A stretch of DNA of 64,000 nucleotides from an uncultured Flavobacteriales bacterium. Lineage in GTDB: Bacteria; Bacteroidota; Bacteroidia; Flavobacteriales_D; Crocinitomicaceae. The stretch lies in NCBI GenBank assembly GCA_905478665.1, contig CAJQJL010000075.1, positions 1 through 64,000 on the forward strand, in the 5' to 3' direction. The position numbers and the translations under genes are program-made. Shown here piece after piece: positions 1 through 64,000 of the stretch (position 1 is its first letter; every line of letters starts with the position of its first letter). The notes under the pieces were generated by a model. That model ran no database searches. It was not told the DNA's origin and was given only the letters and a program-made list of their open reading frames with translations.

Positions 1-59
1 GGTTTCTTTAAAGCCTCAGAAAGTTTTTCCAGTGTCCGTTTCAAGAAGAATACTGAACT

Positions 60-425
60 TTACGGAGCAACAAACACTGTTTCTCTTGAAGTGGTTTCCT
101 CTTCAATTTTAATAACTCCATGTCCGCTTATATTTCCTGCTTTTACATCGATATTGTAGATGGCAACACCTGCTTGCCCCAATTGATATACATCATTGAA
201 ATTAAAAATAGCTTCGCCAGACGTATTGGTAGTAACTGGATCAATAGTGTTCGGTTCTTCTATGCCCGTCATTTCGTTGAACAATTCTACTTCTGCATTG
301 GCTACAAGTTGATTGGTCGAGTCGCGTACTGTGATGATAACGAGCGTATCGTCTTTAGTATGACAGCCAACTAAAACAAAAATGCTCAATATCAGGCAAA
401 GAGTGGGTCGAAAAAAAGTATTCAT
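60..425 (-). CDS. small lipoprotein with a carboxypeptidase-regulatory-like fold
   Basis: This 121-residue protein starts with a lipoprotein signal peptide whose lipobox (LVGC) places the lipidated cysteine at residue 21. It is therefore probably anchored in the outer or inner membrane. The remainder reads like one Ig-type or carboxypeptidase-regulatory beta-sandwich: a strand beginning with VIITVRDS, then NAEVELFN, and then a 'TNTSGEAIF' turn typical of these domains. Such domains often serve as adhesion or prealbumin-like modules in Bacteroidota. No catalytic motif is visible. It is followed downstream (lower coordinates) only by window-edge sequence. The exact role is unknown; the lipoprotein call is firm and the fold assignment is an inference. 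Confidence 0.7.
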   Translation of the reverse strand: MNTFFRPTLCLILSIFVLVGCHTKDDTLVIITVRDSTNQLVANAEVELFNEMTGIEEPNTIDPVTTNTSGEAIFNFNDVYQLGQAGVAIYNIDVKAGNISGHGVIKIEEETTSRETVFVAP

Positions 426-523
426 ATTGGTTGGGTTACATTGTTGTAAAGTAAAACAACCAAGGCTATCGAATAGTTACAATCGGTGCTGCTCGCTTTT
501 AATTACAAGGGAGCAGTCAATTT

Positions 524-1372
524 CTATTCTAATTCAACTATTCTCTCTGTTGTTCCATCCGAATAAAGATAGATAAGTACCATGTTCTTTTGAGGTGTTG
601 TTTCTCTACCCATTAGATCAACGACTTTAATCAATTCCTTTGTTTCTTTAGTTAGTTCTTCCAAGCCAACACCACATGGATTAATACCCGAATATAACTC
701 CTCGATTTCACATGCTGATAGAGCCCTGTCATAAATGCGTATATCATCGATATATCCTGTGAAAAACAACCCGTATTCTTCAGCAGGTGTTCTTCCGAAT
801 CCAATACAAAGAGTATCAATTTTGGAGGTGCTAGTCGTTAAATTAGAAACAAATCCTTCAAGGATATTGTCTTTATATAATTTCATCGTATCTCCATCAT
901 AGGTGCCAACGATAAAATGCCAATCATTGTCAACTGTATCGGAGCAGTTATATTCATGAAGAACACTATTCGTTCTATAGTGTCGAAGTGAATATTTGTT
1001 CTCAAAATTCACAAATATGCCAAAAGCAGAAATGCTACTTCCAGTAAAAAAATCTCCTAATTGATTGACAACAGTTTTATACATGTTTGTCGTTGTATTT
1101 GATTTAACCCATGCACAATAGGAGTACGCATTATAATTCACGGGGAAATTAGGAACTTCAATGTATTTGTTCAAACCAAAACCATAGGCAGATTGAGCTA
1201 CGCCATTTCTGTCATCAACTAATGTTGCTGCAAAAACATCACCGTGGTAATTATTGCCTGAAGCATCATAGGCATTTCCACTAAAATCATATTGTGCAAT
1301 CAACCCGTTGTTAATTTGGCCAAATGAAACAAAGTGGAAAAACAATAAAGAACCAAACATCAATACTTCCAT
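524..1372 (-). CDS. secreted LamG/concanavalin-A-like protein with a non-canonical C-terminal tail
   Basis: The 282-residue product has a short signal peptide ending near FVSFGQ. It then has a LamG/concanavalin-A-like lectin domain (residues about 25-230), recognisable from 'GLIAQYDFSGNAYDASGN', the YSYCAWVKSN strand, 'DNDWHFIVGTYDGDTMKLY' and the closing 'GYIDDIRIYDRALSACEI'. This fold usually binds carbohydrate or serves as a cell-surface module. The last 45 residues contain KVVDLMGRET and end IYLYSDGTTERIVELE. They match the tail of the neighbouring leucine-rich-repeat protein and probably form a surface or T9SS-related sorting tail, although they differ from the usual PNP..G.Y..K tail. 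It lies downstream of a hairpin repeat at 1432-1484. Confidence 0.85.
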   Translation of the reverse strand: MEVLMFGSLLFFHFVSFGQINNGLIAQYDFSGNAYDASGNNYHGDVFAATLVDDRNGVAQSAYGFGLNKYIEVPNFPVNYNAYSYCAWVKSNTTTNMYKTVVNQLGDFFTGSSISAFGIFVNFENKYSLRHYRTNSVLHEYNCSDTVDNDWHFIVGTYDGDTMKLYKDNILEGFVSNLTTSTSKIDTLCIGFGRTPAEEYGLFFTGYIDDIRIYDRALSACEIEELYSGINPCGVGLEELTKETKELIKVVDLMGRETTPQKNMVLIYLYSDGTTERIVELE

Positions 1373-1431
1373 AAGTAGAATTTTATCAAAGTTAAGGATG
1401 AATCAATATGGGAAAAATGACCTTTATCATT

Positions 1432-1484
1432 AATGAAAAAAGTCTCTCGTCAAATGACGAAAGACTTTCCTAGTCGCGGGGACC
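1432..1484 (-). repeat. oldest tRNA-fMet 3'-end/terminator scar (degenerate)
   Basis: Bases 1432-1474 are identical to 2889-2931, and the match continues to 1484 with two mismatches. The copy therefore includes a hairpin (arms AGTCTcTCGTC and GACGAaAGACT, loop AAAT) and about ten bases of the tRNA-fMet 3' end. Read on the minus strand the hairpin ends in a T-run, so it is a good intrinsic terminator for leftward transcription. I interpret it as an old copy of the tRNA terminator and tRNA end, displaced by an earlier integration or duplication. The mismatches in the tRNA part fit greater age. Confidence 0.6.
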
Positions 1485-1534
1485 GCTCAATTATCTAACT
1501 TCGTTTTTGATTTTAATGAGGTTGTAGGGTTTTA

Positions 1535-2653
1535 TCATTCCTTCATCTTAAACACTCTCTCTATCGTACCATCTGAATAATAATAGACGAGAGTAGTGTT
1601 AGGCCTGTAGGGTGTTTCTCTGCCCATAAGGTCAACTATCTTGAGTAGTTGTTTCGGAGTGTTGTTAAGTTCGTTGAGGCCAGTATAATTCATTGACAAG
1701 GTTATAGTGATGATACTATCACAACCTGCCACATTAGGAATTGTATCTGTATAAACTCCACCTGTTGTATAAACTGTACCACTTGGTGAAGTGTAAGTGT
1801 CTAGACTAGTCTCGCTGATTGAACTTGTAGTTGGAAGACAAGAACATAGATTGTTACAATCTAAACTAAATGAAGTTTGTGCGTCAACGCTTCCAGTCCA
1901 ATTTGCTATAGACCAAGTAACATCGTCAACTTCTATGCAAGTAAGGTTGGGATTGTTTATGCTATTGAAAACAAAAAAATTAGAATTGTTCCCATTTTTC
2001 AAGTTTAGGCAAGTAAGTTGGTTATTCTCACAATGCAAATCAGTCAAGGCAGTATTAGTAAATAAATCCAATGCCGTTAGCTGGTTAGAGTTACAATCCA
2101 ACAGAGCCAAAGCACTGTTTTGAGAAACATCCAGTGTTGTTAACTGGTTATTGCCACAAACCAACATATCCAAAGCACTGTTTTGAGAAACATCCAATGT
2201 TGTTAGCAGGCTAAAATTACAATCCAAATTACTCAACGCAATATTTTGAGAAACATCCAATGTTGTTAGTAGGTTACCACCACACCATAAGGCTACCAAT
2301 GCAGAATTGTTAGACACGTCCACCGATGTTAGTAGGTTAGCTACACAATTAAATTCTTGCAAAACATCGTTTTGAGATACGTCTATAGACGTTAGTTGGT
2401 TATTCTCACAATACAAAATGGTCAAAGCAGTAAACTCTTCTATTCCAGTTAAGTCAGAGATATTTAAAAAAGCACAAGTAATAGTTCCAGTAAAAGCATT
2501 TGCTTCGCTCACTTGAATTTCAGTATCAAGATTGGTGTTAATAGCTGTGTTTCCAACTAAATAGGCTTTAAAGTTAGCATCAGGAATGATTACATTTTGT
2601 GCATTTACATTTACAGCAGACAAAAGAATGATTGATAATAATAGCGTTTTCAT
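1535..2653 (-). CDS. secreted leucine-rich-repeat surface protein
   Basis: The 372-residue product has a signal peptide (MKTLLLSIILLSAVNVNAQ). A leucine-rich-repeat solenoid follows (residues about 60-245) made of roughly eight units of about 22-24 residues, with a core such as LTTLDVSQNSAL followed by LxCxxNQ. This is the BspA/internalin-like type found on Bacteroidota surfaces, where it mediates adhesion or protein binding. The repeats are also visible as near-identical DNA around 2090-2290. The C-terminal tail (KIVDLMGRET...YYYSDGTIERVFKM) resembles that of the upstream LamG protein. The gene is the only one between two tRNA-end scars (1432-1484 and 2725-2782), so it may have arrived with an earlier integration event. 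Confidence 0.85.
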   Translation of the reverse strand: MKTLLLSIILLSAVNVNAQNVIIPDANFKAYLVGNTAINTNLDTEIQVSEANAFTGTITCAFLNISDLTGIEEFTALTILYCENNQLTSIDVSQNDVLQEFNCVANLLTSVDVSNNSALVALWCGGNLLTTLDVSQNIALSNLDCNFSLLTTLDVSQNSALDMLVCGNNQLTTLDVSQNSALALLDCNSNQLTALDLFTNTALTDLHCENNQLTCLNLKNGNNSNFFVFNSINNPNLTCIEVDDVTWSIANWTGSVDAQTSFSLDCNNLCSCLPTTSSISETSLDTYTSPSGTVYTTGGVYTDTIPNVAGCDSIITITLSMNYTGLNELNNTPKQLLKIVDLMGRETPYRPNTTLVYYYSDGTIERVFKMKE

Positions 2654-2724
2654 AGTGGTTGGTTTTCAGCAAGGTTAGGTATAATAAGGCTATGAATAAC
2701 GTAACAGCTAGTATGGGGCAACAA

Positions 2725-2782
2725 AAAGCCCTGTATCGCAATGATAATGGGCTTTCCTTCTCTTTGTAGCGGGGGCCAGACT
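2725..2782 (-). repeat. second tRNA-fMet 3'-end scar with its own terminator
   Basis: Bases 2766-2782 (GTAGCGGGGGCCAGACT) are identical to 25531-25547, the 3' end of the intact tRNA-fMet. Immediately to the left lies a hairpin with arms AAAGCCC (2725-2731) and GGGCTTT (2749-2755), which reads as an intrinsic terminator on the minus strand. The unit 'tRNA 3' end plus terminator' repeats the organisation at 2896-2974 with a different hairpin. It is best explained as a scar of another element that used the same attachment site. Confidence 0.6.
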
Positions 2783-2895
2783 ATTTCATGGACTGGAATG
2801 TGTGAACAGCCCAAGCAAAGCCTTCCAACTCTTCGAGTTGCACTTTTTCCATTCAATACTTTACATGAGCAAGCTCCTGACAGCTTTAAATGAAA

Positions 2896-2925
2896 AAAGT
2901 CTCTCGTCAAATGACGAAAGACTTT
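2896..2925 (-). terminator. displaced original tRNA-fMet terminator
   Basis: This is the hairpin AGTCTcTCGTC-AAAT-GACGAaAGACT, flanked by A and T runs. On the minus strand it lies directly after the displaced tRNA 3' end (2928-2974) and ends in a run of T. It was probably the terminator of tRNA-fMet before the island inserted. The same hairpin occurs at 1439-1468. Confidence 0.65.
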
Positions 2926-2927
2926 CC

Positions 2928-2974
2928 TAGTAGCGGGGGCCAGACTCGAACTGACGACCTTCGGGTTATGAGCC
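2928..2974 (-). repeat. left attachment site of the copper island (tRNA-fMet 3' portion)
   Basis: These 47 bases are identical to 25529-25575. They comprise the 3' part of tRNA-fMet from the end of the anticodon stem and loop to the discriminator base, plus three flanking bases. The match stops abruptly at 2975, where the tRNA 5' half is missing, so this copy cannot fold into a tRNA. It is the displaced attB half expected at the far end of an element that integrates into a tRNA gene and restores its 3' end at the integrase side. Confidence 0.88.
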
Positions 2975-3405
2975 AGAAGGTCGCGGTTGATAATCAGATA
3001 TATGGGGAGGCTAATTTACATTGGGGGACATATAAGTAACAAAAAATGACATTTCGTTACCTGATTTTGTTACCCAGCTTTCGGTTCGAAAGAAAGTGAA
3101 TGGAATAAAAAAAGGGAACTTATTTCTGAATTCCTCTAGTGAGTCGTCCGCAACAAAGTTCGAACTGGAATTCAGACTGCCCGACTTAGATGTTGGGTTT
3201 AGTTGATGGTTTTTTCACGAGTCCATAAAAAAATGGACTCAGAGCATTGTCTACTCTAGTAGGACTCCAAGGTAATATGAGTTCATTTTTGCTAGAAGCG
3301 TTAATAGTTCGTAATTTCACCATGACTTGAAATGTCTGATGCGCTGCATGGCTGTTGTCAATATGAACGTCCTTAATTTTTAACCCCAATTTTAAAACAA
3401 AAAAT
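2975..3405. other. left inner end of island, no supported gene
   Basis: The interval contains several GTTAC motifs: AGTAAC at 3035-3040 (a GTTACT on the minus strand), GTTACC at 3056-3061 and TTTGTTACCCA at 3066-3076. Two of these recur near the right end. It also holds a perfect 8-bp hairpin with arms GAGTCCAT (3219-3226) and ATGGACTC (3233-3240) around six A bases. A short minus-strand reading frame exists here but lacks recognisable features. I read the region as attachment-site and promoter DNA for the first cargo gene. Confidence 0.45.
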
Positions 3406-4086
3406 ATGAAATCAATTTACTTTATTATTGCGCTTTGTGCATTGTCCTCATTTCAATCATTTGGCCAAACATTTGATTGGGTAACAAATGACACGATCGA
3501 AGCAAACTTAGAGCTTAATACAACAGTTCTATTGAAAATGGAACAATCGGCTATTGGGAACGATACCGTAACTCTAGGTATAGAGATTATTTACAATGAC
3601 CTCCCCGCTGCATGGGATGGAATGGTTTGCATAGAAGGAACGTGTCTCGGTATAATTCCACCAGTAGGTACTACCGGAACGATGACTCCTATCAGTGGAG
3701 CTCAAACAGGCTACGTAAGGCTTACTGTTAATCCAATGAACGGTACGGAAGTGGCAAAACTGCAGATTTATGTATACGATCTCAATTTTCCGAATGATGG
3801 AGATACTGCTACATGGTTGCTGAACAAAACCTTATCAATCGAGGAAGGAGACGCTTGGGGTGATTTGACTCTATACCCAAATCCAACATCGGAGTCGTTA
3901 GTTATTCAAACAGAGAATGAATTAGAACATGCTGAAGTGTATACACTTAGTGGAGAATTGGTTACTAAAATTACGGATGTATCATCTGGGGTTTTGGATT
4001 TGACAAATTTGGGAACAGGTATGTATTTCATAAAGTTGGTTCAACCAAATGGGTTGTTCGCAGTGCGTAAAGTTCAAAAACTGTGA
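3406..4086 (+). CDS. T9SS-secreted protein of unknown function (first island cargo gene)
   Basis: The 226-residue protein begins with a signal peptide (MKSIYFIIALCALSSFQSFG). It has a central beta-rich segment (residues about 22-140) containing the paired-cysteine motif MVCIEGTCLG. It closes with a canonical T9SS type A sorting domain (residues about 155-226: LYPNPTSESLVI, VYTLSGELV, LGTGMYFIKLV, VRKVQKL). It is thus exported across the outer membrane and attached or released. I do not recognise the central domain; the two cysteines five residues apart could form a disulfide. It opens the cargo of the copper island, which hints at a metal-related role, but nothing in the sequence proves it. 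Confidence 0.8.
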   Translation: MKSIYFIIALCALSSFQSFGQTFDWVTNDTIEANLELNTTVLLKMEQSAIGNDTVTLGIEIIYNDLPAAWDGMVCIEGTCLGIIPPVGTTGTMTPISGAQTGYVRLTVNPMNGTEVAKLQIYVYDLNFPNDGDTATWLLNKTLSIEEGDAWGDLTLYPNPTSESLVIQTENELEHAEVYTLSGELVTKITDVSSGVLDLTNLGTGMYFIKLVQPNGLFAVRKVQKL

Positions 4087-4450
4087 GATTAAGGGCTTAG
4101 TTTTTCTTGGAGATTCAGGCTTGTCATTTTCAGCTATCGCTAATGAGAATTTCTCAATTATTGCAGATTCGTTAACATTGGCGAATGGCAGTTTACCCCC
4201 CCCTTGCCCCCCTCCTTGAAGATCTAATTGGACATTATAAAGGAAAAACCATCATGCTCTTCGGCTTATTGGAAAGTGAGAAAATAGATTTGATAAATTT
4301 TTAACCCCCCTTACTGACAGTGGTTTCCTGACCAATTCGGCTTTCAATGTCGAGTGAATTGAAATGGAGTAGCAATCCAATAATTAATGCTAACAGATCA
4401 TGTTTTCTTCTGATTTAGTTCATAACTTGATACACCATACATAGGTAATA
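4087..4450. other. intergenic region with C-rich tracts
   Basis: This 364-base gap holds C tracts around 4194-4215 and 4305-4310, resembling the degenerate C/G-rich repeats seen near the DUF559 gene at 54316-55200. No signal beyond that is supported. A 28-codon open stretch (4218-4304) faintly recalls a DNA polymerase III OB segment but is too short to call. Confidence 0.35.
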
Positions 4451-4873
4451 ATGGAAAAAATTAAGGTTAACTTCTTCTTACTTTTAATCCTTTGGGTTCA
4501 ATTTGGCTCTACTGGTTTCACGTATTACGTTAATTCTTGCGGTGCTTCTGGTATTACTTCAATTTCAGCAAATTATATAGGGTGTAGATGTAATCCCGAC
4601 ATCGTAGAATGGGATAAGCATGAGAGGAATGAGACACGCCTGACAGAAAAATGTTGCAGTTCACATGAGCATTTCGCGCAAACTGCGGACGACTATCCAA
4701 CTTCAGCATTCCAATCGCAAGATTCTCAGTTGGAAGGTTTATTTGAGGATTCGCCACTTGTAGAAATACAAGAGAATTACATAGGTGATCGAGTAGTTGA
4801 GAATTATAATTGTAACTCTCCTCCTATTCGAAATTTTGACATACGCACTTTTATTCAATCGTTCCTTATCTGA
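4451..4873 (+). CDS. HYC_CC_PP-like small secreted cysteine protein (divergent)
   Basis: The 140-residue protein has a hydrophobic N-terminus (residues 6-20) acting as signal peptide or membrane anchor. It keeps the order of landmarks of the Bacteroidota HYC_CC_PP family: an early cysteine after the leader (YYVNSCG in place of HYC), a second cysteine cluster (GCRCNP), a CC pair followed by histidines (KCCSSHEH) and a late PP (NSPPIRNF). The end, FIQSFLI, matches the paralogue at 7073-7480 (FYQSFLI). Family members commonly sit beside TonB receptors and metal genes and are suspected metal binders; the biochemical role is not established. Loss of the HYC histidine makes this a divergent copy. 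Confidence 0.65.
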   Translation: MEKIKVNFFLLLILWVQFGSTGFTYYVNSCGASGITSISANYIGCRCNPDIVEWDKHERNETRLTEKCCSSHEHFAQTADDYPTSAFQSQDSQLEGLFEDSPLVEIQENYIGDRVVENYNCNSPPIRNFDIRTFIQSFLI

Positions 4874-4989
4874 TCGTTTGATTTTTCTTTTTGACAACCA
4901 ATGTCAATGCACTTTGCACAGTGCAAGAGCTTACTTTGAATTTTACTTACAAGATTAACCCATGAATTGGGGCTAAAAAACATACAACT

Positions 4990-7014
4990 ATGAATAAAAT
5001 ATTATGCACTTTGACAATGACCTTATTGGGTTACATTTCATTTGGACAGGAATCCGTTACTATGCTGGTGCACAGCGATGACTACGGATATGAGGCGTAT
5101 TGGGAAATTGTACCTTCTGGCAATGCTTGTGGAACAGGAACAATTGCTTCAGGTGGAAACAATGCGGTGGGTTGCAATGGAGCCGGAGCTCAAGCACAAG
5201 CCCCAGGAGGATATGGGAACAATTTGAACGTAAATGAAGGGCCTTGGGTACTCACAACTGGTGCGCAGTACGATTTGATTTATGTTGATGATTGGGGTGA
5301 TGGTGGATTTGCATTTGATATCTTGGTAAATGGGTATCAAATTGAAACTTTTGATGGAATTGGTTTGGGTGGAACCTTCACTTTTACTGTTGAAGAGCCA
5401 CCTGCTTATGATTTAAGTGTTTTCGGTTCTAATCTGTACAGTTACGTTACGACAGGAACATTTAATATTGATGCGCACGTTTTTAATGGAGGGTTAACTA
5501 CGATTACTTCATATGACTTGAATTATACGGTAGATGGTGGAACTGTTAATACACATAATGTTTCGGGGACTTCTTTAGCAAATTATGCAAGTGAAGACGT
5601 GGCACACAGCGTTCCGTTGACAATTTCAACAAACGGTGTTTATCAAATAAAAATTTGGGCAAGTAATTTAAATGGCGGAAATGCTGATTTGAATACTCTT
5701 AATGACACATTGACTAAGTATGTTGAGGCAGGACCAGGTATTCCAAATATACTCGATGGTTATGTGAATGTGACTACCACTGTTAATCAAATTGCTGGTA
5801 CAAGCAATCAGATTTCGTCACCAACTGACTTAGATTTCCATCCCGTACTCACAAATAATGAACTATGGGTATGCAACAAAGGAATGGAAAACTCAGGCGG
5901 AAGTAGTGTAACGATTTATGATGCAGGAGGTGCTGGACAAACGAGTCTTTATAAACAAGATGGAAATGCTTGGCATTTTATGTCTCTTCCTACAGGAATT
6001 GCTTTTAGTCAAAATGGTAACTGGGCAAATTCCCCAGGTGTTTTTGATGCAAACCATAATGGTGGAGATGCTTTTACTGGACCTGCATTATGGTCAAGTG
6101 ATATGGCTATTTATGCAGAGCCTTCTGGGGGAAACGGAAGTCATTTGGACATGTTGCATGTGAGTCCATACAGTCAAGGAATTGCCTCTGAAAAGGACAA
6201 CGTCTTCTGGGTGTTTGATGGGTATACAAATGACATCGTCCGTTATGATTTTGCTGAGGATCATGGACCAGGTAATACGTTCCATGGTGATGCCATTATA
6301 CGTCGATATTCAGATGACGCAGTTGCGAAGGATCCAAATGATGAGATTGTTAGTCACCTAATTCTGGATGAAAATGCACAATGGTTATACGTTGTAGATC
6401 ACGGAAATGGACGGGTAATTCGAATTGATATAACTACAGGTTCTGATCAAGGGGGCGCCCCTAATTATCCTCAAAATGAACCGGTAGTCGAATATTCTGA
6501 GTACACAGGATATACGCAGGAAACAGTCGTTACGGGATTACTCAAGCCGGCTGGAATTGATGTTGTCGGTGACAGAATGATCGTTAGTGAATATCAAGCA
6601 GGTGAGATTATCATTTATGATATTTCAACAATGCCAGCGGTAGAATTGGAACGAATTAGTACAGGTTTATCTAGCGTGCAAGGAATTAAAGTTGGACCAA
6701 ATGGATTAATTTGGTTTGTAGATCAAAACTCAAATGGGGTTTACAAGATTGCCGCCGGAGACTTGGGTGTAGATGAGTTGGCTCTGAATTTTTCTATCTA
6801 TCCAAATCCGACGGAAGGTGAACTCAATGTTTTTGTGGATGCTTCTGTTGAGGGTTTTGTAGAGGTGAGAGATATTCAAGGTAAGTTGATTCATTCTACC
6901 TCCATTACAGGACAAGGTGCATCAATGCAATTGAATGTACTATCTGGTATGTATTTTGTTTCTCTTGTGAGTAATGGTATTCATTCTGAGACAAAACGGG
7001 TGATTATTAAATGA
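4990..7014 (+). CDS. large T9SS-secreted protein with NHL/beta-propeller-like region
   Basis: The 674-residue product has a signal peptide (MNKILCTLTMTLLGYISFGQ). An N-terminal beta-sandwich follows (residues about 20-140, with the sequence LIYVDDWGDGGFAFDIL typical of such secreted modules). A CARDB-like domain follows (about 145-250, 'LNTLNDTLTKYVEAGPG'). A propeller-like region (about 260-590) carries NHL-type phrases such as ILDENAQWLYVVDHGNGRVI and KPAGIDVVGDRMIVSEYQ. It ends in a T9SS type A sorting domain (SIYPNPTEGELNVFV to ETKRVIIK). NHL-like propellers often bind metal or ligands, but no enzyme motif is visible. It is flanked on both sides by HYC_CC_PP genes in the same orientation, so it may be cotranscribed with them. 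Function is unknown. Confidence 0.8.
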   Translation: MNKILCTLTMTLLGYISFGQESVTMLVHSDDYGYEAYWEIVPSGNACGTGTIASGGNNAVGCNGAGAQAQAPGGYGNNLNVNEGPWVLTTGAQYDLIYVDDWGDGGFAFDILVNGYQIETFDGIGLGGTFTFTVEEPPAYDLSVFGSNLYSYVTTGTFNIDAHVFNGGLTTITSYDLNYTVDGGTVNTHNVSGTSLANYASEDVAHSVPLTISTNGVYQIKIWASNLNGGNADLNTLNDTLTKYVEAGPGIPNILDGYVNVTTTVNQIAGTSNQISSPTDLDFHPVLTNNELWVCNKGMENSGGSSVTIYDAGGAGQTSLYKQDGNAWHFMSLPTGIAFSQNGNWANSPGVFDANHNGGDAFTGPALWSSDMAIYAEPSGGNGSHLDMLHVSPYSQGIASEKDNVFWVFDGYTNDIVRYDFAEDHGPGNTFHGDAIIRRYSDDAVAKDPNDEIVSHLILDENAQWLYVVDHGNGRVIRIDITTGSDQGGAPNYPQNEPVVEYSEYTGYTQETVVTGLLKPAGIDVVGDRMIVSEYQAGEIIIYDISTMPAVELERISTGLSSVQGIKVGPNGLIWFVDQNSNGVYKIAAGDLGVDELALNFSIYPNPTEGELNVFVDASVEGFVEVRDIQGKLIHSTSITGQGASMQLNVLSGMYFVSLVSNGIHSETKRVIIK

Positions 7015-7021
7015 TGAAAAA

Positions 7022-7052
7022 TGGGGGGTAGGATCATGTTCTGCCCCCTTTA
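7022..7052 (+). terminator. candidate intrinsic terminator after the T9SS gene
   Basis: The arms GGGGG(T)AGGA and TTCT(G)CCCCC pair around a short loop and are followed by TTTAT. It lies eight bases beyond the stop of the T9SS gene and could reduce read-through into the next gene. Confidence 0.5.
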
Positions 7053-7072
7053 TTAATTGACTATATTTGAGT

Positions 7073-7480
7073 ATGCTTAAGAGAATTATTTCTGGGTTGT
7101 TAGTTCTTATTGTACTTACTGGTACAGTTGGCGTAAACTATGATTCTCATTACTGCGGGGGCGAGTTTGTTAAATCCCAAATTTCAATTCTTCCCAGTAC
7201 GCTTTCTTGTGGGATGAAGATGGAAATTGGCAAGAAGTGTAATGATCGGGAGTCGTTTTCCCGTGTTTGTTGTTCTAATGATCACATAAGTTTTGAGTTG
7301 AATGAAGATTACAATGTTGATCAAGTTCTAGCTCCTGCGTTTATTTCCAATTTTTCCATTCCTGTTTCAGTCATTGAGGAATATAATTTTATAGACGAGA
7401 TAGGATATTCCTTTTTAGGGTATTCACCTCCTCCCATAGATCGAGATATTGTCGTTTTCTATCAATCCTTTCTTATTTGA
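7073..7480 (+). CDS. HYC_CC_PP family small secreted protein
   Basis: The ATG at 7073 (preferred over an upstream TTG at 7067) gives 135 residues. After a hydrophobic leader (residues 5-21) come the defining landmarks: HYC at residues 26-28, a later single cysteine (LSCGMKM), a CC pair with nearby histidine (RVCCSNDH) and a proline run (GYSPPPIDRD), then the end FYQSFLI. This is a clear member of the Bacteroidota HYC_CC_PP family. The conserved Cys/His pattern suggests periplasmic metal binding or disulfide chemistry; the function is undetermined. Paralogues lie at 4451-4873 in the island and 31255-31683 outside it, each near metal genes. Confidence 0.82.
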   Translation: MLKRIISGLLVLIVLTGTVGVNYDSHYCGGEFVKSQISILPSTLSCGMKMEIGKKCNDRESFSRVCCSNDHISFELNEDYNVDQVLAPAFISNFSIPVSVIEEYNFIDEIGYSFLGYSPPPIDRDIVVFYQSFLI

Positions 7481-7490
7481 TTTAATTTCA

Positions 7491-7519
7491 GCCATTCCGT
7501 TGTATTCAGGAATGGTGTT
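7491..7519 (+). terminator. weak intrinsic terminator
   Basis: Perfect 7-bp arms CCATTCC (7492-7498) and GGAATGG (7509-7515) are followed by TGTTTTAG just after the HYC_CC_PP gene. The T-run is short, so termination would be partial. Confidence 0.4.
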
Positions 7520-7543
7520 TTAGTGCATCTCCAGTATGCGCTT

Positions 7544-7566
7544 ACTTAGTATTTCGCGTACTAAGT
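7544..7566. promoter_or_regulatory. palindromic operator candidate upstream of the copper operon
   Basis: Perfect inverted repeats ACTTAGTA (7544-7551) and TACTAAGT (7559-7566) are separated by seven bases (TTTCGCG). The site lies 112 bp before the first gene of the efflux operon and is not followed by a T-run, so a regulator-binding site is more likely than a terminator. The HMA-AraC protein encoded at 13251-13808 is an obvious candidate ligand, but this is inference. Confidence 0.45.
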
Positions 7567-7677
7567 TATGTTGAATACAATTCACATTTTTTCTTATAGC
7601 ACTCCGCTGATACAGGTTTCCACTTGAATTATGAGCTGTCTACAACAAGAACATTAGTAATCAAATAATGAAATTTC

Positions 7678-8190
7678 ATGCACCATTTAGTTAGACTTTT
7701 TATAAAAATAGTTGGAGTATTCGTTCTTATTCTTACTTCAACTAATCAGTTTTTTGCCCAATCCGAAATTCCTGAAATGCAATTGCAAAGCATTGAGGGT
7801 AGCAGAATAAGTACGCAGGAAGTGTTTGATAAAGGACAACCAATATTACTCGTTTTTTGGGCTACATGGTGCAATCATACATCTGTTGGGCTGACGGATA
7901 TTCAGGATGAATACTTAGATGATTGGCGGGATAATTTTGATCTGAAAATTGTGGCTGTTTCTGTTGATGATTCAAAAACCTCCAATCGCGCCGTAACTGT
8001 TGCGAATAGTAGTGGATGGGATTTCGATGTTTTTCTAGATGTTAATGGTGATTTTAAAAGAGCCATGGGGGTGAATACTGCGCCTCATGTCGTTTTATTA
8101 AATGCAGAAGGAAAGGTTGTTTGGCAACAACCAAAATACTTGAGTGGAGATGAAGAGATAATTCAGGAAAAATTGGAAGAGCTGAAATAG
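7678..8190 (+). CDS. TlpA/peroxiredoxin-like thioredoxin-fold protein lacking the second redox cysteine
   Basis: The 170-residue protein has a signal peptide (residues about 1-28). It then has a TlpA-type thioredoxin fold with the expected VFWATWC strand-turn (Cys65), the downstream FDLKIVAVSVDD strand and the cis-proline loop NTAPHVVLL. The active site reads WCNHTS instead of WCxxC, so only the first cysteine remains. Such a protein cannot run the usual dithiol-disulfide cycle alone. With Cys65 and His67 side by side it could instead bind copper (as Sco-like thioredoxin folds do) or act as a monothiol. It begins the run of copper genes, 54 bases before cusA, which favours a metal-linked role. 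Confidence 0.75.
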   Translation: MHHLVRLFIKIVGVFVLILTSTNQFFAQSEIPEMQLQSIEGSRISTQEVFDKGQPILLVFWATWCNHTSVGLTDIQDEYLDDWRDNFDLKIVAVSVDDSKTSNRAVTVANSSGWDFDVFLDVNGDFKRAMGVNTAPHVVLLNAEGKVVWQQPKYLSGDEEIIQEKLEELK

Positions 8191-8244
8191 GAGAATACAC
8201 TAAATGATTCAGCGAATTAAATGTGAATTACTAAGGTTAGACAA

Positions 8245-11200
8245 ATGATAAAATTTATTGTAAAATTTTTTCTTGACAATAAGCTGGTTGCATGGATAAT
8301 GCTTGCGATGTTTGTTCTATGGGGACTGGTTACTGCGCCATTTGAATCTGGTTCAGATGTAATCCCTAGAGATCCTGTTGCCGTAGATGCGATTCCAGAC
8401 ATTGGAGAAAATCAACAAATCGTATTTACACAGTGGATGGGACGCTCTCCACAAGATGTTGAAGACCAGATAACTTCTAAACTAACCTCTGCTTTATTAG
8501 GTATTCCCGGAGTGAAGAGCGTACGAAGCAATTCCATGTTTGGCTTTTCAAGTATTTACCTCATTTTTGAAGAAGATATTGAGTTCTACTGGAGTAGAAG
8601 TAGAATCTTGGAGAAGCTGAATTCGCTTCCAGACAATACGGTTCCTCCCGGTGCACAGCCAACTCTTGGACCAGATGCAACTGCTCTCGGACAAATTTAT
8701 TGGTATACTCTTGAAGGGCAAGATCCAGATGGAAACACTACAGGAGGGTGGGATCAACAAGAATTGAGGTCTATACAGGATTTCTATGTGAAGTATGGAT
8801 TACAATCAGCAAGTGGAGTGTCTGAAGTTGCCTCTATTGGAGGTTTTGTGAAAGAATACCAAGTAGATGTAGACCCTGAAAAAATGCGAAGCTACGGTCT
8901 GTCATTGAATCAAATTATGAAATCCGTTAAGGAGAGTAATCTTGACATTGGAGCTCAGACAATCGAAATCAATCTAGTAGAGTATTTCGTTCGAGGATTG
9001 GGGTATGTGAAATCTGTTGAAGACATTGAGAATAGCGTTGTGAAAGTAGTTGACAATGTCCCAGTCCGAATAATGGATGTCGCGACAGTACATCTAGGCC
9101 CCGCTACACGTCGTGGAATATTGGATAAATCGGGAGCACCCGCTGTTGGAGGTGTGGTAGTGGCGCGCTATGGAGCAAATCCACTTGAAGTGATCAATAA
9201 TGTAAAATCGCAAATCGATGAATTGGCAGGTGGACTACCGAGTAAAACGCTTGCCGATGGGACTGTATCAAAAGTTACTATTGTTCCATTCTATGATAGG
9301 ACAGAGCTAATTAAAGAAACAATTGGTACACTTGAAGAGGCTCTGACCCTTGAAATACTCATTACCATTATTGTGGTGATTTTGATGCTGCTTCACCTGA
9401 AGTCATCCCTGCTAATAAGTGCATCATTACCTGTTGCGGTATTGATGTGTTTTATTGCAATGCGATACTTTGGTGTTGATGCAAATATTGTTGCATTATC
9501 GGGGATAGCAATTGCGGTTGGAACAATGGTAGATATGGGAATTGTATTGACCGAGAGTATGGTCTCCCAGATGAAGATTGCACCTCCTGAACAAGCACTC
9601 AAAACAACCATTTACTTAGCAACTGTAGATGTGGCGTCAGCTGTGGTTACGGCTGTTGCAACCACCATTGTAAGTTTCCTTCCAGTATTCACCATGGAAG
9701 CTGCCGAAGGCAAAATGTTTAGACCGCTCGCATTTACGAAAACATTTGCGCTATTATCTTCTATATTATTAGCCATCACGGTAATCCCTCCTTTGGCTGA
9801 ACAATTGTTCAAATTAAAAAGTAAGGGTAAAATCTCTGCATATCTCTCGAATGGATCACTGGTACTCTTATCACTGACCCTTTTGTTTACACACTATGCA
9901 TTTTTTGGAGTATTTGGTTTGGTTGTAGGGATAACGGGTGGGATATCTACCTATGCAAAAGGTGTTAAATCAGAAACATGGGTAAAACGCTTTGATTACG
10001 GAAAGAACATCTCCTATGCACTTGTTGTTTGTTGGTTGCTGGCAAGAATATGGATGCCGCTTGGGGTGGTGAAGAGTACTTTTTCGAATTTTCTATTTAT
10101 CGCTATAATCATTGGTTGTTTAATTGGATTTTTCTACGTCATCATACATTTCTATGAGCGCATTTTACGGTTCTTTCTAAGATGGAAAATTATCTTTCTT
10201 TCATGTACGGTGTTTATAATTATCGGTGGATGCAGTGTGTTTATGGACACGAAACGTGAATTTATGCCTGCCTTGAATGAGGGGTCATTCTTACTTATGC
10301 CAACATCAATGCCTCATTCTGGGAATGAAATAAATGAGGCTAATTTAAGAATGTTGGATATGGCCGTTTCCGCAATTCCAGAAGTTGAGTTAGTGGTTGG
10401 AAAAGCTGGAAGAATAGAAAGCTCCCTAGATCCCGCCCCAATGTCCATGTATGAAAATATCATCAGCTATAAGTCAGAATACAAAACTAATGAAGATGGC
10501 CGTCGTGTGCGATTCAAAGTAGACGAAAATAATGAATATCTGTATGATGATTTAGGGGAACTAATTCCTGATGAGAACGGCAAGTACTTTCGGCAATGGC
10601 GAGATCATATAAAATCTCCTGATGACATATGGACTGAAATAGTCGCTGCAACTAAGATTCCCGGCTTGACTTCTGCACCTAAATTGCAACCAATTGAAAC
10701 ACGTTTGGTAATGCTCCAAACTGGAATGCGAGCACCGATGGGAATAAAGGTAAAAGGAACTAGCCTTAAAGAAATAGAAGAGTTTGGCTTACAATTAGAA
10801 ATGTTCTTAAAAGACGTCCCTGGTGTTAAGAACTCAGCGGTCTTTGCAGATAGAATAGTTGGGAAGCCATATATGATGCTTAACATTGATCGCCATGAAA
10901 TTTCACGTCATGGACTGACGATTGTCCAAGTACAGAATCAATTGCAAACTGCTATTGGGGGCATGATAATGACTACTACGGTTGAAGGTAGGGAACGCTA
11001 TGGAATTCGTTTAAGGTATCCTTTGGAATTAAGAAATGAACCTGAAAAGATCAAATCAATTTACATTACTGACGCTTTTGGGGCTCAAATTCCTCTTGGA
11101 GATTTAGTTAACATTACCTATGAACAAGGCCCAATGTCAATTAAAAGTGAAGATGGATTTCTGGTAGGATTTGTCCTTTTTGATAAAGTAGATGACGATG

Positions 11201-12018
11201 ATGTCAAAGAAAATGAGGATCCAAAAGATTTTAAGGAGGACGGTACTGCTTACTCAGAGATAGAGATAGTGGAAAATGCCCAAAAATTATTTGACCAGAA
11301 AACGAAGGGTGGTCAATTAGTGGCGCCAGAAGGAGTTACATACCGATTTGCAGGGAACTATGAACAGCACGAACGCTTTATTAAAAGACTGATTATCGTT
11401 ATTCCGATCTCTCTTATTTTAATTTTCCTCATTCTATATTTTCATTTTAAATCGGCGATCACATCCTTATTTGTTTTTTCTGGAGTATTGCTGGCATTTT
11501 CAGGTGGATTCATTATGATCGGGTTGTATGGACAGGATTGGTTCATGAATTTTGAGATGTTCGGCACAAACATGAGAGAGTTGTTTCAAATGCATCCGAT
11601 CAAATTAAGTGTGGCTGTTTGGGTGGGGTTTTTAGCGTTGTTTGGTATTGCTACCGATGATGGGGTTCTTGTGGCGACTTTTTTAAAAGATAGTTTTAAA
11701 AAGAATCACCCTACGAGTGTCAACGGAATTCATGATGCTGTTGTGGAAGGCGGTTTGCGTAGAGTAAAGCCAGCAATGATGACTACTGCAACAACAATTT
11801 TAGCTCTTCTACCTGTGCTCACTTCTACTGGAAAAGGGGCGGATATCATGCTTCCAATGGCTATTCCTTCATTTGGTGGGATGGTATTAAATACAATAAC
11901 CATGTTTACTGTTCCTGTGCTCTATTGTACATGGAAGGAAGCACAGCTCAAATTCGGTAAGAATCGATCAATTAAAGAATCTGGAACTGAAGGTTCTCCT
12001 AATACGGAAATATCATGA
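8245..12018 (+). CDS. cusA: CusA/CzcA-type heavy-metal RND efflux pump
   Basis: The 1257-residue inner-membrane pump shows the RND plan. It has an N-terminal TM near residues 8-33, a periplasmic porter domain, TM2-6 (about 375-530), a second porter half and a C-terminal TM block (about 1045-1240). The heavy-metal subclass signature is VGTMVDMGIVLTESM in TM4 (around residue 425), whose acidic residue belongs to the proton relay. The matching helix TM10 carries GIATDDGVL (about 1134). It would expel Cu(I)/Ag(I) or related ions with the channel encoded immediately downstream (4-bp overlap) and the adaptor at 16239. It is longer than typical CusA (about 1040) because of insertions around residues 535-650 and 750-800. 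Copper specificity is inferred from the neighbours. Confidence 0.9.
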   Translation: MIKFIVKFFLDNKLVAWIMLAMFVLWGLVTAPFESGSDVIPRDPVAVDAIPDIGENQQIVFTQWMGRSPQDVEDQITSKLTSALLGIPGVKSVRSNSMFGFSSIYLIFEEDIEFYWSRSRILEKLNSLPDNTVPPGAQPTLGPDATALGQIYWYTLEGQDPDGNTTGGWDQQELRSIQDFYVKYGLQSASGVSEVASIGGFVKEYQVDVDPEKMRSYGLSLNQIMKSVKESNLDIGAQTIEINLVEYFVRGLGYVKSVEDIENSVVKVVDNVPVRIMDVATVHLGPATRRGILDKSGAPAVGGVVVARYGANPLEVINNVKSQIDELAGGLPSKTLADGTVSKVTIVPFYDRTELIKETIGTLEEALTLEILITIIVVILMLLHLKSSLLISASLPVAVLMCFIAMRYFGVDANIVALSGIAIAVGTMVDMGIVLTESMVSQMKIAPPEQALKTTIYLATVDVASAVVTAVATTIVSFLPVFTMEAAEGKMFRPLAFTKTFALLSSILLAITVIPPLAEQLFKLKSKGKISAYLSNGSLVLLSLTLLFTHYAFFGVFGLVVGITGGISTYAKGVKSETWVKRFDYGKNISYALVVCWLLARIWMPLGVVKSTFSNFLFIAIIIGCLIGFFYVIIHFYERILRFFLRWKIIFLSCTVFIIIGGCSVFMDTKREFMPALNEGSFLLMPTSMPHSGNEINEANLRMLDMAVSAIPEVELVVGKAGRIESSLDPAPMSMYENIISYKSEYKTNEDGRRVRFKVDENNEYLYDDLGELIPDENGKYFRQWRDHIKSPDDIWTEIVAATKIPGLTSAPKLQPIETRLVMLQTGMRAPMGIKVKGTSLKEIEEFGLQLEMFLKDVPGVKNSAVFADRIVGKPYMMLNIDRHEISRHGLTIVQVQNQLQTAIGGMIMTTTVEGRERYGIRLRYPLELRNEPEKIKSIYITDAFGAQIPLGDLVNITYEQGPMSIKSEDGFLVGFVLFDKVDDDDVKENEDPKDFKEDGTAYSEIEIVENAQKLFDQKTKGGQLVAPEGVTYRFAGNYEQHERFIKRLIIVIPISLILIFLILYFHFKSAITSLFVFSGVLLAFSGGFIMIGLYGQDWFMNFEMFGTNMRELFQMHPIKLSVAVWVGFLALFGIATDDGVLVATFLKDSFKKNHPTSVNGIHDAVVEGGLRRVKPAMMTTATTILALLPVLTSTGKGADIMLPMAIPSFGGMVLNTITMFTVPVLYCTWKEAQLKFGKNRSIKESGTEGSPNTEIS

Positions 12019-13247
12019 TAGGAAAGTTTATTACATGCTTTGTTCTCTGCTGGTTGTGTATTGCAAATGCTCAAGGACAACTCTTGGACTCATTGTTGAA
12101 AATGGTGGTTGAAAACAGTCCAGAATTGAAAGCCCTTCAGTTGGAATACGAAGCAGAATTAATGAAGGTGGATCAGGTACGGACTATCCCGAATACGCAG
12201 TTTGGCATAGGTATTCCGGCTCTAAGGCCAGAAACACGACTGGGACCGCAATTAATAATGGTGAGTGCAAGCCAAATGTTTCCATGGTTTGGTGCTCGAA
12301 AGGTGAAAGGTGATGTAGTTGTAAGCATGTCAAAAGCCAAATACGAACGTATATCAGTGATTCGTTTAGAGTTGTTTAACAAAGTGGAACTTGCGTACTA
12401 CGCGTTGGTTGACCTCAAACAAAAAGCAGGAATTATTAGTGAAATTCTAAAACAATTTGAAGTGCTTAAACAATTGGCATTGACAAAAATGGAAGGTGGA
12501 AGTGGCAGAATGACCAACGTACTTCGAGTAGAATTGAAACAGGACGAACTGAAGCAGCAATTGAAAAGGATTGAAGCTTCTAAGCAAAAATATTTTGCGA
12601 TTATTAATTCGCTCACTCTGGCTCCTTGGGCAACGACAATAGATGTGGATGATGTTGGTGTAGAATTGTTCGAATTTAACCTAAAGGAATCGCGAAAAAA
12701 AATTAGCGAACACTATCCATTGATCACAATGATTGATCGGCAAATCGCTGCTTCAAGAAACAAACAATTGGTTAATAGGAAAATGGGCGCGCCTATGATT
12801 GGCGTTGGGTTGGATTATTCAATAGTTGGGGAAAGAACAGATATGATCCCTGAATACAATGGGCGCGATATTCTGATTCCCAAATTGATGATCAGTATTC
12901 CTCTTTATCGTAAAGGATTCAAGGCTAAGAATATTGAGGAGGGGCTTATACAGTCTGCGCTAGAGTTTAATCAAGAGAGCATTGAACAGCGCGTTATTGG
13001 ACAGTTGCTTCATTACCATACGGATTATAAGCTAGCTCTTTTGGAGATCGAACTGAATGAAGAGCAGATTGGAACAACAAAAAAAATTATGGATTTACTA
13101 CTCACTGAATACAGTACTGAGGGAGGCTCTTTCGATGAGTTGCTTCAGGTTCAGAATCAATTGTTGGGTTATGAGTTGGAACTGAGTACAGCAAAAAAAA
13201 TGGTAAACATGGCGGTTTCAAATATGGAACGATTAATAAACTACTAA
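12015..13247 (+). CDS. cusC: TolC/CusC-family outer-membrane efflux channel
   Basis: The 410-residue protein has a signal peptide (IGKFITCFVLCWLCIANAQG) and the two long helical repeats of the outer-membrane efflux protein family (residues about 20-200 and 210-405). These are rich in heptad leucines and typical phrases such as ELKALQLEYEAELMKVDQV, with a C-terminal DELLQVQNQLLGYELEL helix. It should form the trimeric tunnel that completes the tripartite Cus pump. Its ATG overlaps the cusA stop by four bases, which indicates translational coupling. The next gene starts three bases after its stop. Confidence 0.9.
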   Translation: MIGKFITCFVLCWLCIANAQGQLLDSLLKMVVENSPELKALQLEYEAELMKVDQVRTIPNTQFGIGIPALRPETRLGPQLIMVSASQMFPWFGARKVKGDVVVSMSKAKYERISVIRLELFNKVELAYYALVDLKQKAGIISEILKQFEVLKQLALTKMEGGSGRMTNVLRVELKQDELKQQLKRIEASKQKYFAIINSLTLAPWATTIDVDDVGVELFEFNLKESRKKISEHYPLITMIDRQIAASRNKQLVNRKMGAPMIGVGLDYSIVGERTDMIPEYNGRDILIPKLMISIPLYRKGFKAKNIEEGLIQSALEFNQESIEQRVIGQLLHYHTDYKLALLEIELNEEQIGTTKKIMDLLLTEYSTEGGSFDELLQVQNQLLGYELELSTAKKMVNMAVSNMERLINY

Positions 13248-13250
13248 CAT

Positions 13251-13808
13251 ATGGAATTGACAATTAAAAATATGGTTTGTGATCGATGTATCAAGGTAGT
13301 TAGAGATCATTTGAATGAGTCAAATCTACCATTTATGAAAGTGGAACTGGGCAAAATTTATTTCAAACGTGATTTGAAGACGGCTGAATTACGACGGCTA
13401 AATAAACAACTGGTTGATGAAGGCTTTGAAATTCTTAAAGAAGAAGAATTGAAAATTGTTGAAGGAGTAAAGTTTGTGGTAATAAGCGAGGTGCGTGGCT
13501 ATTCGAGTAGAACTGTTACTGAAAGTTATTCAAATATATTGAGCAAGGATTTGGGAATAAGCTATTCTAAGATTAGTAGGTTATTCTCCCAAGTGGAGGG
13601 AAAAAGTATTGAGCGCTTCATCATTCTTCAGAAAATTGAAATGGTTAAAGAGTTAATGACATATGGTGAGTTAACGATGAGCGAAATAGCTTATGAAATG
13701 AACTATAGCAGCCCTCAACATTTATCAAAACAATTCAAACAGGTTACAGGTCTGTCACCAACTGAATTTAAGGGAATTGCCTCCAGAGAAAAATTAGATA
13801 ACATATAA
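13251..13808 (+). CDS. AraC-family regulator with N-terminal HMA-like metal-binding segment
   Basis: The 185-residue protein joins an HMA-like N-terminus (residues 1-70, CxxC at Cys10 and Cys13 within MVCDRC) to an AraC/XylS DNA-binding domain (about 95-180). The latter shows LTMSEIAYEMNYSSPQHLSK and the terminal QVTGLSPTEFKG motif. The architecture suggests a cytoplasmic Cu(I) or soft-metal sensor that regulates the efflux operon it lies in. Linker residues 75-95 include VISEVRGYSS. It sits between cusC (3-bp gap) and copA (52-bp gap). Candidate target DNA is the palindrome at 7544-7566. The domain calls are firm; the sensing role is an inference. Confidence 0.85.
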   Translation: MELTIKNMVCDRCIKVVRDHLNESNLPFMKVELGKIYFKRDLKTAELRRLNKQLVDEGFEILKEEELKIVEGVKFVVISEVRGYSSRTVTESYSNILSKDLGISYSKISRLFSQVEGKSIERFIILQKIEMVKELMTYGELTMSEIAYEMNYSSPQHLSKQFKQVTGLSPTEFKGIASREKLDNI

Positions 13809-13860
13809 GTCAAATTGTACACGTACTACCAATTGAAATACCAGAACTTGGTCTAAAAAG

Positions 13861-16242
13861 ATGAAACATACATACAAAATATCGGGAATGTCTTGTGATG
13901 GCTGTGTAAAACATGTCAAGGAATCACTACTAAGTGTTTCTGAAATTGAACATGTACAAATTGACCTAAAGGATGGATTAGCTGAAATTACAATGGATAC
14001 GCATGTGACCATTGAACGAATGAATGAAACACTGGAAGGATCTCAATACACCATCCATTCGCTTACAGATGAACTTCCACCTCAAGAAAAAGCAATTGTC
14101 AACAATAATGCAGCACGTTTTTATTGCCCAATGCATTGCGAAGGAGATAAAACATATGATAAGGCTGGAGACTGTCCAGTATGCGGTATGGATTTAGTTC
14201 CGAGTCAAAAGCTTATGAGCGAAGAGGAATCTACATATAACAAGTTGATGAAGAAATTGCGCGTTGCAGTTGTCTTTACATCGCCAATTTTTCTCATTGC
14301 GATGCTAGACATGTTTGATCCCAATCCTTTGGAACAGATTCTTCCAAAAACGTCTTGGAATTGGTTGCAATTTGGGCTGTCTATCCCCGTTGTGTTTTAT
14401 GCGACATGGATGTTCTTTACTAGGGCATGGTCTTCCATTGTAAGAAGAAGCTTTAATATGTTCACGCTGATAGGTATTGGAGCTGGAGCTGCATGGATCT
14501 TTAGTTTGATAGCACTTCTCTTTCCCGAAATTTTCCCTGATCAATTTAAAGGAAATCAAGGGGCTGTGCATCTATACTTTGAAGCAGCAACTGTTATTCT
14601 CACGCTTGTATTGGTTGGTCAGGTGCTCGAAGCAAGGGCTCATAATAGAACCAATTCAGCAGTAAAAGAGCTGTTGAAGTTGGCGCCCAATGCGGCAACG
14701 TTGGTGGTTAATGGTGAAGAACGTGAAATTTCCATCGATCAAATTAAGGTTGGAGACCATTTAAGGGTGAAGCCCGGAGACAAAATCCCTGTAGACGGGA
14801 CTATTTTTTTAGGAACCAGTTCTATTGATGAATCGATGATATCAGGTGAACCAATTCCTGTTGATAAATCGGTTGGGGATACTGTTAGTTCTGGAACTAT
14901 CAATGGCACGCAAAGTTTTGTCATGGTTGCTGAAAAGATTGGAAGTGACACACTCCTTTCTCAGATTATTCATATGGTAAATAATGCGAGTAGAAGTCAA
15001 GCCCCTATTCAAAAGTTAGCTGATAGAATTTCAGCCTATTTCGTTCCTATTGTGATCGGTGTTTCCCTGCTTACATTTTTTATCTGGTTGTTCCTTGGAC
15101 CAGAGCCAAGATTTACCTTCGCATTTGTAAATGCCGTGGCTGTATTAGTAATAGCATGCCCATGTGCACTTGGATTAGCAACTCCAATGTCGGTGATGGT
15201 AGGTGTTGGAAAAGGGGCTCAATCAGGAATTTTAATAAAAAATGCTGAATCCCTTGAACAGATGAACAAGGTGACAACACTAATAATTGACAAAACAGGA
15301 ACGGTAACCGAAGGTAAGCCTTCTGTAGAAAAGCTGATTTCTTCAGAATCTTGGTCAGTTGAAAAACTAACTTCTATCGTGGCTTCGATCAATCAGCAAA
15401 GTGAGCATCCTCTAGCAGCAGCTACAGTTGATTTTGCTAAAAAGGCTGGCGTTGACATGATTTCTGTTAAAGATTTTCAATCGGTCACAGGAAAGGGGGT
15501 TATGGGGACTTATGACACACGCAAAGTACTTATCGGAAACGCAAAATTATTGGAGGATAACGCTGTTCATATCGATACTGAATTAATGCGAAAGGCTGAA
15601 CTAGAACAAGCAAAAGGAAAAACTGTTCCTTACGTTGTCGTCGACAATAAACTGGTTGGGTTTGTTGTCATATTTGATGCAATTAAGGCAACGAGTAAAT
15701 CTGCATTACAGGCTCTACAGAAAAAAGGAATCCACATTATAATGATGACTGGGGATAACGCCTTTACAGCGAAAGCTGTAGCCGATGAGATAGGAATTAC
15801 CGATTATCATTCTGATTGTTTGCCAAAAGACAAATTGGATCATGTAGAGCGGTTGAAAAATCAAGGTGAAACTGTAGCCATGGTTGGGGATGGGATTAAT
15901 GATGCTCCAGCTTTGGCCCTTTCAGATGTGGGTATTGCAATGGGCACGGGTACAGATGTAGCCATTGAAAGTTCAGAGATCACATTGATTCGGGGTGATC
16001 TAAATGGAATTGTGAAAGCCAGAAATTTAAGTGAGAAAGTATTAAAAAACATCAAACAGAACTTAGTGTTTGCGTTGGGGTACAATATACTAGGAGTGCC
16101 CATTGCTGCGGGTATACTTTATCCCTTTTTCGGGATATTGCTCTCACCTATGATCGCGGCATTGGCAATGAGTTTTAGTTCTGTTTCCGTTATTTCCAAT
16201 GCATTAAGATTGAAGTCAATAAAATTAAATAGTTCGACATGA
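13861..16242 (+). CDS. copA: Cu(I)-exporting P1B-type ATPase
   Basis: The 793-residue P-type ATPase exports Cu(I) or Ag(I) from the cytoplasm at the expense of ATP. Domains in order: an HMA domain with GMSCDGC (Cys12, Cys15); a heavy-metal-binding segment (residues about 82-118, FYCPMHC...CPVCGMDL); eight TM helices; the actuator loop (SGEP); the P1B-1 TM6 motif [11 protein letters not shown] (about 432); the phosphorylation motif DKTGT (about 477); the nucleotide-site SEHPL (about 514); and the hinge [10 protein letters not shown] (about 675). The extra HMBD between HMA and TM1 is common in Bacteroidota. Its last four bases overlap the start of the adaptor gene, so the two are translationally coupled. 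Confidence 0.95.
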
Positions 16243-17972
16243 AAAATAGGATATTAACAATTGTGATAACAGCAGTTTTGAGTATAGCACTTGGGTACTT
16301 TCTCTTTAGTAGTGCATCAGTTGATGAAACTGAAACGCATGCGGGCCATAGCTCGGCAGAGGAAATTTGGACGTGTTCCATGCATCCGCAAATACGTAAA
16401 CCTGAACCTGGTGATTGTCCGATTTGTGGAATGGATTTGATTTTGGCAGATAATTCTGGCAGCGGTAACCCTCTCGTATTTGAAATGACAGAGGATGCTA
16501 TGCGAATCGCAAATATCCAGACGACAATAGTGGGTTTAAACTTAGGTTCGGGACAGGGGTTAAGATTATCCGGCAAAATTAAAACTGATGAAACTGTGGC
16601 TTCAAGTATTGTCACGCATATTCCGGGAAGAATAGAGAAGTTGTATGTCAGTTTTACTGGAGATCACGTGAGTAAAGGTCAAAAAATTGCAGCTATTTAC
16701 TCTCCTGATTTGATTACTGCGCAGCGAGAATTATTAGAGGCCTATAAGTTTAAAGAAGATAATCCACAATTGCTGGAGGCAAGCAAAAACAAATTGCGTT
16801 ACTGGAAAATTTCCAATCAGGAGATCAATAAAATAATTAAATCAGGACATGTTAAAGAGTATTTTGATATTCGTGCGGATCATTCTGGTGTAATTCAGAA
16901 AAAAAAGATTGCTGTTGGTGATTATTTGGGAAAGGGTGGAGTACTTTTTGAATTACAGAATTTAAATAAGCTGTGGGCTGTATTTGATGCTTATGAGGCT
17001 GACCTGAATAGCATTGAGCTTGGAAAAAACATAACGTTTACAACACCTTCGATACCGGGAGAAAAATTCAATGGAGCGATTTTCTTCATTGATCCTTTTA
17101 TCAATCCTACTACAAGAACAGCGTCTGTTCGCTTAAAAATTAATAATTCCAGCAAGCGTTTAAAGCCTGAAATGTTCATTAACGGTAGGTTAGAACAGTC
17201 TTCAAGTGAAAACGTAAATTCGCGTTTGACTGTGCCAAAAACCGCTGTCCTTTGGACGGGTGAGCGATCTGTAGTTTACGTGAAAGTCCCCGACGCTAAG
17301 GCTCCTTCCTTCGAGTATAGAGAGGTTCAATTGGGAGCAACTATTGGATCTGAACATGAAATATTGGAAGGATTATCTGTTGGTGACGAAGTTGTTACCA
17401 ATGGGGCTTTTGTTATTGATGCTTCAGCTCAGCTTAATAATCAGGTGAGTATGATGAATCGGAATTTGCTAACAACTCAAGGGGCAGAGTTGTCTTCTGT
17501 GCCCGATTATTCATTGAAGACACCTAAAATGTTCAAAAAACAGCTAGATAATTTGCTTGATAATTATTTTGAAATCAAGGACAGGTTGGTTGGAGATGAC
17601 TTAAAATCAGCAATAGATGGAAGTACGGTTTTTTTAAAGTCACTTCAGCAAATCGATATGTCGCTTCTAAAAGGAGATGCCCACATGTATTGGATGAATG
17701 AGGCGTCTTTGCTAAAGGACGCAATAACTGGTATGACCGAGGCAAATAACATTGCTGAAGTGCGTGTTTTATTTAAACAATTATCTGCATCACTTATTAA
17801 AGCTATGAGGGCTTTTGGCGCGAACGATAATGATGATAATTACGTTCAATTTTGTTCTATGGCCTCTGATAATTCAGGAGCTTACTGGATGAGTACTACG
17901 GCTGAAATCCGTAACCCATATTATGGCGCTCAGATGCTGAAATGTGGAGAAATTAAGGATACAATTAACTAA
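16239..17972 (+). CDS. cusB: CusB-type periplasmic adaptor with HMBD and DUF3347 domain
   Basis: The 577-residue membrane-fusion protein has an N-terminal TM anchor (residues 4-24). A heavy-metal-binding domain follows (about 43-69: TCSMHPQI...CPICGMDL), then barrel-sandwich/hairpin/beta-barrel adaptor modules (about 75-420, e.g. [20 protein letters not shown]). The C-terminal DUF3347 domain (about 430-577) is recognised by [16 protein letters not shown] and [17 protein letters not shown]. The Met/Cys-rich ends likely pass Cu(I) to the pump. It is unusual that it is separated from cusA/cusC by the regulator and copA, though all five genes lie in one direction with tiny gaps. It overlaps copA by four bases. 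Confidence 0.92.
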
Positions 17973-17993
17973 ATAACATAAAAACAAACTACA

Positions 17994-18332
17994 ATGAAAA
18001 AATCAATTTTTGCGATACTAGCGCTAACACTGATGGCATTTACAACAAGTGCGCAATCAAAGCAGGAGAAAACCACATTTAAGGTTTACGGGAACTGTGG
18101 AATGTGTGAAAGAACAATTGAAGGTGCCGTGAATGAACAAGTAGGAGTCCATTCAGCGAATTGGAATGTTGACTCAAAGAAAATGACCATCAAGTTTGAT
18201 CCATCGAAGGTGTCACTTGATGAGATTAAGCAGTTAATCGCTGATGCAGGTTACGATTCTGAATCACATCGATCAACAGAAAAAAAATACAATTCGCTTC
18301 ACGGTTGTTGCCAATATGAACGACCTGAATAA
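17994..18332 (+). CDS. secreted HMA-domain metallochaperone
   Basis: The 112-residue protein has a signal peptide cleaved near residue 20 (TTSAQ) and a single heavy-metal-associated domain (about 27-95). Its metal site is NCGMCERT (Cys35, Cys38), and the fold's usual ending is ADAGYDSE. A CC pair near the C-terminus (HGCCQYE) could add ligands. It probably carries Cu(I) in the periplasm between CopA and CusB or buffers it. It starts 21 bases after cusB and continues the operon. A related secreted HMA protein lies at 42028-42366. Confidence 0.88.
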   Translation: MKKSIFAILALTLMAFTTSAQSKQEKTTFKVYGNCGMCERTIEGAVNEQVGVHSANWNVDSKKMTIKFDPSKVSLDEIKQLIADAGYDSESHRSTEKKYNSLHGCCQYERPE

Positions 18333-18355
18333 TATTAACAAATAAATATATAACA

Positions 18356-18559
18356 ATGAAAAAGTCAATTTTAGTACTAGCGGTTGCGGCTATTGGAATG
18401 GTATCATTCACAAGCTGCTCAAATGATAGCGGTAATGAACCAACCGCTGAAGGTCAAGTAGAAAAAGAATATTATTGCCCTATGAAATGTGAGGGAGAAA
18501 AAATGTACGCGGAGGAAGGAAGTTGTCCTGTTTGTGAAATGAATTTGGTGAAGGATTAG
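18356..18559 (+). CDS. heavy-metal-binding-domain lipoprotein
   Basis: The 67-residue protein consists of a lipoprotein signal (lipobox FTSC, Cys21) and one heavy-metal-binding domain of the type also present in CopA and CusB of this operon (YYCPMKC...CPVCEMNLV). Here the usual CGM is CEM. It would be a membrane-tethered periplasmic copper buffer. It is the last gene of the operon, 23 bases after the HMA gene and 65 bases before a strong terminator. Confidence 0.85.
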   Translation: MKKSILVLAVAAIGMVSFTSCSNDSGNEPTAEGQVEKEYYCPMKCEGEKMYAEEGSCPVCEMNLVKD

Positions 18560-18623
18560 AATAGTTATTCTAAGAGTTTCGACTTTATGGTTTTGATAGA
18601 TCAAATTCAAAGCAGGAAAACGA

Positions 18624-18653
18624 CAAAGCCGCAGTAATGCGGCTTTGTTTTTT
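18624..18653 (+). terminator. strong intrinsic terminator closing the copper operon
   Basis: Perfect 10-bp arms CAAAGCCGCA (18624-18633) and TGCGGCTTTG (18638-18647) enclose the tetraloop GTAA and are followed by six T. It lies between the efflux operon and the convergent MbnP gene and fits a plus-strand terminator. Confidence 0.85.
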
Positions 18654-18742
18654 GCTGACGATCACTTGTCTTATCGCTTGATTCCGCATCTTACACATCT
18701 ACTGGTGCAGCCCGCCTAGTCTCTTCCGAAAAAAAAATATAG

Positions 18743-19729
18743 TTAATGAACTACGTTTATAGAGTGTATTAATTTGCCTTGAACAGTATAGCAATTAAAA
18801 ATATAGTATCCGGATTTTATCCCACCTATCGTAACTGAGCCGCTTGGACCTTTTACTTGACTTTTTTCTACAACCCTGCCATTCATGTCTATCAAAGAAA
18901 AAGACTTCATCGCCTTCATTTCTTTCCACTCTATCTTGACTGCGTTCTCAGTATTTGTGAAAAACACATCGCCAACTTCTTGTACTTCATTTAAACCTAA
19001 AGTTGATGTAGCGGTGAATACCGGCCTGTTGTCTACATTATTCATAACTGCCGGGATTGGAGCTTGATCTGTGTGCTGAACGCCAAAGACACCTGGATCA
19101 GTATTGTAGATCCACTCATCCAAGTTACACGTGACGTTTATATGATAGATATTCGTAGGAACATCCAAAACTCCTGTCATAGTTAAAGAAACATTTTTAT
19201 AACTAGCATCGCCTAAACAATGTGGTTGAAACAATTGATCACAAATATCATCAGCATTATTGTCTCCCATAGCATCCAAAGCCATGATGAAATACCCACC
19301 AGTCCAACCCCATTGCATTACAGGGTTTTGTTGATTGCCAAGAGGATGACCAGTTGGATATAAATTAGGGTCTAGGTGGTTGAAATCTACATGAACACCA
19401 ACTCCAAAATCAACCTGTTCAAGTGTCGTAATATTATGAAATCCAAGATTGAAAACATGACTTTGAACTTTCACTAATTTAACATCATCTGCTGTCGGAA
19501 AATCAATTATTTGACCTCCATCATGTGTTAATTTCAATTTCGAGATGTAATAATTGAAAGCCTCAACTTGAAAGGCGGTTCCACTCAAATCATGAAATAC
19601 TGTCGAACCCAAATCTAGAGAAGAAAACTCATTCCCTTCCACAGTTGGATTAAAATGTATGTAAACCTCCGGTTGTGAAAAGCCTATAGTTGAAAAAAGT
19701 AGTGCACTAATAATTAGTAATCTCTTCAT
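18743..19729 (-). CDS. MbnP-like copper-binding protein with T9SS sorting domain
   Basis: The 328-residue protein has a signal peptide (KRLLIISALLFSTIGFSQ). It then has an MbnP-type domain (residues about 20-220), recognised by IHFNPTVEGNEF, FNYYISKLKLTHDGG, and MQWGWTGGYFIMALDA with its tryptophans. MbnP proteins are periplasmic partners of MbnH that bind copper through oxidised tryptophan in methanobactin systems, and relatives occur widely in Bacteroidota. The final 80 residues form a T9SS sorting domain (residues about 250-328), so this version would be secreted or surface-attached. No MbnH gene is present nearby. It converges on the copper operon. Confidence 0.8.
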   Translation of the reverse strand: MKRLLIISALLFSTIGFSQPEVYIHFNPTVEGNEFSSLDLGSTVFHDLSGTAFQVEAFNYYISKLKLTHDGGQIIDFPTADDVKLVKVQSHVFNLGFHNITTLEQVDFGVGVHVDFNHLDPNLYPTGHPLGNQQNPVMQWGWTGGYFIMALDAMGDNNADDICDQLFQPHCLGDASYKNVSLTMTGVLDVPTNIYHINVTCNLDEWIYNTDPGVFGVQHTDQAPIPAVMNNVDNRPVFTATSTLGLNEVQEVGDVFFTNTENAVKIEWKEMKAMKSFSLIDMNGRVVEKSQVKGPSGSVTIGGIKSGYYIFNCYTVQGKLIHSINVVH

Positions 19730-19837
19730 AGTTTATTATTTAGCCTAATAGTATAAACTATATATTACTTTTTACGGCTTGTAGATGTTATTCACCTCAT
19801 GAAATTGGAATCTCAAAATAGTGTTTGCTGCATCTTT

Positions 19838-20061
19838 TCATCGACTTTTTATGATTGTAACTGATTGAAATACTGATTTTTACGCTTGGTTTTGATCTAA
19901 TTTTGTTCTGTTAAACGGTATGATCTAATTTCCATTAGCATATGATGTTTTTAATGCTCACAATCCCTTATAATTCGCTCACCGCATGATCAACATGGTT
20001 CTGATAAGCATCAAGTCATTCCATTAATCGTTACTTCAATGCTTTCTAGATTTTCCTTATT
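19838..20061 (-). pseudogene. decayed HMA domain (probable MerTP-type C-terminus)
   Basis: Conceptual translation with two frame corrections gives SIEVTINGMT, then DAYQNHVDHAVSEL, GIVSI, TSYANGN, and a tail of the right length for one HMA domain (about 74 codons). The metal-binding cysteines are destroyed by a 2-base loss after GMT, and several stops interrupt it. The pattern IxGMTC..C..HVxHAVxEL is typical of the C-terminal domain of Bacteroidota mercury-transport (MerTP) proteins. It directly follows the decayed ArsR regulator, the usual gene order of such modules. The transmembrane part is missing. Confidence 0.6.
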
Positions 20062-20264
20062 CTCAATTTTAGAACATTACTTAAATCACATGGGCACATG
20101 TGATTCTCTGTTTTTAGTAAGTACAATATTTTCATAGGAACTTCATTCCTTGCCAATTTCAATATTCTTGATTTCTGTTCGAGGTCTAATTGAACAACTT
20201 CGAAAATTTTAATGCACTGACTAAGCTGATCAATGTCGGCTTACTCTCTTATACAACTATCCAT
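20046..20264 (-). pseudogene. decayed ArsR/SmtB-family metalloregulator
   Basis: The reading frame starting at 20264 gives MDSCIRE, a TAA at codon 8, then an open stretch containing LKLARNEVPMKILYLLK and CPCDLSNVLKL before stopping at 20046. This is the N-terminal two thirds of an ArsR-family winged helix: SCIR leader, 'NEVRxKILYLL' helix and the CPCDLS metal site. The recognition helix and C-terminus are missing. The internal stop and truncation make it a pseudogene. Members with this SCIR/CPCDLS signature typically control mercury or related soft-metal transporters. Confidence 0.72.
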
Positions 20265-20403
20265 AATAACTTATTTGAGTAAACTATTTAAATACAGGGT
20301 AAACCCATAATAATCTCTCTATTTAAGCAAATACTTAAATACGGGTGATCGAAGAAATGACTAAATGAGATAATTAATGCTGTGAAAACGTTAAGTTTGA
20401 TAT
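20265..20403. promoter_or_regulatory. leader region of the RadC-like gene with paired motifs
   Basis: Two similar motifs, TTTAAATACAGGGT (about 20287-20300) and CTTAAATACGGGT (20333-20345), precede the RadC-like gene. They may be regulator sites or promoter elements; no standard promoter is certain. Confidence 0.3.
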
Positions 20404-21048
20404 ATGAATGTTAAGCTAAGAAACGACGAAAAGATTCGAATCCTGAATGGAGTAGATTTATTTGAGATCATGGCGAGGGTGTTACGGAGGTCACATAAAA
20501 TTGATCGCAAGAAGGAACATTTTTGGGTTGTTGGACTGGATGTTACACAAGAAATATTATTCATTGAATTGATAAGCCTTGGAACTTCAAAAACGACGCA
20601 TTCTGATCCAATGGAGATTTTTAGTCTTGCGTTGAGTAAAAAGGCATATCAAATTGTGTTAGTTCATAACCATCCGTCTGGAGCTTTGAGGCCGTCAGAG
20701 AGTGATCGTACAACTACTCACCGTATGGTGCATATTGGAAGATTTTTGAACCTTCCTGTTTGGGATCATCTAATAATAACAGAGGTGAGTTATTATAGCT
20801 TCTTAGATTCTGGTTTACTTGACCAATTGGAAGCTGACTTGAGTAATATTCCAGATGCCCTAACGGCTGAAACCATGAAGCGAGAAACAGCGGAAAGGAA
20901 TTATGTAATTACAACGACTAACATTGTCATTAAACTTCATCTTCGTAAAACGGAAAAAGATCATATTTCGGAAATAACAGGGGTTGAATTGGAGGAGATA
21001 GACAAAATTATAGCTGATTTTGAGAATGGAGATATAGACGAGCCCTAA
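20404..21048 (+). CDS. RadC-like JAB/MPN-domain protein of the island backbone
   Basis: The 214-residue protein contains the JAMM motif HNHPSGALRPSESD (HxHx10D, residues about 89-102), preceded by the conserved glutamate region and followed by LLDHLIIT-like strand WDHLIITEVSYYSF. These are hallmarks of the RadC family. The N-terminal helix-hairpin-helix of chromosomal RadC is absent, as in many copies carried by Bacteroidota mobile elements. About 75 extra residues follow the JAB domain, which is unusual. Metal-dependent hydrolase activity is predicted from the intact motif, but the substrate is unknown. It marks the boundary between cargo and backbone of the island. Confidence 0.85.
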   Translation: MNVKLRNDEKIRILNGVDLFEIMARVLRRSHKIDRKKEHFWVVGLDVTQEILFIELISLGTSKTTHSDPMEIFSLALSKKAYQIVLVHNHPSGALRPSESDRTTTHRMVHIGRFLNLPVWDHLIITEVSYYSFLDSGLLDQLEADLSNIPDALTAETMKRETAERNYVITTTNIVIKLHLRKTEKDHISEITGVELEEIDKIIADFENGDIDEP

Positions 21049-21060
21049 GATTAGGAAAGG

Positions 21061-21273
21061 ATTTTCTCCCTTCATTTCAGCTTATGTGAAATCCAAATCC
21101 TAGAATTGATCTGTGACGGAAAAACTAACAAGGAGATTTCAGGTTTAATATCCCTAAGTAAAAGAACAATTGAGTCGCATCGTCGCACTATTTCCATTAA
21201 AACAGGGTGCAGTAATGTTGCGCGTTTGGTGGTTCATGCTATTAAGCATGGACACTATTTGATTGATGAATGA
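21061..21273 (+). pseudogene. LuxR-type HTH fragment of a response regulator
   Basis: A frame without an ATG, opening just after the TAG at 21052, encodes SLCEIQILELICDGKTNKEI, SKRTIESHR and KTGCSNVARLVVHAIKHG before the TGA at 21271. This is the full LuxR/NarL winged HTH, but no receiver domain precedes it. It is therefore a 3' remnant of a regulator gene, or possibly expressed from a non-ATG start. It sits 12 bases after the RadC-like gene. Confidence 0.65.
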
Positions 21274-21340
21274 AATAGGCTCGGGAAAGTCTAATATATT
21301 CTCTCACTTAAATAATTTGTTAGGTAAGGAAATCATTATG

Positions 21341-21420
21341 TATGATTGGGTATCATTGAAAATGATTGTAAACCATTGCGTATGATTGTAAACCATTGCG
21401 TATGATTGTAAATCATTAAA
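21341..21420 (+). repeat. four tandem 20-bp repeats (iteron-like)
   Basis: Units start at 21341, 21361, 21381 and 21401. The second and third are nearly identical (consensus TATGATTGTAAACCATTGCG) and the outer two are degenerate. The half-sites ATGATT and AACCATT give each unit partial dyad symmetry. The array ends 31 bases before the ATG at 21452. It resembles iterons or an operator array bound by an element-encoded protein. Confidence 0.7.
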
Positions 21421-21451
21421 ATAACTCGAATTGATTACTCGTTCTATTTAG

Positions 21452-22312
21452 ATGGACATAGATAAATCAAAATTAGAGTTTGATGAGTTATCAGAATACT
21501 ATCTCAATCAACTTGAAAGAAACTACTTAGAAAAAATTGAAACTTCTGGAAATAAGCAATATGCTAGGGAGTACTATAGAGCTGTTCTTTTTGAGCGAAA
21601 CCCCAAAATACCTAAAGACTCTTTCTTTTTTGAAATATTAACCAAAACCTTTCTTCATTTCTTTCGCTTAAACACGAATTCTGAAGATGCAGTCTTGGCA
21701 ACGTTCGATAACCTTTATGAGATCAAAGAACGAGCGAAAAAAGAACTGCTGCTTGCACTTGAATTGTATGAAGCTGAATCCATTAGTGACGAGGAAATAT
21801 ATTCCATTCAATCCATGGTTGAAAAGGAAAATCATCTACTATCGCTTGAATATTATGAGCTTAGTGATTTACTTGCCTTTTTCTTAGCTATTAGAAAATT
21901 ACTCGAAAAGTATCCTAAGGATGAGAAGATCGAGCTTTTCAGTATTGACGCACCACTAGAAGACAAGCCTAGGAGCGGAACCCAGAGAATACATGATTAT
22001 ACACTTGTCTTCACTGAACGTCAACAGATGTTTGCTCTGTATTTTCTAATGGAACAATTGGGACTCAGCGCAGCACGAGATTATAATAAGTCCGATCTAG
22101 CTCGTTTTGCTCATTTGCTCTCCAAACAGCCTTGGACTAAGTTAGACAACTCTGGGAAGTACAAAACATTAAAGAATCTGATCAGTAAAAAGTCAAGTAC
22201 GCAAAACATAAACGATCTTGATTCTATTCTCGGTTTCTTTGAAGCTCTTGACCTTCAGAAAGCTGTGAAAATGATTAATGCTGAGATCGAATATCAACAG
22301 AAAAAACAATAA
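21452..22312 (+). CDS. unassigned island backbone protein A
   Basis: This 286-residue soluble, helix-rich protein has no signal peptide or TM segment. The N-terminal half (residues 1-170) is acidic and rich in Glu/Leu helices. The C-terminal third begins with FTERQQMFALYFLMEQLGLS, continues with NKSDLARFAHLLSK and YKTLKNLISK, and ends DLQKAVKMINAEIE. It has the feel of a conserved C-terminal domain found in hypothetical proteins of Bacteroidota mobile elements, but I cannot name the family. Its start lies just after the 20-bp repeat array, so it may bind that array and control replication, excision or transcription. Confidence 0.65.
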   Translation: MDIDKSKLEFDELSEYYLNQLERNYLEKIETSGNKQYAREYYRAVLFERNPKIPKDSFFFEILTKTFLHFFRLNTNSEDAVLATFDNLYEIKERAKKELLLALELYEAESISDEEIYSIQSMVEKENHLLSLEYYELSDLLAFFLAIRKLLEKYPKDEKIELFSIDAPLEDKPRSGTQRIHDYTLVFTERQQMFALYFLMEQLGLSAARDYNKSDLARFAHLLSKQPWTKLDNSGKYKTLKNLISKKSSTQNINDLDSILGFFEALDLQKAVKMINAEIEYQQKKQ

Positions 22313-22370
22313 TTTCTGAAATTCGGGGTACTCAAACCCGACCCCGACCCTTTGTTTGTTTCCGATCTTC

Positions 22371-23207
22371 ATGTTAGGAAAAAACAATTTTATGGAACAT
22401 GGGAATAACGAGCGGAGGAATAAGGGTAAGAGTGTTCCTTCCAGAAAGAGTCAACAGATTTTCACTAAGAGTTACAGTGACGAACAAGTCGGTCGCTTAA
22501 AGCGATTATTACAAAATCAACATCAGAGAGAAGCGGAACGTTTTTATGCTATCAAAGTTGATGGGGAGTTCTGCGTATACAAAACATCAAATGTTCGCAT
22601 TTTCGATGAATACAAAGAATTCGTTGATGGAAAGACAGAAACCGTCGAAATAATACTCTATTTCGGTAGGTCGAACAACTGTAATCGACACATTTTCTAT
22701 TTAAAGGATCAACCGCAAAATGGTCTAAGTGGTGTTGATGTGGAAGCTCAAATTCAAGAAGCTCTGGAGAGACAAGAACAAAAGCATCATATAGAATCAC
22801 TGGAAGGAATTGTAGAAGAGCAAGAACAAATCATTGATGGGCAAGAAAAGGAACTCGAAGAACTGAGAGGGAAACACGACGTGAGGGGCATGATACAAGA
22901 TGGACTTTCTTTGTTGAATGCTTACAATAAGTCCAAGACTCCTGATTCTGGACTAGCAGGAACGAAACCCGCAAGTAGCGAAGTTGAATTTGAGGCTTGT
23001 AACGAGTCAGAAAAAGAAACTCAGAAAGAAGAGACCGAAGAACAGAAAAAATGCAGAGAACTGTACGAAGAGCTATACGCGTATTATGGAGAAAAGGAAC
23101 TTTACAAATTTTGTGGGTTGATGGATGCAATTAAAAATTCAGATGTTCTAAGGGACGGGGTTAATCAACTAATAAAAGAAGAAAAAGAACGACGAAAAGA
23201 ACAATAA
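22371..23207 (+). CDS. unassigned coiled-coil backbone protein B
   Basis: The ATG at 22371 (rather than the upstream TTG at 22356) gives 278 residues. The N-terminal 120 residues are mixed alpha/beta, with EREAERFYAIKVDG-like and EIILYFGRSNNCNRHIFYL strands. Residues about 140-180 form a strongly charged coiled coil (ALERQEQKHHIESLEGIVEE and onward). A C-terminal helical domain (about 225-278) contains YEELYAYYGEKELYKFCGL. No catalytic motif or leader is visible. Its position between gene A and the integrase suggests a backbone role, perhaps structural or DNA-associated. Function unknown. Confidence 0.6.
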   Translation: MLGKNNFMEHGNNERRNKGKSVPSRKSQQIFTKSYSDEQVGRLKRLLQNQHQREAERFYAIKVDGEFCVYKTSNVRIFDEYKEFVDGKTETVEIILYFGRSNNCNRHIFYLKDQPQNGLSGVDVEAQIQEALERQEQKHHIESLEGIVEEQEQIIDGQEKELEELRGKHDVRGMIQDGLSLLNAYNKSKTPDSGLAGTKPASSEVEFEACNESEKETQKEETEEQKKCRELYEELYAYYGEKELYKFCGLMDAIKNSDVLRDGVNQLIKEEKERRKEQ

Positions 23208-23219
23208 AAATATGAAATT

Positions 23220-23498
23220 ATGAAAAGTAAAGACTTAATAGATGAATTAATGGCACTCCAATTTTTAAAGCAACAGGAAGTTTATGAACTTAAATTACAA
23301 CTGTTAGGATTGTCTCGCTCCAATGCCCAAAAAGTAGTTGGGCTGTTGTGTAGATCAAAATGTGAGGTGATTTCCATCTTTGCTCAAGAGATTGAAAGAA
23401 AAGACTTTCGTGAGGCTTTGGAAGTCGCCTCAGAAATTGGTGAACTCAATGAATTGATGAAATCTTATGAGCAAATATTATGTAGGACAGTTGATTGA
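23220..23498 (+). CDS. unassigned small helical backbone protein C
   Basis: This 92-residue protein is fully helical and charged, with two cysteines close together (LLCRSKCEV). It has no leader or known motif. Its last bases overlap the next reading frame (a TTG start at 23495), and it begins 12 bases after gene B. The arrangement indicates one operon of backbone genes leading to the integrase. Its size and position would suit an excisionase or a partner protein, but no wHTH signature is evident. Confidence 0.55.
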   Translation: MKSKDLIDELMALQFLKQQEVYELKLQLLGLSRSNAQKVVGLLCRSKCEVISIFAQEIERKDFREALEVASEIGELNELMKSYEQILCRTVD

Positions 23499-24112
23499 AA
23501 TTAGCATTAGCAATAATGCAGGAGAAGAAAGAACTACTGCAAGAGAAAATTTTAGGTAACAAATTCAAACAGCTAATAGAGATGAAAGAAAGAGATGGAG
23601 ATAAGAAGGGGAGGAGCTATTTAAAAATGGAACAAGTGCTAACATTTGAGGTTTTAAAAAAGATATTCAGTGATTGTAATTTCAACATGGCACATTATTT
23701 GCGAATCATCAGTAAATTAAGGATTTTATTTGATTTATTATTTGAATCCTATTATTTTAAAGATAAAGAGGACGAAGGTTCAGAGATAGAGTTGAAAGGG
23801 CTGAAAAAAATATTGAACTATAAAGATCTAAGGTCAGTGATTAATTGGTGCAAAATGAAGGGTGTATTTGTGCTTGGGCAAGGAAATAATCAATTCGTGA
23901 ACAAGTACGAGTTCTTATTGGCATTCCATAAACCATTTATCAAAGACTTGAAGAGTAAACATAAGAACTGGAAAGAAATGTTTGTAGGATACTTGAAAGG
24001 GGATATGGTCAGTTTACTGGCTGGAGATACAGAAAATAGTGCAATTTCAAAACCCTATCGCCCCAATAGTAAAACGGAAGTTTCTTTTTTAGATAAAATC
24101 AGAAAATTATGA
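23495..24112 (+). CDS. unassigned backbone protein D immediately upstream of integrase
   Basis: The frame is open from a TTG at 23495 (overlapping the preceding stop) or the first ATG at 23516, and gives about 198-205 residues. The protein is basic, without leader or TM segment. Residues about 45-160 alternate helices and short strands (LTFEVLKKIFSDCNFNM, LRSVINWCKMKGVFVLG), which could be a winged-helix-type DNA-binding region. Its stop overlaps the integrase ATG by four bases, a coupling often seen for recombination directionality factors. That role is a hypothesis. Confidence 0.6.
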   Translation: MKLALAIMQEKKELLQEKILGNKFKQLIEMKERDGDKKGRSYLKMEQVLTFEVLKKIFSDCNFNMAHYLRIISKLRILFDLLFESYYFKDKEDEGSEIELKGLKKILNYKDLRSVINWCKMKGVFVLGQGNNQFVNKYEFLLAFHKPFIKDLKSKHKNWKEMFVGYLKGDMVSLLAGDTENSAISKPYRPNSKTEVSFLDKIRKL

Positions 24113-25443
24113 ATTCAAAAAAACCACTAATTGTAGATAAAAGAGATAAAGTAAACGGTCTATATACGTATTGCCAGAAATGTCAAAGACTAATTGAAAA
24201 CCGAGTATGTAGCAAAACAGGAAAACGCCTTAGTACGTGTAAAAATACTGATCAACACATGTTCAAAGCTATTATAGCAGTTCCAGGCACTAACGGAAAA
24301 AAGCGTAAGACTCGATTGTTTAAAACAAGAGATTTGTCAAAGGCAATCGAATTGAAATTGGAGTTTGAGCGAGGGTTAAAGTCAACAGATTATCAATCAA
24401 CCGATGTACATATTATTCAAAAGGAAGCAAAGCCAGAATTGTTGATCGAATGCATGGCTATGTATATTGGGTATCTCAATAATGTAGGGGTTGAGGCACA
24501 CAAGGTCAAAGTTAGAACTCAGAAACATATCAATGAGACGGAATATTACTTTGAGAAATTGTGCAAGTGTCTATTAAAAAATCGGATCGACCATACTTTT
24601 TTCAAAGTGGATCAATTGAATGATCGAATAGTCGCTTTGTTTCATTCCTATCTCATAGAGAATTTGAACTATGCCAACAAGACTTATAATAAGATAATTG
24701 GTTTGTTTCGACAATTTCTTAATTGGCTAATACTGAAGAAAGGTTATAACATTGAAAATCCATTTGTTGATGTGGCTCGTAGAAGGGAGAATGTCAACAA
24801 AACTATATTGACTTCGGACGAATTCGACGTGCTTTTAAAAACCATAAAACCTGAACACGGATACAAAAAACTTCCTTCAGGGGAAAGAAAAAATCAATAT
24901 CGAGACTGGCTTTCCGATTGCTTCAAGTTAGCCTTAGAGACGGGGTTGAGACGAGAGGAATTCATGACTTTAAAGTATTCAGACATTTTATGTGATGAAG
25001 AAGGGCTTCCTCAGTTTTTTGTAGTGGAGAACTTTAAAGTGAATAGAATAAAGGGGTTGGATTCTGAAACGGGAGAGAAAAAATTTGTACCGATTACACA
25101 AGGATTAATGAATTTACTTACTTCTATTGGATATGAAAAATACAAGGATACGGATCACTATATTATTGGGGCAGAAGAGAGGTCTTCAAGAAATACACTA
25201 ATCGGATTTGTGTCAAAAGCATTTACGCATTACTGGAAGCTAACAGGAATTGAAAAGAATGTACAATTGAAGCATTTACGAAAAACCTATCTTACTTCTT
25301 TGGTGGAGCATTTTGGCGACAAAGCTCCTGTGATTAGTAATCATTCAGGGATTGATGTTTTAAAGAAACACTATGTAAATGATAAGCAGTTAGCTAGTGC
25401 AGCAAAGAACTTTTCTGTATTCAAAACGAAGGAGGAAAAATGA
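24109..25443 (+). CDS. int: tyrosine recombinase (integrase) of the island
   Basis: The 444-residue integrase carries a short N-terminal Cys cluster (C22, C25, C34, C44, possibly H50) that looks like a zinc ribbon. A SAM-like core-binding domain (about 110-225) follows, then the catalytic domain (about 240-435). The catalytic Arg lies in ETGLRREEF (about 278), the HxxR box in HLRKT (about 388), the late His in NHSG (about 412), and the nucleophile Tyr in KKHYV (about 422). It would integrate and excise the island at tRNA-fMet, whose 3' end begins 88 bases downstream in convergent orientation. The zinc-ribbon-like extension is less common. Confidence 0.93.
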   Translation: MNSKKPLIVDKRDKVNGLYTYCQKCQRLIENRVCSKTGKRLSTCKNTDQHMFKAIIAVPGTNGKKRKTRLFKTRDLSKAIELKLEFERGLKSTDYQSTDVHIIQKEAKPELLIECMAMYIGYLNNVGVEAHKVKVRTQKHINETEYYFEKLCKCLLKNRIDHTFFKVDQLNDRIVALFHSYLIENLNYANKTYNKIIGLFRQFLNWLILKKGYNIENPFVDVARRRENVNKTILTSDEFDVLLKTIKPEHGYKKLPSGERKNQYRDWLSDCFKLALETGLRREEFMTLKYSDILCDEEGLPQFFVVENFKVNRIKGLDSETGEKKFVPITQGLMNLLTSIGYEKYKDTDHYIIGAEERSSRNTLIGFVSKAFTHYWKLTGIEKNVQLKHLRKTYLTSLVEHFGDKAPVISNHSGIDVLKKHYVNDKQLASAAKNFSVFKTKEEK

Positions 25444-25446
25444 AGT

Positions 25447-25470
25447 TTTGTTACCCGTTATTGTTACCCA
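25447..25470 (+). promoter_or_regulatory. candidate integrase arm-type sites
   Basis: Two direct copies of GTTACCC (25450-25456 and 25463-25469) lie immediately after the integrase stop. The 10-base string TTTGTTACCC also occurs at 3066-3075 near the opposite end of the island. Such paired motifs are typical of arm-type integrase or Xis binding sites. Confidence 0.4.
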
Positions 25471-25476
25471 AAGCAT

Positions 25477-25506
25477 AAAAAAGGCTTCCATTTGGAAGCC
25501 TTTTTT
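25477..25506. terminator. bidirectional terminator between integrase and tRNA-fMet
   Basis: Arms GGCTTCC (25483-25489) and GGAAGCC (25494-25500) with loop ATTT are flanked by six A and six T. It can therefore stop transcription of both the integrase and the convergent tRNA. It belongs to the island side of the junction and replaces the old tRNA terminator now stranded at 2896-2925. Confidence 0.85.
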
Positions 25507-25528
25507 ATTGAAAACTCAGTGTTTTCAG

Positions 25529-25604
<76 letters not shown>

Positions 25605-25743
25605 ATATATTCTAATTCGCTCAATTGCGATTAGCGGGTACAAATATACGCAGTCTTCTTGGATTAACAATAGTTTAATTCAACTTTCAGGAGCAAAACT
25701 TGTTACTTTTGTGGAAATCAATGATTCCAGAATAAAGTAGTTT

Positions 25744-26553
25744 ATGAGAAGAGCGAGCATTTTTCCAATTGTATTTTTTATAACCCTCATCGGTGCAGTT
25801 AGTTGTAATTCAGAAAGTGAATTGCCAGAGGATATTGTTACAACGGGGACAGATGAATATGTACCCAATAAAAATGAAGTGGCCTACGAAGAATACGTCG
25901 CGGCATTGGATGGTAATGAATCAATGGCTTCTGGTAATAGCTTGTTCTATTCTAAAGGAGAAGGGGAGTTTGCTGAAGTAGAATTCTTTGTCAATGAAAA
26001 GAATGAAATGGTCAAAATGATCGAGTACTACACGCAGGTAGGACAGAATACAATGACTGTTGCCAAGAAGATTTTTTACTTCAAAGACGGGAAGAAGTTT
26101 GCAACGAAGGAGCTTTTTGAGGAAGGACAAGGTGATGATTTGGGTTTTGTTGAACGTGTGTCATACTACGGCGATGACAAAAAGCCGATTGTCACAAAAA
26201 GCAGAAAAGCACCCTTTGAGCAAGATTTGGATTATGAAACCTTTGAAGTTTCTGACAATTATGATTGCAGTATGGAAAGAGCTTTGGCGATTCTCAACCA
26301 GGAAGGAGATTTCAATACAACCTTTCAAGGCTTCGTTGATCAGCAAGGTGCCCTCTACATTATCGTTGGAGGAAAAGGCCCAGATGCATTTACATCATCT
26401 TTGGTTGTTCAGAATTTAGACGAAACGATTGCTGAGTTAAGAGGTGACGAACTTGGCATGATAGGAACACAGCTCGTCGTTGATTTTGAAACGCGTGAGA
26501 ATCAAGGAGAGGGTTTTGAATATCAAATTCTTAATTCAGTGAGCATCCGTTAA
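25744..26553 (+). CDS. lipoprotein of unknown function
   Basis: The 269-residue protein has a lipoprotein signal with lipobox AVSC (Cys21), so it is membrane-anchored. The mature part is acidic and beta-rich, with repeated strand pairs such as FAEVEFFVNEKNEMVKMIEYY and TVAKKIFYFKDGKKFATKELF. These are reminiscent of MORN/antitoxin-like YD hairpins used for structural or binding roles. No enzyme motif is visible. It is the first gene of the conserved chromosome to the right of the island. Confidence 0.75.
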   Translation: MRRASIFPIVFFITLIGAVSCNSESELPEDIVTTGTDEYVPNKNEVAYEEYVAALDGNESMASGNSLFYSKGEGEFAEVEFFVNEKNEMVKMIEYYTQVGQNTMTVAKKIFYFKDGKKFATKELFEEGQGDDLGFVERVSYYGDDKKPIVTKSRKAPFEQDLDYETFEVSDNYDCSMERALAILNQEGDFNTTFQGFVDQQGALYIIVGGKGPDAFTSSLVVQNLDETIAELRGDELGMIGTQLVVDFETRENQGEGFEYQILNSVSIR

Positions 26554-26673
26554 GAAGGTCGCTCTAAAAAGTAACTGTACCCTTCATCATTAAAAAATAA
26601 CCTTTAAACCTTTTCATTCGGAGGAGTCTAAGCCGTCTCTTATCTTTACAATGATCTAAAATGTTTGCACGAC

Positions 26674-29460
26674 ATGAACAAATTATTAAAGTTTTCACTT
26701 TTTATTTTCACCCTATGTATCGGAACCATGGTTTATGGTCAGGAAATGAAAGTCACAGGTACGGTGTATGATTCAACCGGTGTGAAGCCTATTAAGAACG
26801 CAATGGTAATGGGAGTGCGAATGAAGGACTCCTTATTACTTGGGTTTACCAGAACAGATGCCAAAGGAGCTTTTGAGTTGAGCGGTTTTGAGGTGGATAC
26901 CTTCTCATTGATCATTGATCATCCTAGTGTAGATGACAAGACCTATTACATGTTTGGGCACAAAGACAACTACGATATCAACATTCCGAGCGTTCGATTA
27001 ATGAGCAAGTCACAAGAAATTGAAGAAGTCGTAATCTATGCAAATAGAGAACCGATTTTCTACCGTGGAGACACCTTAGTATATGTGGCCGATTCATTTA
27101 ATGTAGCAGAAGGAGCAGTTGTTGAAGATTTGCTAAAGAAACTTCCAGGGATAAAGGTAGATAAGGACGGAAAGATCACATCGCAAGGCCAGGAGATTGG
27201 TCAAGTATTGGTAGATGGAGATGAATTCTTCGGTACGGACCCTACGATTGCGACAAAGAACCTCGGTGCTGATGGTATAGAGCAGGTGCAGGTTTACGAG
27301 AAAGAAAATGAAGACGGCATTGGCGGGGATGATGAAAAGATTCAGGTTCTCGACCTCAAGTTAAAGGACAGCGCTAAGAAAGGTTACTTTGGCAGGGTTG
27401 CCATGGGAAGTGATTTCGCCTTGACACCCATTGATGGTGAAATTGGAACGAATGCATTCTATGAAGGGGAACTTCTATTGAACAGATTTAATGGAGCGCA
27501 GAAAATTTCAGTGTTCGCACTCGGTTCCAACACGCCACGTTCAAGTTTTGGATGGGGAGATATGAATAAATTTGGATTGGAGAATGAATCGACAGGTGGT
27601 AACCGATGGGATCAATCAGCACAAAGTAACACTAGTGGAGTTCCACAAACCATGAAGGCTGGTGTTTATTTCAGTGATAAGTGGGGAAAGAAGAACAACA
27701 CCAAGGTTGGATTCAACTATTCGTATTATAACGACCGTTTGGATGCTACGTCTGCAAGTGAATCACAATACGCATTGCCAGACACAACATACATTACGGA
27801 CGATTCAACACGCAATTTTACAACAAATGAATCTCACCGAATCAATTTAAACTTTGAGACGAAGCTAGATTCCTTAACAACATTGCAGATCAAACCTTCT
27901 GCAACCATTGATAAAGGAAAGACTGACAACTCTCAGATTTCTAATTTCTTTGATGCCGACCGTGTTCAAACCTTAGGAACGGTGATTGAAAATAACGATG
28001 ATTCCAAAGGATATACAATCGGGGGATTTGCACGAATCAATAGAAAATTCATGAAGAAGAAGCGTGAATTGGAATTGAGATACGATATTGATATGAACGA
28101 CAATGCGACAGATGGTCAACTGTATACAGGGACATCGTACTATTCAACCCTTTTACAAGATACATCCTTCACTCAATCAAAATTGAATAACAACTCGAAC
28201 ACAAATCACTATGGAACGCTTACTTATGTTGAGCCGATCGCCAAGCGGTTTAAAGTAGAATTGGAGTATTTGTTCCAATACGGTTTCAGTAATCAGGACA
28301 AAAGCACATTCGACTATGATGCAGTAACAGATGATTACTCAACCTTGAATGAAGGATTGTCGAACATTTTTGACAATACACGAATTCAACATAGAGGTGG
28401 GGTGAAGTTTGTCTACGAATCAAGTAAGCACACGGTTGACCTTGGCGTAAAAGTTAGAAACATAGATATCTTAAACGTGAATCAGATAACAGATTCAACG
28501 ATTGATCAAAATTTCACAAATGTGTTACCACAGTTCAGGTATCAGTTTAAGCCGAGTATGAGTAAGCGCCTTTCGGTGAACTACCGTACGAGCTCTCAAC
28601 AGCCTTCCATCAATGATTATGCGCCAGTTCCAGATAACTCTAATCCAAATAGAATCCAGATTGGAAATCCAGATTTGAGGCCAAACTATATGCACAGTTT
28701 GAATGTGATGTTCAATACATGGAAAGCATTAACGGGAAGATATGTTTGGGCAGGAGCGAGCGTTACCTATACAGATGACGCTTTCGCTACAGCTACAGAG
28801 TATGACACCTATGGAAGAACACAGATGAAAACGGTGAACGTAGATGGAAACGTTATGGCCTTTGTATACAGTGGAGCAGGTTTCCCATTCTTCGGACGAA
28901 AAATTGAATTATCACCAGGGTTTAATAGCTCGTACTTCAGAAACACAAACTTTATCAGCGGAAGTGAAAACGTAACAGATAACTACGCATTAACGCCGTC
29001 GTTAGAGGTAGATTTCAATTTATTGGGAGATTCATTGGAACTTTGGGTCGATGGTAGCTATTCATTCAACAATGCAATCAGCTCGCTAACAAAGGTTGCA
29101 ACGCCTTATTCTATTGAGAATTACGGAGCTGGATTTGAATGGAGACTGCCTATGGGCTTCAAGATTGGTGCAGATGCGGAATACACAAAAAATTCTCAGC
29201 CAGGAGATGGCTTCTATGACACGGAGTTCTTTGTTTTGAATGCTGAGATCAGCAAGCGTTTCCTTAAAACGGAAAATCTTGAAGTAGCTATTAAAGGAAA
29301 CGATATTCTGAATCAGAATATCAACGCCCGAAGAGAAGTGAATGGCAACATCATTACCGATTACAGAACAACAATTATTTCAAGATATTTCCTTTTAAAA
29401 TTGACATTTAGATTCAACAATAGAGGAGCAAAAGAAGAAGATGGAAATGGCTGGCATTAG
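26674..29460 (+). CDS. outer-membrane beta-barrel protein with carboxypeptidase-regulatory and plug-like domains
   Basis: The ATG at 26674 (over a TTG at 26665) gives 928 residues. A signal peptide (NKLLKFSLFIFTLCIG...VYGQ) is followed by a carboxypeptidase-regulatory-like domain (about 25-110, VTGTVYDSTG) and a TonB-plug-like segment (about 125-220, DLLKKLPGIKVDKDGKI, VLVDGDEFFGTDPTIATKNL). A large beta-barrel of the OMP_b-brl type (about 230-928) ends with an aromatic final strand (YFLLKLTFRFN). Such proteins resemble TonB-dependent receptors but often lack a TonB box; the substrate is unknown. It overlaps the next gene by 20 bases, and this pairing with a GLPGLI gene is common in Bacteroidota. 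Confidence 0.88.
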   Translation: MNKLLKFSLFIFTLCIGTMVYGQEMKVTGTVYDSTGVKPIKNAMVMGVRMKDSLLLGFTRTDAKGAFELSGFEVDTFSLIIDHPSVDDKTYYMFGHKDNYDINIPSVRLMSKSQEIEEVVIYANREPIFYRGDTLVYVADSFNVAEGAVVEDLLKKLPGIKVDKDGKITSQGQEIGQVLVDGDEFFGTDPTIATKNLGADGIEQVQVYEKENEDGIGGDDEKIQVLDLKLKDSAKKGYFGRVAMGSDFALTPIDGEIGTNAFYEGELLLNRFNGAQKISVFALGSNTPRSSFGWGDMNKFGLENESTGGNRWDQSAQSNTSGVPQTMKAGVYFSDKWGKKNNTKVGFNYSYYNDRLDATSASESQYALPDTTYITDDSTRNFTTNESHRINLNFETKLDSLTTLQIKPSATIDKGKTDNSQISNFFDADRVQTLGTVIENNDDSKGYTIGGFARINRKFMKKKRELELRYDIDMNDNATDGQLYTGTSYYSTLLQDTSFTQSKLNNNSNTNHYGTLTYVEPIAKRFKVELEYLFQYGFSNQDKSTFDYDAVTDDYSTLNEGLSNIFDNTRIQHRGGVKFVYESSKHTVDLGVKVRNIDILNVNQITDSTIDQNFTNVLPQFRYQFKPSMSKRLSVNYRTSSQQPSINDYAPVPDNSNPNRIQIGNPDLRPNYMHSLNVMFNTWKALTGRYVWAGASVTYTDDAFATATEYDTYGRTQMKTVNVDGNVMAFVYSGAGFPFFGRKIELSPGFNSSYFRNTNFISGSENVTDNYALTPSLEVDFNLLGDSLELWVDGSYSFNNAISSLTKVATPYSIENYGAGFEWRLPMGFKIGADAEYTKNSQPGDGFYDTEFFVLNAEISKRFLKTENLEVAIKGNDILNQNINARREVNGNIITDYRTTIISRYFLLKLTFRFNNRGAKEEDGNGWH

Positions 29461-30178
29461 AAAATTTAGTGTAGTAGTATTACTAACCATAGTATGCGCT
29501 ACGTCGTATGGACAGATAACGACTGGAACAATCTTGTTTGAACGCAAAACGAATCTGAAGAAGCAAATGGGTGACAATCCACGTGCGAAGCAGTTCATTA
29601 CGGAAGAAAACAAGATTAGAATTGAGCAATTTGAGTTGCACTTCAACGATTCAATGGCAGCTTTTCTACCAGTAGAAAGTGATGAAGAAGAACAAGGGAT
29701 GTTGAAGTATTTTACAACGCGAAATTCGGTTTATCAAGATCTTAGTAAGGATGAAAAGATGACTGTAATGGATCTTTGGGGAAATCAAACATTCTTGAAA
29801 GGAGAGATGTCTGGGAGAAGTTGGAAAGTAACTGAGAATAAGCGTACCATCGGAGGATATCAGTGTCGCAAGGCGATCTGGGAAATGAACGATTCAACAC
29901 GAATCTATGCGTGGTTCTCAGTGGATATAGTCCCTTCAATCGGTCCTGAAGGATTTAGTGGACTTCCTGGCGCTATCCTAGGACTGGCAACAGAAAACGG
30001 AGGTGTGATTTACTTTGCGAAATCGGTATCATTGATTGCTCCCAAACAAGAACTTCTAACAACGGATCCAGGAAAGAACGATGTCTACACGAAACCTGAA
30101 CTGAGAGAGTTACTAGAAGAAAAAATGGGTAAGTGGATGAAGAAAAGTGACTTCGACGGAATGTTTAGTTGGCTCTAG
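29441..30178 (+). CDS. GLPGLI family protein
   Basis: The 245-residue secreted protein has a leader ending near SYGQ and contains the family-naming motif (GFSGLPGAILGL, residues about 170-181), together with WKVTENKRTIGGYQCRKA and YAWFSVDIVPSIGPEG typical of GLPGLI members. The family is restricted to Bacteroidota. It is usually encoded beside outer-membrane barrels and may assist them or process peptides; the molecular function is not established. The ATG at 29441 lies inside the end of the barrel gene (20-base overlap), which points to cotranslation. Confidence 0.9.
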   Translation: MEMAGIRKFSVVVLLTIVCATSYGQITTGTILFERKTNLKKQMGDNPRAKQFITEENKIRIEQFELHFNDSMAAFLPVESDEEEQGMLKYFTTRNSVYQDLSKDEKMTVMDLWGNQTFLKGEMSGRSWKVTENKRTIGGYQCRKAIWEMNDSTRIYAWFSVDIVPSIGPEGFSGLPGAILGLATENGGVIYFAKSVSLIAPKQELLTTDPGKNDVYTKPELRELLEEKMGKWMKKSDFDGMFSWL

Positions 30179-30180
30179 GG

Positions 30181-30474
30181 CTAATGAATTTTCGTAACCT
30201 CAATCACTCCAGAAATCAAATGCGTTGACTCGCAGGTTTCATTTTCGATAAGTCCGAAACACTGTTCAAGGTTGTCGTAACTCACCTTTATTTTTGTTCC
30301 CGCAGCATATGAATCAAGTAGCTCGTCGTTACATACCTTATAATCTTGCCCACTTTTGTCGCGCAAATAGATGGTAGAACAATCCTTAACGACCTCCATT
30401 TTGTGAACGTCCTTATTGCAACTTGTGAAAACAAATAACAGGGACAAAGCAAAAAGGATTGTATTAATTTTCAT
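30181..30474 (-). CDS. small lipoprotein, function unknown
   Basis: The 97-residue protein has a lipobox (FTSC, Cys19) and a compact beta-rich mature domain with four further cysteines (DCSTIYLRD, KVCNDELL, EQCFGLI, NETCES), enough for two disulfides. It converges on the GLPGLI gene with two bases between stops. No family recognised; the lipoprotein nature is clear. Confidence 0.75.
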   Translation of the reverse strand: MKINTILFALSLLFVFTSCNKDVHKMEVVKDCSTIYLRDKSGQDYKVCNDELLDSYAAGTKIKVSYDNLEQCFGLIENETCESTHLISGVIEVTKIH

Positions 30475-30553
30475 CTTGTTTTGGCTTTATGGTGATCACT
30501 TTTAAATTGTAGCCGAACGCAGTCGATATATTGTTAGTCTAGCGTAGTCGAGA

Positions 30554-31153
30554 CTACTCATTTTCAGCAATTACTTCTTGAACTTCAGGCAAGTGTTGCT
30601 TCAATAAGCTTTCAATCCCACCTTTTAAGGTTGCCGTACTAGATGGACATCCTGCACAAGAACCTTTCAATACAACCGTTACAGTACCTTCTTCATAACC
30701 TCTAAAATCAATAGCTCCACCATCATTTTCAACAGCTGGGCGAACGTATTCATCAAGTAAGTCGCGAATAGCATCATCGTATTCAGATGGTTCAAATGTT
30801 TTCAATGGGGTTTTGCTTTCCTCAGAAGCGACAGGTGTTTTTGAGGGCATTTGAATGAGAACCTCTTTTCCTTCTGACAGCCATGTGCGAATAAACTCAC
30901 GAAGCTCCATGGAAATGAAATCCCAAGAAATGTTGTCCGTTTTTGTTACTGTCACAAAATTGGAAGTAATAAATACTCCGTTTACAAAAGGTAAATTAAA
31001 AAGTTCTTCTGCCAAAGGAGAAAAACCACGGGCTTCAGGCATTGAGTTGAACTCAGCCGAATCACCAGTTCCAAGGAGGTGCTTATTCGCTACAAACTTC
31101 ATGGTTGAAGGATTTGGCGTCATCTCTGCGTAAACAGTTACAGGTACATTCAT
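30554..31153 (-). CDS. nfuA: NifU-like iron-sulfur scaffold/carrier (Nfu type)
   Basis: The start at 31153 gives 199 residues. The N-terminal Nfu domain (about 1-90) shows YAEMTPNPSTMKFVANKHLL. The C-terminal NifU-like domain (about 120-195) carries the [4Fe-4S] ligand motif GSCAGCPSS, followed by TLKGGIESLL. Nfu proteins assemble or deliver Fe-S clusters to client apoproteins in the cytosol. The order Nfu_N then NifU_C matches the usual Bacteroidota arrangement, and length is normal. A longer frame beginning at 31186 exists, but residues before MNVPVT are not typical. Confidence 0.93.
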   Translation of the reverse strand: MNVPVTVYAEMTPNPSTMKFVANKHLLGTGDSAEFNSMPEARGFSPLAEELFNLPFVNGVFITSNFVTVTKTDNISWDFISMELREFIRTWLSEGKEVLIQMPSKTPVASEESKTPLKTFEPSEYDDAIRDLLDEYVRPAVENDGGAIDFRGYEEGTVTVVLKGSCAGCPSSTATLKGGIESLLKQHLPEVQEVIAENE

Positions 31154-31254
31154 GGAATCTATTTTTGACAAAATTAAACGAAACATTCCAAGAATGAAGC
31201 ATAAGTGGTCTTTATCTTTTAAATGAAATGATGTACCTTTGGTAGGTGAAGTTC

Positions 31255-31683
31255 ATGAAACATACGGTGGCATTACTCCTGCTCGTTCTACTTTTTGTAG
31301 GAAATGTAGGTGTCAACATCTTTACACATACGTGTCAGGAAGATGGTGTAATCGTATCCTATGTATTTAACGAAGGAGAGGAACATTGTGGAGATAAACA
31401 CGCATTGACTCAGAATTTGCCAGTATGCTGCCATCCAGAGGAATCAAGCAATGAAGATGACAATGGGTGTTGTAGTGATGAGGTAGAGTACATTAAGCTA
31501 AAGGTTGATTTGGATCAGCAGAACATTAATGAGTTCTCATTTCCCACTGTTGCTATTGTAACTTCACCAGTCTCTGTTGAGCACCCATTGGGCATTTATG
31601 ATTATTATACAGCAAACTATGTAAACCCGCCCCCTCCCGATTCCAGGGAAATATTACTCGAAAAACAAGTGTGGATCATTTGA
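31255..31683 (+). CDS. HYC_CC_PP family protein upstream of TonB receptor
   Basis: The ATG at 31255 (an in-frame GTG lies at 31246) gives 142 residues. The landmarks are HTC (in place of HYC) after the hydrophobic leader, a later EEHCGDKH, CC pairs (PVCCHPEE and GCCSDE) and the run NPPPPDSRE. It therefore belongs to the HYC_CC_PP family, with extra Cys/His. It lies 45 bases before a TonB-dependent receptor gene in the same direction, the common genomic partner of the family. A role in metal handling at the cell envelope is likely, but the mechanism is unknown. Confidence 0.82.
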   Translation: MKHTVALLLLVLLFVGNVGVNIFTHTCQEDGVIVSYVFNEGEEHCGDKHALTQNLPVCCHPEESSNEDDNGCCSDEVEYIKLKVDLDQQNINEFSFPTVAIVTSPVSVEHPLGIYDYYTANYVNPPPPDSREILLEKQVWII

Positions 31684-31728
31684 TGTTGGTGATTGTTCGA
31701 ATTGAATAATTAACCAAATAATCCATCA

Positions 31729-33957
31729 ATGAAAAATATAGCAATTAGTGCACTTTGTGTTCTCTTTATGGGCACACTAAATGCACAAGTAAAAGGAGTC
31801 GTTTACGGCACCAACAAAAAAGAAAAAGAAGCGCTTTACGGAGCGAAAGTTAAAATACTCCATGCTAACCGTGGAGTGTATACGGATGAGGACGGCACCT
31901 TCGAAATCATCTTGCCCAAGGAATTGCCAGATACAATGGTCTTTTCCGCAATTGGATACTACCCCGACACAATCATCGTAGACAAAAAGGATCGTTTTAT
32001 TTCCTTCAACGTTACACTGTATTCAGATCAGTTATTGCCAGAAATGGTCGCTTCAGCAAAGAAAGGAACACATTCCATTTCACGATTGAAGACCTTGCAC
32101 GTTGAGGAAATAGGTTCGGGCGAATTGAGAAAGGCGGCGTGTTGCAACCTCTCAGAATCCTTTGAAACAAACGCCTCGGTAGATGTCAATATTACCGACG
32201 CCGTTTCGGGCGCAAAGAAAATCCAGATGATGGGATTGGACGGTGTCTATACACAAATTCAATTTGAAAACATCCCATACTTGCGTGGATTGGAAAGCTC
32301 CTTTGGACTGAATTCCATGTCAGGTACGTGGATCGAATCAATTCAAATAACAAAAGGAACAGGAAACGTTGTCAATGGTTATGAATCCATGGCTGGTTTG
32401 GTAAATCTTGAAGTGAAAAAGCCACATGAAATGGAGGCCTTGTACTTAAATGCCTACGTGAATGGAATGGGACGTACAGAGCTTAATTTCAATTCGGGAT
32501 TCAAGCTTGGAAAGAAATGGAGTTCTGGTTGGTTGGCGCATGGATCAGTCCACCCAATCGAAATGGACTACAACAAGGATGGTTTCCGTGATATGCCCAA
32601 TGGACAAAATTACGCGGTAATGAATCGTTATCATTACCAAGGTCAAAAGATGGAAGGGCAGATTGGTTTCAATGCTTATTGGGACGATAAGCAGGGAGGA
32701 CAGGTTTCATCATTGCGCAATAATCCTGGAGGTTTTTATGATGTTCTGCTTAAATCGAGACACATTGATGTCTTCGCGAAAACAGGATTTTTTATGAAAA
32801 AGCCTGGACACTCCATTGGCGTAGTGTACAATGTGAAATACCAAACGGTTGATGCAACATTCGGCAAACGTGCATTTCAAGGAGAAGAGAAGCGCGGGTA
32901 TATAAACGCAATCTATGATGGAATCTTTGGTACGACAGATCATAAATTTAAAGTTGGGCTGAGTGGCGTTTATAGTGATCTCAGGCAACACATGGATAGT
33001 TTAACATCCGATCGCATTGAAATCGTTCCAGGGGTATTTGGTGAATACACTTTTACAGGAAGTCGATTGTCTGCAGTAGTTGGAGCCAGAGGCGATTACC
33101 ACAATTTGTTTGGTGTCCAGTTCTCACCTCGTTTGCACTTGAAGTACATTTTGACAGAATGGACGGATTTACGTTTCACAGTGGGGAAAGGATGGCGAGT
33201 TCCAAACTACATGATCGATAACATCTCTCTTTTGGCGAGTTCTAGAACATGGATTGCACCTGACACAATTGTTCCCGAAGTTTCATGGAATATCGGAGGA
33301 AGTGTGGTTCAAAGTTTCAAGCTTTTCGGACAAACAGGTTCACTTGCACTAGACTTCTACCATACACAATTCGAAAATCAAATGATCGTCGATCGGGATG
33401 TGGATTATGATCAAGTTGTATTCAAAAACTTAAACGGTAAGTCATTTTCCAATAGTTTTCAGGCAGAGTTGTCTGTATCCCCAAGCAAAACAGTTGACCT
33501 ACGGTTTGCATACAAGTATTTAGATGTTCGTGCGTCTTATGGAGAATCCATTCAGCAACAAGTAATGCTTCCAGTTCACCGCGGATTTTTCAATTTTGGA
33601 TACAAGACGCGAAACAAGCGTTGGGAATTTGATATGACATTTTCAGTGTTCGGTGAATCGCGTTTACCGCAGACACTTCTTCCTGACAGTACGCTCACAA
33701 CAAAAAATAAAAGCGATGTTTATCCATTGTTGAATGCGCAGATCACACATGTTTACAAAAGATGGGACTTCTACCTTGGAGGAGAGAACCTGACCAATTA
33801 CACACAGAAGAATCCAATTATTGACGCAGAAAATCCGTTTAGTTCGAGGTTTGATGCGACCCGTATTTGGGCACCCGTATTTGGTGTGAATGTGTACCTA
33901 GGAGTGCGTTTCTCCATCGACCAAAAAGAAGAGAAAGAGCCAGGGCTCACAGAGTAA
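31729..33957 (+). CDS. TonB-dependent receptor, probably for copper or another metal complex
   Basis: The 742-residue outer-membrane receptor has a signal peptide (MKNIAISALCVLFMGTLNAQ) and a carboxypeptidase-regulatory-like domain (about 20-100, VKGVVYGTNKKEKEALYGAK). Its plug (about 115-225) carries a paired cysteine (KAACCNLSESFETN, about 137-141) and IQITKGTGNVVNGYESMAGL. The barrel ends at residue about 735 (VYLGVRFSI). The CC in the plug is characteristic of receptors that neighbour HYC_CC_PP and HMA genes, suggesting Cu binding. TonB/ExbBD energise uptake. The next metal gene (HMA, 42028) is separated by an 8-kb adhesin gene. Confidence 0.88.
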   Translation: MKNIAISALCVLFMGTLNAQVKGVVYGTNKKEKEALYGAKVKILHANRGVYTDEDGTFEIILPKELPDTMVFSAIGYYPDTIIVDKKDRFISFNVTLYSDQLLPEMVASAKKGTHSISRLKTLHVEEIGSGELRKAACCNLSESFETNASVDVNITDAVSGAKKIQMMGLDGVYTQIQFENIPYLRGLESSFGLNSMSGTWIESIQITKGTGNVVNGYESMAGLVNLEVKKPHEMEALYLNAYVNGMGRTELNFNSGFKLGKKWSSGWLAHGSVHPIEMDYNKDGFRDMPNGQNYAVMNRYHYQGQKMEGQIGFNAYWDDKQGGQVSSLRNNPGGFYDVLLKSRHIDVFAKTGFFMKKPGHSIGVVYNVKYQTVDATFGKRAFQGEEKRGYINAIYDGIFGTTDHKFKVGLSGVYSDLRQHMDSLTSDRIEIVPGVFGEYTFTGSRLSAVVGARGDYHNLFGVQFSPRLHLKYILTEWTDLRFTVGKGWRVPNYMIDNISLLASSRTWIAPDTIVPEVSWNIGGSVVQSFKLFGQTGSLALDFYHTQFENQMIVDRDVDYDQVVFKNLNGKSFSNSFQAELSVSPSKTVDLRFAYKYLDVRASYGESIQQQVMLPVHRGFFNFGYKTRNKRWEFDMTFSVFGESRLPQTLLPDSTLTTKNKSDVYPLLNAQITHVYKRWDFYLGGENLTNYTQKNPIIDAENPFSSRFDATRIWAPVFGVNVYLGVRFSIDQKEEKEPGLTE

Positions 33958-33965
33958 AAGCATTA

Positions 33966-34094
33966 GGCATAAGTTTATCCCATGTTACGGCAATGTTAAG
34001 GGTGAGATGGATACCTGTCTTTTGGAATCCAATAGTATTCAAAGAGATACTGCGTCTTAGGCAACCCTCTTGGGAATTGTTTGTAACTTATGCC
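33966..34094. repeat. inverted repeat pair between receptor and adhesin genes
   Basis: GGCATAAGTT (33966-33975) and AACTTATGCC (34085-34094) are perfect 10-bp inverted repeats separated by 109 bases, filling nearly the whole gap between the TonB receptor and the giant adhesin. It may be a regulatory RNA structure or the trace of a small inserted element. Confidence 0.45.
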
Positions 34095-34115
34095 GACTAA
34101 AAACTACTTAAAGTT

Positions 34116-37100
34116 ATGAAAAGGCTGTGCTATCGCTTACTCGCTACGGGTGCGTTTCTTCTTCTTGGAACGTCACTAAATGCGCAAATTAATTTAACAG
34201 GTGGACAAACTGCTCAGCAGTTGGCCGAATACTTGGCTGGTCCAAATATTACTGTTACTAACGCTGTTTTGTCGGAAGGGAATACAGCACTTCCCGCTGG
34301 TGGAACTTCTAATGCAGCAGGACAATTTACAGGAACCAATTCTGATATTGGGTTTGATTCTGGAGTAATACTCTCCTCTGGAAACAGTGTGAATGAAGCG
34401 GCAGGACCAAACAGTTCTAACAGTACTGGAGCAAACTTGGGTAACTCAGGTACTGCGCAGATGACTGCTTTGGCGGGAGCAAATACATTTGATGCAATTA
34501 CGTTGGAATTTGATTTCGAAGTGCAATCATCATTCATTCAGTTCAATTATGTCTTCGCCTCAGAAGAATACCCTGAATTTGCACCACCAAATAACTCTGG
34601 ATTTAATGATGTTTTTGCCTTTTTCATCAGTGGTCTTGGAATTACTGGTGAAGAAAATATAGCCTTAGTACCAAGTACAACAAACCCAGTATCAATTAAC
34701 AACATTAATGGTGATCCTGCGAATCCATTTAACATCTACTACAATGACAATGCAGGTGGATTGGATATCGAATACGATGGATACACAACGATTCTTGAAG
34801 CAACAAGAGGTAACCTTACGCCTTGTGAAGTGTATCACTTGAAATTGGTTATTTCAGATGCAGGTGATGGCGTTTATAGTTCAGCCGTATTCTTACAAGA
34901 GAATTCACTTGTTCAGGGAATTGTTGAAGTGGAAACACAGACAATCAACTCTGATGATATCGCATTGGAAGGATGTATACCTGCAAGCTTTACTTTTTCT
35001 TTCGATGATGTAAGTAACCAAGATAGAATCATCAATTTCATCGTTGGTGGTTCTGCCGTAAACGGTGTTGATTACCAATACGTAGATAGCTCGATGACAA
35101 TCGTTGCGGGAGATACTTCAGCAACAATTTACATTGATGCATTTTCAGACGGAATTACGGAAGGTCAGGAATCGGTATGGATTATTTACCAACCTGCTGC
35201 CTGTGCCGACTATGATACTGCATTCCTATTTATAAATGATGCCCAACCCATTGATTTCTCGCTGGACGGCTTCAATCTCGATTGTTATGATGACAACTCG
35301 GGTGAAATACTGGTCACCGCCACGGGAGGATTCCCACCTTATACCTATGATATTACCTACCCCAACGGAAGTGAGGGCAGTACGCAATCCAATCCCATTA
35401 CAGGGTTAGGAGCTGGAACCTACACAATTCAGGTCTTTGATTCATACGGATGTGAAGCGGATGCGCTTGTTATTGGTGGGGTTTACGATGCAGATACTAC
35501 TTTCTTACCAGACGTTCCAAACGGACAGGTAATTACATACGATGCACCGTTGGCAATCGCTGGATTCAATCCAGGACAAACGATTGTTGATGTTAACCAG
35601 ATCCAACAGATTTGTGCAACAATGGAGCACTCGTACCTCGGAGATTTACAAATTACGGTCGAAGCTCCAACAGGTGAGATCGTTATTTTGAAACAACAGA
35701 ATGGTGGTGGATCATGTGACCTTGGTGAGCCAATTGCAACTGGCCCTGTTGATGGTCAAGCGGGTTCTCAATTGACAGACCCAGGTTCGGGATATGAGTA
35801 CTGCTTCAACGCCTCTCCGATTTTCGGAACAATGGTTCAGGAGTCAAATAACTTTACACGTAACTATACGGATGGAATGGGTAACTCGTACACAGATGAG
35901 TACCTTCCAGCAGGATCGTATACGCCGTTTGAAAGCATGACGAATCTTGTTGGTGCTGATATGAATGGTACGTGGACTATGCACGTAACTGATCAGTTTG
36001 CATTGGATAATGGATACATCTTTAATTGGTACATCAGTCTTATTGGTGATCAACCAGATACTCTTGTAACCTTAACACAACCAGTGGAAATTGTAACGAC
36101 AGGATTCGTAACGAATTCTACCTGCGGTGGAAATGATGGTTCTATTAATACAAACATTACAGACGCCGTTGCACCTTATACAGTGTTATGGAGTAGTGGT
36201 CAAACCACAGAGGATATATCTGGTATCCCAGCAGGGACATATACAATTACAGTAACGGATGCGAACGGATGTCAATCACAAGAAACATTCTTGGTAAACA
36301 ACATTGGTTCTTTAAGTATTACTTCTTCTGCAACTGGAGCTTCATGCTACGGTGGCAACGATGGAGCAATCGATATTACAGCAGCAGGTGGTCAAACACC
36401 TTATACCTTTACATGGGATTCGGGTCCAACATCAGAAGATATTTCTGGATTGACAGCTGGAGATTATACAGTAACAATGCAAGATCAGCAGGGATGTATT
36501 ATCTCTGAAGTGATTACAGTTACGGAAGCTACTCAAATAGTAGTTACGCCAGTTGCGGTTCTGGATGAAGAATGTAATACAGACAATGGGTCAATTGATA
36601 TCAATGTGTCAGGTGGTACAGGTTCTTATGGCTACCAATGGTCAAATGGACCAGGCACACAAGATATTTCTGGATTAACGGCTGGAACGTATACGGTAGA
36701 TATTATTGACGGAAACGGATGTACTGCGAATGCGAGTTACACATTGGTAAATGATGTTTCAAATTGTTCTGCTTTCTGTTTTATCGAAGTTGAGGCGAAT
36801 GTGATCAACGACGAAATGTGTGGATCAGGGAATGGTAGTATTGATATCAATATCTTGAATGCGGTTGCGCCTGTATCATACTCGTGGAGTAACGGAGCTA
36901 CAACAGAAGATATTTCAAACTTAGCTGCTGGATCATATACCGTTGTTGCAACGGATGCGAATAACTGTTCGGAAGTAATGACTTTCACAGTAAACAACAA
37001 CACGGGTAATCTTGCAATTTCAGGAGCTTCTGTTGGAGAGGAGAATTGTGGAAATGGAAATGGATCAATCGATATTACGGTTGTTGGTGGAGCAATGCCT

Positions 37101-40100
37101 TACTCATTTGCTTGGTCAAACGGTCCAACAACTGAAGATCAAACAGGACTTTCAGCTGGAACTTACGACGTTACAATTACAGATGGTAATGGATGTATTG
37201 CATCTGCTTCTTACACTGTTGCAAATAACGCAGGTACACTTGCAGCAACTGCGAGTATCGTTCCTGAATTATGTACTTCATCAAACGGATCTATTAACCA
37301 AACGGTGACAGGTGGAAACGGAACATTGACATACTCTTGGGATTCTGGTCAAACAACACAGGACATCTCAGTATTGTCAACTGGAACATATGTATGTACA
37401 ATTACGGACCAAACGGGATGTTACATTGTAGAGACGTATACAGTAGGTCAGACAAGTGGTGATATTTCATTGATCGGTTCAAACATCACGAACGAGGTTT
37501 GTGGAAATGGGCAGGGAGCTGTAAATATTACATTGACAGGTCAGAACCAAACATTCTTATGGTCAAATGGAGCAACAACGGAAGACATTACAGGTGTTCC
37601 AGCAGGAGATTACTACTGTGTAGTTTCAAATGGACAGGGATGTACATTTACAACACCAATCTTCTCAGTCATTAACGCTTCAGGTACTTTGAGTGTAACA
37701 ACACAATTGGTAACGGATGAAGTATGTGGAAACGCAAACGGTACCATTAACATGAACATTTCTGGAGGAACGGCACCATTTACGATCATCTGGTCGAATG
37801 GCGCTACCAACGAAGACATAATCGGTCTTACCGCTGGAACGTATGACATTACGGTAACGGATGCAAACGGTTGTACAGAGAGTCACTCAGTTACTGTTGG
37901 GGCTAACTCAGGAACATTGGCAATTCAAAATGCGGTGGTTACAGATGAAACATGTGGTGATGGATCAGGAGCAATTGATGTTATCACAATTGGTGGTGCA
38001 GGACCATTGAACTATGCATGGTCAAACGGACCAACGTCAGAAGATCAAACAGGATTGTCGGCAGGAACGTACACGATTACAATCACTGATCAGAATGGTT
38101 GTACCGCAAACGATACATATACAGTAAATAACCAAGCAACAGGATTAGCATTTACGCCAGTTGTTACAAATGAAGTTTGTTCAAACGGACAAGGTGAGAT
38201 TACATTGAATGTAACAGGAGGAAATGCTCCATATTCATTTGTATGGTCAAATGCTGGAACAACAGCAACAATAAGTGGACTCTCTGCTGGACTTTACTCA
38301 TGTACAATTACGGATAATTCAGGTTGTTCAATTGTTACTGGAGATATCTCCGTCGGAAATACGGCAAGTGGAATGTCTGCTTCGACAGTCGTAACAAATG
38401 CATCATGTGGAAACAATGGTTCAGTTGATTTGACGATTGTTGGAGGAACTGCACCGATTGCATTTAGCTGGTCGAATGGTCCAACTTCGGAAGACATCAC
38501 GAACCTTACGCAGGGTACATACACATACACTGCAACAGATGCGAACGGATGTCAGGTGACTGGTTCAGCAGATGTCATTGAAACAAATGGAAACATTACT
38601 TATAACTATACAACAACAAGTGAGATTTGTGGAAACGGAATTGGTGCAATTGATTTAACACCAGCTGGTGGTCAGGGTCCATATACTTTTGCATGGTCAA
38701 ACGGTCCAACGTCGGAAGATCAAACTGGATTATCGGCAGGAACATATACGTGTGATATTACTGATCAGAATGGATGCTCGGTTACTACGTCAGCAATTGC
38801 AATAACTAACTTGCCCGGAAACTTGAGTATCACAAACATTATCGTGTTTGATGAAACATGTTCGAATGGATTAGGAAGTATTGATATAACACAAACAGGT
38901 GGTCAGGCACCAGTTACATATAGCTGGTCGAATGGCCCAACGACTGAAGATATCTCGAATCTTTCATCAGGAACATATACTGTGACTGTGACAGATGGAA
39001 ACGGATGTCAGGCAACAACACAAGCGGTTGTTAACTCAGCACCTGGAGCAATGGCCATTACGCAGCCAATCGTTACAGATGAAAACTGTTCGAATGGTCA
39101 AGGAGCGGTTGATATCACAATAACTGGAGCTGCGAACCCTGTGAATTACACATGGTCAAACGGAGGGACTTCACAAGACCTTACGGGACTTTCAGCTGGA
39201 ACTTATACAATAACAGCAATTGACAATAACGGATGTTCTGTAAATGGAACATATACAGTTGCCAATACAGGAGCTTCACTAGCAATTACAGGAGCTTCAA
39301 TTAGTGATGAGTATTGTGGTTCTGGTTCAGGATCTGTATCAATCACAGTGGCAGGAGGAAGTGCTCCTTACAACTACTCATGGTCGAATGGTGGAACAAC
39401 AGCAATGATTGATAACCTTTCAGCTGGAACGTATACAGTAACAGTTACGGACGGAAGCGGTTGTCAAGTTCAGGGATCATATACTGTGGCGAACAACCCA
39501 GGAAACCTTGTAGTGACAGGAACTGTTACCGATGAAAATTGCGGTGACGGCGCAGGTATGATTGACGTGACGACTGTGGGTGGAAACATGCCATTGTCGT
39601 TCATGTGGGATTCTGGTCAAACGACAGAAGACCTTTCAAACTTATCGGCTGGAAATTATAACCTTACAGTAACAGATGATTACGGATGCGCTGCAAACTT
39701 CAGTGGTACAGTAAACAACATCTCTGGTGGACTTTCGGTTACCATTGCTTCAGTTACAGATGAAGGTTGTGGAAATGGAAATGGTGCGATTGACGCGACA
39801 ATCACTGGTACTGGAATAGTATCTACTGTTTGGGACTCAGGTCAAACAACAGAAGATATCTCAGGGCTTAACGCTGGGACATATACATTGACGGTAACAA
39901 ACAACGTTGGTTGTTCAGCATCGGCGACTGCTACGGTTGTTAACCAAACAGGTTCATTGGCAATTAGCTTCACGAATGTTGGAGACGAAAATTGTTTGAA
40001 CGGACAAGGTTTCGTTGATATTGAAGTTACAGGAACCCCAGCGTATACATACGCATGGGATAACGCACAAACAACACAAGATGCGATTGGCTTATCAGCT

Positions 40101-42023
40101 GGAACATACACTGTAACAATTACAGATGGTGTAGGCTGTCAACTGGTGCAGTCATTTACAGTTAACAATGTGAACTCCACAAACATCACTGCTTCAGGAA
40201 TCGTTGTTGATGCGACATGTACACAGCCTGATGGAGAAATTGATTTAACTGTGAACGGAGGAATCGGACCATTCAACTTCTCTTGGGACAATGGTGATAA
40301 TACAGAAGACATCACTAACTTACCTCCTGGAGATTACGTGGTAACAATTACGGATGCTGCAAATTGTCAAGTATCACAAACAATTACAGTTGAATCACAA
40401 AGTTCAGGATTAGGATTTACAAACTTGAACATTTCACCTGAAACGTGTACTGCACAGGATGGACAGATTGTATTCTTTACAGGTGGAACAGCTGACGACT
40501 ACTACTTAGATGGTGTGAACCTTGGAGGATGGCAAGCAAATAACTTGAGTGCAGGAACATACTTAGTTGCCATTACGGATAACCTTGGTTGTTATGCAGA
40601 CTCTATAGTTACTGTTGACAATGTTCAATCGAATCTTGGATTTACTAACCTTGCAATCACGGATGAGTTCTGTGGACAAGGAGATGGTGAGATTGTCTTC
40701 TCTACGGGTGGAACTGCTGATGACTATTATCTCGATGGTGTCAACCTTGGTGGTTGGACAGCGAGTGGTTTGAGTGCAGGAACATACTTGGTAGCTATTA
40801 CAGATAATGATGGATGCTACGCTGATTCTGTTGTGACGGTTGGTGCTGCTGGCTTGTTCACCGTAACTGAAACTTCAGTAGGAGAAAACTGTAGTCAGGC
40901 AGATGGATCAATTGACATTACGGTGAGTCCAGCTGGAACATATACTTATGTTTGGGATTCTGGTCAAACAACGGAAGACCTCACAGGAATTGGAGCAGGA
41001 ACATACACTGTTACTGTAACGAACACCACTGGTCAGAATTGTAGCGTTGACCTTACTGTGACTATTGACAATACGAATACCTTTGATATTACAGGTGTTG
41101 CAACGGATGAATATTGTGGTGGTGCTGACGGAACAATTGATCAAACGATCGTTTCAGGAACAGGAATCACATTTAGCTGGTCGAATGGACCAACAACGGA
41201 AGACATCTCTGGATTGACTGCTGGTACATACACATGTACAGTTACAGACGGTAGTGGTTGCTCATCAACATTTGATTATGTTGTTGGTGGTACAGCTAAC
41301 GGAATGGCAACTGCAGGTGCGATTACAGATGACGCTTGTAACAGTGGAGTTGGTGCAATCGACATGACACTGTCTGGTGGTACTGGTTCATTCTCCTATG
41401 CTTGGGACAATGCAGCGACAACAGAAGATCTTACTGGACTTTCTGCTGGAACGTACATCGTAACAATCACAGACTTGGGTGACAACTGTGTAATGCTTGA
41501 CACATTTGTTGTGAATAACGTAAACACAGTATTTAACGGAAGTGGAGTTGTAACAGACGCAACATCTGCATCATCACTTGACGGAGCGATTAACGTAACT
41601 TTAAGTGGTGCTACGACATACACGTACAACTGGGATTCTGGTCAAACAACAGAAGACATCACAGGTATAAATCCTGGAACGTATACCTTGATTGCAACTT
41701 CAGCGGAAGGATGTGATACGACGATGGTGTTTACCGTGTTGAATACAGCTTCGCTTGATGAAGAGGCCTTGTTGAATATCTCAGTAAGCATTCACCCGAA
41801 TCCTGTACAAGGCGTGTTTTTTGTGAACTATGCGCTTCCAGCAGGTCAGCATGGAGAAGTGGTAATTACGGATGCACTTGGGAAGCTTGTTCGTAAGATC
41901 GACGTTTCAGGAACTGATGAGTTGACGCTCGATTCGCGGACTTTCGCAAACGGTATGTATTTTGTAACACTCCGTTCAATGAAGGTTGCGAAGATGGAAC
42001 GTCTCATCATTTCAAATAACTAG
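34116..42023 (+). CDS. giant SprB-repeat surface adhesin with choice-of-anchor L, P-domain and T9SS tail
   Basis: The 2635-residue protein has a signal peptide (about 1-24). A choice-of-anchor L domain follows (about 25-250, SGVILSSGNSV, FVFASEEYPEF-like). Then come a Calx-beta-like domain (about 260-370), one SprB-like unit (about 385-450), a proprotein-convertase P-domain (about 470-650, ATMEHSYLGDLQITVEAPTG), and about 25 SprB-type repeats of roughly 70 residues (about 660-2540; core WSNGxTTEDISGLSAGTYT). It ends with a T9SS type A sorting domain (SIHPNPVQGVFF to MERLIISNN). SprB proteins are surface filaments moved by the gliding motor or used for attachment. It is followed after four bases by an HMA gene. 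Confidence 0.93.
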   Translation: MKRLCYRLLATGAFLLLGTSLNAQINLTGGQTAQQLAEYLAGPNITVTNAVLSEGNTALPAGGTSNAAGQFTGTNSDIGFDSGVILSSGNSVNEAAGPNSSNSTGANLGNSGTAQMTALAGANTFDAITLEFDFEVQSSFIQFNYVFASEEYPEFAPPNNSGFNDVFAFFISGLGITGEENIALVPSTTNPVSINNINGDPANPFNIYYNDNAGGLDIEYDGYTTILEATRGNLTPCEVYHLKLVISDAGDGVYSSAVFLQENSLVQGIVEVETQTINSDDIALEGCIPASFTFSFDDVSNQDRIINFIVGGSAVNGVDYQYVDSSMTIVAGDTSATIYIDAFSDGITEGQESVWIIYQPAACADYDTAFLFINDAQPIDFSLDGFNLDCYDDNSGEILVTATGGFPPYTYDITYPNGSEGSTQSNPITGLGAGTYTIQVFDSYGCEADALVIGGVYDADTTFLPDVPNGQVITYDAPLAIAGFNPGQTIVDVNQIQQICATMEHSYLGDLQITVEAPTGEIVILKQQNGGGSCDLGEPIATGPVDGQAGSQLTDPGSGYEYCFNASPIFGTMVQESNNFTRNYTDGMGNSYTDEYLPAGSYTPFESMTNLVGADMNGTWTMHVTDQFALDNGYIFNWYISLIGDQPDTLVTLTQPVEIVTTGFVTNSTCGGNDGSINTNITDAVAPYTVLWSSGQTTEDISGIPAGTYTITVTDANGCQSQETFLVNNIGSLSITSSATGASCYGGNDGAIDITAAGGQTPYTFTWDSGPTSEDISGLTAGDYTVTMQDQQGCIISEVITVTEATQIVVTPVAVLDEECNTDNGSIDINVSGGTGSYGYQWSNGPGTQDISGLTAGTYTVDIIDGNGCTANASYTLVNDVSNCSAFCFIEVEANVINDEMCGSGNGSIDINILNAVAPVSYSWSNGATTEDISNLAAGSYTVVATDANNCSEVMTFTVNNNTGNLAISGASVGEENCGNGNGSIDITVVGGAMPYSFAWSNGPTTEDQTGLSAGTYDVTITDGNGCIASASYTVANNAGTLAATASIVPELCTSSNGSINQTVTGGNGTLTYSWDSGQTTQDISVLSTGTYVCTITDQTGCYIVETYTVGQTSGDISLIGSNITNEVCGNGQGAVNITLTGQNQTFLWSNGATTEDITGVPAGDYYCVVSNGQGCTFTTPIFSVINASGTLSVTTQLVTDEVCGNANGTINMNISGGTAPFTIIWSNGATNEDIIGLTAGTYDITVTDANGCTESHSVTVGANSGTLAIQNAVVTDETCGDGSGAIDVITIGGAGPLNYAWSNGPTSEDQTGLSAGTYTITITDQNGCTANDTYTVNNQATGLAFTPVVTNEVCSNGQGEITLNVTGGNAPYSFVWSNAGTTATISGLSAGLYSCTITDNSGCSIVTGDISVGNTASGMSASTVVTNASCGNNGSVDLTIVGGTAPIAFSWSNGPTSEDITNLTQGTYTYTATDANGCQVTGSADVIETNGNITYNYTTTSEICGNGIGAIDLTPAGGQGPYTFAWSNGPTSEDQTGLSAGTYTCDITDQNGCSVTTSAIAITNLPGNLSITNIIVFDETCSNGLGSIDITQTGGQAPVTYSWSNGPTTEDISNLSSGTYTVTVTDGNGCQATTQAVVNSAPGAMAITQPIVTDENCSNGQGAVDITITGAANPVNYTWSNGGTSQDLTGLSAGTYTITAIDNNGCSVNGTYTVANTGASLAITGASISDEYCGSGSGSVSITVAGGSAPYNYSWSNGGTTAMIDNLSAGTYTVTVTDGSGCQVQGSYTVANNPGNLVVTGTVTDENCGDGAGMIDVTTVGGNMPLSFMWDSGQTTEDLSNLSAGNYNLTVTDDYGCAANFSGTVNNISGGLSVTIASVTDEGCGNGNGAIDATITGTGIVSTVWDSGQTTEDISGLNAGTYTLTVTNNVGCSASATATVVNQTGSLAISFTNVGDENCLNGQGFVDIEVTGTPAYTYAWDNAQTTQDAIGLSAGTYTVTITDGVGCQLVQSFTVNNVNSTNITASGIVVDATCTQPDGEIDLTVNGGIGPFNFSWDNGDNTEDITNLPPGDYVVTITDAANCQVSQTITVESQSSGLGFTNLNISPETCTAQDGQIVFFTGGTADDYYLDGVNLGGWQANNLSAGTYLVAITDNLGCYADSIVTVDNVQSNLGFTNLAITDEFCGQGDGEIVFSTGGTADDYYLDGVNLGGWTASGLSAGTYLVAITDNDGCYADSVVTVGAAGLFTVTETSVGENCSQADGSIDITVSPAGTYTYVWDSGQTTEDLTGIGAGTYTVTVTNTTGQNCSVDLTVTIDNTNTFDITGVATDEYCGGADGTIDQTIVSGTGITFSWSNGPTTEDISGLTAGTYTCTVTDGSGCSSTFDYVVGGTANGMATAGAITDDACNSGVGAIDMTLSGGTGSFSYAWDNAATTEDLTGLSAGTYIVTITDLGDNCVMLDTFVVNNVNTVFNGSGVVTDATSASSLDGAINVTLSGATTYTYNWDSGQTTEDITGINPGTYTLIATSAEGCDTTMVFTVLNTASLDEEALLNISVSIHPNPVQGVFFVNYALPAGQHGEVVITDALGKLVRKIDVSGTDELTLDSRTFANGMYFVTLRSMKVAKMERLIISNN
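36090..41745 (+). repeat. DNA-level tandem repeats encoding SprB units
   Basis: About 25 units of roughly 200-225 bases encode the SprB modules. Conserved cores such as TGGTCAAACGGTCCAAC recur many times. Two consecutive units (about 40450-40640 and 40650-40840) encode the identical peptide ADDYYLDGVNLGGW and look like the most recent duplication. Recombination between units could change adhesin length, and assembly errors are also possible here. Confidence 0.85.
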
Positions 42024-42027
42024 AAGA

Positions 42028-42366
42028 ATGAAAGGAATATTAGCATTAATAGTAGTTGTTTTGTCCGTGAGTTTTGCTCACGGACAAAACGTTGCTGAAG
42101 TACAAATTAAAACATCAGCAGAGTGCGGTTCATGTAAGGAGCGCATCGAAGAAAAACTCAACTATACAGCAGGAATCAAATTTGCTGAGTTGGATGTTAG
42201 GAGTAAAGTACTGACAGTAAAGTACAGTAAGAAGAAATTATCCCTTGATGATATAAAAAAGATAGTTTCAGAAATTGGATACGACGCCGATGAGGTGAAA
42301 GCGATCCCTGCTTCAGTGGAAGCCTTGCCAACGTGTTGCAAACCCGGCGGCATGAAGAAAAAATAA
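42028..42366 (+). CDS. secreted HMA-domain protein
   Basis: The ATG at 42028 gives 112 residues: a signal peptide (to about SFAHGQ) and one heavy-metal-associated domain (about 22-90) whose metal site is AECGSCKERI (Cys33, Cys36), with the usual SEIGYDADE ending. A CC pair (LPTCCKPGG) lies at the C-terminus, as in the island's HMA protein at 17994-18332. It likely binds Cu(I) in the periplasm. The gene begins four bases after the stop of the giant adhesin, so it is probably read through from that gene. It completes the HYC_CC_PP/TonB receptor/HMA set. Confidence 0.88.
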   Translation: MKGILALIVVVLSVSFAHGQNVAEVQIKTSAECGSCKERIEEKLNYTAGIKFAELDVRSKVLTVKYSKKKLSLDDIKKIVSEIGYDADEVKAIPASVEALPTCCKPGGMKKK

Positions 42367-42370
42367 GAGG

Positions 42371-42395
42371 AAGCGACCATTTGGTCGCTTTTTTT
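42371..42395 (+). terminator. intrinsic terminator after the HMA gene
   Basis: Arms AGCGACC (42372-42378) and GGTCGCT (42383-42389) with loop ATTT are followed by seven T. This ends the receptor-adhesin-HMA transcription unit. Confidence 0.85.
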
Positions 42396-42462
42396 ATGCA
42401 GTCCTTCAATACGAGATTCTATTTTTGTAACGTTAGAAGAGTATACTGAACCCGATTTGTAC

Positions 42463-45096
42463 ATGTCTCACATTCGCCTGCTTTTATTTTTATTCATCTT
42501 TGGAGGTGCATTTCAAATGCATGCTCAGGAGTTGGATTCTGTCCGTGCGGAGTTTTTCCCAGCAAAGAATCAGCTGTTCGGATTCGATAACTACTCCATT
42601 AGCCAATGGAAGGAAGATTATAAGTGGATAGAAATTCAGGGTGCTCCTTACGCAGTTCCGCACAAATCAGTTGCTATAAACAGTTCGGATACGGTCAAGA
42701 TGACACTGTCGAATAGGGCATTATTCAATTCTGAAAACTTAACATTTAAAATCGCAGACTCTCTATTTGCAATCGACTTGAGTGATCGAAACGGGGATAC
42801 CGTCAAGATTGTTCTCCCGCAAATAGAAGCGAACTATTCACTTGAAGTGTACCATCTGGAAACACTAATTGGTCAATTGGATGTTAGCGTCTATCCTTTC
42901 CAGACACAATCATTGATCGTTGTTCCACTCGTCAGAACAGACATTAACAGGGATAGCCTCCAGCATTCGCTCAATTCGATTTACAAACAGGCAAACCTGA
43001 AATTCTCGGTGCATGTAGCCCCCTTTTTCCAGCCAGAAGAATACGATGGAGGTTTGTTGAGTAACCCAAATCTGGAGCAGGTTCGTTTTACTAAACAAAT
43101 GAGGGAAATTAGAGATGCGTATTTCGAAAGTCATAAGAGTTCCAATGCCTATTATGTGTTTGTTGTGGATGGATTCGTTGATTCGGAAATCTCAGGATTC
43201 ATGGTGCGCAACAAGGCCGTAGCATTCGTGAAAAATTCAGAGGAGAAGCTGCATCAAACCATTGCTCGGCAATTGGGATTTGGTGTAGGCGTCTTGAACA
43301 AAACATGGATCGAAGAAGGCCCATTGAAAGGAAGTACCAAGAACTTAATGGATTTGGGAGGTGGATCTGAATTGATCCACTCACAATGGGAGTCGATTCA
43401 ACGAAGCTGTCGTAGTATTTCACATTATGACGACTACGAAGATGTGCGCACAAACAACGGAATCATTGGCTATTATTTTTGGGAGGAGGATGAAAAAGGA
43501 TATATTGTGCTCAAAACGGGGAATCTTTTAAAATCAATTAAGCGTCCATTCAAGCGAAATCAGTTTTCTCTGCACCTCAATATTGATAACTGGTTTTTCA
43601 TACCCTTGTTTACAGTCTTATCCTTTCCAATATGTGCGCTACATCTTTTGATTCTGCTTTTGTTTGCAGTTGGTTCGGTGTTCATTCGTAGGAAATTATT
43701 CAAGTGGTTGCATAAAGTGATCAAGTTCAGATGGATCTTTAGAATAACTGTCCGTATGATTGTGTTTTCAGTGTTTGTTGCCGTGTACGTAGGGTCTTTT
43801 TTACTCATCAATCAGGGCTACGGAATGTTCGAAGTTAAGTCTGGAAAGCTAGATTATCTGTACGGAATGGATACCCGTAGTGCAATTTCCACGATTGGGG
43901 ATAACATGAATACCCAATTACTTGAGGAAGATAAAATGGGATCTGAAATCCTTATCAAGAGGGGAGAAGATTGGTTCCTTGAGAAACGCAAAAGAGTACT
44001 CTATTTTAATGTTGAAAAGGAAGGCGACAAATGGTCGAAGTGTACCTTCAAAACAGATTCGGATACCTTAACCATTCGAACTAAGAATTACAATGAATAC
44101 GCGGAGAGCCATTATTTTGTGTTCAATTACCTAGCTGATGATGGCACATATACCTATCAAAAGGTGTACAATCATTTGGGGAAGGAGGTTACCGACAAAT
44201 TGGAATTGAAAGATCCAGCAAAGCGAATACTGTTATTTGTGAATGGTTATCGACCTACATCATTAGGAGAAACTTTTGAAGAGAATTTCGATGACATCCG
44301 AAAAAATGGTTTGGAATTCGCAAATTCAAAGAACCTCATCTATAACTTTGATCGTTACGACTATTGGCGACCGTGGAAGGAAATCGATGTTTTATTTCAA
44401 GATCGTTTAAATCCGAGTGAAACACTTTATGCAGATGGTCATTTTTCTGTTGAAACTTCCAATCACAGAAGTTTACTAACGTTTACATCGCTCACCACAT
44501 CTCACCCAGAGCGATGCAAGGAGGAAGGGAACCATGTCTGTCGTCAAACTTCAGTTAGTAGCTGGATTCCTTTAATTTCGGAGGAAATAAAGACGGTTGA
44601 TCTATACAATTTGGAACCAAACATTGAAGGTTTCAATAGTCGGAGAACGAATGGTAAAATAGCAGGAAGGAACTTGCAGCAGATGCTCAATGAACTACCT
44701 AATAAATCAACCAACGACACCTTGTACATCGTTGCACACAGTATGGGGTATGCATATACATTGGGGTTGATTGAGCAACTTAGAGGTAAGATCAACTTTG
44801 GTGGTCTCTACATAATAGCACCAGAAAATGCCTCTGCGGGGAAGGTGAACATTGATGAATGGAAAGAAGTATGGCAGTATGGTAGCGACTTCGAAAGGAA
44901 CAAATTATCGGCCCCGTGTTTGCTAGATGGGATCGCGCCACAAGCAAAAGTGGGTGGACTGGAGATGTATCATCGCGCCTATATTCCTGAGAAGTTCTAT
45001 AACAAAATGGGCTTCTACGATTCTCACTTCGTTGGTCATTACACTTGGATTTTCGACCTTCCTAAGGATGCTACAGGCTATATAAGACAGCGCTAA
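42463..45096 (+). CDS. membrane protein with C-terminal lipase-like alpha/beta-hydrolase region
   Basis: The ATG at 42463 (over a TTG at 42457) gives 877 residues: a signal peptide (to about QMHAQ) and a periplasmic N-terminal part (about 20-370) with no recognised domain. Two hydrophobic segments follow (about 377-409, PLFTVLSFPICALHLLILLL; about 425-450, MIVFSVFVAVYVGSFLLI). The C-terminal domain (about 590-877) opens with RILLFVNGYRPTS and contains AHSMG around residue 757, a nucleophile elbow of the alpha/beta-hydrolase type with Ala in place of the first Gly. A late His (FVGHYTWIFD) could complete a triad. Esterase or lipase activity is plausible. I do not recognise the full architecture. 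Confidence 0.75.
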   Translation: MSHIRLLLFLFIFGGAFQMHAQELDSVRAEFFPAKNQLFGFDNYSISQWKEDYKWIEIQGAPYAVPHKSVAINSSDTVKMTLSNRALFNSENLTFKIADSLFAIDLSDRNGDTVKIVLPQIEANYSLEVYHLETLIGQLDVSVYPFQTQSLIVVPLVRTDINRDSLQHSLNSIYKQANLKFSVHVAPFFQPEEYDGGLLSNPNLEQVRFTKQMREIRDAYFESHKSSNAYYVFVVDGFVDSEISGFMVRNKAVAFVKNSEEKLHQTIARQLGFGVGVLNKTWIEEGPLKGSTKNLMDLGGGSELIHSQWESIQRSCRSISHYDDYEDVRTNNGIIGYYFWEEDEKGYIVLKTGNLLKSIKRPFKRNQFSLHLNIDNWFFIPLFTVLSFPICALHLLILLLFAVGSVFIRRKLFKWLHKVIKFRWIFRITVRMIVFSVFVAVYVGSFLLINQGYGMFEVKSGKLDYLYGMDTRSAISTIGDNMNTQLLEEDKMGSEILIKRGEDWFLEKRKRVLYFNVEKEGDKWSKCTFKTDSDTLTIRTKNYNEYAESHYFVFNYLADDGTYTYQKVYNHLGKEVTDKLELKDPAKRILLFVNGYRPTSLGETFEENFDDIRKNGLEFANSKNLIYNFDRYDYWRPWKEIDVLFQDRLNPSETLYADGHFSVETSNHRSLLTFTSLTTSHPERCKEEGNHVCRQTSVSSWIPLISEEIKTVDLYNLEPNIEGFNSRRTNGKIAGRNLQQMLNELPNKSTNDTLYIVAHSMGYAYTLGLIEQLRGKINFGGLYIIAPENASAGKVNIDEWKEVWQYGSDFERNKLSAPCLLDGIAPQAKVGGLEMYHRAYIPEKFYNKMGFYDSHFVGHYTWIFDLPKDATGYIRQR

Positions 45097-45215
45097 GGCC
45101 ATGTTCTTGAGTGAATATTAGATGGTGTAAAAACCATTTATTCGTGCAGATCGAATCCTTTTTGAATTGAATTAATTTGCTAATTTCGCGGTTCGAATAA
45201 TTTAAAGCAGAATCA

Positions 45216-46472
45216 ATGTCATACTTGTTTACATCAGAGTCCGTTTCAGAAGGACATCCAGATAAAGTTTCCGATCAAATCTCAGATGCTTTGATTGATA
45301 ATTTCATGGCCTTTGACCCAGAGTCTAAAGTCGCTTGTGAAACCTTGGTAACTACTGGTCAGGTTGTTTTGGCCGGAGAGGTTAAAACAGATACTTATTT
45401 AGACGTTCAAAAAATCGCTAGAGAAACAATCGCGCGTATTGGATACACGAAGTCTGAATACATGTTTGACGCAAATTCTTGCGGAATTCTTTCAGCAATT
45501 CATGATCAGTCGGCAGATATCAACCAGGGAGTTGAGCGTGCAAACCCAGAAGATCAAGGAGCGGGTGACCAAGGGATGATGTTTGGTTACGCTACAAATG
45601 AAACGGACAATTACATGCCGTTAGCTTTGGACCTAGCACACATGATTTTAGTTGAGATGTCAGAGATTCGTAACAACGAATTGGATTTGATTCCTTACTT
45701 GCGTCCTGATGCGAAGTCACAAGTTACGATTGAGTACTCTGATGATAACGTGCCACAAAGAATTGACACAATTGTTGTTTCAACACAACACGATGATTTT
45801 GATACAGAGGCTACAATGTTGGCGAAGATCAAAGCGGATATCGTAGAGATCGTTATTGGACGTGTTAAAGCGAAATGTTCTCCAGAGATTCAAAAATTGT
45901 TTACGGATGATATTCAATACCACATTAACCCAACAGGAATCTTCGTTATCGGAGGTCCTCATGGAGATACTGGATTGACAGGTCGTAAGATCATTGTTGA
46001 TACATACGGTGGTAAGGGAGCACACGGTGGTGGAGCATTCTCAGGAAAAGATCCTTCAAAAGTTGACCGTTCAGCTGCATATGCAACGCGTCACATCGCG
46101 AAGAATTTAGTCGCTGCAGGATTGTGTAGCGAAGTATTGGTGCAAGTTTCATACGCCATTGGTGTAGCTGAACCATGTGGATTGTTCGTTGATACATATG
46201 GAACGTCAAAAGTTGATATGACAGATGGAGAAATTGCGAAGAAGATTTCTGAAATTTTTGACATGCGTCCTTACTTCATAGAGCAACGTTTGAAATTGAG
46301 AAATCCAATGTATTCAGAAACAGCAGCGTTTGGTCACATGGGTAGAAAGAATGAAGTAGTAACAAAAACATTTACTGCTCCAGGAAGAGAACCTAAGACA
46401 ATGGAAGTTGAATTGTTTACTTGGGAGAAATTGGATTACGTTGATAAAGTAAAAGCAGCCTTCGGATTGTAA
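45216..46472 (+). CDS. metK: S-adenosylmethionine synthetase
   Basis: The 418-residue enzyme makes S-adenosylmethionine from methionine and ATP in the cytosol. It shows the family motifs [16 protein letters not shown] (about 15-30), [12 protein letters not shown] (about 116-127), the [13 protein letters not shown] loop (about 245-257) and the P-loop-like [19 protein letters not shown] (about 271-289). Length is slightly above the usual 385-420 of Bacteroidota. It stands alone between a hydrolase-like gene and a convergent OmpA gene. No SAM riboswitch is evident in the 119 bases upstream. Confidence 0.97.
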
Positions 46473-46494
46473 CAATAACCGAACAAAAATATCG

Positions 46495-46525
46495 AAGCCT
46501 GTTCCATTTGGAGCAGGCTTTTTTT
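46495..46525 (+). terminator. intrinsic terminator after metK
   Basis: Arms GCCTGTTCC (46497-46505) and GGAGCAGGC (46510-46518), with one G-T wobble, enclose ATTT and are followed by a run of seven T. Confidence 0.88.
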
Positions 46526-46604
46526 GTGCACGGATCATTTGATTATTGAATGAATCAATTTCCAGTAACACTTCTCTTAGCATTTGAAGACAAGGTTGTA
46601 CAAT

Positions 46605-47711
46605 TCACTTTGAATGATGAAAAAATATTTCGATGCGTCTGTTTTTCTGCCTTCCCTCTTCAGTTGAGTTATCGGTAACAGGGTTAGTTTTTCCCATTCC
46701 AAAAGTCTTCATAGACAGTTCTGGTAATCCTTTTTTCGACAGCAATTTTTTAACAGACTCCGCCCGTTCTTGCGATAGTTTTTCGTTGTATGCGTCAGTT
46801 CCAATATTGTCCGTATAGCCGTAAATTTCAATTAGAGAAATGGACTCTTTGTTGATAGTTTTCATCAACTCGAGTAAATACGATTCCGCTTCGGGTTTTA
46901 GATCACTTGAATTAAAATCAAAGAGAACATCACCTAAGATTAGACTATCAATATGCGCTTCCGGCAGAATGGCAGGCACTGTATCTAATTCTATAGGTTT
47001 TTCGTAAGCTCTATACAAACAGAAAGAGTGTCTATAATCAAAGTTATACAAGTGTTTCTTTACTTCCATACATTCGGGAGGAAGTGAGTCCAAATGCGGA
47101 GCGTTTAACTCTACATTGTCAAGAAAGTACAGGTAATTTGTATACTGCTTGGGCTGATCTTTAAATTTTCTTGTCTGTTCCGAATCCGATGCAAAAGAAC
47201 CAATTAGGATAAATCGCTCTCCACCTTTAGCTTTGTATGAAGCAGATAATTCTATCCATTTGCGCTGTTTCCCCTTGCTAAATTGCAGGAATTGGGAAGA
47301 AAAGTCTACGTCGGGTGATTCAATAAGTTCATCTTTTTCAAGACACGTAAATTCATCCTCAAACTTAACTCCAAGTGAGTTAACGACACATTCTCCAGCC
47401 AATGCCATGATTTTAATTTCATAGACTCGTCCTGCTTCCAATTCCATCATCAGTTCGGACTGCATGTATTGTCTAACATTCCGAACATTAGAATTAAAGA
47501 CAACGATACCAGCAGTACCTTTTCGGTTCACAGGAATATTAGGTGAAGTCAAAAGCCATCCTTCTGGAGAACATTCAGCTGCATGTTCTACACACACGTT
47601 TATTTCTTCAAATTCAGGGTTCACCAAAAGGTTTTGGGTATACCCTGAAAAAGTGCTCCAAAATAACACCGTCAAGCTAACAAGAAATCGATATCTACGT
47701 TTTGGATTCAT
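46605..47711 (-). CDS. OmpA-family outer-membrane protein with N-terminal beta-sandwich
   Basis: The 368-residue protein has a signal peptide (to about SGYTQ). An N-terminal galactose-binding-like region follows (about 25-210, LLVNPEFEEINVCVEH), and a C-terminal OmpA peptidoglycan-binding domain (about 255-365) carries DVLFDFNSSDLKPEA, IYGYTDNIGTDAYNEKLS, QERAESVKKLL and the closing GRQKNRRIEI. The N-terminal part replaces the barrel of classical OmpA. The protein probably links the cell surface or outer membrane to peptidoglycan. It converges with metK. Confidence 0.88.
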   Translation of the reverse strand: MNPKRRYRFLVSLTVLFWSTFSGYTQNLLVNPEFEEINVCVEHAAECSPEGWLLTSPNIPVNRKGTAGIVVFNSNVRNVRQYMQSELMMELEAGRVYEIKIMALAGECVVNSLGVKFEDEFTCLEKDELIESPDVDFSSQFLQFSKGKQRKWIELSASYKAKGGERFILIGSFASDSEQTRKFKDQPKQYTNYLYFLDNVELNAPHLDSLPPECMEVKKHLYNFDYRHSFCLYRAYEKPIELDTVPAILPEAHIDSLILGDVLFDFNSSDLKPEAESYLLELMKTINKESISLIEIYGYTDNIGTDAYNEKLSQERAESVKKLLSKKGLPELSMKTFGMGKTNPVTDNSTEEGRQKNRRIEIFFHHSK

Positions 47712-47817
47712 TTAAACTAATCAAGATAGGGTTTTTCGCCGTTGTTAAAGGTAATCAGGTTAACATTCCCAAAGATTTGAACCCAGAAATGATCCTTTTG
47801 GATTCCAACTATCGTTC

Positions 47818-48405
47818 CTAACGATAAGGAGGTCCAGCCACCCATCCAACAATTGATTCCCGAGTACCTTTGGTTATTGGCGTTACCCGATGGATGATAA
47901 AGGATGGAAAAATGACGATTGTTCCCTTTTCTCGCGGAGCAGTTACGATATTTTGATTTATCATGAACTGCAAATCTCCTCCCTCGTATGCATCTGGTTC
48001 AGACAACTGAATTGTCATGCTCAGTTTTCTGGAGGAAGTTCCGCCAACACCAAAGTCCAAATGCCAATCAAAAAAATCGCCTTCAGAATAACGTGTGAGT
48101 TGCAACTCCTGATGGAATCCCAATAAATCAAAGTGATACCGCTCGTTATTGGATTTAATCGCAAGTCCCGCTAATCTGTTATAAATCCAATCATTTTCAG
48201 GTGTATTATCAACAAACATTACAGAGCTTTTCCGTAATTCGTCTTTGTACACGCTTTCTCCGTCAACCTCTGCTTTAATCGTTTTTTCATCATCCCAAAA
48301 ACCAAGAATTCGATCAATCTCATGTGGAAGGAAGAGCCCCTGATAGTAGATGAATTCAACAAAATTATTTTTTAAGGGAAGGCCAAAGGAATAGTTTATA
48401 GACAT
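47818..48405 (-). CDS. 2-oxoglutarate/Fe(II)-dependent prolyl-4-hydroxylase-like oxygenase
   Basis: The 195-residue enzyme contains the facial triad of the family: His and Asp in DWHLDFG (about 117-123), and the distal His in IIHRVTPITKG (about 170), followed by the 2-oxoglutarate-binding Arg in TRESIVGWVAG. The strand SMTIQLSEPDAYEGGDLQF is typical of PKHD/PiuC-type hydroxylases. The substrate is unknown; relatives hydroxylate proteins or small molecules. It has no leader and is cytosolic. No clear functional link to its neighbours. Confidence 0.9.
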   Translation of the reverse strand: MSINYSFGLPLKNNFVEFIYYQGLFLPHEIDRILGFWDDEKTIKAEVDGESVYKDELRKSSVMFVDNTPENDWIYNRLAGLAIKSNNERYHFDLLGFHQELQLTRYSEGDFFDWHLDFGVGGTSSRKLSMTIQLSEPDAYEGGDLQFMINQNIVTAPREKGTIVIFPSFIIHRVTPITKGTRESIVGWVAGPPYR

Positions 48406-48641
48406 ATTGAAAGGTTAGAATTCCAAATAAAGCCATTTTCTTTTAACTGTGCAATTTTGCATTGGGTTACGAGAAACACATATTTCAGTGATCTACAGGA
48501 TTTCCAGCCTGATCATTTCCAAGGAACCTTTGTTCAGCAGTGATAAAAGCAGCTCAACCTAACATTCATTCCGTTCATCCAATTGTACAAAGTTTGTAAC
48601 CTTTCCTTAGTATATTGGTCTTATCTAAAAAAAAAATAAAC

Positions 48642-49418
48642 ATGAAAAAAATAGCTTTAGCCGCATTATTCATAATAGGCGTAATTAGTGTAAAGGCACA
48701 AGATGTCACAGTTGATCAAATTCTTGACACATATTTTGAGAATGTCGGAGGGCGTGAGGCATGGAGTAAAGTAGAGGGATACTCTATGAAAGCAAATGTT
48801 GATGCGCAAGGAATGACGATTCCAATTGACATGGTTAACCTGAAAGATGGAAGAATGGTAACAAAGTTTACTTTTCAAGGAAAGGAGTTTGTGCAGCAAG
48901 CTTTCGATGGAGAAACGACATGGAGCGTGAGTTTTATGACGATGAAAGCCGAAAAGGGTGAGTCTGAAGACACAGAGAATTACAAGCGTACGATTTCAGA
49001 ATTTCCAGATGCTTTATTGAAGCATAAAGAAAATGGTTACACAATAGAATTGGACGGAGAAGACACGAAAGATGGTGTTGATTGCTATAAGTTGAAGGTA
49101 ACAAAGAAGACACAGCTGGTTGAAGGAGAAGAAAAAGAGAACATCGTGTATTACTACATGGACAAAGAGAATTTCGTTCCAATCATGCAAGAGCAGGAGA
49201 TGATGTCAGGACAAATGAAAGGGCAGATCGCTCAGACATTGTTCAGTGATTATCAAGAAGTGGAAGGCTTGTATTTCCCATTTTCGATGACTTATCAAAC
49301 TGAAGGTGGCGGAGGTCAGACAATTCAGGTAGAATCAATGAAATTGAACCCTGAAGTAGACGATTCTATTTTCATGTTCCCAGCGGAAGAGGTTACCGAA
49401 GAGGGAGAAGAAAAGTGA
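48642..49418 (+). CDS. outer-membrane-lipoprotein-sorting-like (LolA-fold) periplasmic protein
   Basis: The ATG at 48642 gives 258 residues, with a signal peptide (MKKIALAALFIIGVISVKAQ). The mature part begins with a helix (VDQILDTYFENVGGREAWSK) and continues in long antiparallel strands (YSMKANVDAQGMTIPIDMV, YYYMDKENFVPIMQEQEM), the pattern of LolA/LolB-fold proteins. Such proteins bind lipids or lipoproteins in the periplasm. Assignment is by fold resemblance only. It precedes the large Asp-box protein gene by 74 bases in the same orientation. Confidence 0.7.
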   Translation: MKKIALAALFIIGVISVKAQDVTVDQILDTYFENVGGREAWSKVEGYSMKANVDAQGMTIPIDMVNLKDGRMVTKFTFQGKEFVQQAFDGETTWSVSFMTMKAEKGESEDTENYKRTISEFPDALLKHKENGYTIELDGEDTKDGVDCYKLKVTKKTQLVEGEEKENIVYYYMDKENFVPIMQEQEMMSGQMKGQIAQTLFSDYQEVEGLYFPFSMTYQTEGGGGQTIQVESMKLNPEVDDSIFMFPAEEVTEEGEEK

Positions 49419-49492
49419 TTGTTTTTTGATGGGGAGGTTTTATTCTCCTCATCACATTTCAATGTATCTATAATCACGAATAACGTAATATT

Positions 49493-52400
49493 ATGAAGTT
49501 ATTGAGCACCCTTTTCATAGTGGGGTGTGGGTTGAGCCTACACGCACAAGGGATTGAGAAATTAAACGGCGACGCACTTTTCGGAGATATGCAAGCGCGA
49601 CACATTGGTCCAGCACTGATGAGTGGACGAGTAAGTGACATTGAAGGTCACCCAACTGATTCAAAAACAGTATACATTGGCACAGCTGGTGGAGGAGTCT
49701 GGAAGTCGAATGATGGAGGTGTGATGTTTAATCCCATTTTTGATGATCATTGCCAATCCATCGGATGCGTTGCAATTGATCCAGCAAGTCCAGATAAGAC
49801 CTTGTGGGTAGGAACTGGAGAAGTGTGGACACGGAACAGTACTTCTATCGGTGATGGAATTTACAAGACGACCAACGGCGGTAAGACTTGGGACAAGATG
49901 GGCTTGGAGAAGTCAGATCGCATCAGTGCAATTCGAATTCATCCTGAAAATTCAGACGTTCTTTTTGTAGGTGTTCAAGGAGCATTGTGGGGCCCAAATG
50001 AAGAACGCGGGGTCTACAAAACAACAGACGGAGGAGTGACATGGGAGAAGATTTTTTACATCGATGAGAATACAGGTTGTTCAGAGTTGATAATGGATCC
50101 CGTGAATCCAGATATTTTGTACGCATCATTCTGGGAACATAGAAGAACGGCATGGTCGTTTAGTTCTGGTGGAGACAATAGCGCTTTGTACAAGAGTACG
50201 GATGCTGGAAAGACGTGGAACAAGATTCATAAAGGATTCCCTGAAGGGAAGTTCGGGAGAATTGCCGTGGCCATTGCTCCATCAAACACTTCAATTTTGT
50301 ACTCAGTAATAGAGTCTGAAGACAAAAACCTTAGCGGGATGTATCGATCTGAAGACGCAGGTGCTACATGGAAACATTTGAATGCTGACTTTGGTCTGGT
50401 CGTTCGTCCATTCTATTTCTCACGGATCGTTATTCATCCTACAAATCCTGACATCGTTGTAAAAGCTGGGTTATTTGGTTCAATCAGTCGTGATGGTGGA
50501 AATACATTTAGATCACTCGGGTCTATGCACCCTGACATTCATGACATCTGGTTTGATGTTAAAGATCCTGACAAACTATTTGTTGGAACGGATGGTGGTT
50601 TGTACCGATCATTGAATTTGGGGAATACAATGGAGATTATTGAGAATTTACCAATATGTCAGTTCTACCACATCAGTGTTGACGATCAGGAACCTTACAA
50701 TATTTACGGTGGACTACAAGATAATGGTAGTTGGTTCGGACCTTCTTCAAGTCCTGGTGGAGTGGAAGCACGCGATTGGGAAGTGATTGGAGTTGGAGAT
50801 GGATTTAGAGTATATCCTCACCCTACAAAGCCGCATATTATGTATTCTGAAATGCAGGGTGCAAATGCAATTTGGCGTTACGATGACAAAGTTCGACAAA
50901 CAAGAATTGTAAAGCCATTTCCTGTTGAAGGTGATCCAAAATTGCGCTTCAATTGGAATGCAGCGATTACTACAAGTTTGAACGAGCCAGATCGATTGTA
51001 TGTTGGAAGTCAATTTCTGCATAAGTCAGACGACATGGGGAATACATGGACGAAGATCTCTCCAGACTTAACAACAAACGATAAGGCAAAGCAGCAGCAA
51101 GAAGAATCGGGCGGACTTTCACGCGACAATTCTGGAGCAGAGAATCACTGTACGATTTTCACCATCGCGGAGTCAGGTTTGGATCAAAATGTCATTTGGG
51201 TTGGAACAGATGATGGAAACGTGCAAGTAACTAAAGACGGCGGTAAAACATGGGTAAATACAACACAAAACATTGCTGGACTTCCAGCAAACACATGGTG
51301 CTATCACATTGAGGCGAGTAGCTTTAATAAAGGAACGGCATATGCTGTATTCGATGGTCACACAAGCAACGACAAGAACACCTATTGCTACAAAACAACG
51401 GATTATGGTCAAACGTGGACATCAATTATCACAAACGACGTATATGGCTTTGCACGTAGCTTCCAAGAAGATTATGTGAATCCAGACTTGTTGTTTTTAG
51501 GTACAGAGTTCGGATTGTATGTAACACTTAACGGAGGTAAGAATTGGGTGAAGTTTGAAAACAACATGCCAGCGACAGCCATTCACTATTTGGAAATGCA
51601 CAAGCGCACAAACGATTTGATTATGGGAACACACGGTCGTGGAATTATTATCCTCGACGACGTTTCTCCTTTGCGTCAAGTGACCAACGAAGTAGTTGCA
51701 AAGAATCTGCACTTCATGGAGACAAAAGCATTTGAGATGAGTGAAGAAAGCACCTTCGGAGGTACGAGTTCTGAAACACAGTTTGTCGGACGAAACCCAT
51801 ACGATGGCGCAAAAGTGATCTACTACCTCTCAAAACGTCATACGTTTGGTAAAATGACAATGAAGGTCTTGGATTCAGAAGGTAATTTTGTGACTTCACT
51901 GACGCCAGGAAAGAAGAAAGGAATCAACATCGTTGGTTGGAATTTCACTTCAAATGTTCCTGTTGTAGCCAAAGGAAAAACCATCACTTTTGGAGGAATG
52001 GTTGCACCGCGAGTGCCTGCAGGAACGTATAAGATCGTTATTGAGAAGGGGAAAGAGACTTACGAGTCGACAGTTGAAGTTAAATACGATAAGAACTCCA
52101 TATTTACACTTGCTGAACGAAAGAAGCAGCAAGACGTTGTGCGAAAATTGTACAACATGACAGAAGAATTGGCTTATATGGTATATCAACTCGACACCTA
52201 TATGGAGAACGGAGAGGCCACGGCAAAAGACAACGCTAAATTGAGTAAGACTGTTGCGGGAATGAAGACTGAAATGAATACTCTCAAGGAGACATTGGTG
52301 ATTACCACAGGTGATAACTATGTTGGTTCAGCTGAAAATCAACTGCGCGAGAACATGGGTGATCTTTATAGCACCGTTGCAGATTACGATGGAGAGCCCT

Positions 52401-52573
52401 CCTCAACGCAAATGGAAAATTTGAAGAAGATTGAAGGTGAGATGGAAACGGCGAGACAAACGTTTGAGAAGATCAAAGGGAAGTCATTGAAGAAGTACCT
52501 CGACTCACTAGAGAAAATGGAATTAAAGAAACCAATATTGAAGTCTTACGAGGAGTTCGTTAAGAAGGATTAA
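49493..52573 (+). CDS. large secreted Asp-box (VPS10/sialidase-like) beta-propeller protein
   Basis: The 1026-residue protein has a signal peptide (KLLSTLFIVGCGLSLHAQG). Two propeller regions (about 30-680) contain about ten Asp-box motifs of the form SxDxGxTW (SNDGGVMF, TNGGKTW, TTDGGVTW, STDAGKTW, SEDAGATW, SDDMGNTW, TKDGGKTW, TTDYGQTW and others). These are typical of the VPS10/sortilin-like glycosyl-hydrolase-fold proteins of Bacteroidota. A beta-sandwich (about 760-860) and a helical C-terminus (about 870-1026) follow. No sialidase catalytic set (Arg triad, Tyr/Glu) is apparent. The role is probably protein or glycan binding, or exopolymer processing. Confidence 0.82.
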   Translation: MKLLSTLFIVGCGLSLHAQGIEKLNGDALFGDMQARHIGPALMSGRVSDIEGHPTDSKTVYIGTAGGGVWKSNDGGVMFNPIFDDHCQSIGCVAIDPASPDKTLWVGTGEVWTRNSTSIGDGIYKTTNGGKTWDKMGLEKSDRISAIRIHPENSDVLFVGVQGALWGPNEERGVYKTTDGGVTWEKIFYIDENTGCSELIMDPVNPDILYASFWEHRRTAWSFSSGGDNSALYKSTDAGKTWNKIHKGFPEGKFGRIAVAIAPSNTSILYSVIESEDKNLSGMYRSEDAGATWKHLNADFGLVVRPFYFSRIVIHPTNPDIVVKAGLFGSISRDGGNTFRSLGSMHPDIHDIWFDVKDPDKLFVGTDGGLYRSLNLGNTMEIIENLPICQFYHISVDDQEPYNIYGGLQDNGSWFGPSSSPGGVEARDWEVIGVGDGFRVYPHPTKPHIMYSEMQGANAIWRYDDKVRQTRIVKPFPVEGDPKLRFNWNAAITTSLNEPDRLYVGSQFLHKSDDMGNTWTKISPDLTTNDKAKQQQEESGGLSRDNSGAENHCTIFTIAESGLDQNVIWVGTDDGNVQVTKDGGKTWVNTTQNIAGLPANTWCYHIEASSFNKGTAYAVFDGHTSNDKNTYCYKTTDYGQTWTSIITNDVYGFARSFQEDYVNPDLLFLGTEFGLYVTLNGGKNWVKFENNMPATAIHYLEMHKRTNDLIMGTHGRGIIILDDVSPLRQVTNEVVAKNLHFMETKAFEMSEESTFGGTSSETQFVGRNPYDGAKVIYYLSKRHTFGKMTMKVLDSEGNFVTSLTPGKKKGINIVGWNFTSNVPVVAKGKTITFGGMVAPRVPAGTYKIVIEKGKETYESTVEVKYDKNSIFTLAERKKQQDVVRKLYNMTEELAYMVYQLDTYMENGEATAKDNAKLSKTVAGMKTEMNTLKETLVITTGDNYVGSAENQLRENMGDLYSTVADYDGEPSSTQMENLKKIEGEMETARQTFEKIKGKSLKKYLDSLEKMELKKPILKSYEEFVKKD

Positions 52574-52618
52574 TAACAGTTTGTTCACTGTCTGGGGTAG
52601 ACAGGATCAAATATCTAG

Positions 52619-52650
52619 GAAAGCCCTGCATGGAAACATGTGGGGCTTTC
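52619..52650 (+). terminator. intrinsic terminator after the Asp-box protein
   Basis: Arms GAAAGCCCTGCATG (52619-52632) and CATGTGGGGCTTTC (52637-52650) pair with two wobbles around GAAA and are followed by GTTTAAT. Confidence 0.75.
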
Positions 52651-52782
52651 GTTTAATCAAAGGTTTACAGATTTGGAATATTGACTCCGCTTGCGAATAC
52701 CGCAAGTAGTAAAGCTATACTTGTGAACTTCGCGGATGCTATTCGGTAAATTAGGTCTACATTTGAATCAAAACTTAATCGT

Positions 52783-54315
52783 ATGAAACGCATTGCAAGC
52801 CATTTATTTATTTTCTCTTTATTGACATTCAGCACGTTTTCCCAAGACGGGACTTTGGATAACACCTTTGATTCTGACGGAAAAGTCACCTACACGTTGT
52901 TTGATAGTTCATGTGTAGCTAATGATGTGCAGGTTCAGGCGGATGGAAAAATAGTAGTTGGTGGTTATCAAAGTGATGCTACTGGATTCATCAGAGACTT
53001 CATTCTTTTGCGTTATAATGTGGATGGCAGTCTTGACAATTCATTTGATGGAGATGGAAAAGCGCTCACAGAATTTGGTGCTACCAATGCAAGTACTCAG
53101 GTGAGCTCTATCGCAATTCAAGATGACGAAAAAATTGTAGCCGTCGGAACATTCTTTAGCGGTGGGAGTCATGCAGCAATTGCACGCTATAACACCGATG
53201 GGAGTCTTGATAATACATTTGGAATAGCAGGAAAAGACACGATGAATTTATACGGTTCGATAGAGGTAGAAACTGTTAAAATTCAAGATGATGGCAAAAT
53301 AGTATTCATAGCATCTGTTTCTGGAGAAATAGTGGTACTTCGCTTGAATACTGACGGCAGTTTAGATAACTCGTTTGATTCTGACGGGAAAGTAGTATTG
53401 GATCCAACTGTGTATGATGATTATTGCTCAGACTTTGCAATTCAAGATGATGGTAAAATAGTGATTTGTGGTTTTTCTTTTTCGCCTACATATGATATTC
53501 TTTTGCTGCGTCTCAATGCGGATGGGAGCCTAGATGCATCCTTCGATTCAGATGGAATTGTTGTTATGGATGATCAAGCATTAAATTTACAAGCGAATGC
53601 GGTCGAGATTCAATCAGACGGAAAAATAGTTGCTGGTGGTTGGCAATCTGGCAATGACTTTATCATGCTGCGATACAATACTGATGGAAGTTTGGATCCT
53701 TCTTTTGACACAGATGGTATTTTAACAGCAAATTTTGGTGGAAGTTCTGATTGTCAAGATATAGTTATTCAGAACAATGGGAAAATTGTGGTTGGTGGAG
53801 ATGTTGGCATTACTGGAATTGGAAATTTGTTTGCTATTGGTCGATTTAACACAGATGGAAGTTTTGATCCAACATTTGATGGTGACGGTATACAAACTAC
53901 GACCTTCAGCATAGACGATGATTATGCATTTGGGCTCGCGAAGCAGCCAGATGGCAAGTTCCTGCTTGCGGGAAAAGCTGAAACTTTTGGTGGGCCTTAT
54001 GAGGACGGACTTGCGATTGCGAGATACAACAATAGCGATGATCTAGCTGTGATTGAAATTGGAATGAACCTACAAAACTTAAATGTATTTCCAAATCCAG
54101 CAAATAGTAGTGTTACAATACAACTGGACTCAGAAATCGCAAATGGCACGTTAGAAATTCACACAATCGACGGTGAATTGGTAAGTCGAAGAAGAGCGGT
54201 TAATGGCGACAAAATAACGGTTCAAACATCAACTTATCCTAGTGGGAAATACCTACTGAGTCTTATTCAAGAAGGTCACCTTGTTGGAGAGGAGTTGTTA
54301 ATAATCAGTCAATAG
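52783..54315 (+). CDS. delta-60 repeat protein with T9SS sorting domain
   Basis: The 510-residue protein has a signal peptide (to about TFSQ) and about seven delta-60 repeats (residues about 20-420) of roughly 55-60 residues with the core IQDDGKIVxxG...RYNTDGSLDNSFDxDGK. The structure is presumably a beta-propeller exposed on the cell surface. It ends with a T9SS type A sorting domain (NVFPNPANSSVTIQL to EELLIIS). The repeats are visible in the DNA as well. Function unknown. Confidence 0.9.
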   Translation: MKRIASHLFIFSLLTFSTFSQDGTLDNTFDSDGKVTYTLFDSSCVANDVQVQADGKIVVGGYQSDATGFIRDFILLRYNVDGSLDNSFDGDGKALTEFGATNASTQVSSIAIQDDEKIVAVGTFFSGGSHAAIARYNTDGSLDNTFGIAGKDTMNLYGSIEVETVKIQDDGKIVFIASVSGEIVVLRLNTDGSLDNSFDSDGKVVLDPTVYDDYCSDFAIQDDGKIVICGFSFSPTYDILLLRLNADGSLDASFDSDGIVVMDDQALNLQANAVEIQSDGKIVAGGWQSGNDFIMLRYNTDGSLDPSFDTDGILTANFGGSSDCQDIVIQNNGKIVVGGDVGITGIGNLFAIGRFNTDGSFDPTFDGDGIQTTTFSIDDDYAFGLAKQPDGKFLLAGKAETFGGPYEDGLAIARYNNSDDLAVIEIGMNLQNLNVFPNPANSSVTIQLDSEIANGTLEIHTIDGELVSRRRAVNGDKITVQTSTYPSGKYLLSLIQEGHLVGEELLIISQ

Positions 54316-54539
54316 ATTACAATTAAACCAAGAATACGTCCCTCTTTTTGGAGGAGAAGAAGCTCCGCAAATGAAGACCGCAGGGATCAGAGGACTACCA
54401 AATGTTTTCATTGTCTTAAATCTTTGATTGAAGTTTAGTCCATTGAGATATTCTTTAATAGCAAAATAAATTCCGCCTTCGGAGGGGGGTAGGGGGAGGA
54501 CTACCAACTATTTTCATTATCTTAAATAGAAATCCGACC
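54316..54539. repeat. degenerate repeats left of the DUF559 gene
   Basis: Contains a unit TTTGATTGAAGTTTAG...TTTAATAGCA at 54423-54465 that recurs at about 54973-55010 and 55053-55093. It also contains AAGAATACGT next to CCCTC, and G-rich tracts (54481-54497). The arrangement brackets the nuclease gene. Confidence 0.55.
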
Positions 54540-54905
54540 ATGAACAGCCACTACAACCCTTCACTAAAGACAAATGCCCGTGAACTTCGGATAACGAGCA
54601 CATTAAAAGCAGAGAAATTCATTTGGAAAGCTCTTTTGAGTAGAAATCAAAAAGGTGTAAAATTTAAGCGTCAACGTCCAATTGATCACTTCATCGTTGA
54701 TTTTTTTAGTCAAGAAATAGGTTTGATTGTGGAAATTGATGGAAACTCTCATTCTAATTGTGGGGACTATGATCGCTATAGACAAAATAGGCTAGAATCT
54801 CTGGGATATTCCATCATTCGGTTTTCTGAAGGAGAAGTGTTGAATGAAATTGATAAGGTGAATGAACGAATTGTTCATGCGATATATGTTTTAAGAAGAA
54901 GTTAA
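54540..54905 (+). CDS. DUF559 (Vsr-like) endonuclease-domain protein
   Basis: The 121-residue protein has the DUF559 organisation of a very-short-patch-repair-like PD-(D/E)xK nuclease: EKFIWKALLSRNQKGVKFKRQ, then IDHFIVDFFSQEIGLIVEIDG with the acidic and ExD residues, HSNCGDYDRYRQNRLESLGY and a final IRFSEGEVL. Such stand-alone genes are scattered through Bacteroidota genomes amid repeats. Their role is uncertain, but the repeats on both sides suggest they move or have moved. Nuclease activity is predicted but untested. Confidence 0.88.
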   Translation: MNSHYNPSLKTNARELRITSTLKAEKFIWKALLSRNQKGVKFKRQRPIDHFIVDFFSQEIGLIVEIDGNSHSNCGDYDRYRQNRLESLGYSIIRFSEGEVLNEIDKVNERIVHAIYVLRRS

Positions 54906-55283
54906 AACTCTGCACTTGTTTGTAGAAAACCCTCCCCCTGTGTCCCCCTCCAAAGGGGGAATTCTTAATTCATTGATTGGAGTCTGGTTTACTGAGATAT
55001 TATTTAATAACCAAGAATACGTTCCCTCTCCAAAGTAGGAGTTCTTAAAAACTTTGATTGGGGTTTAGTTCATTGAGCTATTATTTAATAGCAAGAATAC
55101 GTTCCCACTTCGGAGGAGAGGAAGCACTGTTTCTGAAGACCGAAGGGACACAGAGGGAAGACAATCAAAGTATTGCAAGGACTACCAAAGAGAGTCTCAC
55201 ATTCCTAAAAAATCAGCAACATGAGTCACAAAAACGCCCGCTCCAGTGTATGAAGCGGGCTTATCATTTGTTCTTTCGTATTC
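54906..55283. repeat. degenerate repeats right of the DUF559 gene
   Basis: Two copies of the unit TTGATTGGGGTTTAG...TTTAATAGCAAGAATACGTTCCC lie at about 54973-55025 and 55053-55107. C-rich/G-rich inverted tracts occur at 54930-54960. The left-hand repeat block (54316-54539) shares the same unit, so the gene is bracketed by related sequence. No gene is supported here. Confidence 0.55.
55236..55260 (-). terminator. intrinsic terminator of the T9SS gene at 55284-56363
   Basis: Arms GCCCGCT (55236-55242) and AGCGGGC (55254-55260) form a GC-rich hairpin. On the minus strand it is followed by GTTTTTGTG, so it terminates the leftward gene. Confidence 0.8.
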
Positions 55284-56363
55284 CTAATCTTGGATAATTA
55301 AACGTTTTGTAATTGTAGTATTCTTTTGTGTTACATTAACAAGATACGCACCTGCTTTCAGCGTAGAAATGTCCAATGTGTCAGTATTGGAATAAACGGC
55401 CACTAGTTCACCCGCTAGTGAGTGAATGGAAACAGTAGATTCCCCTTCAACACCTAGTAGTTGAATTTGTGAGATCGCTGGGTTTGGATAAATTAGAATT
55501 GATTCAGAATTGTAGATTTCACCCAGTCCAACAGAACACGACGCAACAACAATTGAATCTGCAGAAATACACCCATTCGAATCGGTTACCTCTACCCAAT
55601 ATGTTCCTGCAGTGTCAACAGTAAATGTTGCATTTGTTGATCCATCTTGCCATTCGTAGGTAGCATTTGGCGTGATAACATCTAATAGAAGTGAATCTCC
55701 AATGCAGATAGTCGTGTCATTTCCAAGGTTAATGGCATCAGCAACAAAAACTTCAAGGGTCAACTCCATTGAGTCGGCACAGTTACCATCATTTGCAACT
55801 AATTGAATCGTATGAATTCCAGCAACAGAAGGCGAAAAACCAGGATTTGGATCGTTCACGATAAATACTCCGTCAATGTACCAATCATAACTCGATGCCC
55901 CGGTGCTAAGGTTCGTCGTCCAAACAATATCAGGATAACAAGTAGTTGATGAAGAGAGTGAGAAATCCGCATTGACAGGACAACAGGAAATTACATCAAA
56001 TGTTCCGATATCGTTGCTACTTGATAGTCCATCAACAGTTGTGTTTGTCGATACAGTGTAAGTCCCAACAGGTAACATTCCAAGATCCATATCCTCAGAA
56101 TACGGCGTTGCGCCTGGCATAGGTGCAAATCCAGAATAATAGTCCATTTGAATGCTAATATTAAAACCTACAACGGTAATAACGGGACCCGAATAGCCGT
56201 AATTCGTGTTGGCCATAACTCCTGATACGGTGTAAAAAGTATTTGTACACGATGTAGCTGGCGGGTTGGTGATATCGGTATTGTCGATTGAAACTTGTGC
56301 ATTGAGATTGTGCGTGATTGCAAATGCAGAAAGCACGAATGTAGTAATGATTGATTTAAACAT
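55284..56363 (-). CDS. secreted PKD/Ig-type protein with T9SS sorting domain
   Basis: The 359-residue protein has a signal peptide (to about THNLNAQ). An N-terminal beta-sandwich (about 25-130) is followed by a PKD-like domain (about 135-210, NADFSLSSSTTCYPDIVW) and a gliding-type Ig-like module (about 212-280, NLGNDTTICIGDSLLLD, TYEWQDGSTNATFTV). The T9SS type A tail ends at RLIIQD. It is a surface or secreted binding protein with paired cysteines (CC at about 130) and no catalytic motif. Confidence 0.88.
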   Translation of the reverse strand: MFKSIITTFVLSAFAITHNLNAQVSIDNTDITNPPATSCTNTFYTVSGVMANTNYGYSGPVITVVGFNISIQMDYYSGFAPMPGATPYSEDMDLGMLPVGTYTVSTNTTVDGLSSSNDIGTFDVISCCPVNADFSLSSSTTCYPDIVWTTNLSTGASSYDWYIDGVFIVNDPNPGFSPSVAGIHTIQLVANDGNCADSMELTLEVFVADAINLGNDTTICIGDSLLLDVITPNATYEWQDGSTNATFTVDTAGTYWVEVTDSNGCISADSIVVASCSVGLGEIYNSESILIYPNPAISQIQLLGVEGESTVSIHSLAGELVAVYSNTDTLDISTLKAGAYLVNVTQKNTTITKRLIIQD

Positions 56364-56523
56364 AATATTTATTTATTCGTTAATTGTGTTATACAATTTT
56401 AGGGCGAAAAATTAAGTCTATTGTTACCGTTCGTACAATATCAGTGAGAATTAAGCAGGTCTACCGCCGTTTAATTAATCGGTTTAGAGACTTTTATAAA
56501 GAGGAAGTAAACCAGCACAAACA

Positions 56524-56558
56524 AAAGTGCCACCTCGATTTTCGCGAAGCGGCACTTT
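56524..56558 (-). terminator. intrinsic terminator of the gene at 56583-57662
   Basis: Arms AAAGTGCC (56524-56531) and GGCACTTT (56551-56558) are complementary. On the minus strand the hairpin is followed by TTGTTTGTG. Confidence 0.7.
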
Positions 56559-56582
56559 GTTAATTCATATTTTAACTCCAAC

Positions 56583-57662
56583 TTAACAACTGGGTAAGAC
56601 CTTCGCATTGTACGAAATGGTATACATTCCACCATTGTTGTTAGGCATAAAATAGACGCCCAAGATGTTGTTTTTGTACGCTGTGTTTGCACTTGTCATA
56701 GCACCATTCACAGGAAATTTTAGTGGAACCCACGTTGGTGAAGCAAAGGTGCCATCTGTGTTTCGCTTAATATTGACGAACGCACCGCTTGTTTCCAAGG
56801 GAGTTGAATCTTTCTTGTCGAAAGCTACCCAGTCACACGGTATGTTATAGCCACCTTCGCCGTCGGTGGTTATGCCTTCGAAGTGCGTAACAAGGGATTT
56901 TACATTCTCGTCCAAATATTGATACATCGACCAATTGCTAGTCTCCTGTGTTTCCGAATCCCAATCCACGATAAAGGCTTGACTTAAATTTTCTGGACCA
57001 TCGAACGAACAACCTCCCACCAACGTGTAGCTAGTGCCGCCGTTGTGCCAAATTCCATAAAGCGTAGTACTATGGGCGCCATCAACGGCAATTTCTTGAA
57101 ATTCTTCTGTCGCAATGTTATAGATAAAGGCATACGCGTTATAGACTTCAGTATCATAATTACCAACGGCGTATCCGCCCATTGTGCTGTGTACAAATAC
57201 CATTTTCGAATCACCATTATTTGGTGAAACGGTTTTCCATGTTCCAGATCCATCCACTGGACCTTCATAATAGAACCCTTTTGTGTCAGGGCTGCTAGCT
57301 ACCTTATATGATCCAACGATCTGTACATTTCCATTGTCAAGGTTATTTGGGCCATAACACGATGTGTTTACAACGTCGTCTACACCTTCTGCAGTGAATG
57401 TCAATTTGTGCCATTCTCCCTCGTTACCATTGAGGAAAAGCGGTCCTTCATAAAGTAAGCCGTACGCCAAGCTTGAACTTTCGGTGAATGTACCAGCAAT
57501 GTATACTTTTTCTGATCCATTAACGCCTCTGATTCCTTGAATTAGCGTGCTCCCATCCTCTTGACAATTGAAATTGGTGTAGTTTACGTGTTCTTGCTTT
57601 TTCATTGCTTTAGAATTAAATTTTGGTTGAGCGATCCATTGATTTGAGCCGCTGATTTGCAT
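56583..57662 (-). CDS. cytosolic-type repeat protein of unknown function
   Basis: The 359-residue protein has no signal peptide and appears cytosolic. It consists of beta-rich repeats in which YxxG/xYEGP and Y..VG..D phrases recur (YGLLYEGPLFLNGNEG, GFYYEGPVDGSGTW, YTLVGGCSFDGPEN), suggesting a small beta-propeller. I do not recognise the family. The start at 57662 fits the observed length; an internal start at 57605 (MKKQEHV) is an alternative. It diverges from the regulator at 57829 across a 166-base gap. Confidence 0.65.
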   Translation of the reverse strand: MQISGSNQWIAQPKFNSKAMKKQEHVNYTNFNCQEDGSTLIQGIRGVNGSEKVYIAGTFTESSSLAYGLLYEGPLFLNGNEGEWHKLTFTAEGVDDVVNTSCYGPNNLDNGNVQIVGSYKVASSPDTKGFYYEGPVDGSGTWKTVSPNNGDSKMVFVHSTMGGYAVGNYDTEVYNAYAFIYNIATEEFQEIAVDGAHSTTLYGIWHNGGTSYTLVGGCSFDGPENLSQAFIVDWDSETQETSNWSMYQYLDENVKSLVTHFEGITTDGEGGYNIPCDWVAFDKKDSTPLETSGAFVNIKRNTDGTFASPTWVPLKFPVNGAMTSANTAYKNNILGVYFMPNNNGGMYTISYNAKVLPSC

Positions 57663-57828
57663 TCAATTTAGTTATTTCGATGCTTGTGTTGAAGTGAATA
57701 TATACTTGAATCACAGTGTTTTTGTGCGTGAATTTCCCATCGCAGTAAATTGATGTGTTTTCGTCGCTTTGGTACCTGTTAAAGAGAGCCTTTAGAGTTG
57801 TAACTATTTAAGTTATCTTAGCCTTGGT

Positions 57829-59610
57829 TTGCCAAGAAATTTATCCATAGCAGTTTTACCCTTTAAGAACATGAGTTCTGATGTAGAGAACGAGTATTTC
57901 TGTGATGGTATTACAGAGGAAATCATCAATGCATTGGCTCAAATTGGTCAGCTCAAGGTAACATCCAGAACGTCTTCCTTTCACTTTAAAAACAAAGAAA
58001 TTCCCATTTCGGAAATCGCTAAAACATTAGATGTTTCCATTGTCCTAGAAGGAAGTGTTCGGCTTTCTGGCAAAGTTATTCGGATAACTGCTCAATTAAT
58101 TCAAGCAGAAGAAGATTTTCATTTTTGGTCAGAAACTTGGGATCGGCAAATGGAAAATATCTTTGAAATACAGGATGAAATTAGCATGTTGATTGCTGAC
58201 AAGATCAGAGAAAACTTTGGACACCTTGAGTTGCAAGATCACCTCGTCAAGAAACAAACTGATAATATCAATGTATACGAGTATTCATTGATGGCTAGGT
58301 TTCATAAGAACAAGTGGAATGCGGAGGATATCAAAATTTCGGAAGAGTATTACAAAAGGGCATTAGAACTCGACGCCAATCATGTTGAATCAATCGTTGG
58401 CTTAAGTGATGTCTATAGTTTTATGGCGATGACAGGCGTAATGTCATTTATAGAAGCATGGGGAAAATCGAGTGAATTAGTTGGACGGGCTTTTAAGCTA
58501 GACCCACAAAATCCAGAGATCTATTACCAAAAGGCCAATAGCTCATTTTTTACCGATTGTAATTATAGTGAAGCATTTGCCCATACCAGAAAGGCAATTC
58601 AATTGAAACCAAATTTTGTCGAAGCACAACAGTTCATGTCTTTCTTTTATATTCTTAGTGGTAACAAAGAGAAGGCAAAAGAGCATTTGGAAATTGCATT
58701 GGGAATAGATCCTTTGTCGCAAGAAACTCAATTCTTTAGTGCTTACTTAGACTACATGACCGAGAATTACTCAGACGCATTGGTGAAATTGAATGATTGT
58801 CTACACGTGAATCCAAAAAATATACCAGCACATTCAGTAAAGTGTTTGACCTTATTGATGTTGGGAAGGTATGACGAGGTGATTCATTATTTCGATGATA
58901 TAGAAAGCGGAGGGATCGTTGAGGCAGAAAGAATAGGCGCTGTCGGATTGGCTTATGCATTAAAAGGGGATCAGAAGAACACAGAGAAATACCTGAAGAT
59001 CCTGCAAGAAAACGCTAAATCACCAGATGGATTCGCTTCAGATGCATTCGTGTTTGTGATACATGCTGTTCTAGGTGACATGGAAAAAGCCTTCGATTGG
59101 ATTCAATCTGGCATAGAAACCAAATCATCGTTGCTGTTATTGCGCTACGCAGATCCCATTATTGCCCCAATAAAAGCAGACCCACGCTATACAAAGTTTC
59201 ACAAAATCCTATTCCCTTCTTCGAATAATCTAGAGTCTAAGAAAAGGAAAAAAGCATTGTTGGATGAGGATGCCGCGCTTCTCTATAAGTCGACATTGTT
59301 AGATTACCTCGCTGAGAAGAAGCCGTATTTAGACTCAAGTCTTTCGCTGCGGTCTCTTGCAGATCAAATTCAAATTCATCCAAATCAACTATCGTGGTTG
59401 CTCAACGATAGTATAGGAAAAAGCTTTAACGAGTTCATTAATTCATATCGAATAGAGGCCTTTAAGCAACTTGCCAAAGACCCCAAGAATGCCAACCTCA
59501 CGTTGATTGGAATGGCGTATGATTGTGGATTCAATTCCAAAACAGTCTTTAATACCTATTTCAAAAAAGAAACAGGACTTACACCTAAACAGTTCGTAAA
59601 CGAACTGTAG
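57829..59610 (+). CDS. TolB-like/TPR/AraC-type multidomain regulator
   Basis: The 593-residue protein begins with the TolB N-terminal-like domain of adenylate-cyclase-related proteins (about 1-125, SIAVLPFKNMSSD, YFCDGITEEIINAL). It continues with TPR repeats (about 150-450) and ends with an AraC-type DNA-binding domain (about 500-593, LRSLADQIQIHPNQLSW, LTLIGMAYDCGFNSKTVF, TGLTPKQF). It probably senses a signal through TPR interactions and regulates genes. No ATG precedes the conserved SIAVLPF segment, and the open frame begins at an upstream stop at 57793. A TTG at 57829 is thus the likely start. A lost N-terminal exporter or kinase domain cannot be excluded. Confidence 0.82.
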   Translation: MPRNLSIAVLPFKNMSSDVENEYFCDGITEEIINALAQIGQLKVTSRTSSFHFKNKEIPISEIAKTLDVSIVLEGSVRLSGKVIRITAQLIQAEEDFHFWSETWDRQMENIFEIQDEISMLIADKIRENFGHLELQDHLVKKQTDNINVYEYSLMARFHKNKWNAEDIKISEEYYKRALELDANHVESIVGLSDVYSFMAMTGVMSFIEAWGKSSELVGRAFKLDPQNPEIYYQKANSSFFTDCNYSEAFAHTRKAIQLKPNFVEAQQFMSFFYILSGNKEKAKEHLEIALGIDPLSQETQFFSAYLDYMTENYSDALVKLNDCLHVNPKNIPAHSVKCLTLLMLGRYDEVIHYFDDIESGGIVEAERIGAVGLAYALKGDQKNTEKYLKILQENAKSPDGFASDAFVFVIHAVLGDMEKAFDWIQSGIETKSSLLLLRYADPIIAPIKADPRYTKFHKILFPSSNNLESKKRKKALLDEDAALLYKSTLLDYLAEKKPYLDSSLSLRSLADQIQIHPNQLSWLLNDSIGKSFNEFINSYRIEAFKQLAKDPKNANLTLIGMAYDCGFNSKTVFNTYFKKETGLTPKQFVNEL

Positions 59611-59807
59611 TCAAGGCTTTCGAGTAGATTTTTATTTTCATTTATTTTCCAGAGTTCGCACAAGTTGTTCGGATTTATAATTCAGAACATCCGCGTGTAA
59701 TTCAGAACTTTTAGGCAAGATCAAGCCCATACATTTGTTGTGTATTAGCGCTGTAGCAGTAATCTAACTAAAGAGAATAGTTACAGCCAAAACCAAAAAC
59801 AAAGCAT

Positions 59808-60122
59808 ATGAAAAAGTTAATGTTAATCGCCGGAGTCTTAATAACAAGTATCAGTTTTGGAGCAAATAATCCTCCTTTAAGAAATGAACTAAGTGAGAAG
59901 TTAATACTCGATTTGAGTGAAGTAGAATTGAATGCAGTCCATCAAGATTTTGTGGTTGTCAGTTTTTATATCTGCGATGGTAAAATCGAGATTACTGAGA
60001 TTACAGGAACGCACAAGCAATTGATCCAGAAAATAAAAACGAAAATGGCGCTCTTGAAGATCGACGAAGAATACGATGAAGAGACACTTTATCGCTACAA
60101 GTTCACATTCGAGAAAATTTAA
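59808..60122 (+). CDS. small secreted protein of unknown function
   Basis: The 104-residue protein has a signal peptide (MKKLMLIAGVLITSISFGA). The mature part (about 85 residues) is one small alpha/beta domain with a strand pair around VVVSFYICDGKIEITEITG and a helix LIQKIKTKMALL. It is similar in style to the short exported proteins that accompany TonB-type or regulatory genes in Bacteroidota. No family recognised. Confidence 0.7.
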   Translation: MKKLMLIAGVLITSISFGANNPPLRNELSEKLILDLSEVELNAVHQDFVVVSFYICDGKIEITEITGTHKQLIQKIKTKMALLKIDEEYDEETLYRYKFTFEKI

Positions 60123-60148
60123 TTAATAATCCTAAAAAACGAACGATT

Positions 60149-61114
60149 ATGAAAGCAGCAATTTGTACAAAATATGGAGAAACACGCTACATCCAATTAG
60201 CAGATGTAGCGAAACCAAAACCAAAGGAAAATCAAATCTTGGTTAAGATTCACGCTTCTTCAGTAACATCAGGAGATGCACGAATTAGAAGAGCTGATCC
60301 ATTTGTTATTCGACTAATTTTCGGATTCAAACGCCCACGAAAATCAATCTTGGGTGTAGTTGTAGCAGGAGAGGTTGAATCAGTTGGTAGCAAAGTATCA
60401 AAATTTAAAGTCGGAGATAAAGTTTTCGGAACAACTGGGATGTCGTTTGGCGCGCACGCAGAGTATCAATGTGTTTCTGAAGAAGGAACCTTGGCTTTGA
60501 TTCCTGAAAATAGTTCTTTTTCTGAGGCAGCAGCAATTCCATTTGGAGGTACAGCCGCGATTCATTTTCTTAGAAAAGGAAATGTAAGGCAAGGACAAAA
60601 AGTGCTCATTTATGGAGCATCAGGAGCTCTTGGAACAATGGCTGTACAATTGGCGAAGGAATCTGGAGCTGAAGTTACTGCTGTTTGTAGCGGGAAAAAT
60701 GCGGAATTGGTAAAGTCGCTTGGAGCAGACAAGGTGATCGACTATACAAAAGAAGATTTCACGAAGAGTGGGATTAAATATGATGTCATTTTCGATACCG
60801 TTGGAAAGAGTTCGTTCTCTTCAAATTTAAAAGCATTAACAAAAAATGGAACACTATTGTTGGCTGCTGCGAGTGTGGGACAAATGCTCAGAGGTGCCTT
60901 CACGTCAATGGTTGGATCTAAGAAGGTGATTTCAGGAGTTATTAAGGAGACGGCTGAGGACATGCAGTTTTTCAAGACACTTATGGAAGCTGGAGAATTA
61001 AAAGCTGTAGTAGATAGAACCTATTCACTTGATGACATTGCTCAGGCACACGACTATGTAGATGCAGGTCACAAACGAGGAAACGTGATAATCACTATGA
61101 ATCACGCTTCGTAA
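60149..61114 (+). CDS. MDR-superfamily NAD(P)H:quinone oxidoreductase-like protein
   Basis: The 321-residue zinc-free medium-chain dehydrogenase/reductase resembles quinone reductases. The GroES-like N-terminus runs to about 120, with the GVVVAGEVESVGSKV loop and VGDKVFGTTG. The Rossmann domain carries LIYGASGALGTMAVQLAK and ends with GHKRGNVIITM. It should reduce a quinone or enone with NAD(P)H in the cytosol; the substrate is not evident. A 26-base gap separates it from the small secreted protein gene. Confidence 0.93.
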   Translation: MKAAICTKYGETRYIQLADVAKPKPKENQILVKIHASSVTSGDARIRRADPFVIRLIFGFKRPRKSILGVVVAGEVESVGSKVSKFKVGDKVFGTTGMSFGAHAEYQCVSEEGTLALIPENSSFSEAAAIPFGGTAAIHFLRKGNVRQGQKVLIYGASGALGTMAVQLAKESGAEVTAVCSGKNAELVKSLGADKVIDYTKEDFTKSGIKYDVIFDTVGKSSFSSNLKALTKNGTLLLAAASVGQMLRGAFTSMVGSKKVISGVIKETAEDMQFFKTLMEAGELKAVVDRTYSLDDIAQAHDYVDAGHKRGNVIITMNHAS

Positions 61115-61146
61115 AATCCAATTTAACAATCTAAAAACAATATACG

Positions 61147-61347
61147 ATGAACACGCTAAAGAAGCAATACTCGAGAAGCACGATACTCATATTACTAGCC
61201 ATTAACTGGGCAGCCATGATTATCCTCACATCCTATTTCATGGGAGAAAATGAAAGCTCAAAAGCAATACTATGGACACTCATCATTGGATTTTTCCTAC
61301 AGATGAGGTTTATATGTGATCAGTTGAAAAGAAAGAAGCAACACTAA
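61147..61347 (+). CDS. small two-TM membrane protein
   Basis: The 66-residue protein has two hydrophobic helices (about 13-31 and 41-56) joined by a short acidic turn (GENESSKA) and ends in a basic tail (KRKKQH). This suggests an inner-membrane hairpin protein with both ends in the cytosol. It lies 32 bases after the oxidoreductase gene. No family recognised. Confidence 0.6.
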   Translation: MNTLKKQYSRSTILILLAINWAAMIILTSYFMGENESSKAILWTLIIGFFLQMRFICDQLKRKKQH

Positions 61348-61385
61348 AAGGCATCGCCGATTCATGCCAAAACAAGTTTAAACGC

Positions 61386-62006
61386 TCATCCATTTAGTAA
61401 TTCTAGTTCTTTCTGCAGGTTTTGTTTCGCTTGTTGCTCAAACTTCGTGTGAAAAAAATCTGTTTTGAATATTCTGTCCATAGCCAAGAAGTGCTTTAAA
61501 ACCTTTTTTCGTCCTGGAATATACATTATGTCAGGATAAACAGCATATTCCTTTCTTACATTTTTACAATAAAGTGAATATGTTTCCCAGTCCTGGCCTA
61601 ATACAGATAGATCAGCATCCGTAAAATAGTTAGTATCGGCGTTCTCTGATTTAAGGTGTGATTTAGTGGCTAGAATTTGTTCTTTACATAGCGCTATCGT
61701 AACATTGGGAACAGAAACTTGTAGCATTCGTTTTTCAGCCAGTTCAGCACTTTTCTCTTCGTTGTCTGATTTTAGTGAATTGTAAATAATATCGTGGTAA
61801 TACAGCGTAAACAAAATGGTGCTCCAATCGTGTATTTCTCTCTTTACTTCAGTCAATTGAGCCAATAAATTGTCCAGATGCTGTAGCGTATGATAATGTC
61901 TTTTTTTACTTGAGTAGTTTTTCTCAATTTCAGACCACAGTTCACTTGTTAGACGGTCATCATCAGTGTAGTTTGCGATAAGTTTTAAGAATGTTTCTTT
62001 TATCAC
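61386..62006 (-). CDS. HD-domain predicted metal-dependent phosphohydrolase
   Basis: The 206-residue protein is an HD-domain protein with RHYHTLQHLDN, LYYHDIIY and a later FTDADLSVLG. These correspond to the H...HD...D metal-binding set of this predicted phosphohydrolase family. The start codon is GTG at 62004-62006 (on the minus strand). Family members typically have no defined substrate but are assumed to hydrolyse phosphate esters or nucleotides. It converges with the small membrane protein gene. Confidence 0.88.
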   Translation of the reverse strand: MIKETFLKLIANYTDDDRLTSELWSEIEKNYSSKKRHYHTLQHLDNLLAQLTEVKREIHDWSTILFTLYYHDIIYNSLKSDNEEKSAELAEKRMLQVSVPNVTIALCKEQILATKSHLKSENADTNYFTDADLSVLGQDWETYSLYCKNVRKEYAVYPDIMYIPGRKKVLKHFLAMDRIFKTDFFHTKFEQQAKQNLQKELELLNG

Positions 62007-62063
62007 TGTGTTCTTTGTAACGCTATTAAGGTTTAAAATTCTTTGAAAGCATGGTCTTTCCGC

Positions 62064-62852
62064 TTAGTTATTTTTCATTCGTGTCTCACCCAGTTTTTGA
62101 ACAGATTTATACACCAGAAGTGAATTGAACCGTAATCTATCTATCTCCTGATCAAAGAACAGCGATAACTCACTATTCCATTTAGCTGGGTTTTTCTCTA
62201 AAAGAGTAAAGCTTTTGGACAAGGTATTTATGTAACTCGATTTTTCATTATCATCTCGAATGAAAATAGGAGGGTATAAGTTGTACATCAATATCCAATT
62301 CTTAGCGATTCTTGTGGTTCGTCCATTTCCATCAATGAAAGGGTGGATTCGAATCAATTCATGATGAAAGTAAATTGCTCTGATAATTGGATTTTTAATA
62401 GCATTCATGTTATAAAACAATTCAGAAACCAATGAAGGAATCTCCGCTGGATCTGGACATAAGTACGCCCCGATTTGAACCAATTTGTCTCTATACCTGT
62501 TTGGATGATTGGCATGAGATTCAGGCGATATGGATCTGAATAATTGAAAAAGTTGCAATTCTTTGTTGAAGTCAACTTGATGTTCGATTTCATTTGCCAC
62601 AAATAACAAGGTTTGATTCAGCGTAACTACATAGTCTTTTGCTTCTTGTTCGTTTTGGGCTTCCATTTGGGCATTCTTAATACTCAAGAGCTCCTGCAGA
62701 TTGGTGGTGCTTGATAAGTAAGTGTTCAAAAGATCATCCGCCAAATGTTCTCGACTAAAAGTGATTAGTCGAAATGTAGACTTCATTATTTGTTCAACCT
62801 CTTGTACTTTGGAGGGGTCAACGTTTATTTCACTTATAGGTAATAATTCCAT
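62064..62852 (-). CDS. Fic-domain AMP-transferase-like protein
   Basis: The 262-residue protein contains the full Fic motif HPFIDGNGRTTRIAKN (about 177-192) and the preceding HHELIRI helix, so an active AMP/nucleotide-transferase is possible. N-terminal helices (about 30-110) correspond to the Fic/DOC N-terminal region. A consensus inhibitory (S/T)xxxE(G/N) motif is not clear, although SSTTNLQEL lies at about the right distance. No antitoxin gene sits next to it. It is probably a stand-alone regulatory Fic protein with unknown target. Confidence 0.9.
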   Translation of the reverse strand: MELLPISEINVDPSKVQEVEQIMKSTFRLITFSREHLADDLLNTYLSSTTNLQELLSIKNAQMEAQNEQEAKDYVVTLNQTLLFVANEIEHQVDFNKELQLFQLFRSISPESHANHPNRYRDKLVQIGAYLCPDPAEIPSLVSELFYNMNAIKNPIIRAIYFHHELIRIHPFIDGNGRTTRIAKNWILMYNLYPPIFIRDDNEKSSYINTLSKSFTLLEKNPAKWNSELSLFFDQEIDRLRFNSLLVYKSVQKLGETRMKNN

Positions 62853-62978
62853 TATTAAATAATTTCTAACGCCTAGCTAAAGATACCTCTTTCTAGTTGC
62901 ATTATGAAGTCTCTCTATAGCTGCATTGAGCCCTATTCGTTATTTACTGCATTCACCCGCAGTGTTTGAAGAGGTTCT

Positions 62979-63242
62979 TTAATTCAACTCTTCACGATTT
63001 GATTTTTTCAATCGCCCATTTTTTTTGGACCGACGAGCGTTAATTTTAATGTGCTCTTTTAATTCGATCTTCTTTAATAGAAGAGGTTGGAAGGTATCTT
63101 CCATAAATTGACTAATTACCTCATTTGTACCACCACTATTTGCGGCAATAAACCTATTGAGATTTACTAGTTGATTCTCATTTTGAGAATTGGCAACTGT
63201 TAGAATCGCAATTGCCCAAAGTGTTAAAATTGTTTTTCTCAT
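62979..63242 (-). CDS. small secreted basic protein
   Basis: Starting at 63242 (the ATG behind a strong leader, MRKTILTLWAIAILTVANSQ) gives 87 residues. The mature part is short and ends in a strongly basic tail (NARRSKKNGRLKKSNREELN), suggesting nucleic-acid or polyanion contact. No family recognised. An upstream start at 63263 would add seven residues that do not suit a signal peptide. Confidence 0.6.
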   Translation of the reverse strand: MRKTILTLWAIAILTVANSQNENQLVNLNRFIAANSGGTNEVISQFMEDTFQPLLLKKIELKEHIKINARRSKKNGRLKKSNREELN

Positions 63243-63347
63243 GTTATTCAATTTTTCAGTCAACCCAAGGTTGCTGTAGTTATTACTTATTGTTATTTAA
63301 TGCGCATTCCAAAATGTTTGGCAGTTGTTTCTTCGTTCATCAAAATC

Positions 63348-63869
63348 CTATTTATTAGTGCCAGGTTTTCGTGTATAATGTATTTTCCAGATGGGCATCC
63401 AAATCTTACCTCCATCTTTAGAAGTCTCCCACTTATAATCGAATTCATTCTCGGTGATATTATAAAACGTTTCCCGTCTTAATCCAGGTCTCGTACTTTC
63501 TGGATCTGAATACAGCACCATTTTATCTCCTTCTTTGTTCCCATAAAAACTATACTCGCCCCATTTCGCATCATGAATAGTATGCCTCCATCTTTTTTCT
63601 CTGTGCAAATAGACCATGTAGCCTCTTTGGAAGTTAGTACCGGCTTTGTTCTTTTTTGTAAAAATCTCTTCTATCAACGTACCGTTTAGCAAATAACTCA
63701 CCTTATCTTCTCCTAAATTGGCTTTCCATTTGGGTGGGGTACTCGATTCTGTTTCCCATTCACCTATCCAAAAAGCGAAATCCACTTGTGCTGGATTTTC
63801 GGAGTCTTGGCTAAAAGAGATTGAACAAAAAGCGAGAATAAATAGAATTGAAAATGATACTTTTTTCAT
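63348..63869 (-). CDS. DUF1579-like secreted protein
   Basis: The 173-residue protein has a signal peptide (to about SISFSQ) and a lipocalin-like beta-barrel. It opens with DFAFWIGEWETESS and continues with SYLLNGTLIEEIFTKKN, SFYGNKEGDKMVLYSD and a late DYKWETSKDGGKIW. These are the features of the DUF1579/heme-binding-like lipocalin group found in many bacteria. The ligand is unknown. It follows, 3' to 5', the truncated T9SS gene at the window edge. Confidence 0.75.
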   Translation of the reverse strand: MKKVSFSILFILAFCSISFSQDSENPAQVDFAFWIGEWETESSTPPKWKANLGEDKVSYLLNGTLIEEIFTKKNKAGTNFQRGYMVYLHREKRWRHTIHDAKWGEYSFYGNKEGDKMVLYSDPESTRPGLRRETFYNITENEFDYKWETSKDGGKIWMPIWKIHYTRKPGTNK

Positions 63870-63872
63870 GGT

Positions 63873-64000
63873 TTAGATTTTTATGATTTGTTTCGTTAAA
63901 GTTTGTTGATCACGCGTCATTTTTACGGTGTAACTGCCTTCTGCATATCCCTTTAAGTCCGTGGATATTTCAGTCGCATTTTCTGTCTTTGACATGAGCA
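63873..64000 (-). CDS. truncated T9SS C-terminal sorting domain (gene continues beyond window)
   Basis: The stop codon is TAA (63873-63875 on the minus strand). Reading back gives GYAEGSYTVKMTRDQQTLTK and QIIKI, the final strands of a type A T9SS sorting tail. About 42 residues lie in the window; the start and the functional domain are beyond position 64000. Confidence 0.8.
   Translation of the reverse strand, partial: LMSKTENATEISTDLKGYAEGSYTVKMTRDQQTLTKQIIKI

Follow-up and report, generated by a model that had tools for sequence, protein, structure and literature searches.

A helically phased decamer array as a likely multi-site operator before the integration operon of a Flavobacteriales genomic island

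We describe nine 10-bp direct repeats, arrayed in register with the DNA helix, directly upstream of an operon that ends in the integrase of a genomic island in an uncultured Flavobacteriales bacterium. The array lies within a 64,000-nucleotide stretch of DNA, hereafter the window, and is not a chance repeat. It very probably serves the promoter of the island's integration operon as a helically phased multi-site operator. Our complete reading, in which this operator works with an ECF-like promoter, the first protein of the operon (F0) is its likely reader and the whole forms an excision switch, has a probability of roughly 0.6.

The array occupies positions 21330-21419 on the forward strand (core ATSATTG / ACCATTG). 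Its unit is 10 bp long, with an NNATSATTGN-like pattern, and the nine consecutive copies run in the order AAATCATTAT GTATGATTGG GTATCATTGA AAATGATTGT AAACCATTGC GTATGATTGT AAACCATTGC GTATGATTGT AAATCATTAA. Tandem Repeats Finder reported periods of 10, 20 and 40 between 21332 and 21422, and identity at a lag of 20 bp was 36/40, compared with a shuffle 95% limit of 24. Two decamer types, ATGATTG and ACCATTG (GTATGATTGT and AAACCATTGC, respectively), take turns along the array, which produces both a 20-bp period and a partial dyad symmetry. An earlier sequence-only reading had reported four tandem 20-bp repeats with partial dyad symmetry; the repeats and the symmetry are present, and the unit and count are corrected to nine decamers of 10 bp. 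The same reading had placed the repeats directly upstream of unknown backbone genes; the array lies 33 bp before the family-less F0. At the array, we found no Rfam match and no RNA structure (fold z 0.74).

Five co-directional ORFs on the forward strand, from F0 to a tyrosine recombinase, form the operon, one more than the four genes previously counted, although the integrase is indeed the last. F0, the first, encodes a 286-aa unnamed protein (21452-22312). It is followed by F1, a coiled-coil-like protein of the F0 module (22356-23207, with a possible alternative start at an internal ATG near 22392), a 92-aa ORF without a family (23220-23498), a 205-aa ORF whose C-terminal half resembles, by eye, an excisionase-type helix-turn-helix (23495-24112), and the tyrosine recombinase, the island integrase (24109-25443). 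Upstream lies a gene for a RadC-like JAB protein (20404-21048, forward strand), which likewise precedes F0 in locus L036. Because the recombinase adjoins tRNA-Met, the 3' part of which recurs as an exact 47-bp copy at the far end, we set the island limits at 2928-25575 (about 22.6 kb), with the left attachment repeat at 2928-2974 and the right one at 25529-25575. The cargo is of the copper/silver efflux type and comprises an RND pump, an outer-membrane protein, a CusB-like protein and a P-type ATPase. Elsewhere in the window, we also observed a tandem repeat of 80 bp x 2 at 54943-55106 and one of 63 bp x 3.3 at 2066-2276, the latter inside a leucine-rich-repeat-like ORF.

Distances from the array to attR and attL are 4.1 kb and 18 kb, respectively, and no array copies occur near either site. 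Instead, the att ends carry TTGTTACCC repeats, candidate arm-type sites of the integrase, of which the window holds 4 copies against 0.5 expected: two at 25448-25469 on the forward strand (starts 25448 and 25461) and further copies starting at 3067 (+) and 3479 (-), none of them more than about 600 bp from an att end. Since these candidates cluster at the att ends, the decamer array need not consist of arm sites. We rejected that assignment, as TTGTTACCC fits it better and a sister array on another contig lies beside a serine recombinase.

Similar arrays recur before F0 in other islands. For each locus, we scored repeats at lags of 7-30 bp upstream of F0 and ranked the lags in comparison with the remainder of the locus (L032 has no upstream sequence). 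A lag of 10, 20 or 21 bp, corresponding to one or two turns of DNA, ranked first upstream of F0 in 17/22 loci and was usually unmatched elsewhere in the locus. Under a uniform rule (lags 10, 20 and 21, first-order Markov shuffles, 300 bp upstream, p<=0.05), a significant array was present in 15/21 F0 loci, which are partly non-independent (L033 and L065 are close, as are L067-L069), versus 1/19 rteC genes and 0/6 relatives sharing only the C-terminal domain of F0. The core is AACCATTR/GTATSATTR in the window, L029, L075 and L076, AACAGTTAAG in L034, L109 and L110, ACAGATTAA in L035, GATCA in L036, ATGGTGTAAAGT in L067-L069 and AGATAA in L031. Clades keep the layout, that is spacing, promoter and F0, while the repeat sequence changes. 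In the F0 loci with serine recombinases (L038 and L066), no clear array was found, and the promoter is kept.

Between the array and the start codon sits a conserved promoter-like pattern, GTA[ACT]-N17/18-CGTT[AC]. Its second box, CGTT[AC], was located no more than 30 nt from the start codon in all 18 of the F0 genes first examined, compared with 7% of background ORFs, and GTA lay 21-22 nt upstream of it in 17/18. The joint pattern preceded F0 in 17/19 loci, the window being among the two non-matching ones, and none of 19 rteC genes. Other spacings of the pair are essentially absent before F0, and background matches show no peak at N17/18. In the window, the element (21420-21445, forward strand) is a degenerate form: the -10-like CGTTCT (21440-21445) is present at -12, 12 nt before the ATG, and the first, -35-like box, AATAAC (21420-21425), is weak. 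Loci of the window clade have the final decamer immediately next to this first box. ECF-sigma promoters combine (G)TAAC-like -35 and CGTT-like -10 boxes at a spacing of 16-17 bp, and by this analogy the conserved element may be ECF-type. Helical phasing, a promoter-like neighbor and recurrence before F0 thus favor the operator half of the previous suggestion of iterons or a multi-site operator.

F0 itself belongs to no family in Pfam, NCBIfam, PHROG or PADLOC. An AlphaFold2 model built with six sequences (pLDDT 74, pTM 0.51) is all-helical, with an N-domain (about residues 10-153), a C-domain (about 189-285) and a low-confidence linker between them. Foldseek comparison of this model with the PDB and viral models gave no match, the sequence had no match in the PDB, and no recognised DNA-binding fold was found in the model. 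Against the RteC profile (PF09357), F0 had no significant match: hhalign gave a collinear alignment reaching into the C-domain at a probability of 13% (E 0.002, not significant), which tops the scores of ten other families compared. F0 was therefore not assigned to RteC, the match being below significance. F0 relatives occur in 20/399 genomes of the order (about 5%) and are rare beyond it; the named loci are all from Flavobacteriales, such as Fluviicola sp. and Crocinitomicaceae. Their recurring module comprises F2, F1, HTH_17 proteins and a tyrosine or serine recombinase. We found no F0 relatives on 72,556 plasmids or on phages, and neither F0 nor F2 in viral contigs; the alignment of these diverse F0 proteins has no stretch conserved enough for contig scans. 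Judged by sequence, the C-domain is an unnamed mobile C-terminal module, and in other families (L111, L112, L113, L118, L114, L115, L119) it is fused to different N-domains, with no array or promoter. Separately, L029 and L030, in two genomes (G085 and G099) that are assigned to different families, have identical F0, F1, F3 and neighboring proteins, which may reflect recent transfer or an assembly or binning mix-up.

Several comparisons connect the array to the N-domain of F0. Across 12 loci, similarity of array cores correlated with N-domain identity when array limits were set by eye (Mantel r 0.52, p 0.001, driven by one clade of four loci), and not with C-domain identity (r -0.02). An earlier Mantel test with automatic array limits and whole-protein identity was weaker (p 0.03). 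Flanking DNA showed no similarity of the kind seen for the arrays. The F0 of L029 is a mosaic: its N-domain (about 45% identity) groups with the window clade, and its C-domain groups with another clade, being about 39% identical to L036/L035 but 23% to that of the window. The L029 array matches the window type, in line with the N-domain. L109 and L110, found after these patterns had been seen, both have an array and the promoter, and their core is that of L034, the locus closest to them in the N-domain. The other-family proteins that pair the F0 C-domain with a different N-domain lack both array and promoter. Array and N-domain are adjacent, and joint inheritance by recombination could account for part of the covariation. 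Two other module proteins were rejected as readers: F1, which was not found in the array-bearing group L033/L065/L067-L069, and the HTH_17 protein F3, which is too conserved (61-77% identical) between loci with completely different cores. We infer that a protein binds the array, presumably F0, and we give an even chance that F0, the best single candidate, is its reader, ahead of a response regulator and excisionase-type proteins.

In the mechanism that we propose, protomers would sit on the array cooperatively, one per helical turn and on the same face of the DNA. The occupied array would lie directly upstream of the ECF-sigma-like promoter that would drive F0, F1, the two ORFs and the integrase. 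F0, the most likely reader through its N-terminal helical domain, would set its own level together with that of the integrase, and thereby act as an excision switch. The array either touches the -35-like box or sits upstream of it, and for that reason activation of the promoter is favored over the opposite effect by about 60:40. A bolder and more tentative proposal is that the F0 N-domain may represent a hitherto undescribed, entirely helical kind of DNA-binding domain, which would recognise helically phased decamers cooperatively. The core would be re-specified in each clade, and the domain would control excision of a Flavobacteriales island family through an ECF-type promoter. Speaking against our complete reading are a window-type core elsewhere in the genome without F0, the F0 model without a recognised DNA-binding fold, the serine-recombinase loci in which F0 has no clear array, and the degenerate -35-like box of the window.

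That second core lies on contig C20 (G000:C20:23876-23933) and is the sole relative of the array in its own genome, 84% identical over 58 bp. Three phased cores, with one mismatch allowed, occur in this genome only at the window array and on C20; two further one-mismatch genome matches to the three-core pattern look like chance. The C20 array is directly 3' of an intact NarL/LuxR-type response-regulator gene and near a serine recombinase, with no F0 gene. In the window, a remnant of such a regulator, comprising the HTH part only and lacking a normal start codon, lies between radC and the array (21055-21273, forward strand), and its protein sequence is still close to that of the intact C20 regulator. 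An unlikely alternative is that the array is the site of the C20 response regulator, acting in trans on the window island. At both places the array has stayed together with the regulator or its remnant, and L036 and L037 likewise have response-regulator genes next to their arrays. NarL-family regulators such as BvgA can fill arrays at roughly one protomer for each helical turn. However, the window retains only the HTH remnant, and the other F0 loci retrieved showed no response regulator, although L029, L075 and L076 share the window core. The C20 control region (L002:1501-1715 and about 2021-2065) carries several phased arrays of differing sequence: besides the ATSATTG array, a second one with a 21-bp period, of the AATAGTGGGG type, and possibly a third, 10-bp array of the AAGTGCARTA type. 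These extra arrays precede a 97-aa ORF, which the N-terminal half of the window's 205-aa ORF resembles, and the serine recombinase.

Somewhat less probable still is that the array is the filament site of an excisionase-type operon protein (Xis/Cox/Apl-like) autoregulating the promoter. Most F0 modules encode HTH_17 proteins. Recombination directionality factors (RDFs) bind direct repeats spaced by one DNA turn and often act as excisionase and regulator at once (PMC7498355, PMC11963761). Nevertheless, F3 stays conserved across loci of unrelated cores, as noted above, whereas in the window clade the HTH protein varies (the 205-aa ORF, F3 or F10) and the core is constant. The distances to attR and attL also argue that this is not an att-site array, while the low sequence specificity of RDFs leaves this alternative some room.

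F0 as reader of a phased operator also competes with the suggestion that the array is an origin. Helically spaced direct repeats directly before an operon's first gene are the textbook layout of iterons, the binding sites of replication initiators, and the array has this layout in common with theta-replicating plasmids. As the origin of an excised circle it is nonetheless very improbable, and we rejected it: the island proteins scanned contained no Rep-family or replication-initiator domain, the F0 model is all-helical rather than two winged helices, F0 relatives are absent from the plasmids and phages searched, and iterons have units of 17-22 bp rather than 10 bp. Of the earlier proposal of an origin or control region of the island, the control region is what survives. 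Although slippage is a known source of short AT-rich tandem repeats, a functionless chance or slippage repeat is the least credible explanation, given the negative controls, the 84% identity to the C20 array and the many islands in which F0 is preceded by repeats of the same period and another sequence.

In the open-access literature, we found nothing relevant on such arrays in Flavobacteriales and no description of how Flavobacteriales genomic islands decide to leave the chromosome. The control region of one such island can now be pointed to, as an array, a promoter and a first gene, and clades that differ in core and share a layout offer a panel for how an unnamed protein family recognises DNA. 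RteC of Bacteroides CTnDOT is a Bacteroidota mobile-element regulator of a length similar to F0, but within the same bacterial family, rteC genes lack both the array and the promoter element. The array resembles the operators of phage 186 Apl, P2 Cox and lambda Xis, which also comprise several direct repeats one turn apart near integration/excision promoters (PMC7498355). Unlike those operators, it is far from the att sites, and its core covaries with F0, a helical protein that is not a winged helix-turn-helix, while the conserved HTH_17 protein does not track it. RdfS of ICEMlSymR7A is likewise an oligomerising DNA-binding protein that, at its own promoter, controls an island int/rdf operon, but its sites have no consensus motif (PMC11963761), whereas the repeats of F0 loci are explicit and clade-specific. 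The element resembles in kind the Apl/Cox/Xis operators and RdfS-controlled promoters; what appears to be new is its reader, together with a core that is re-specified from clade to clade.
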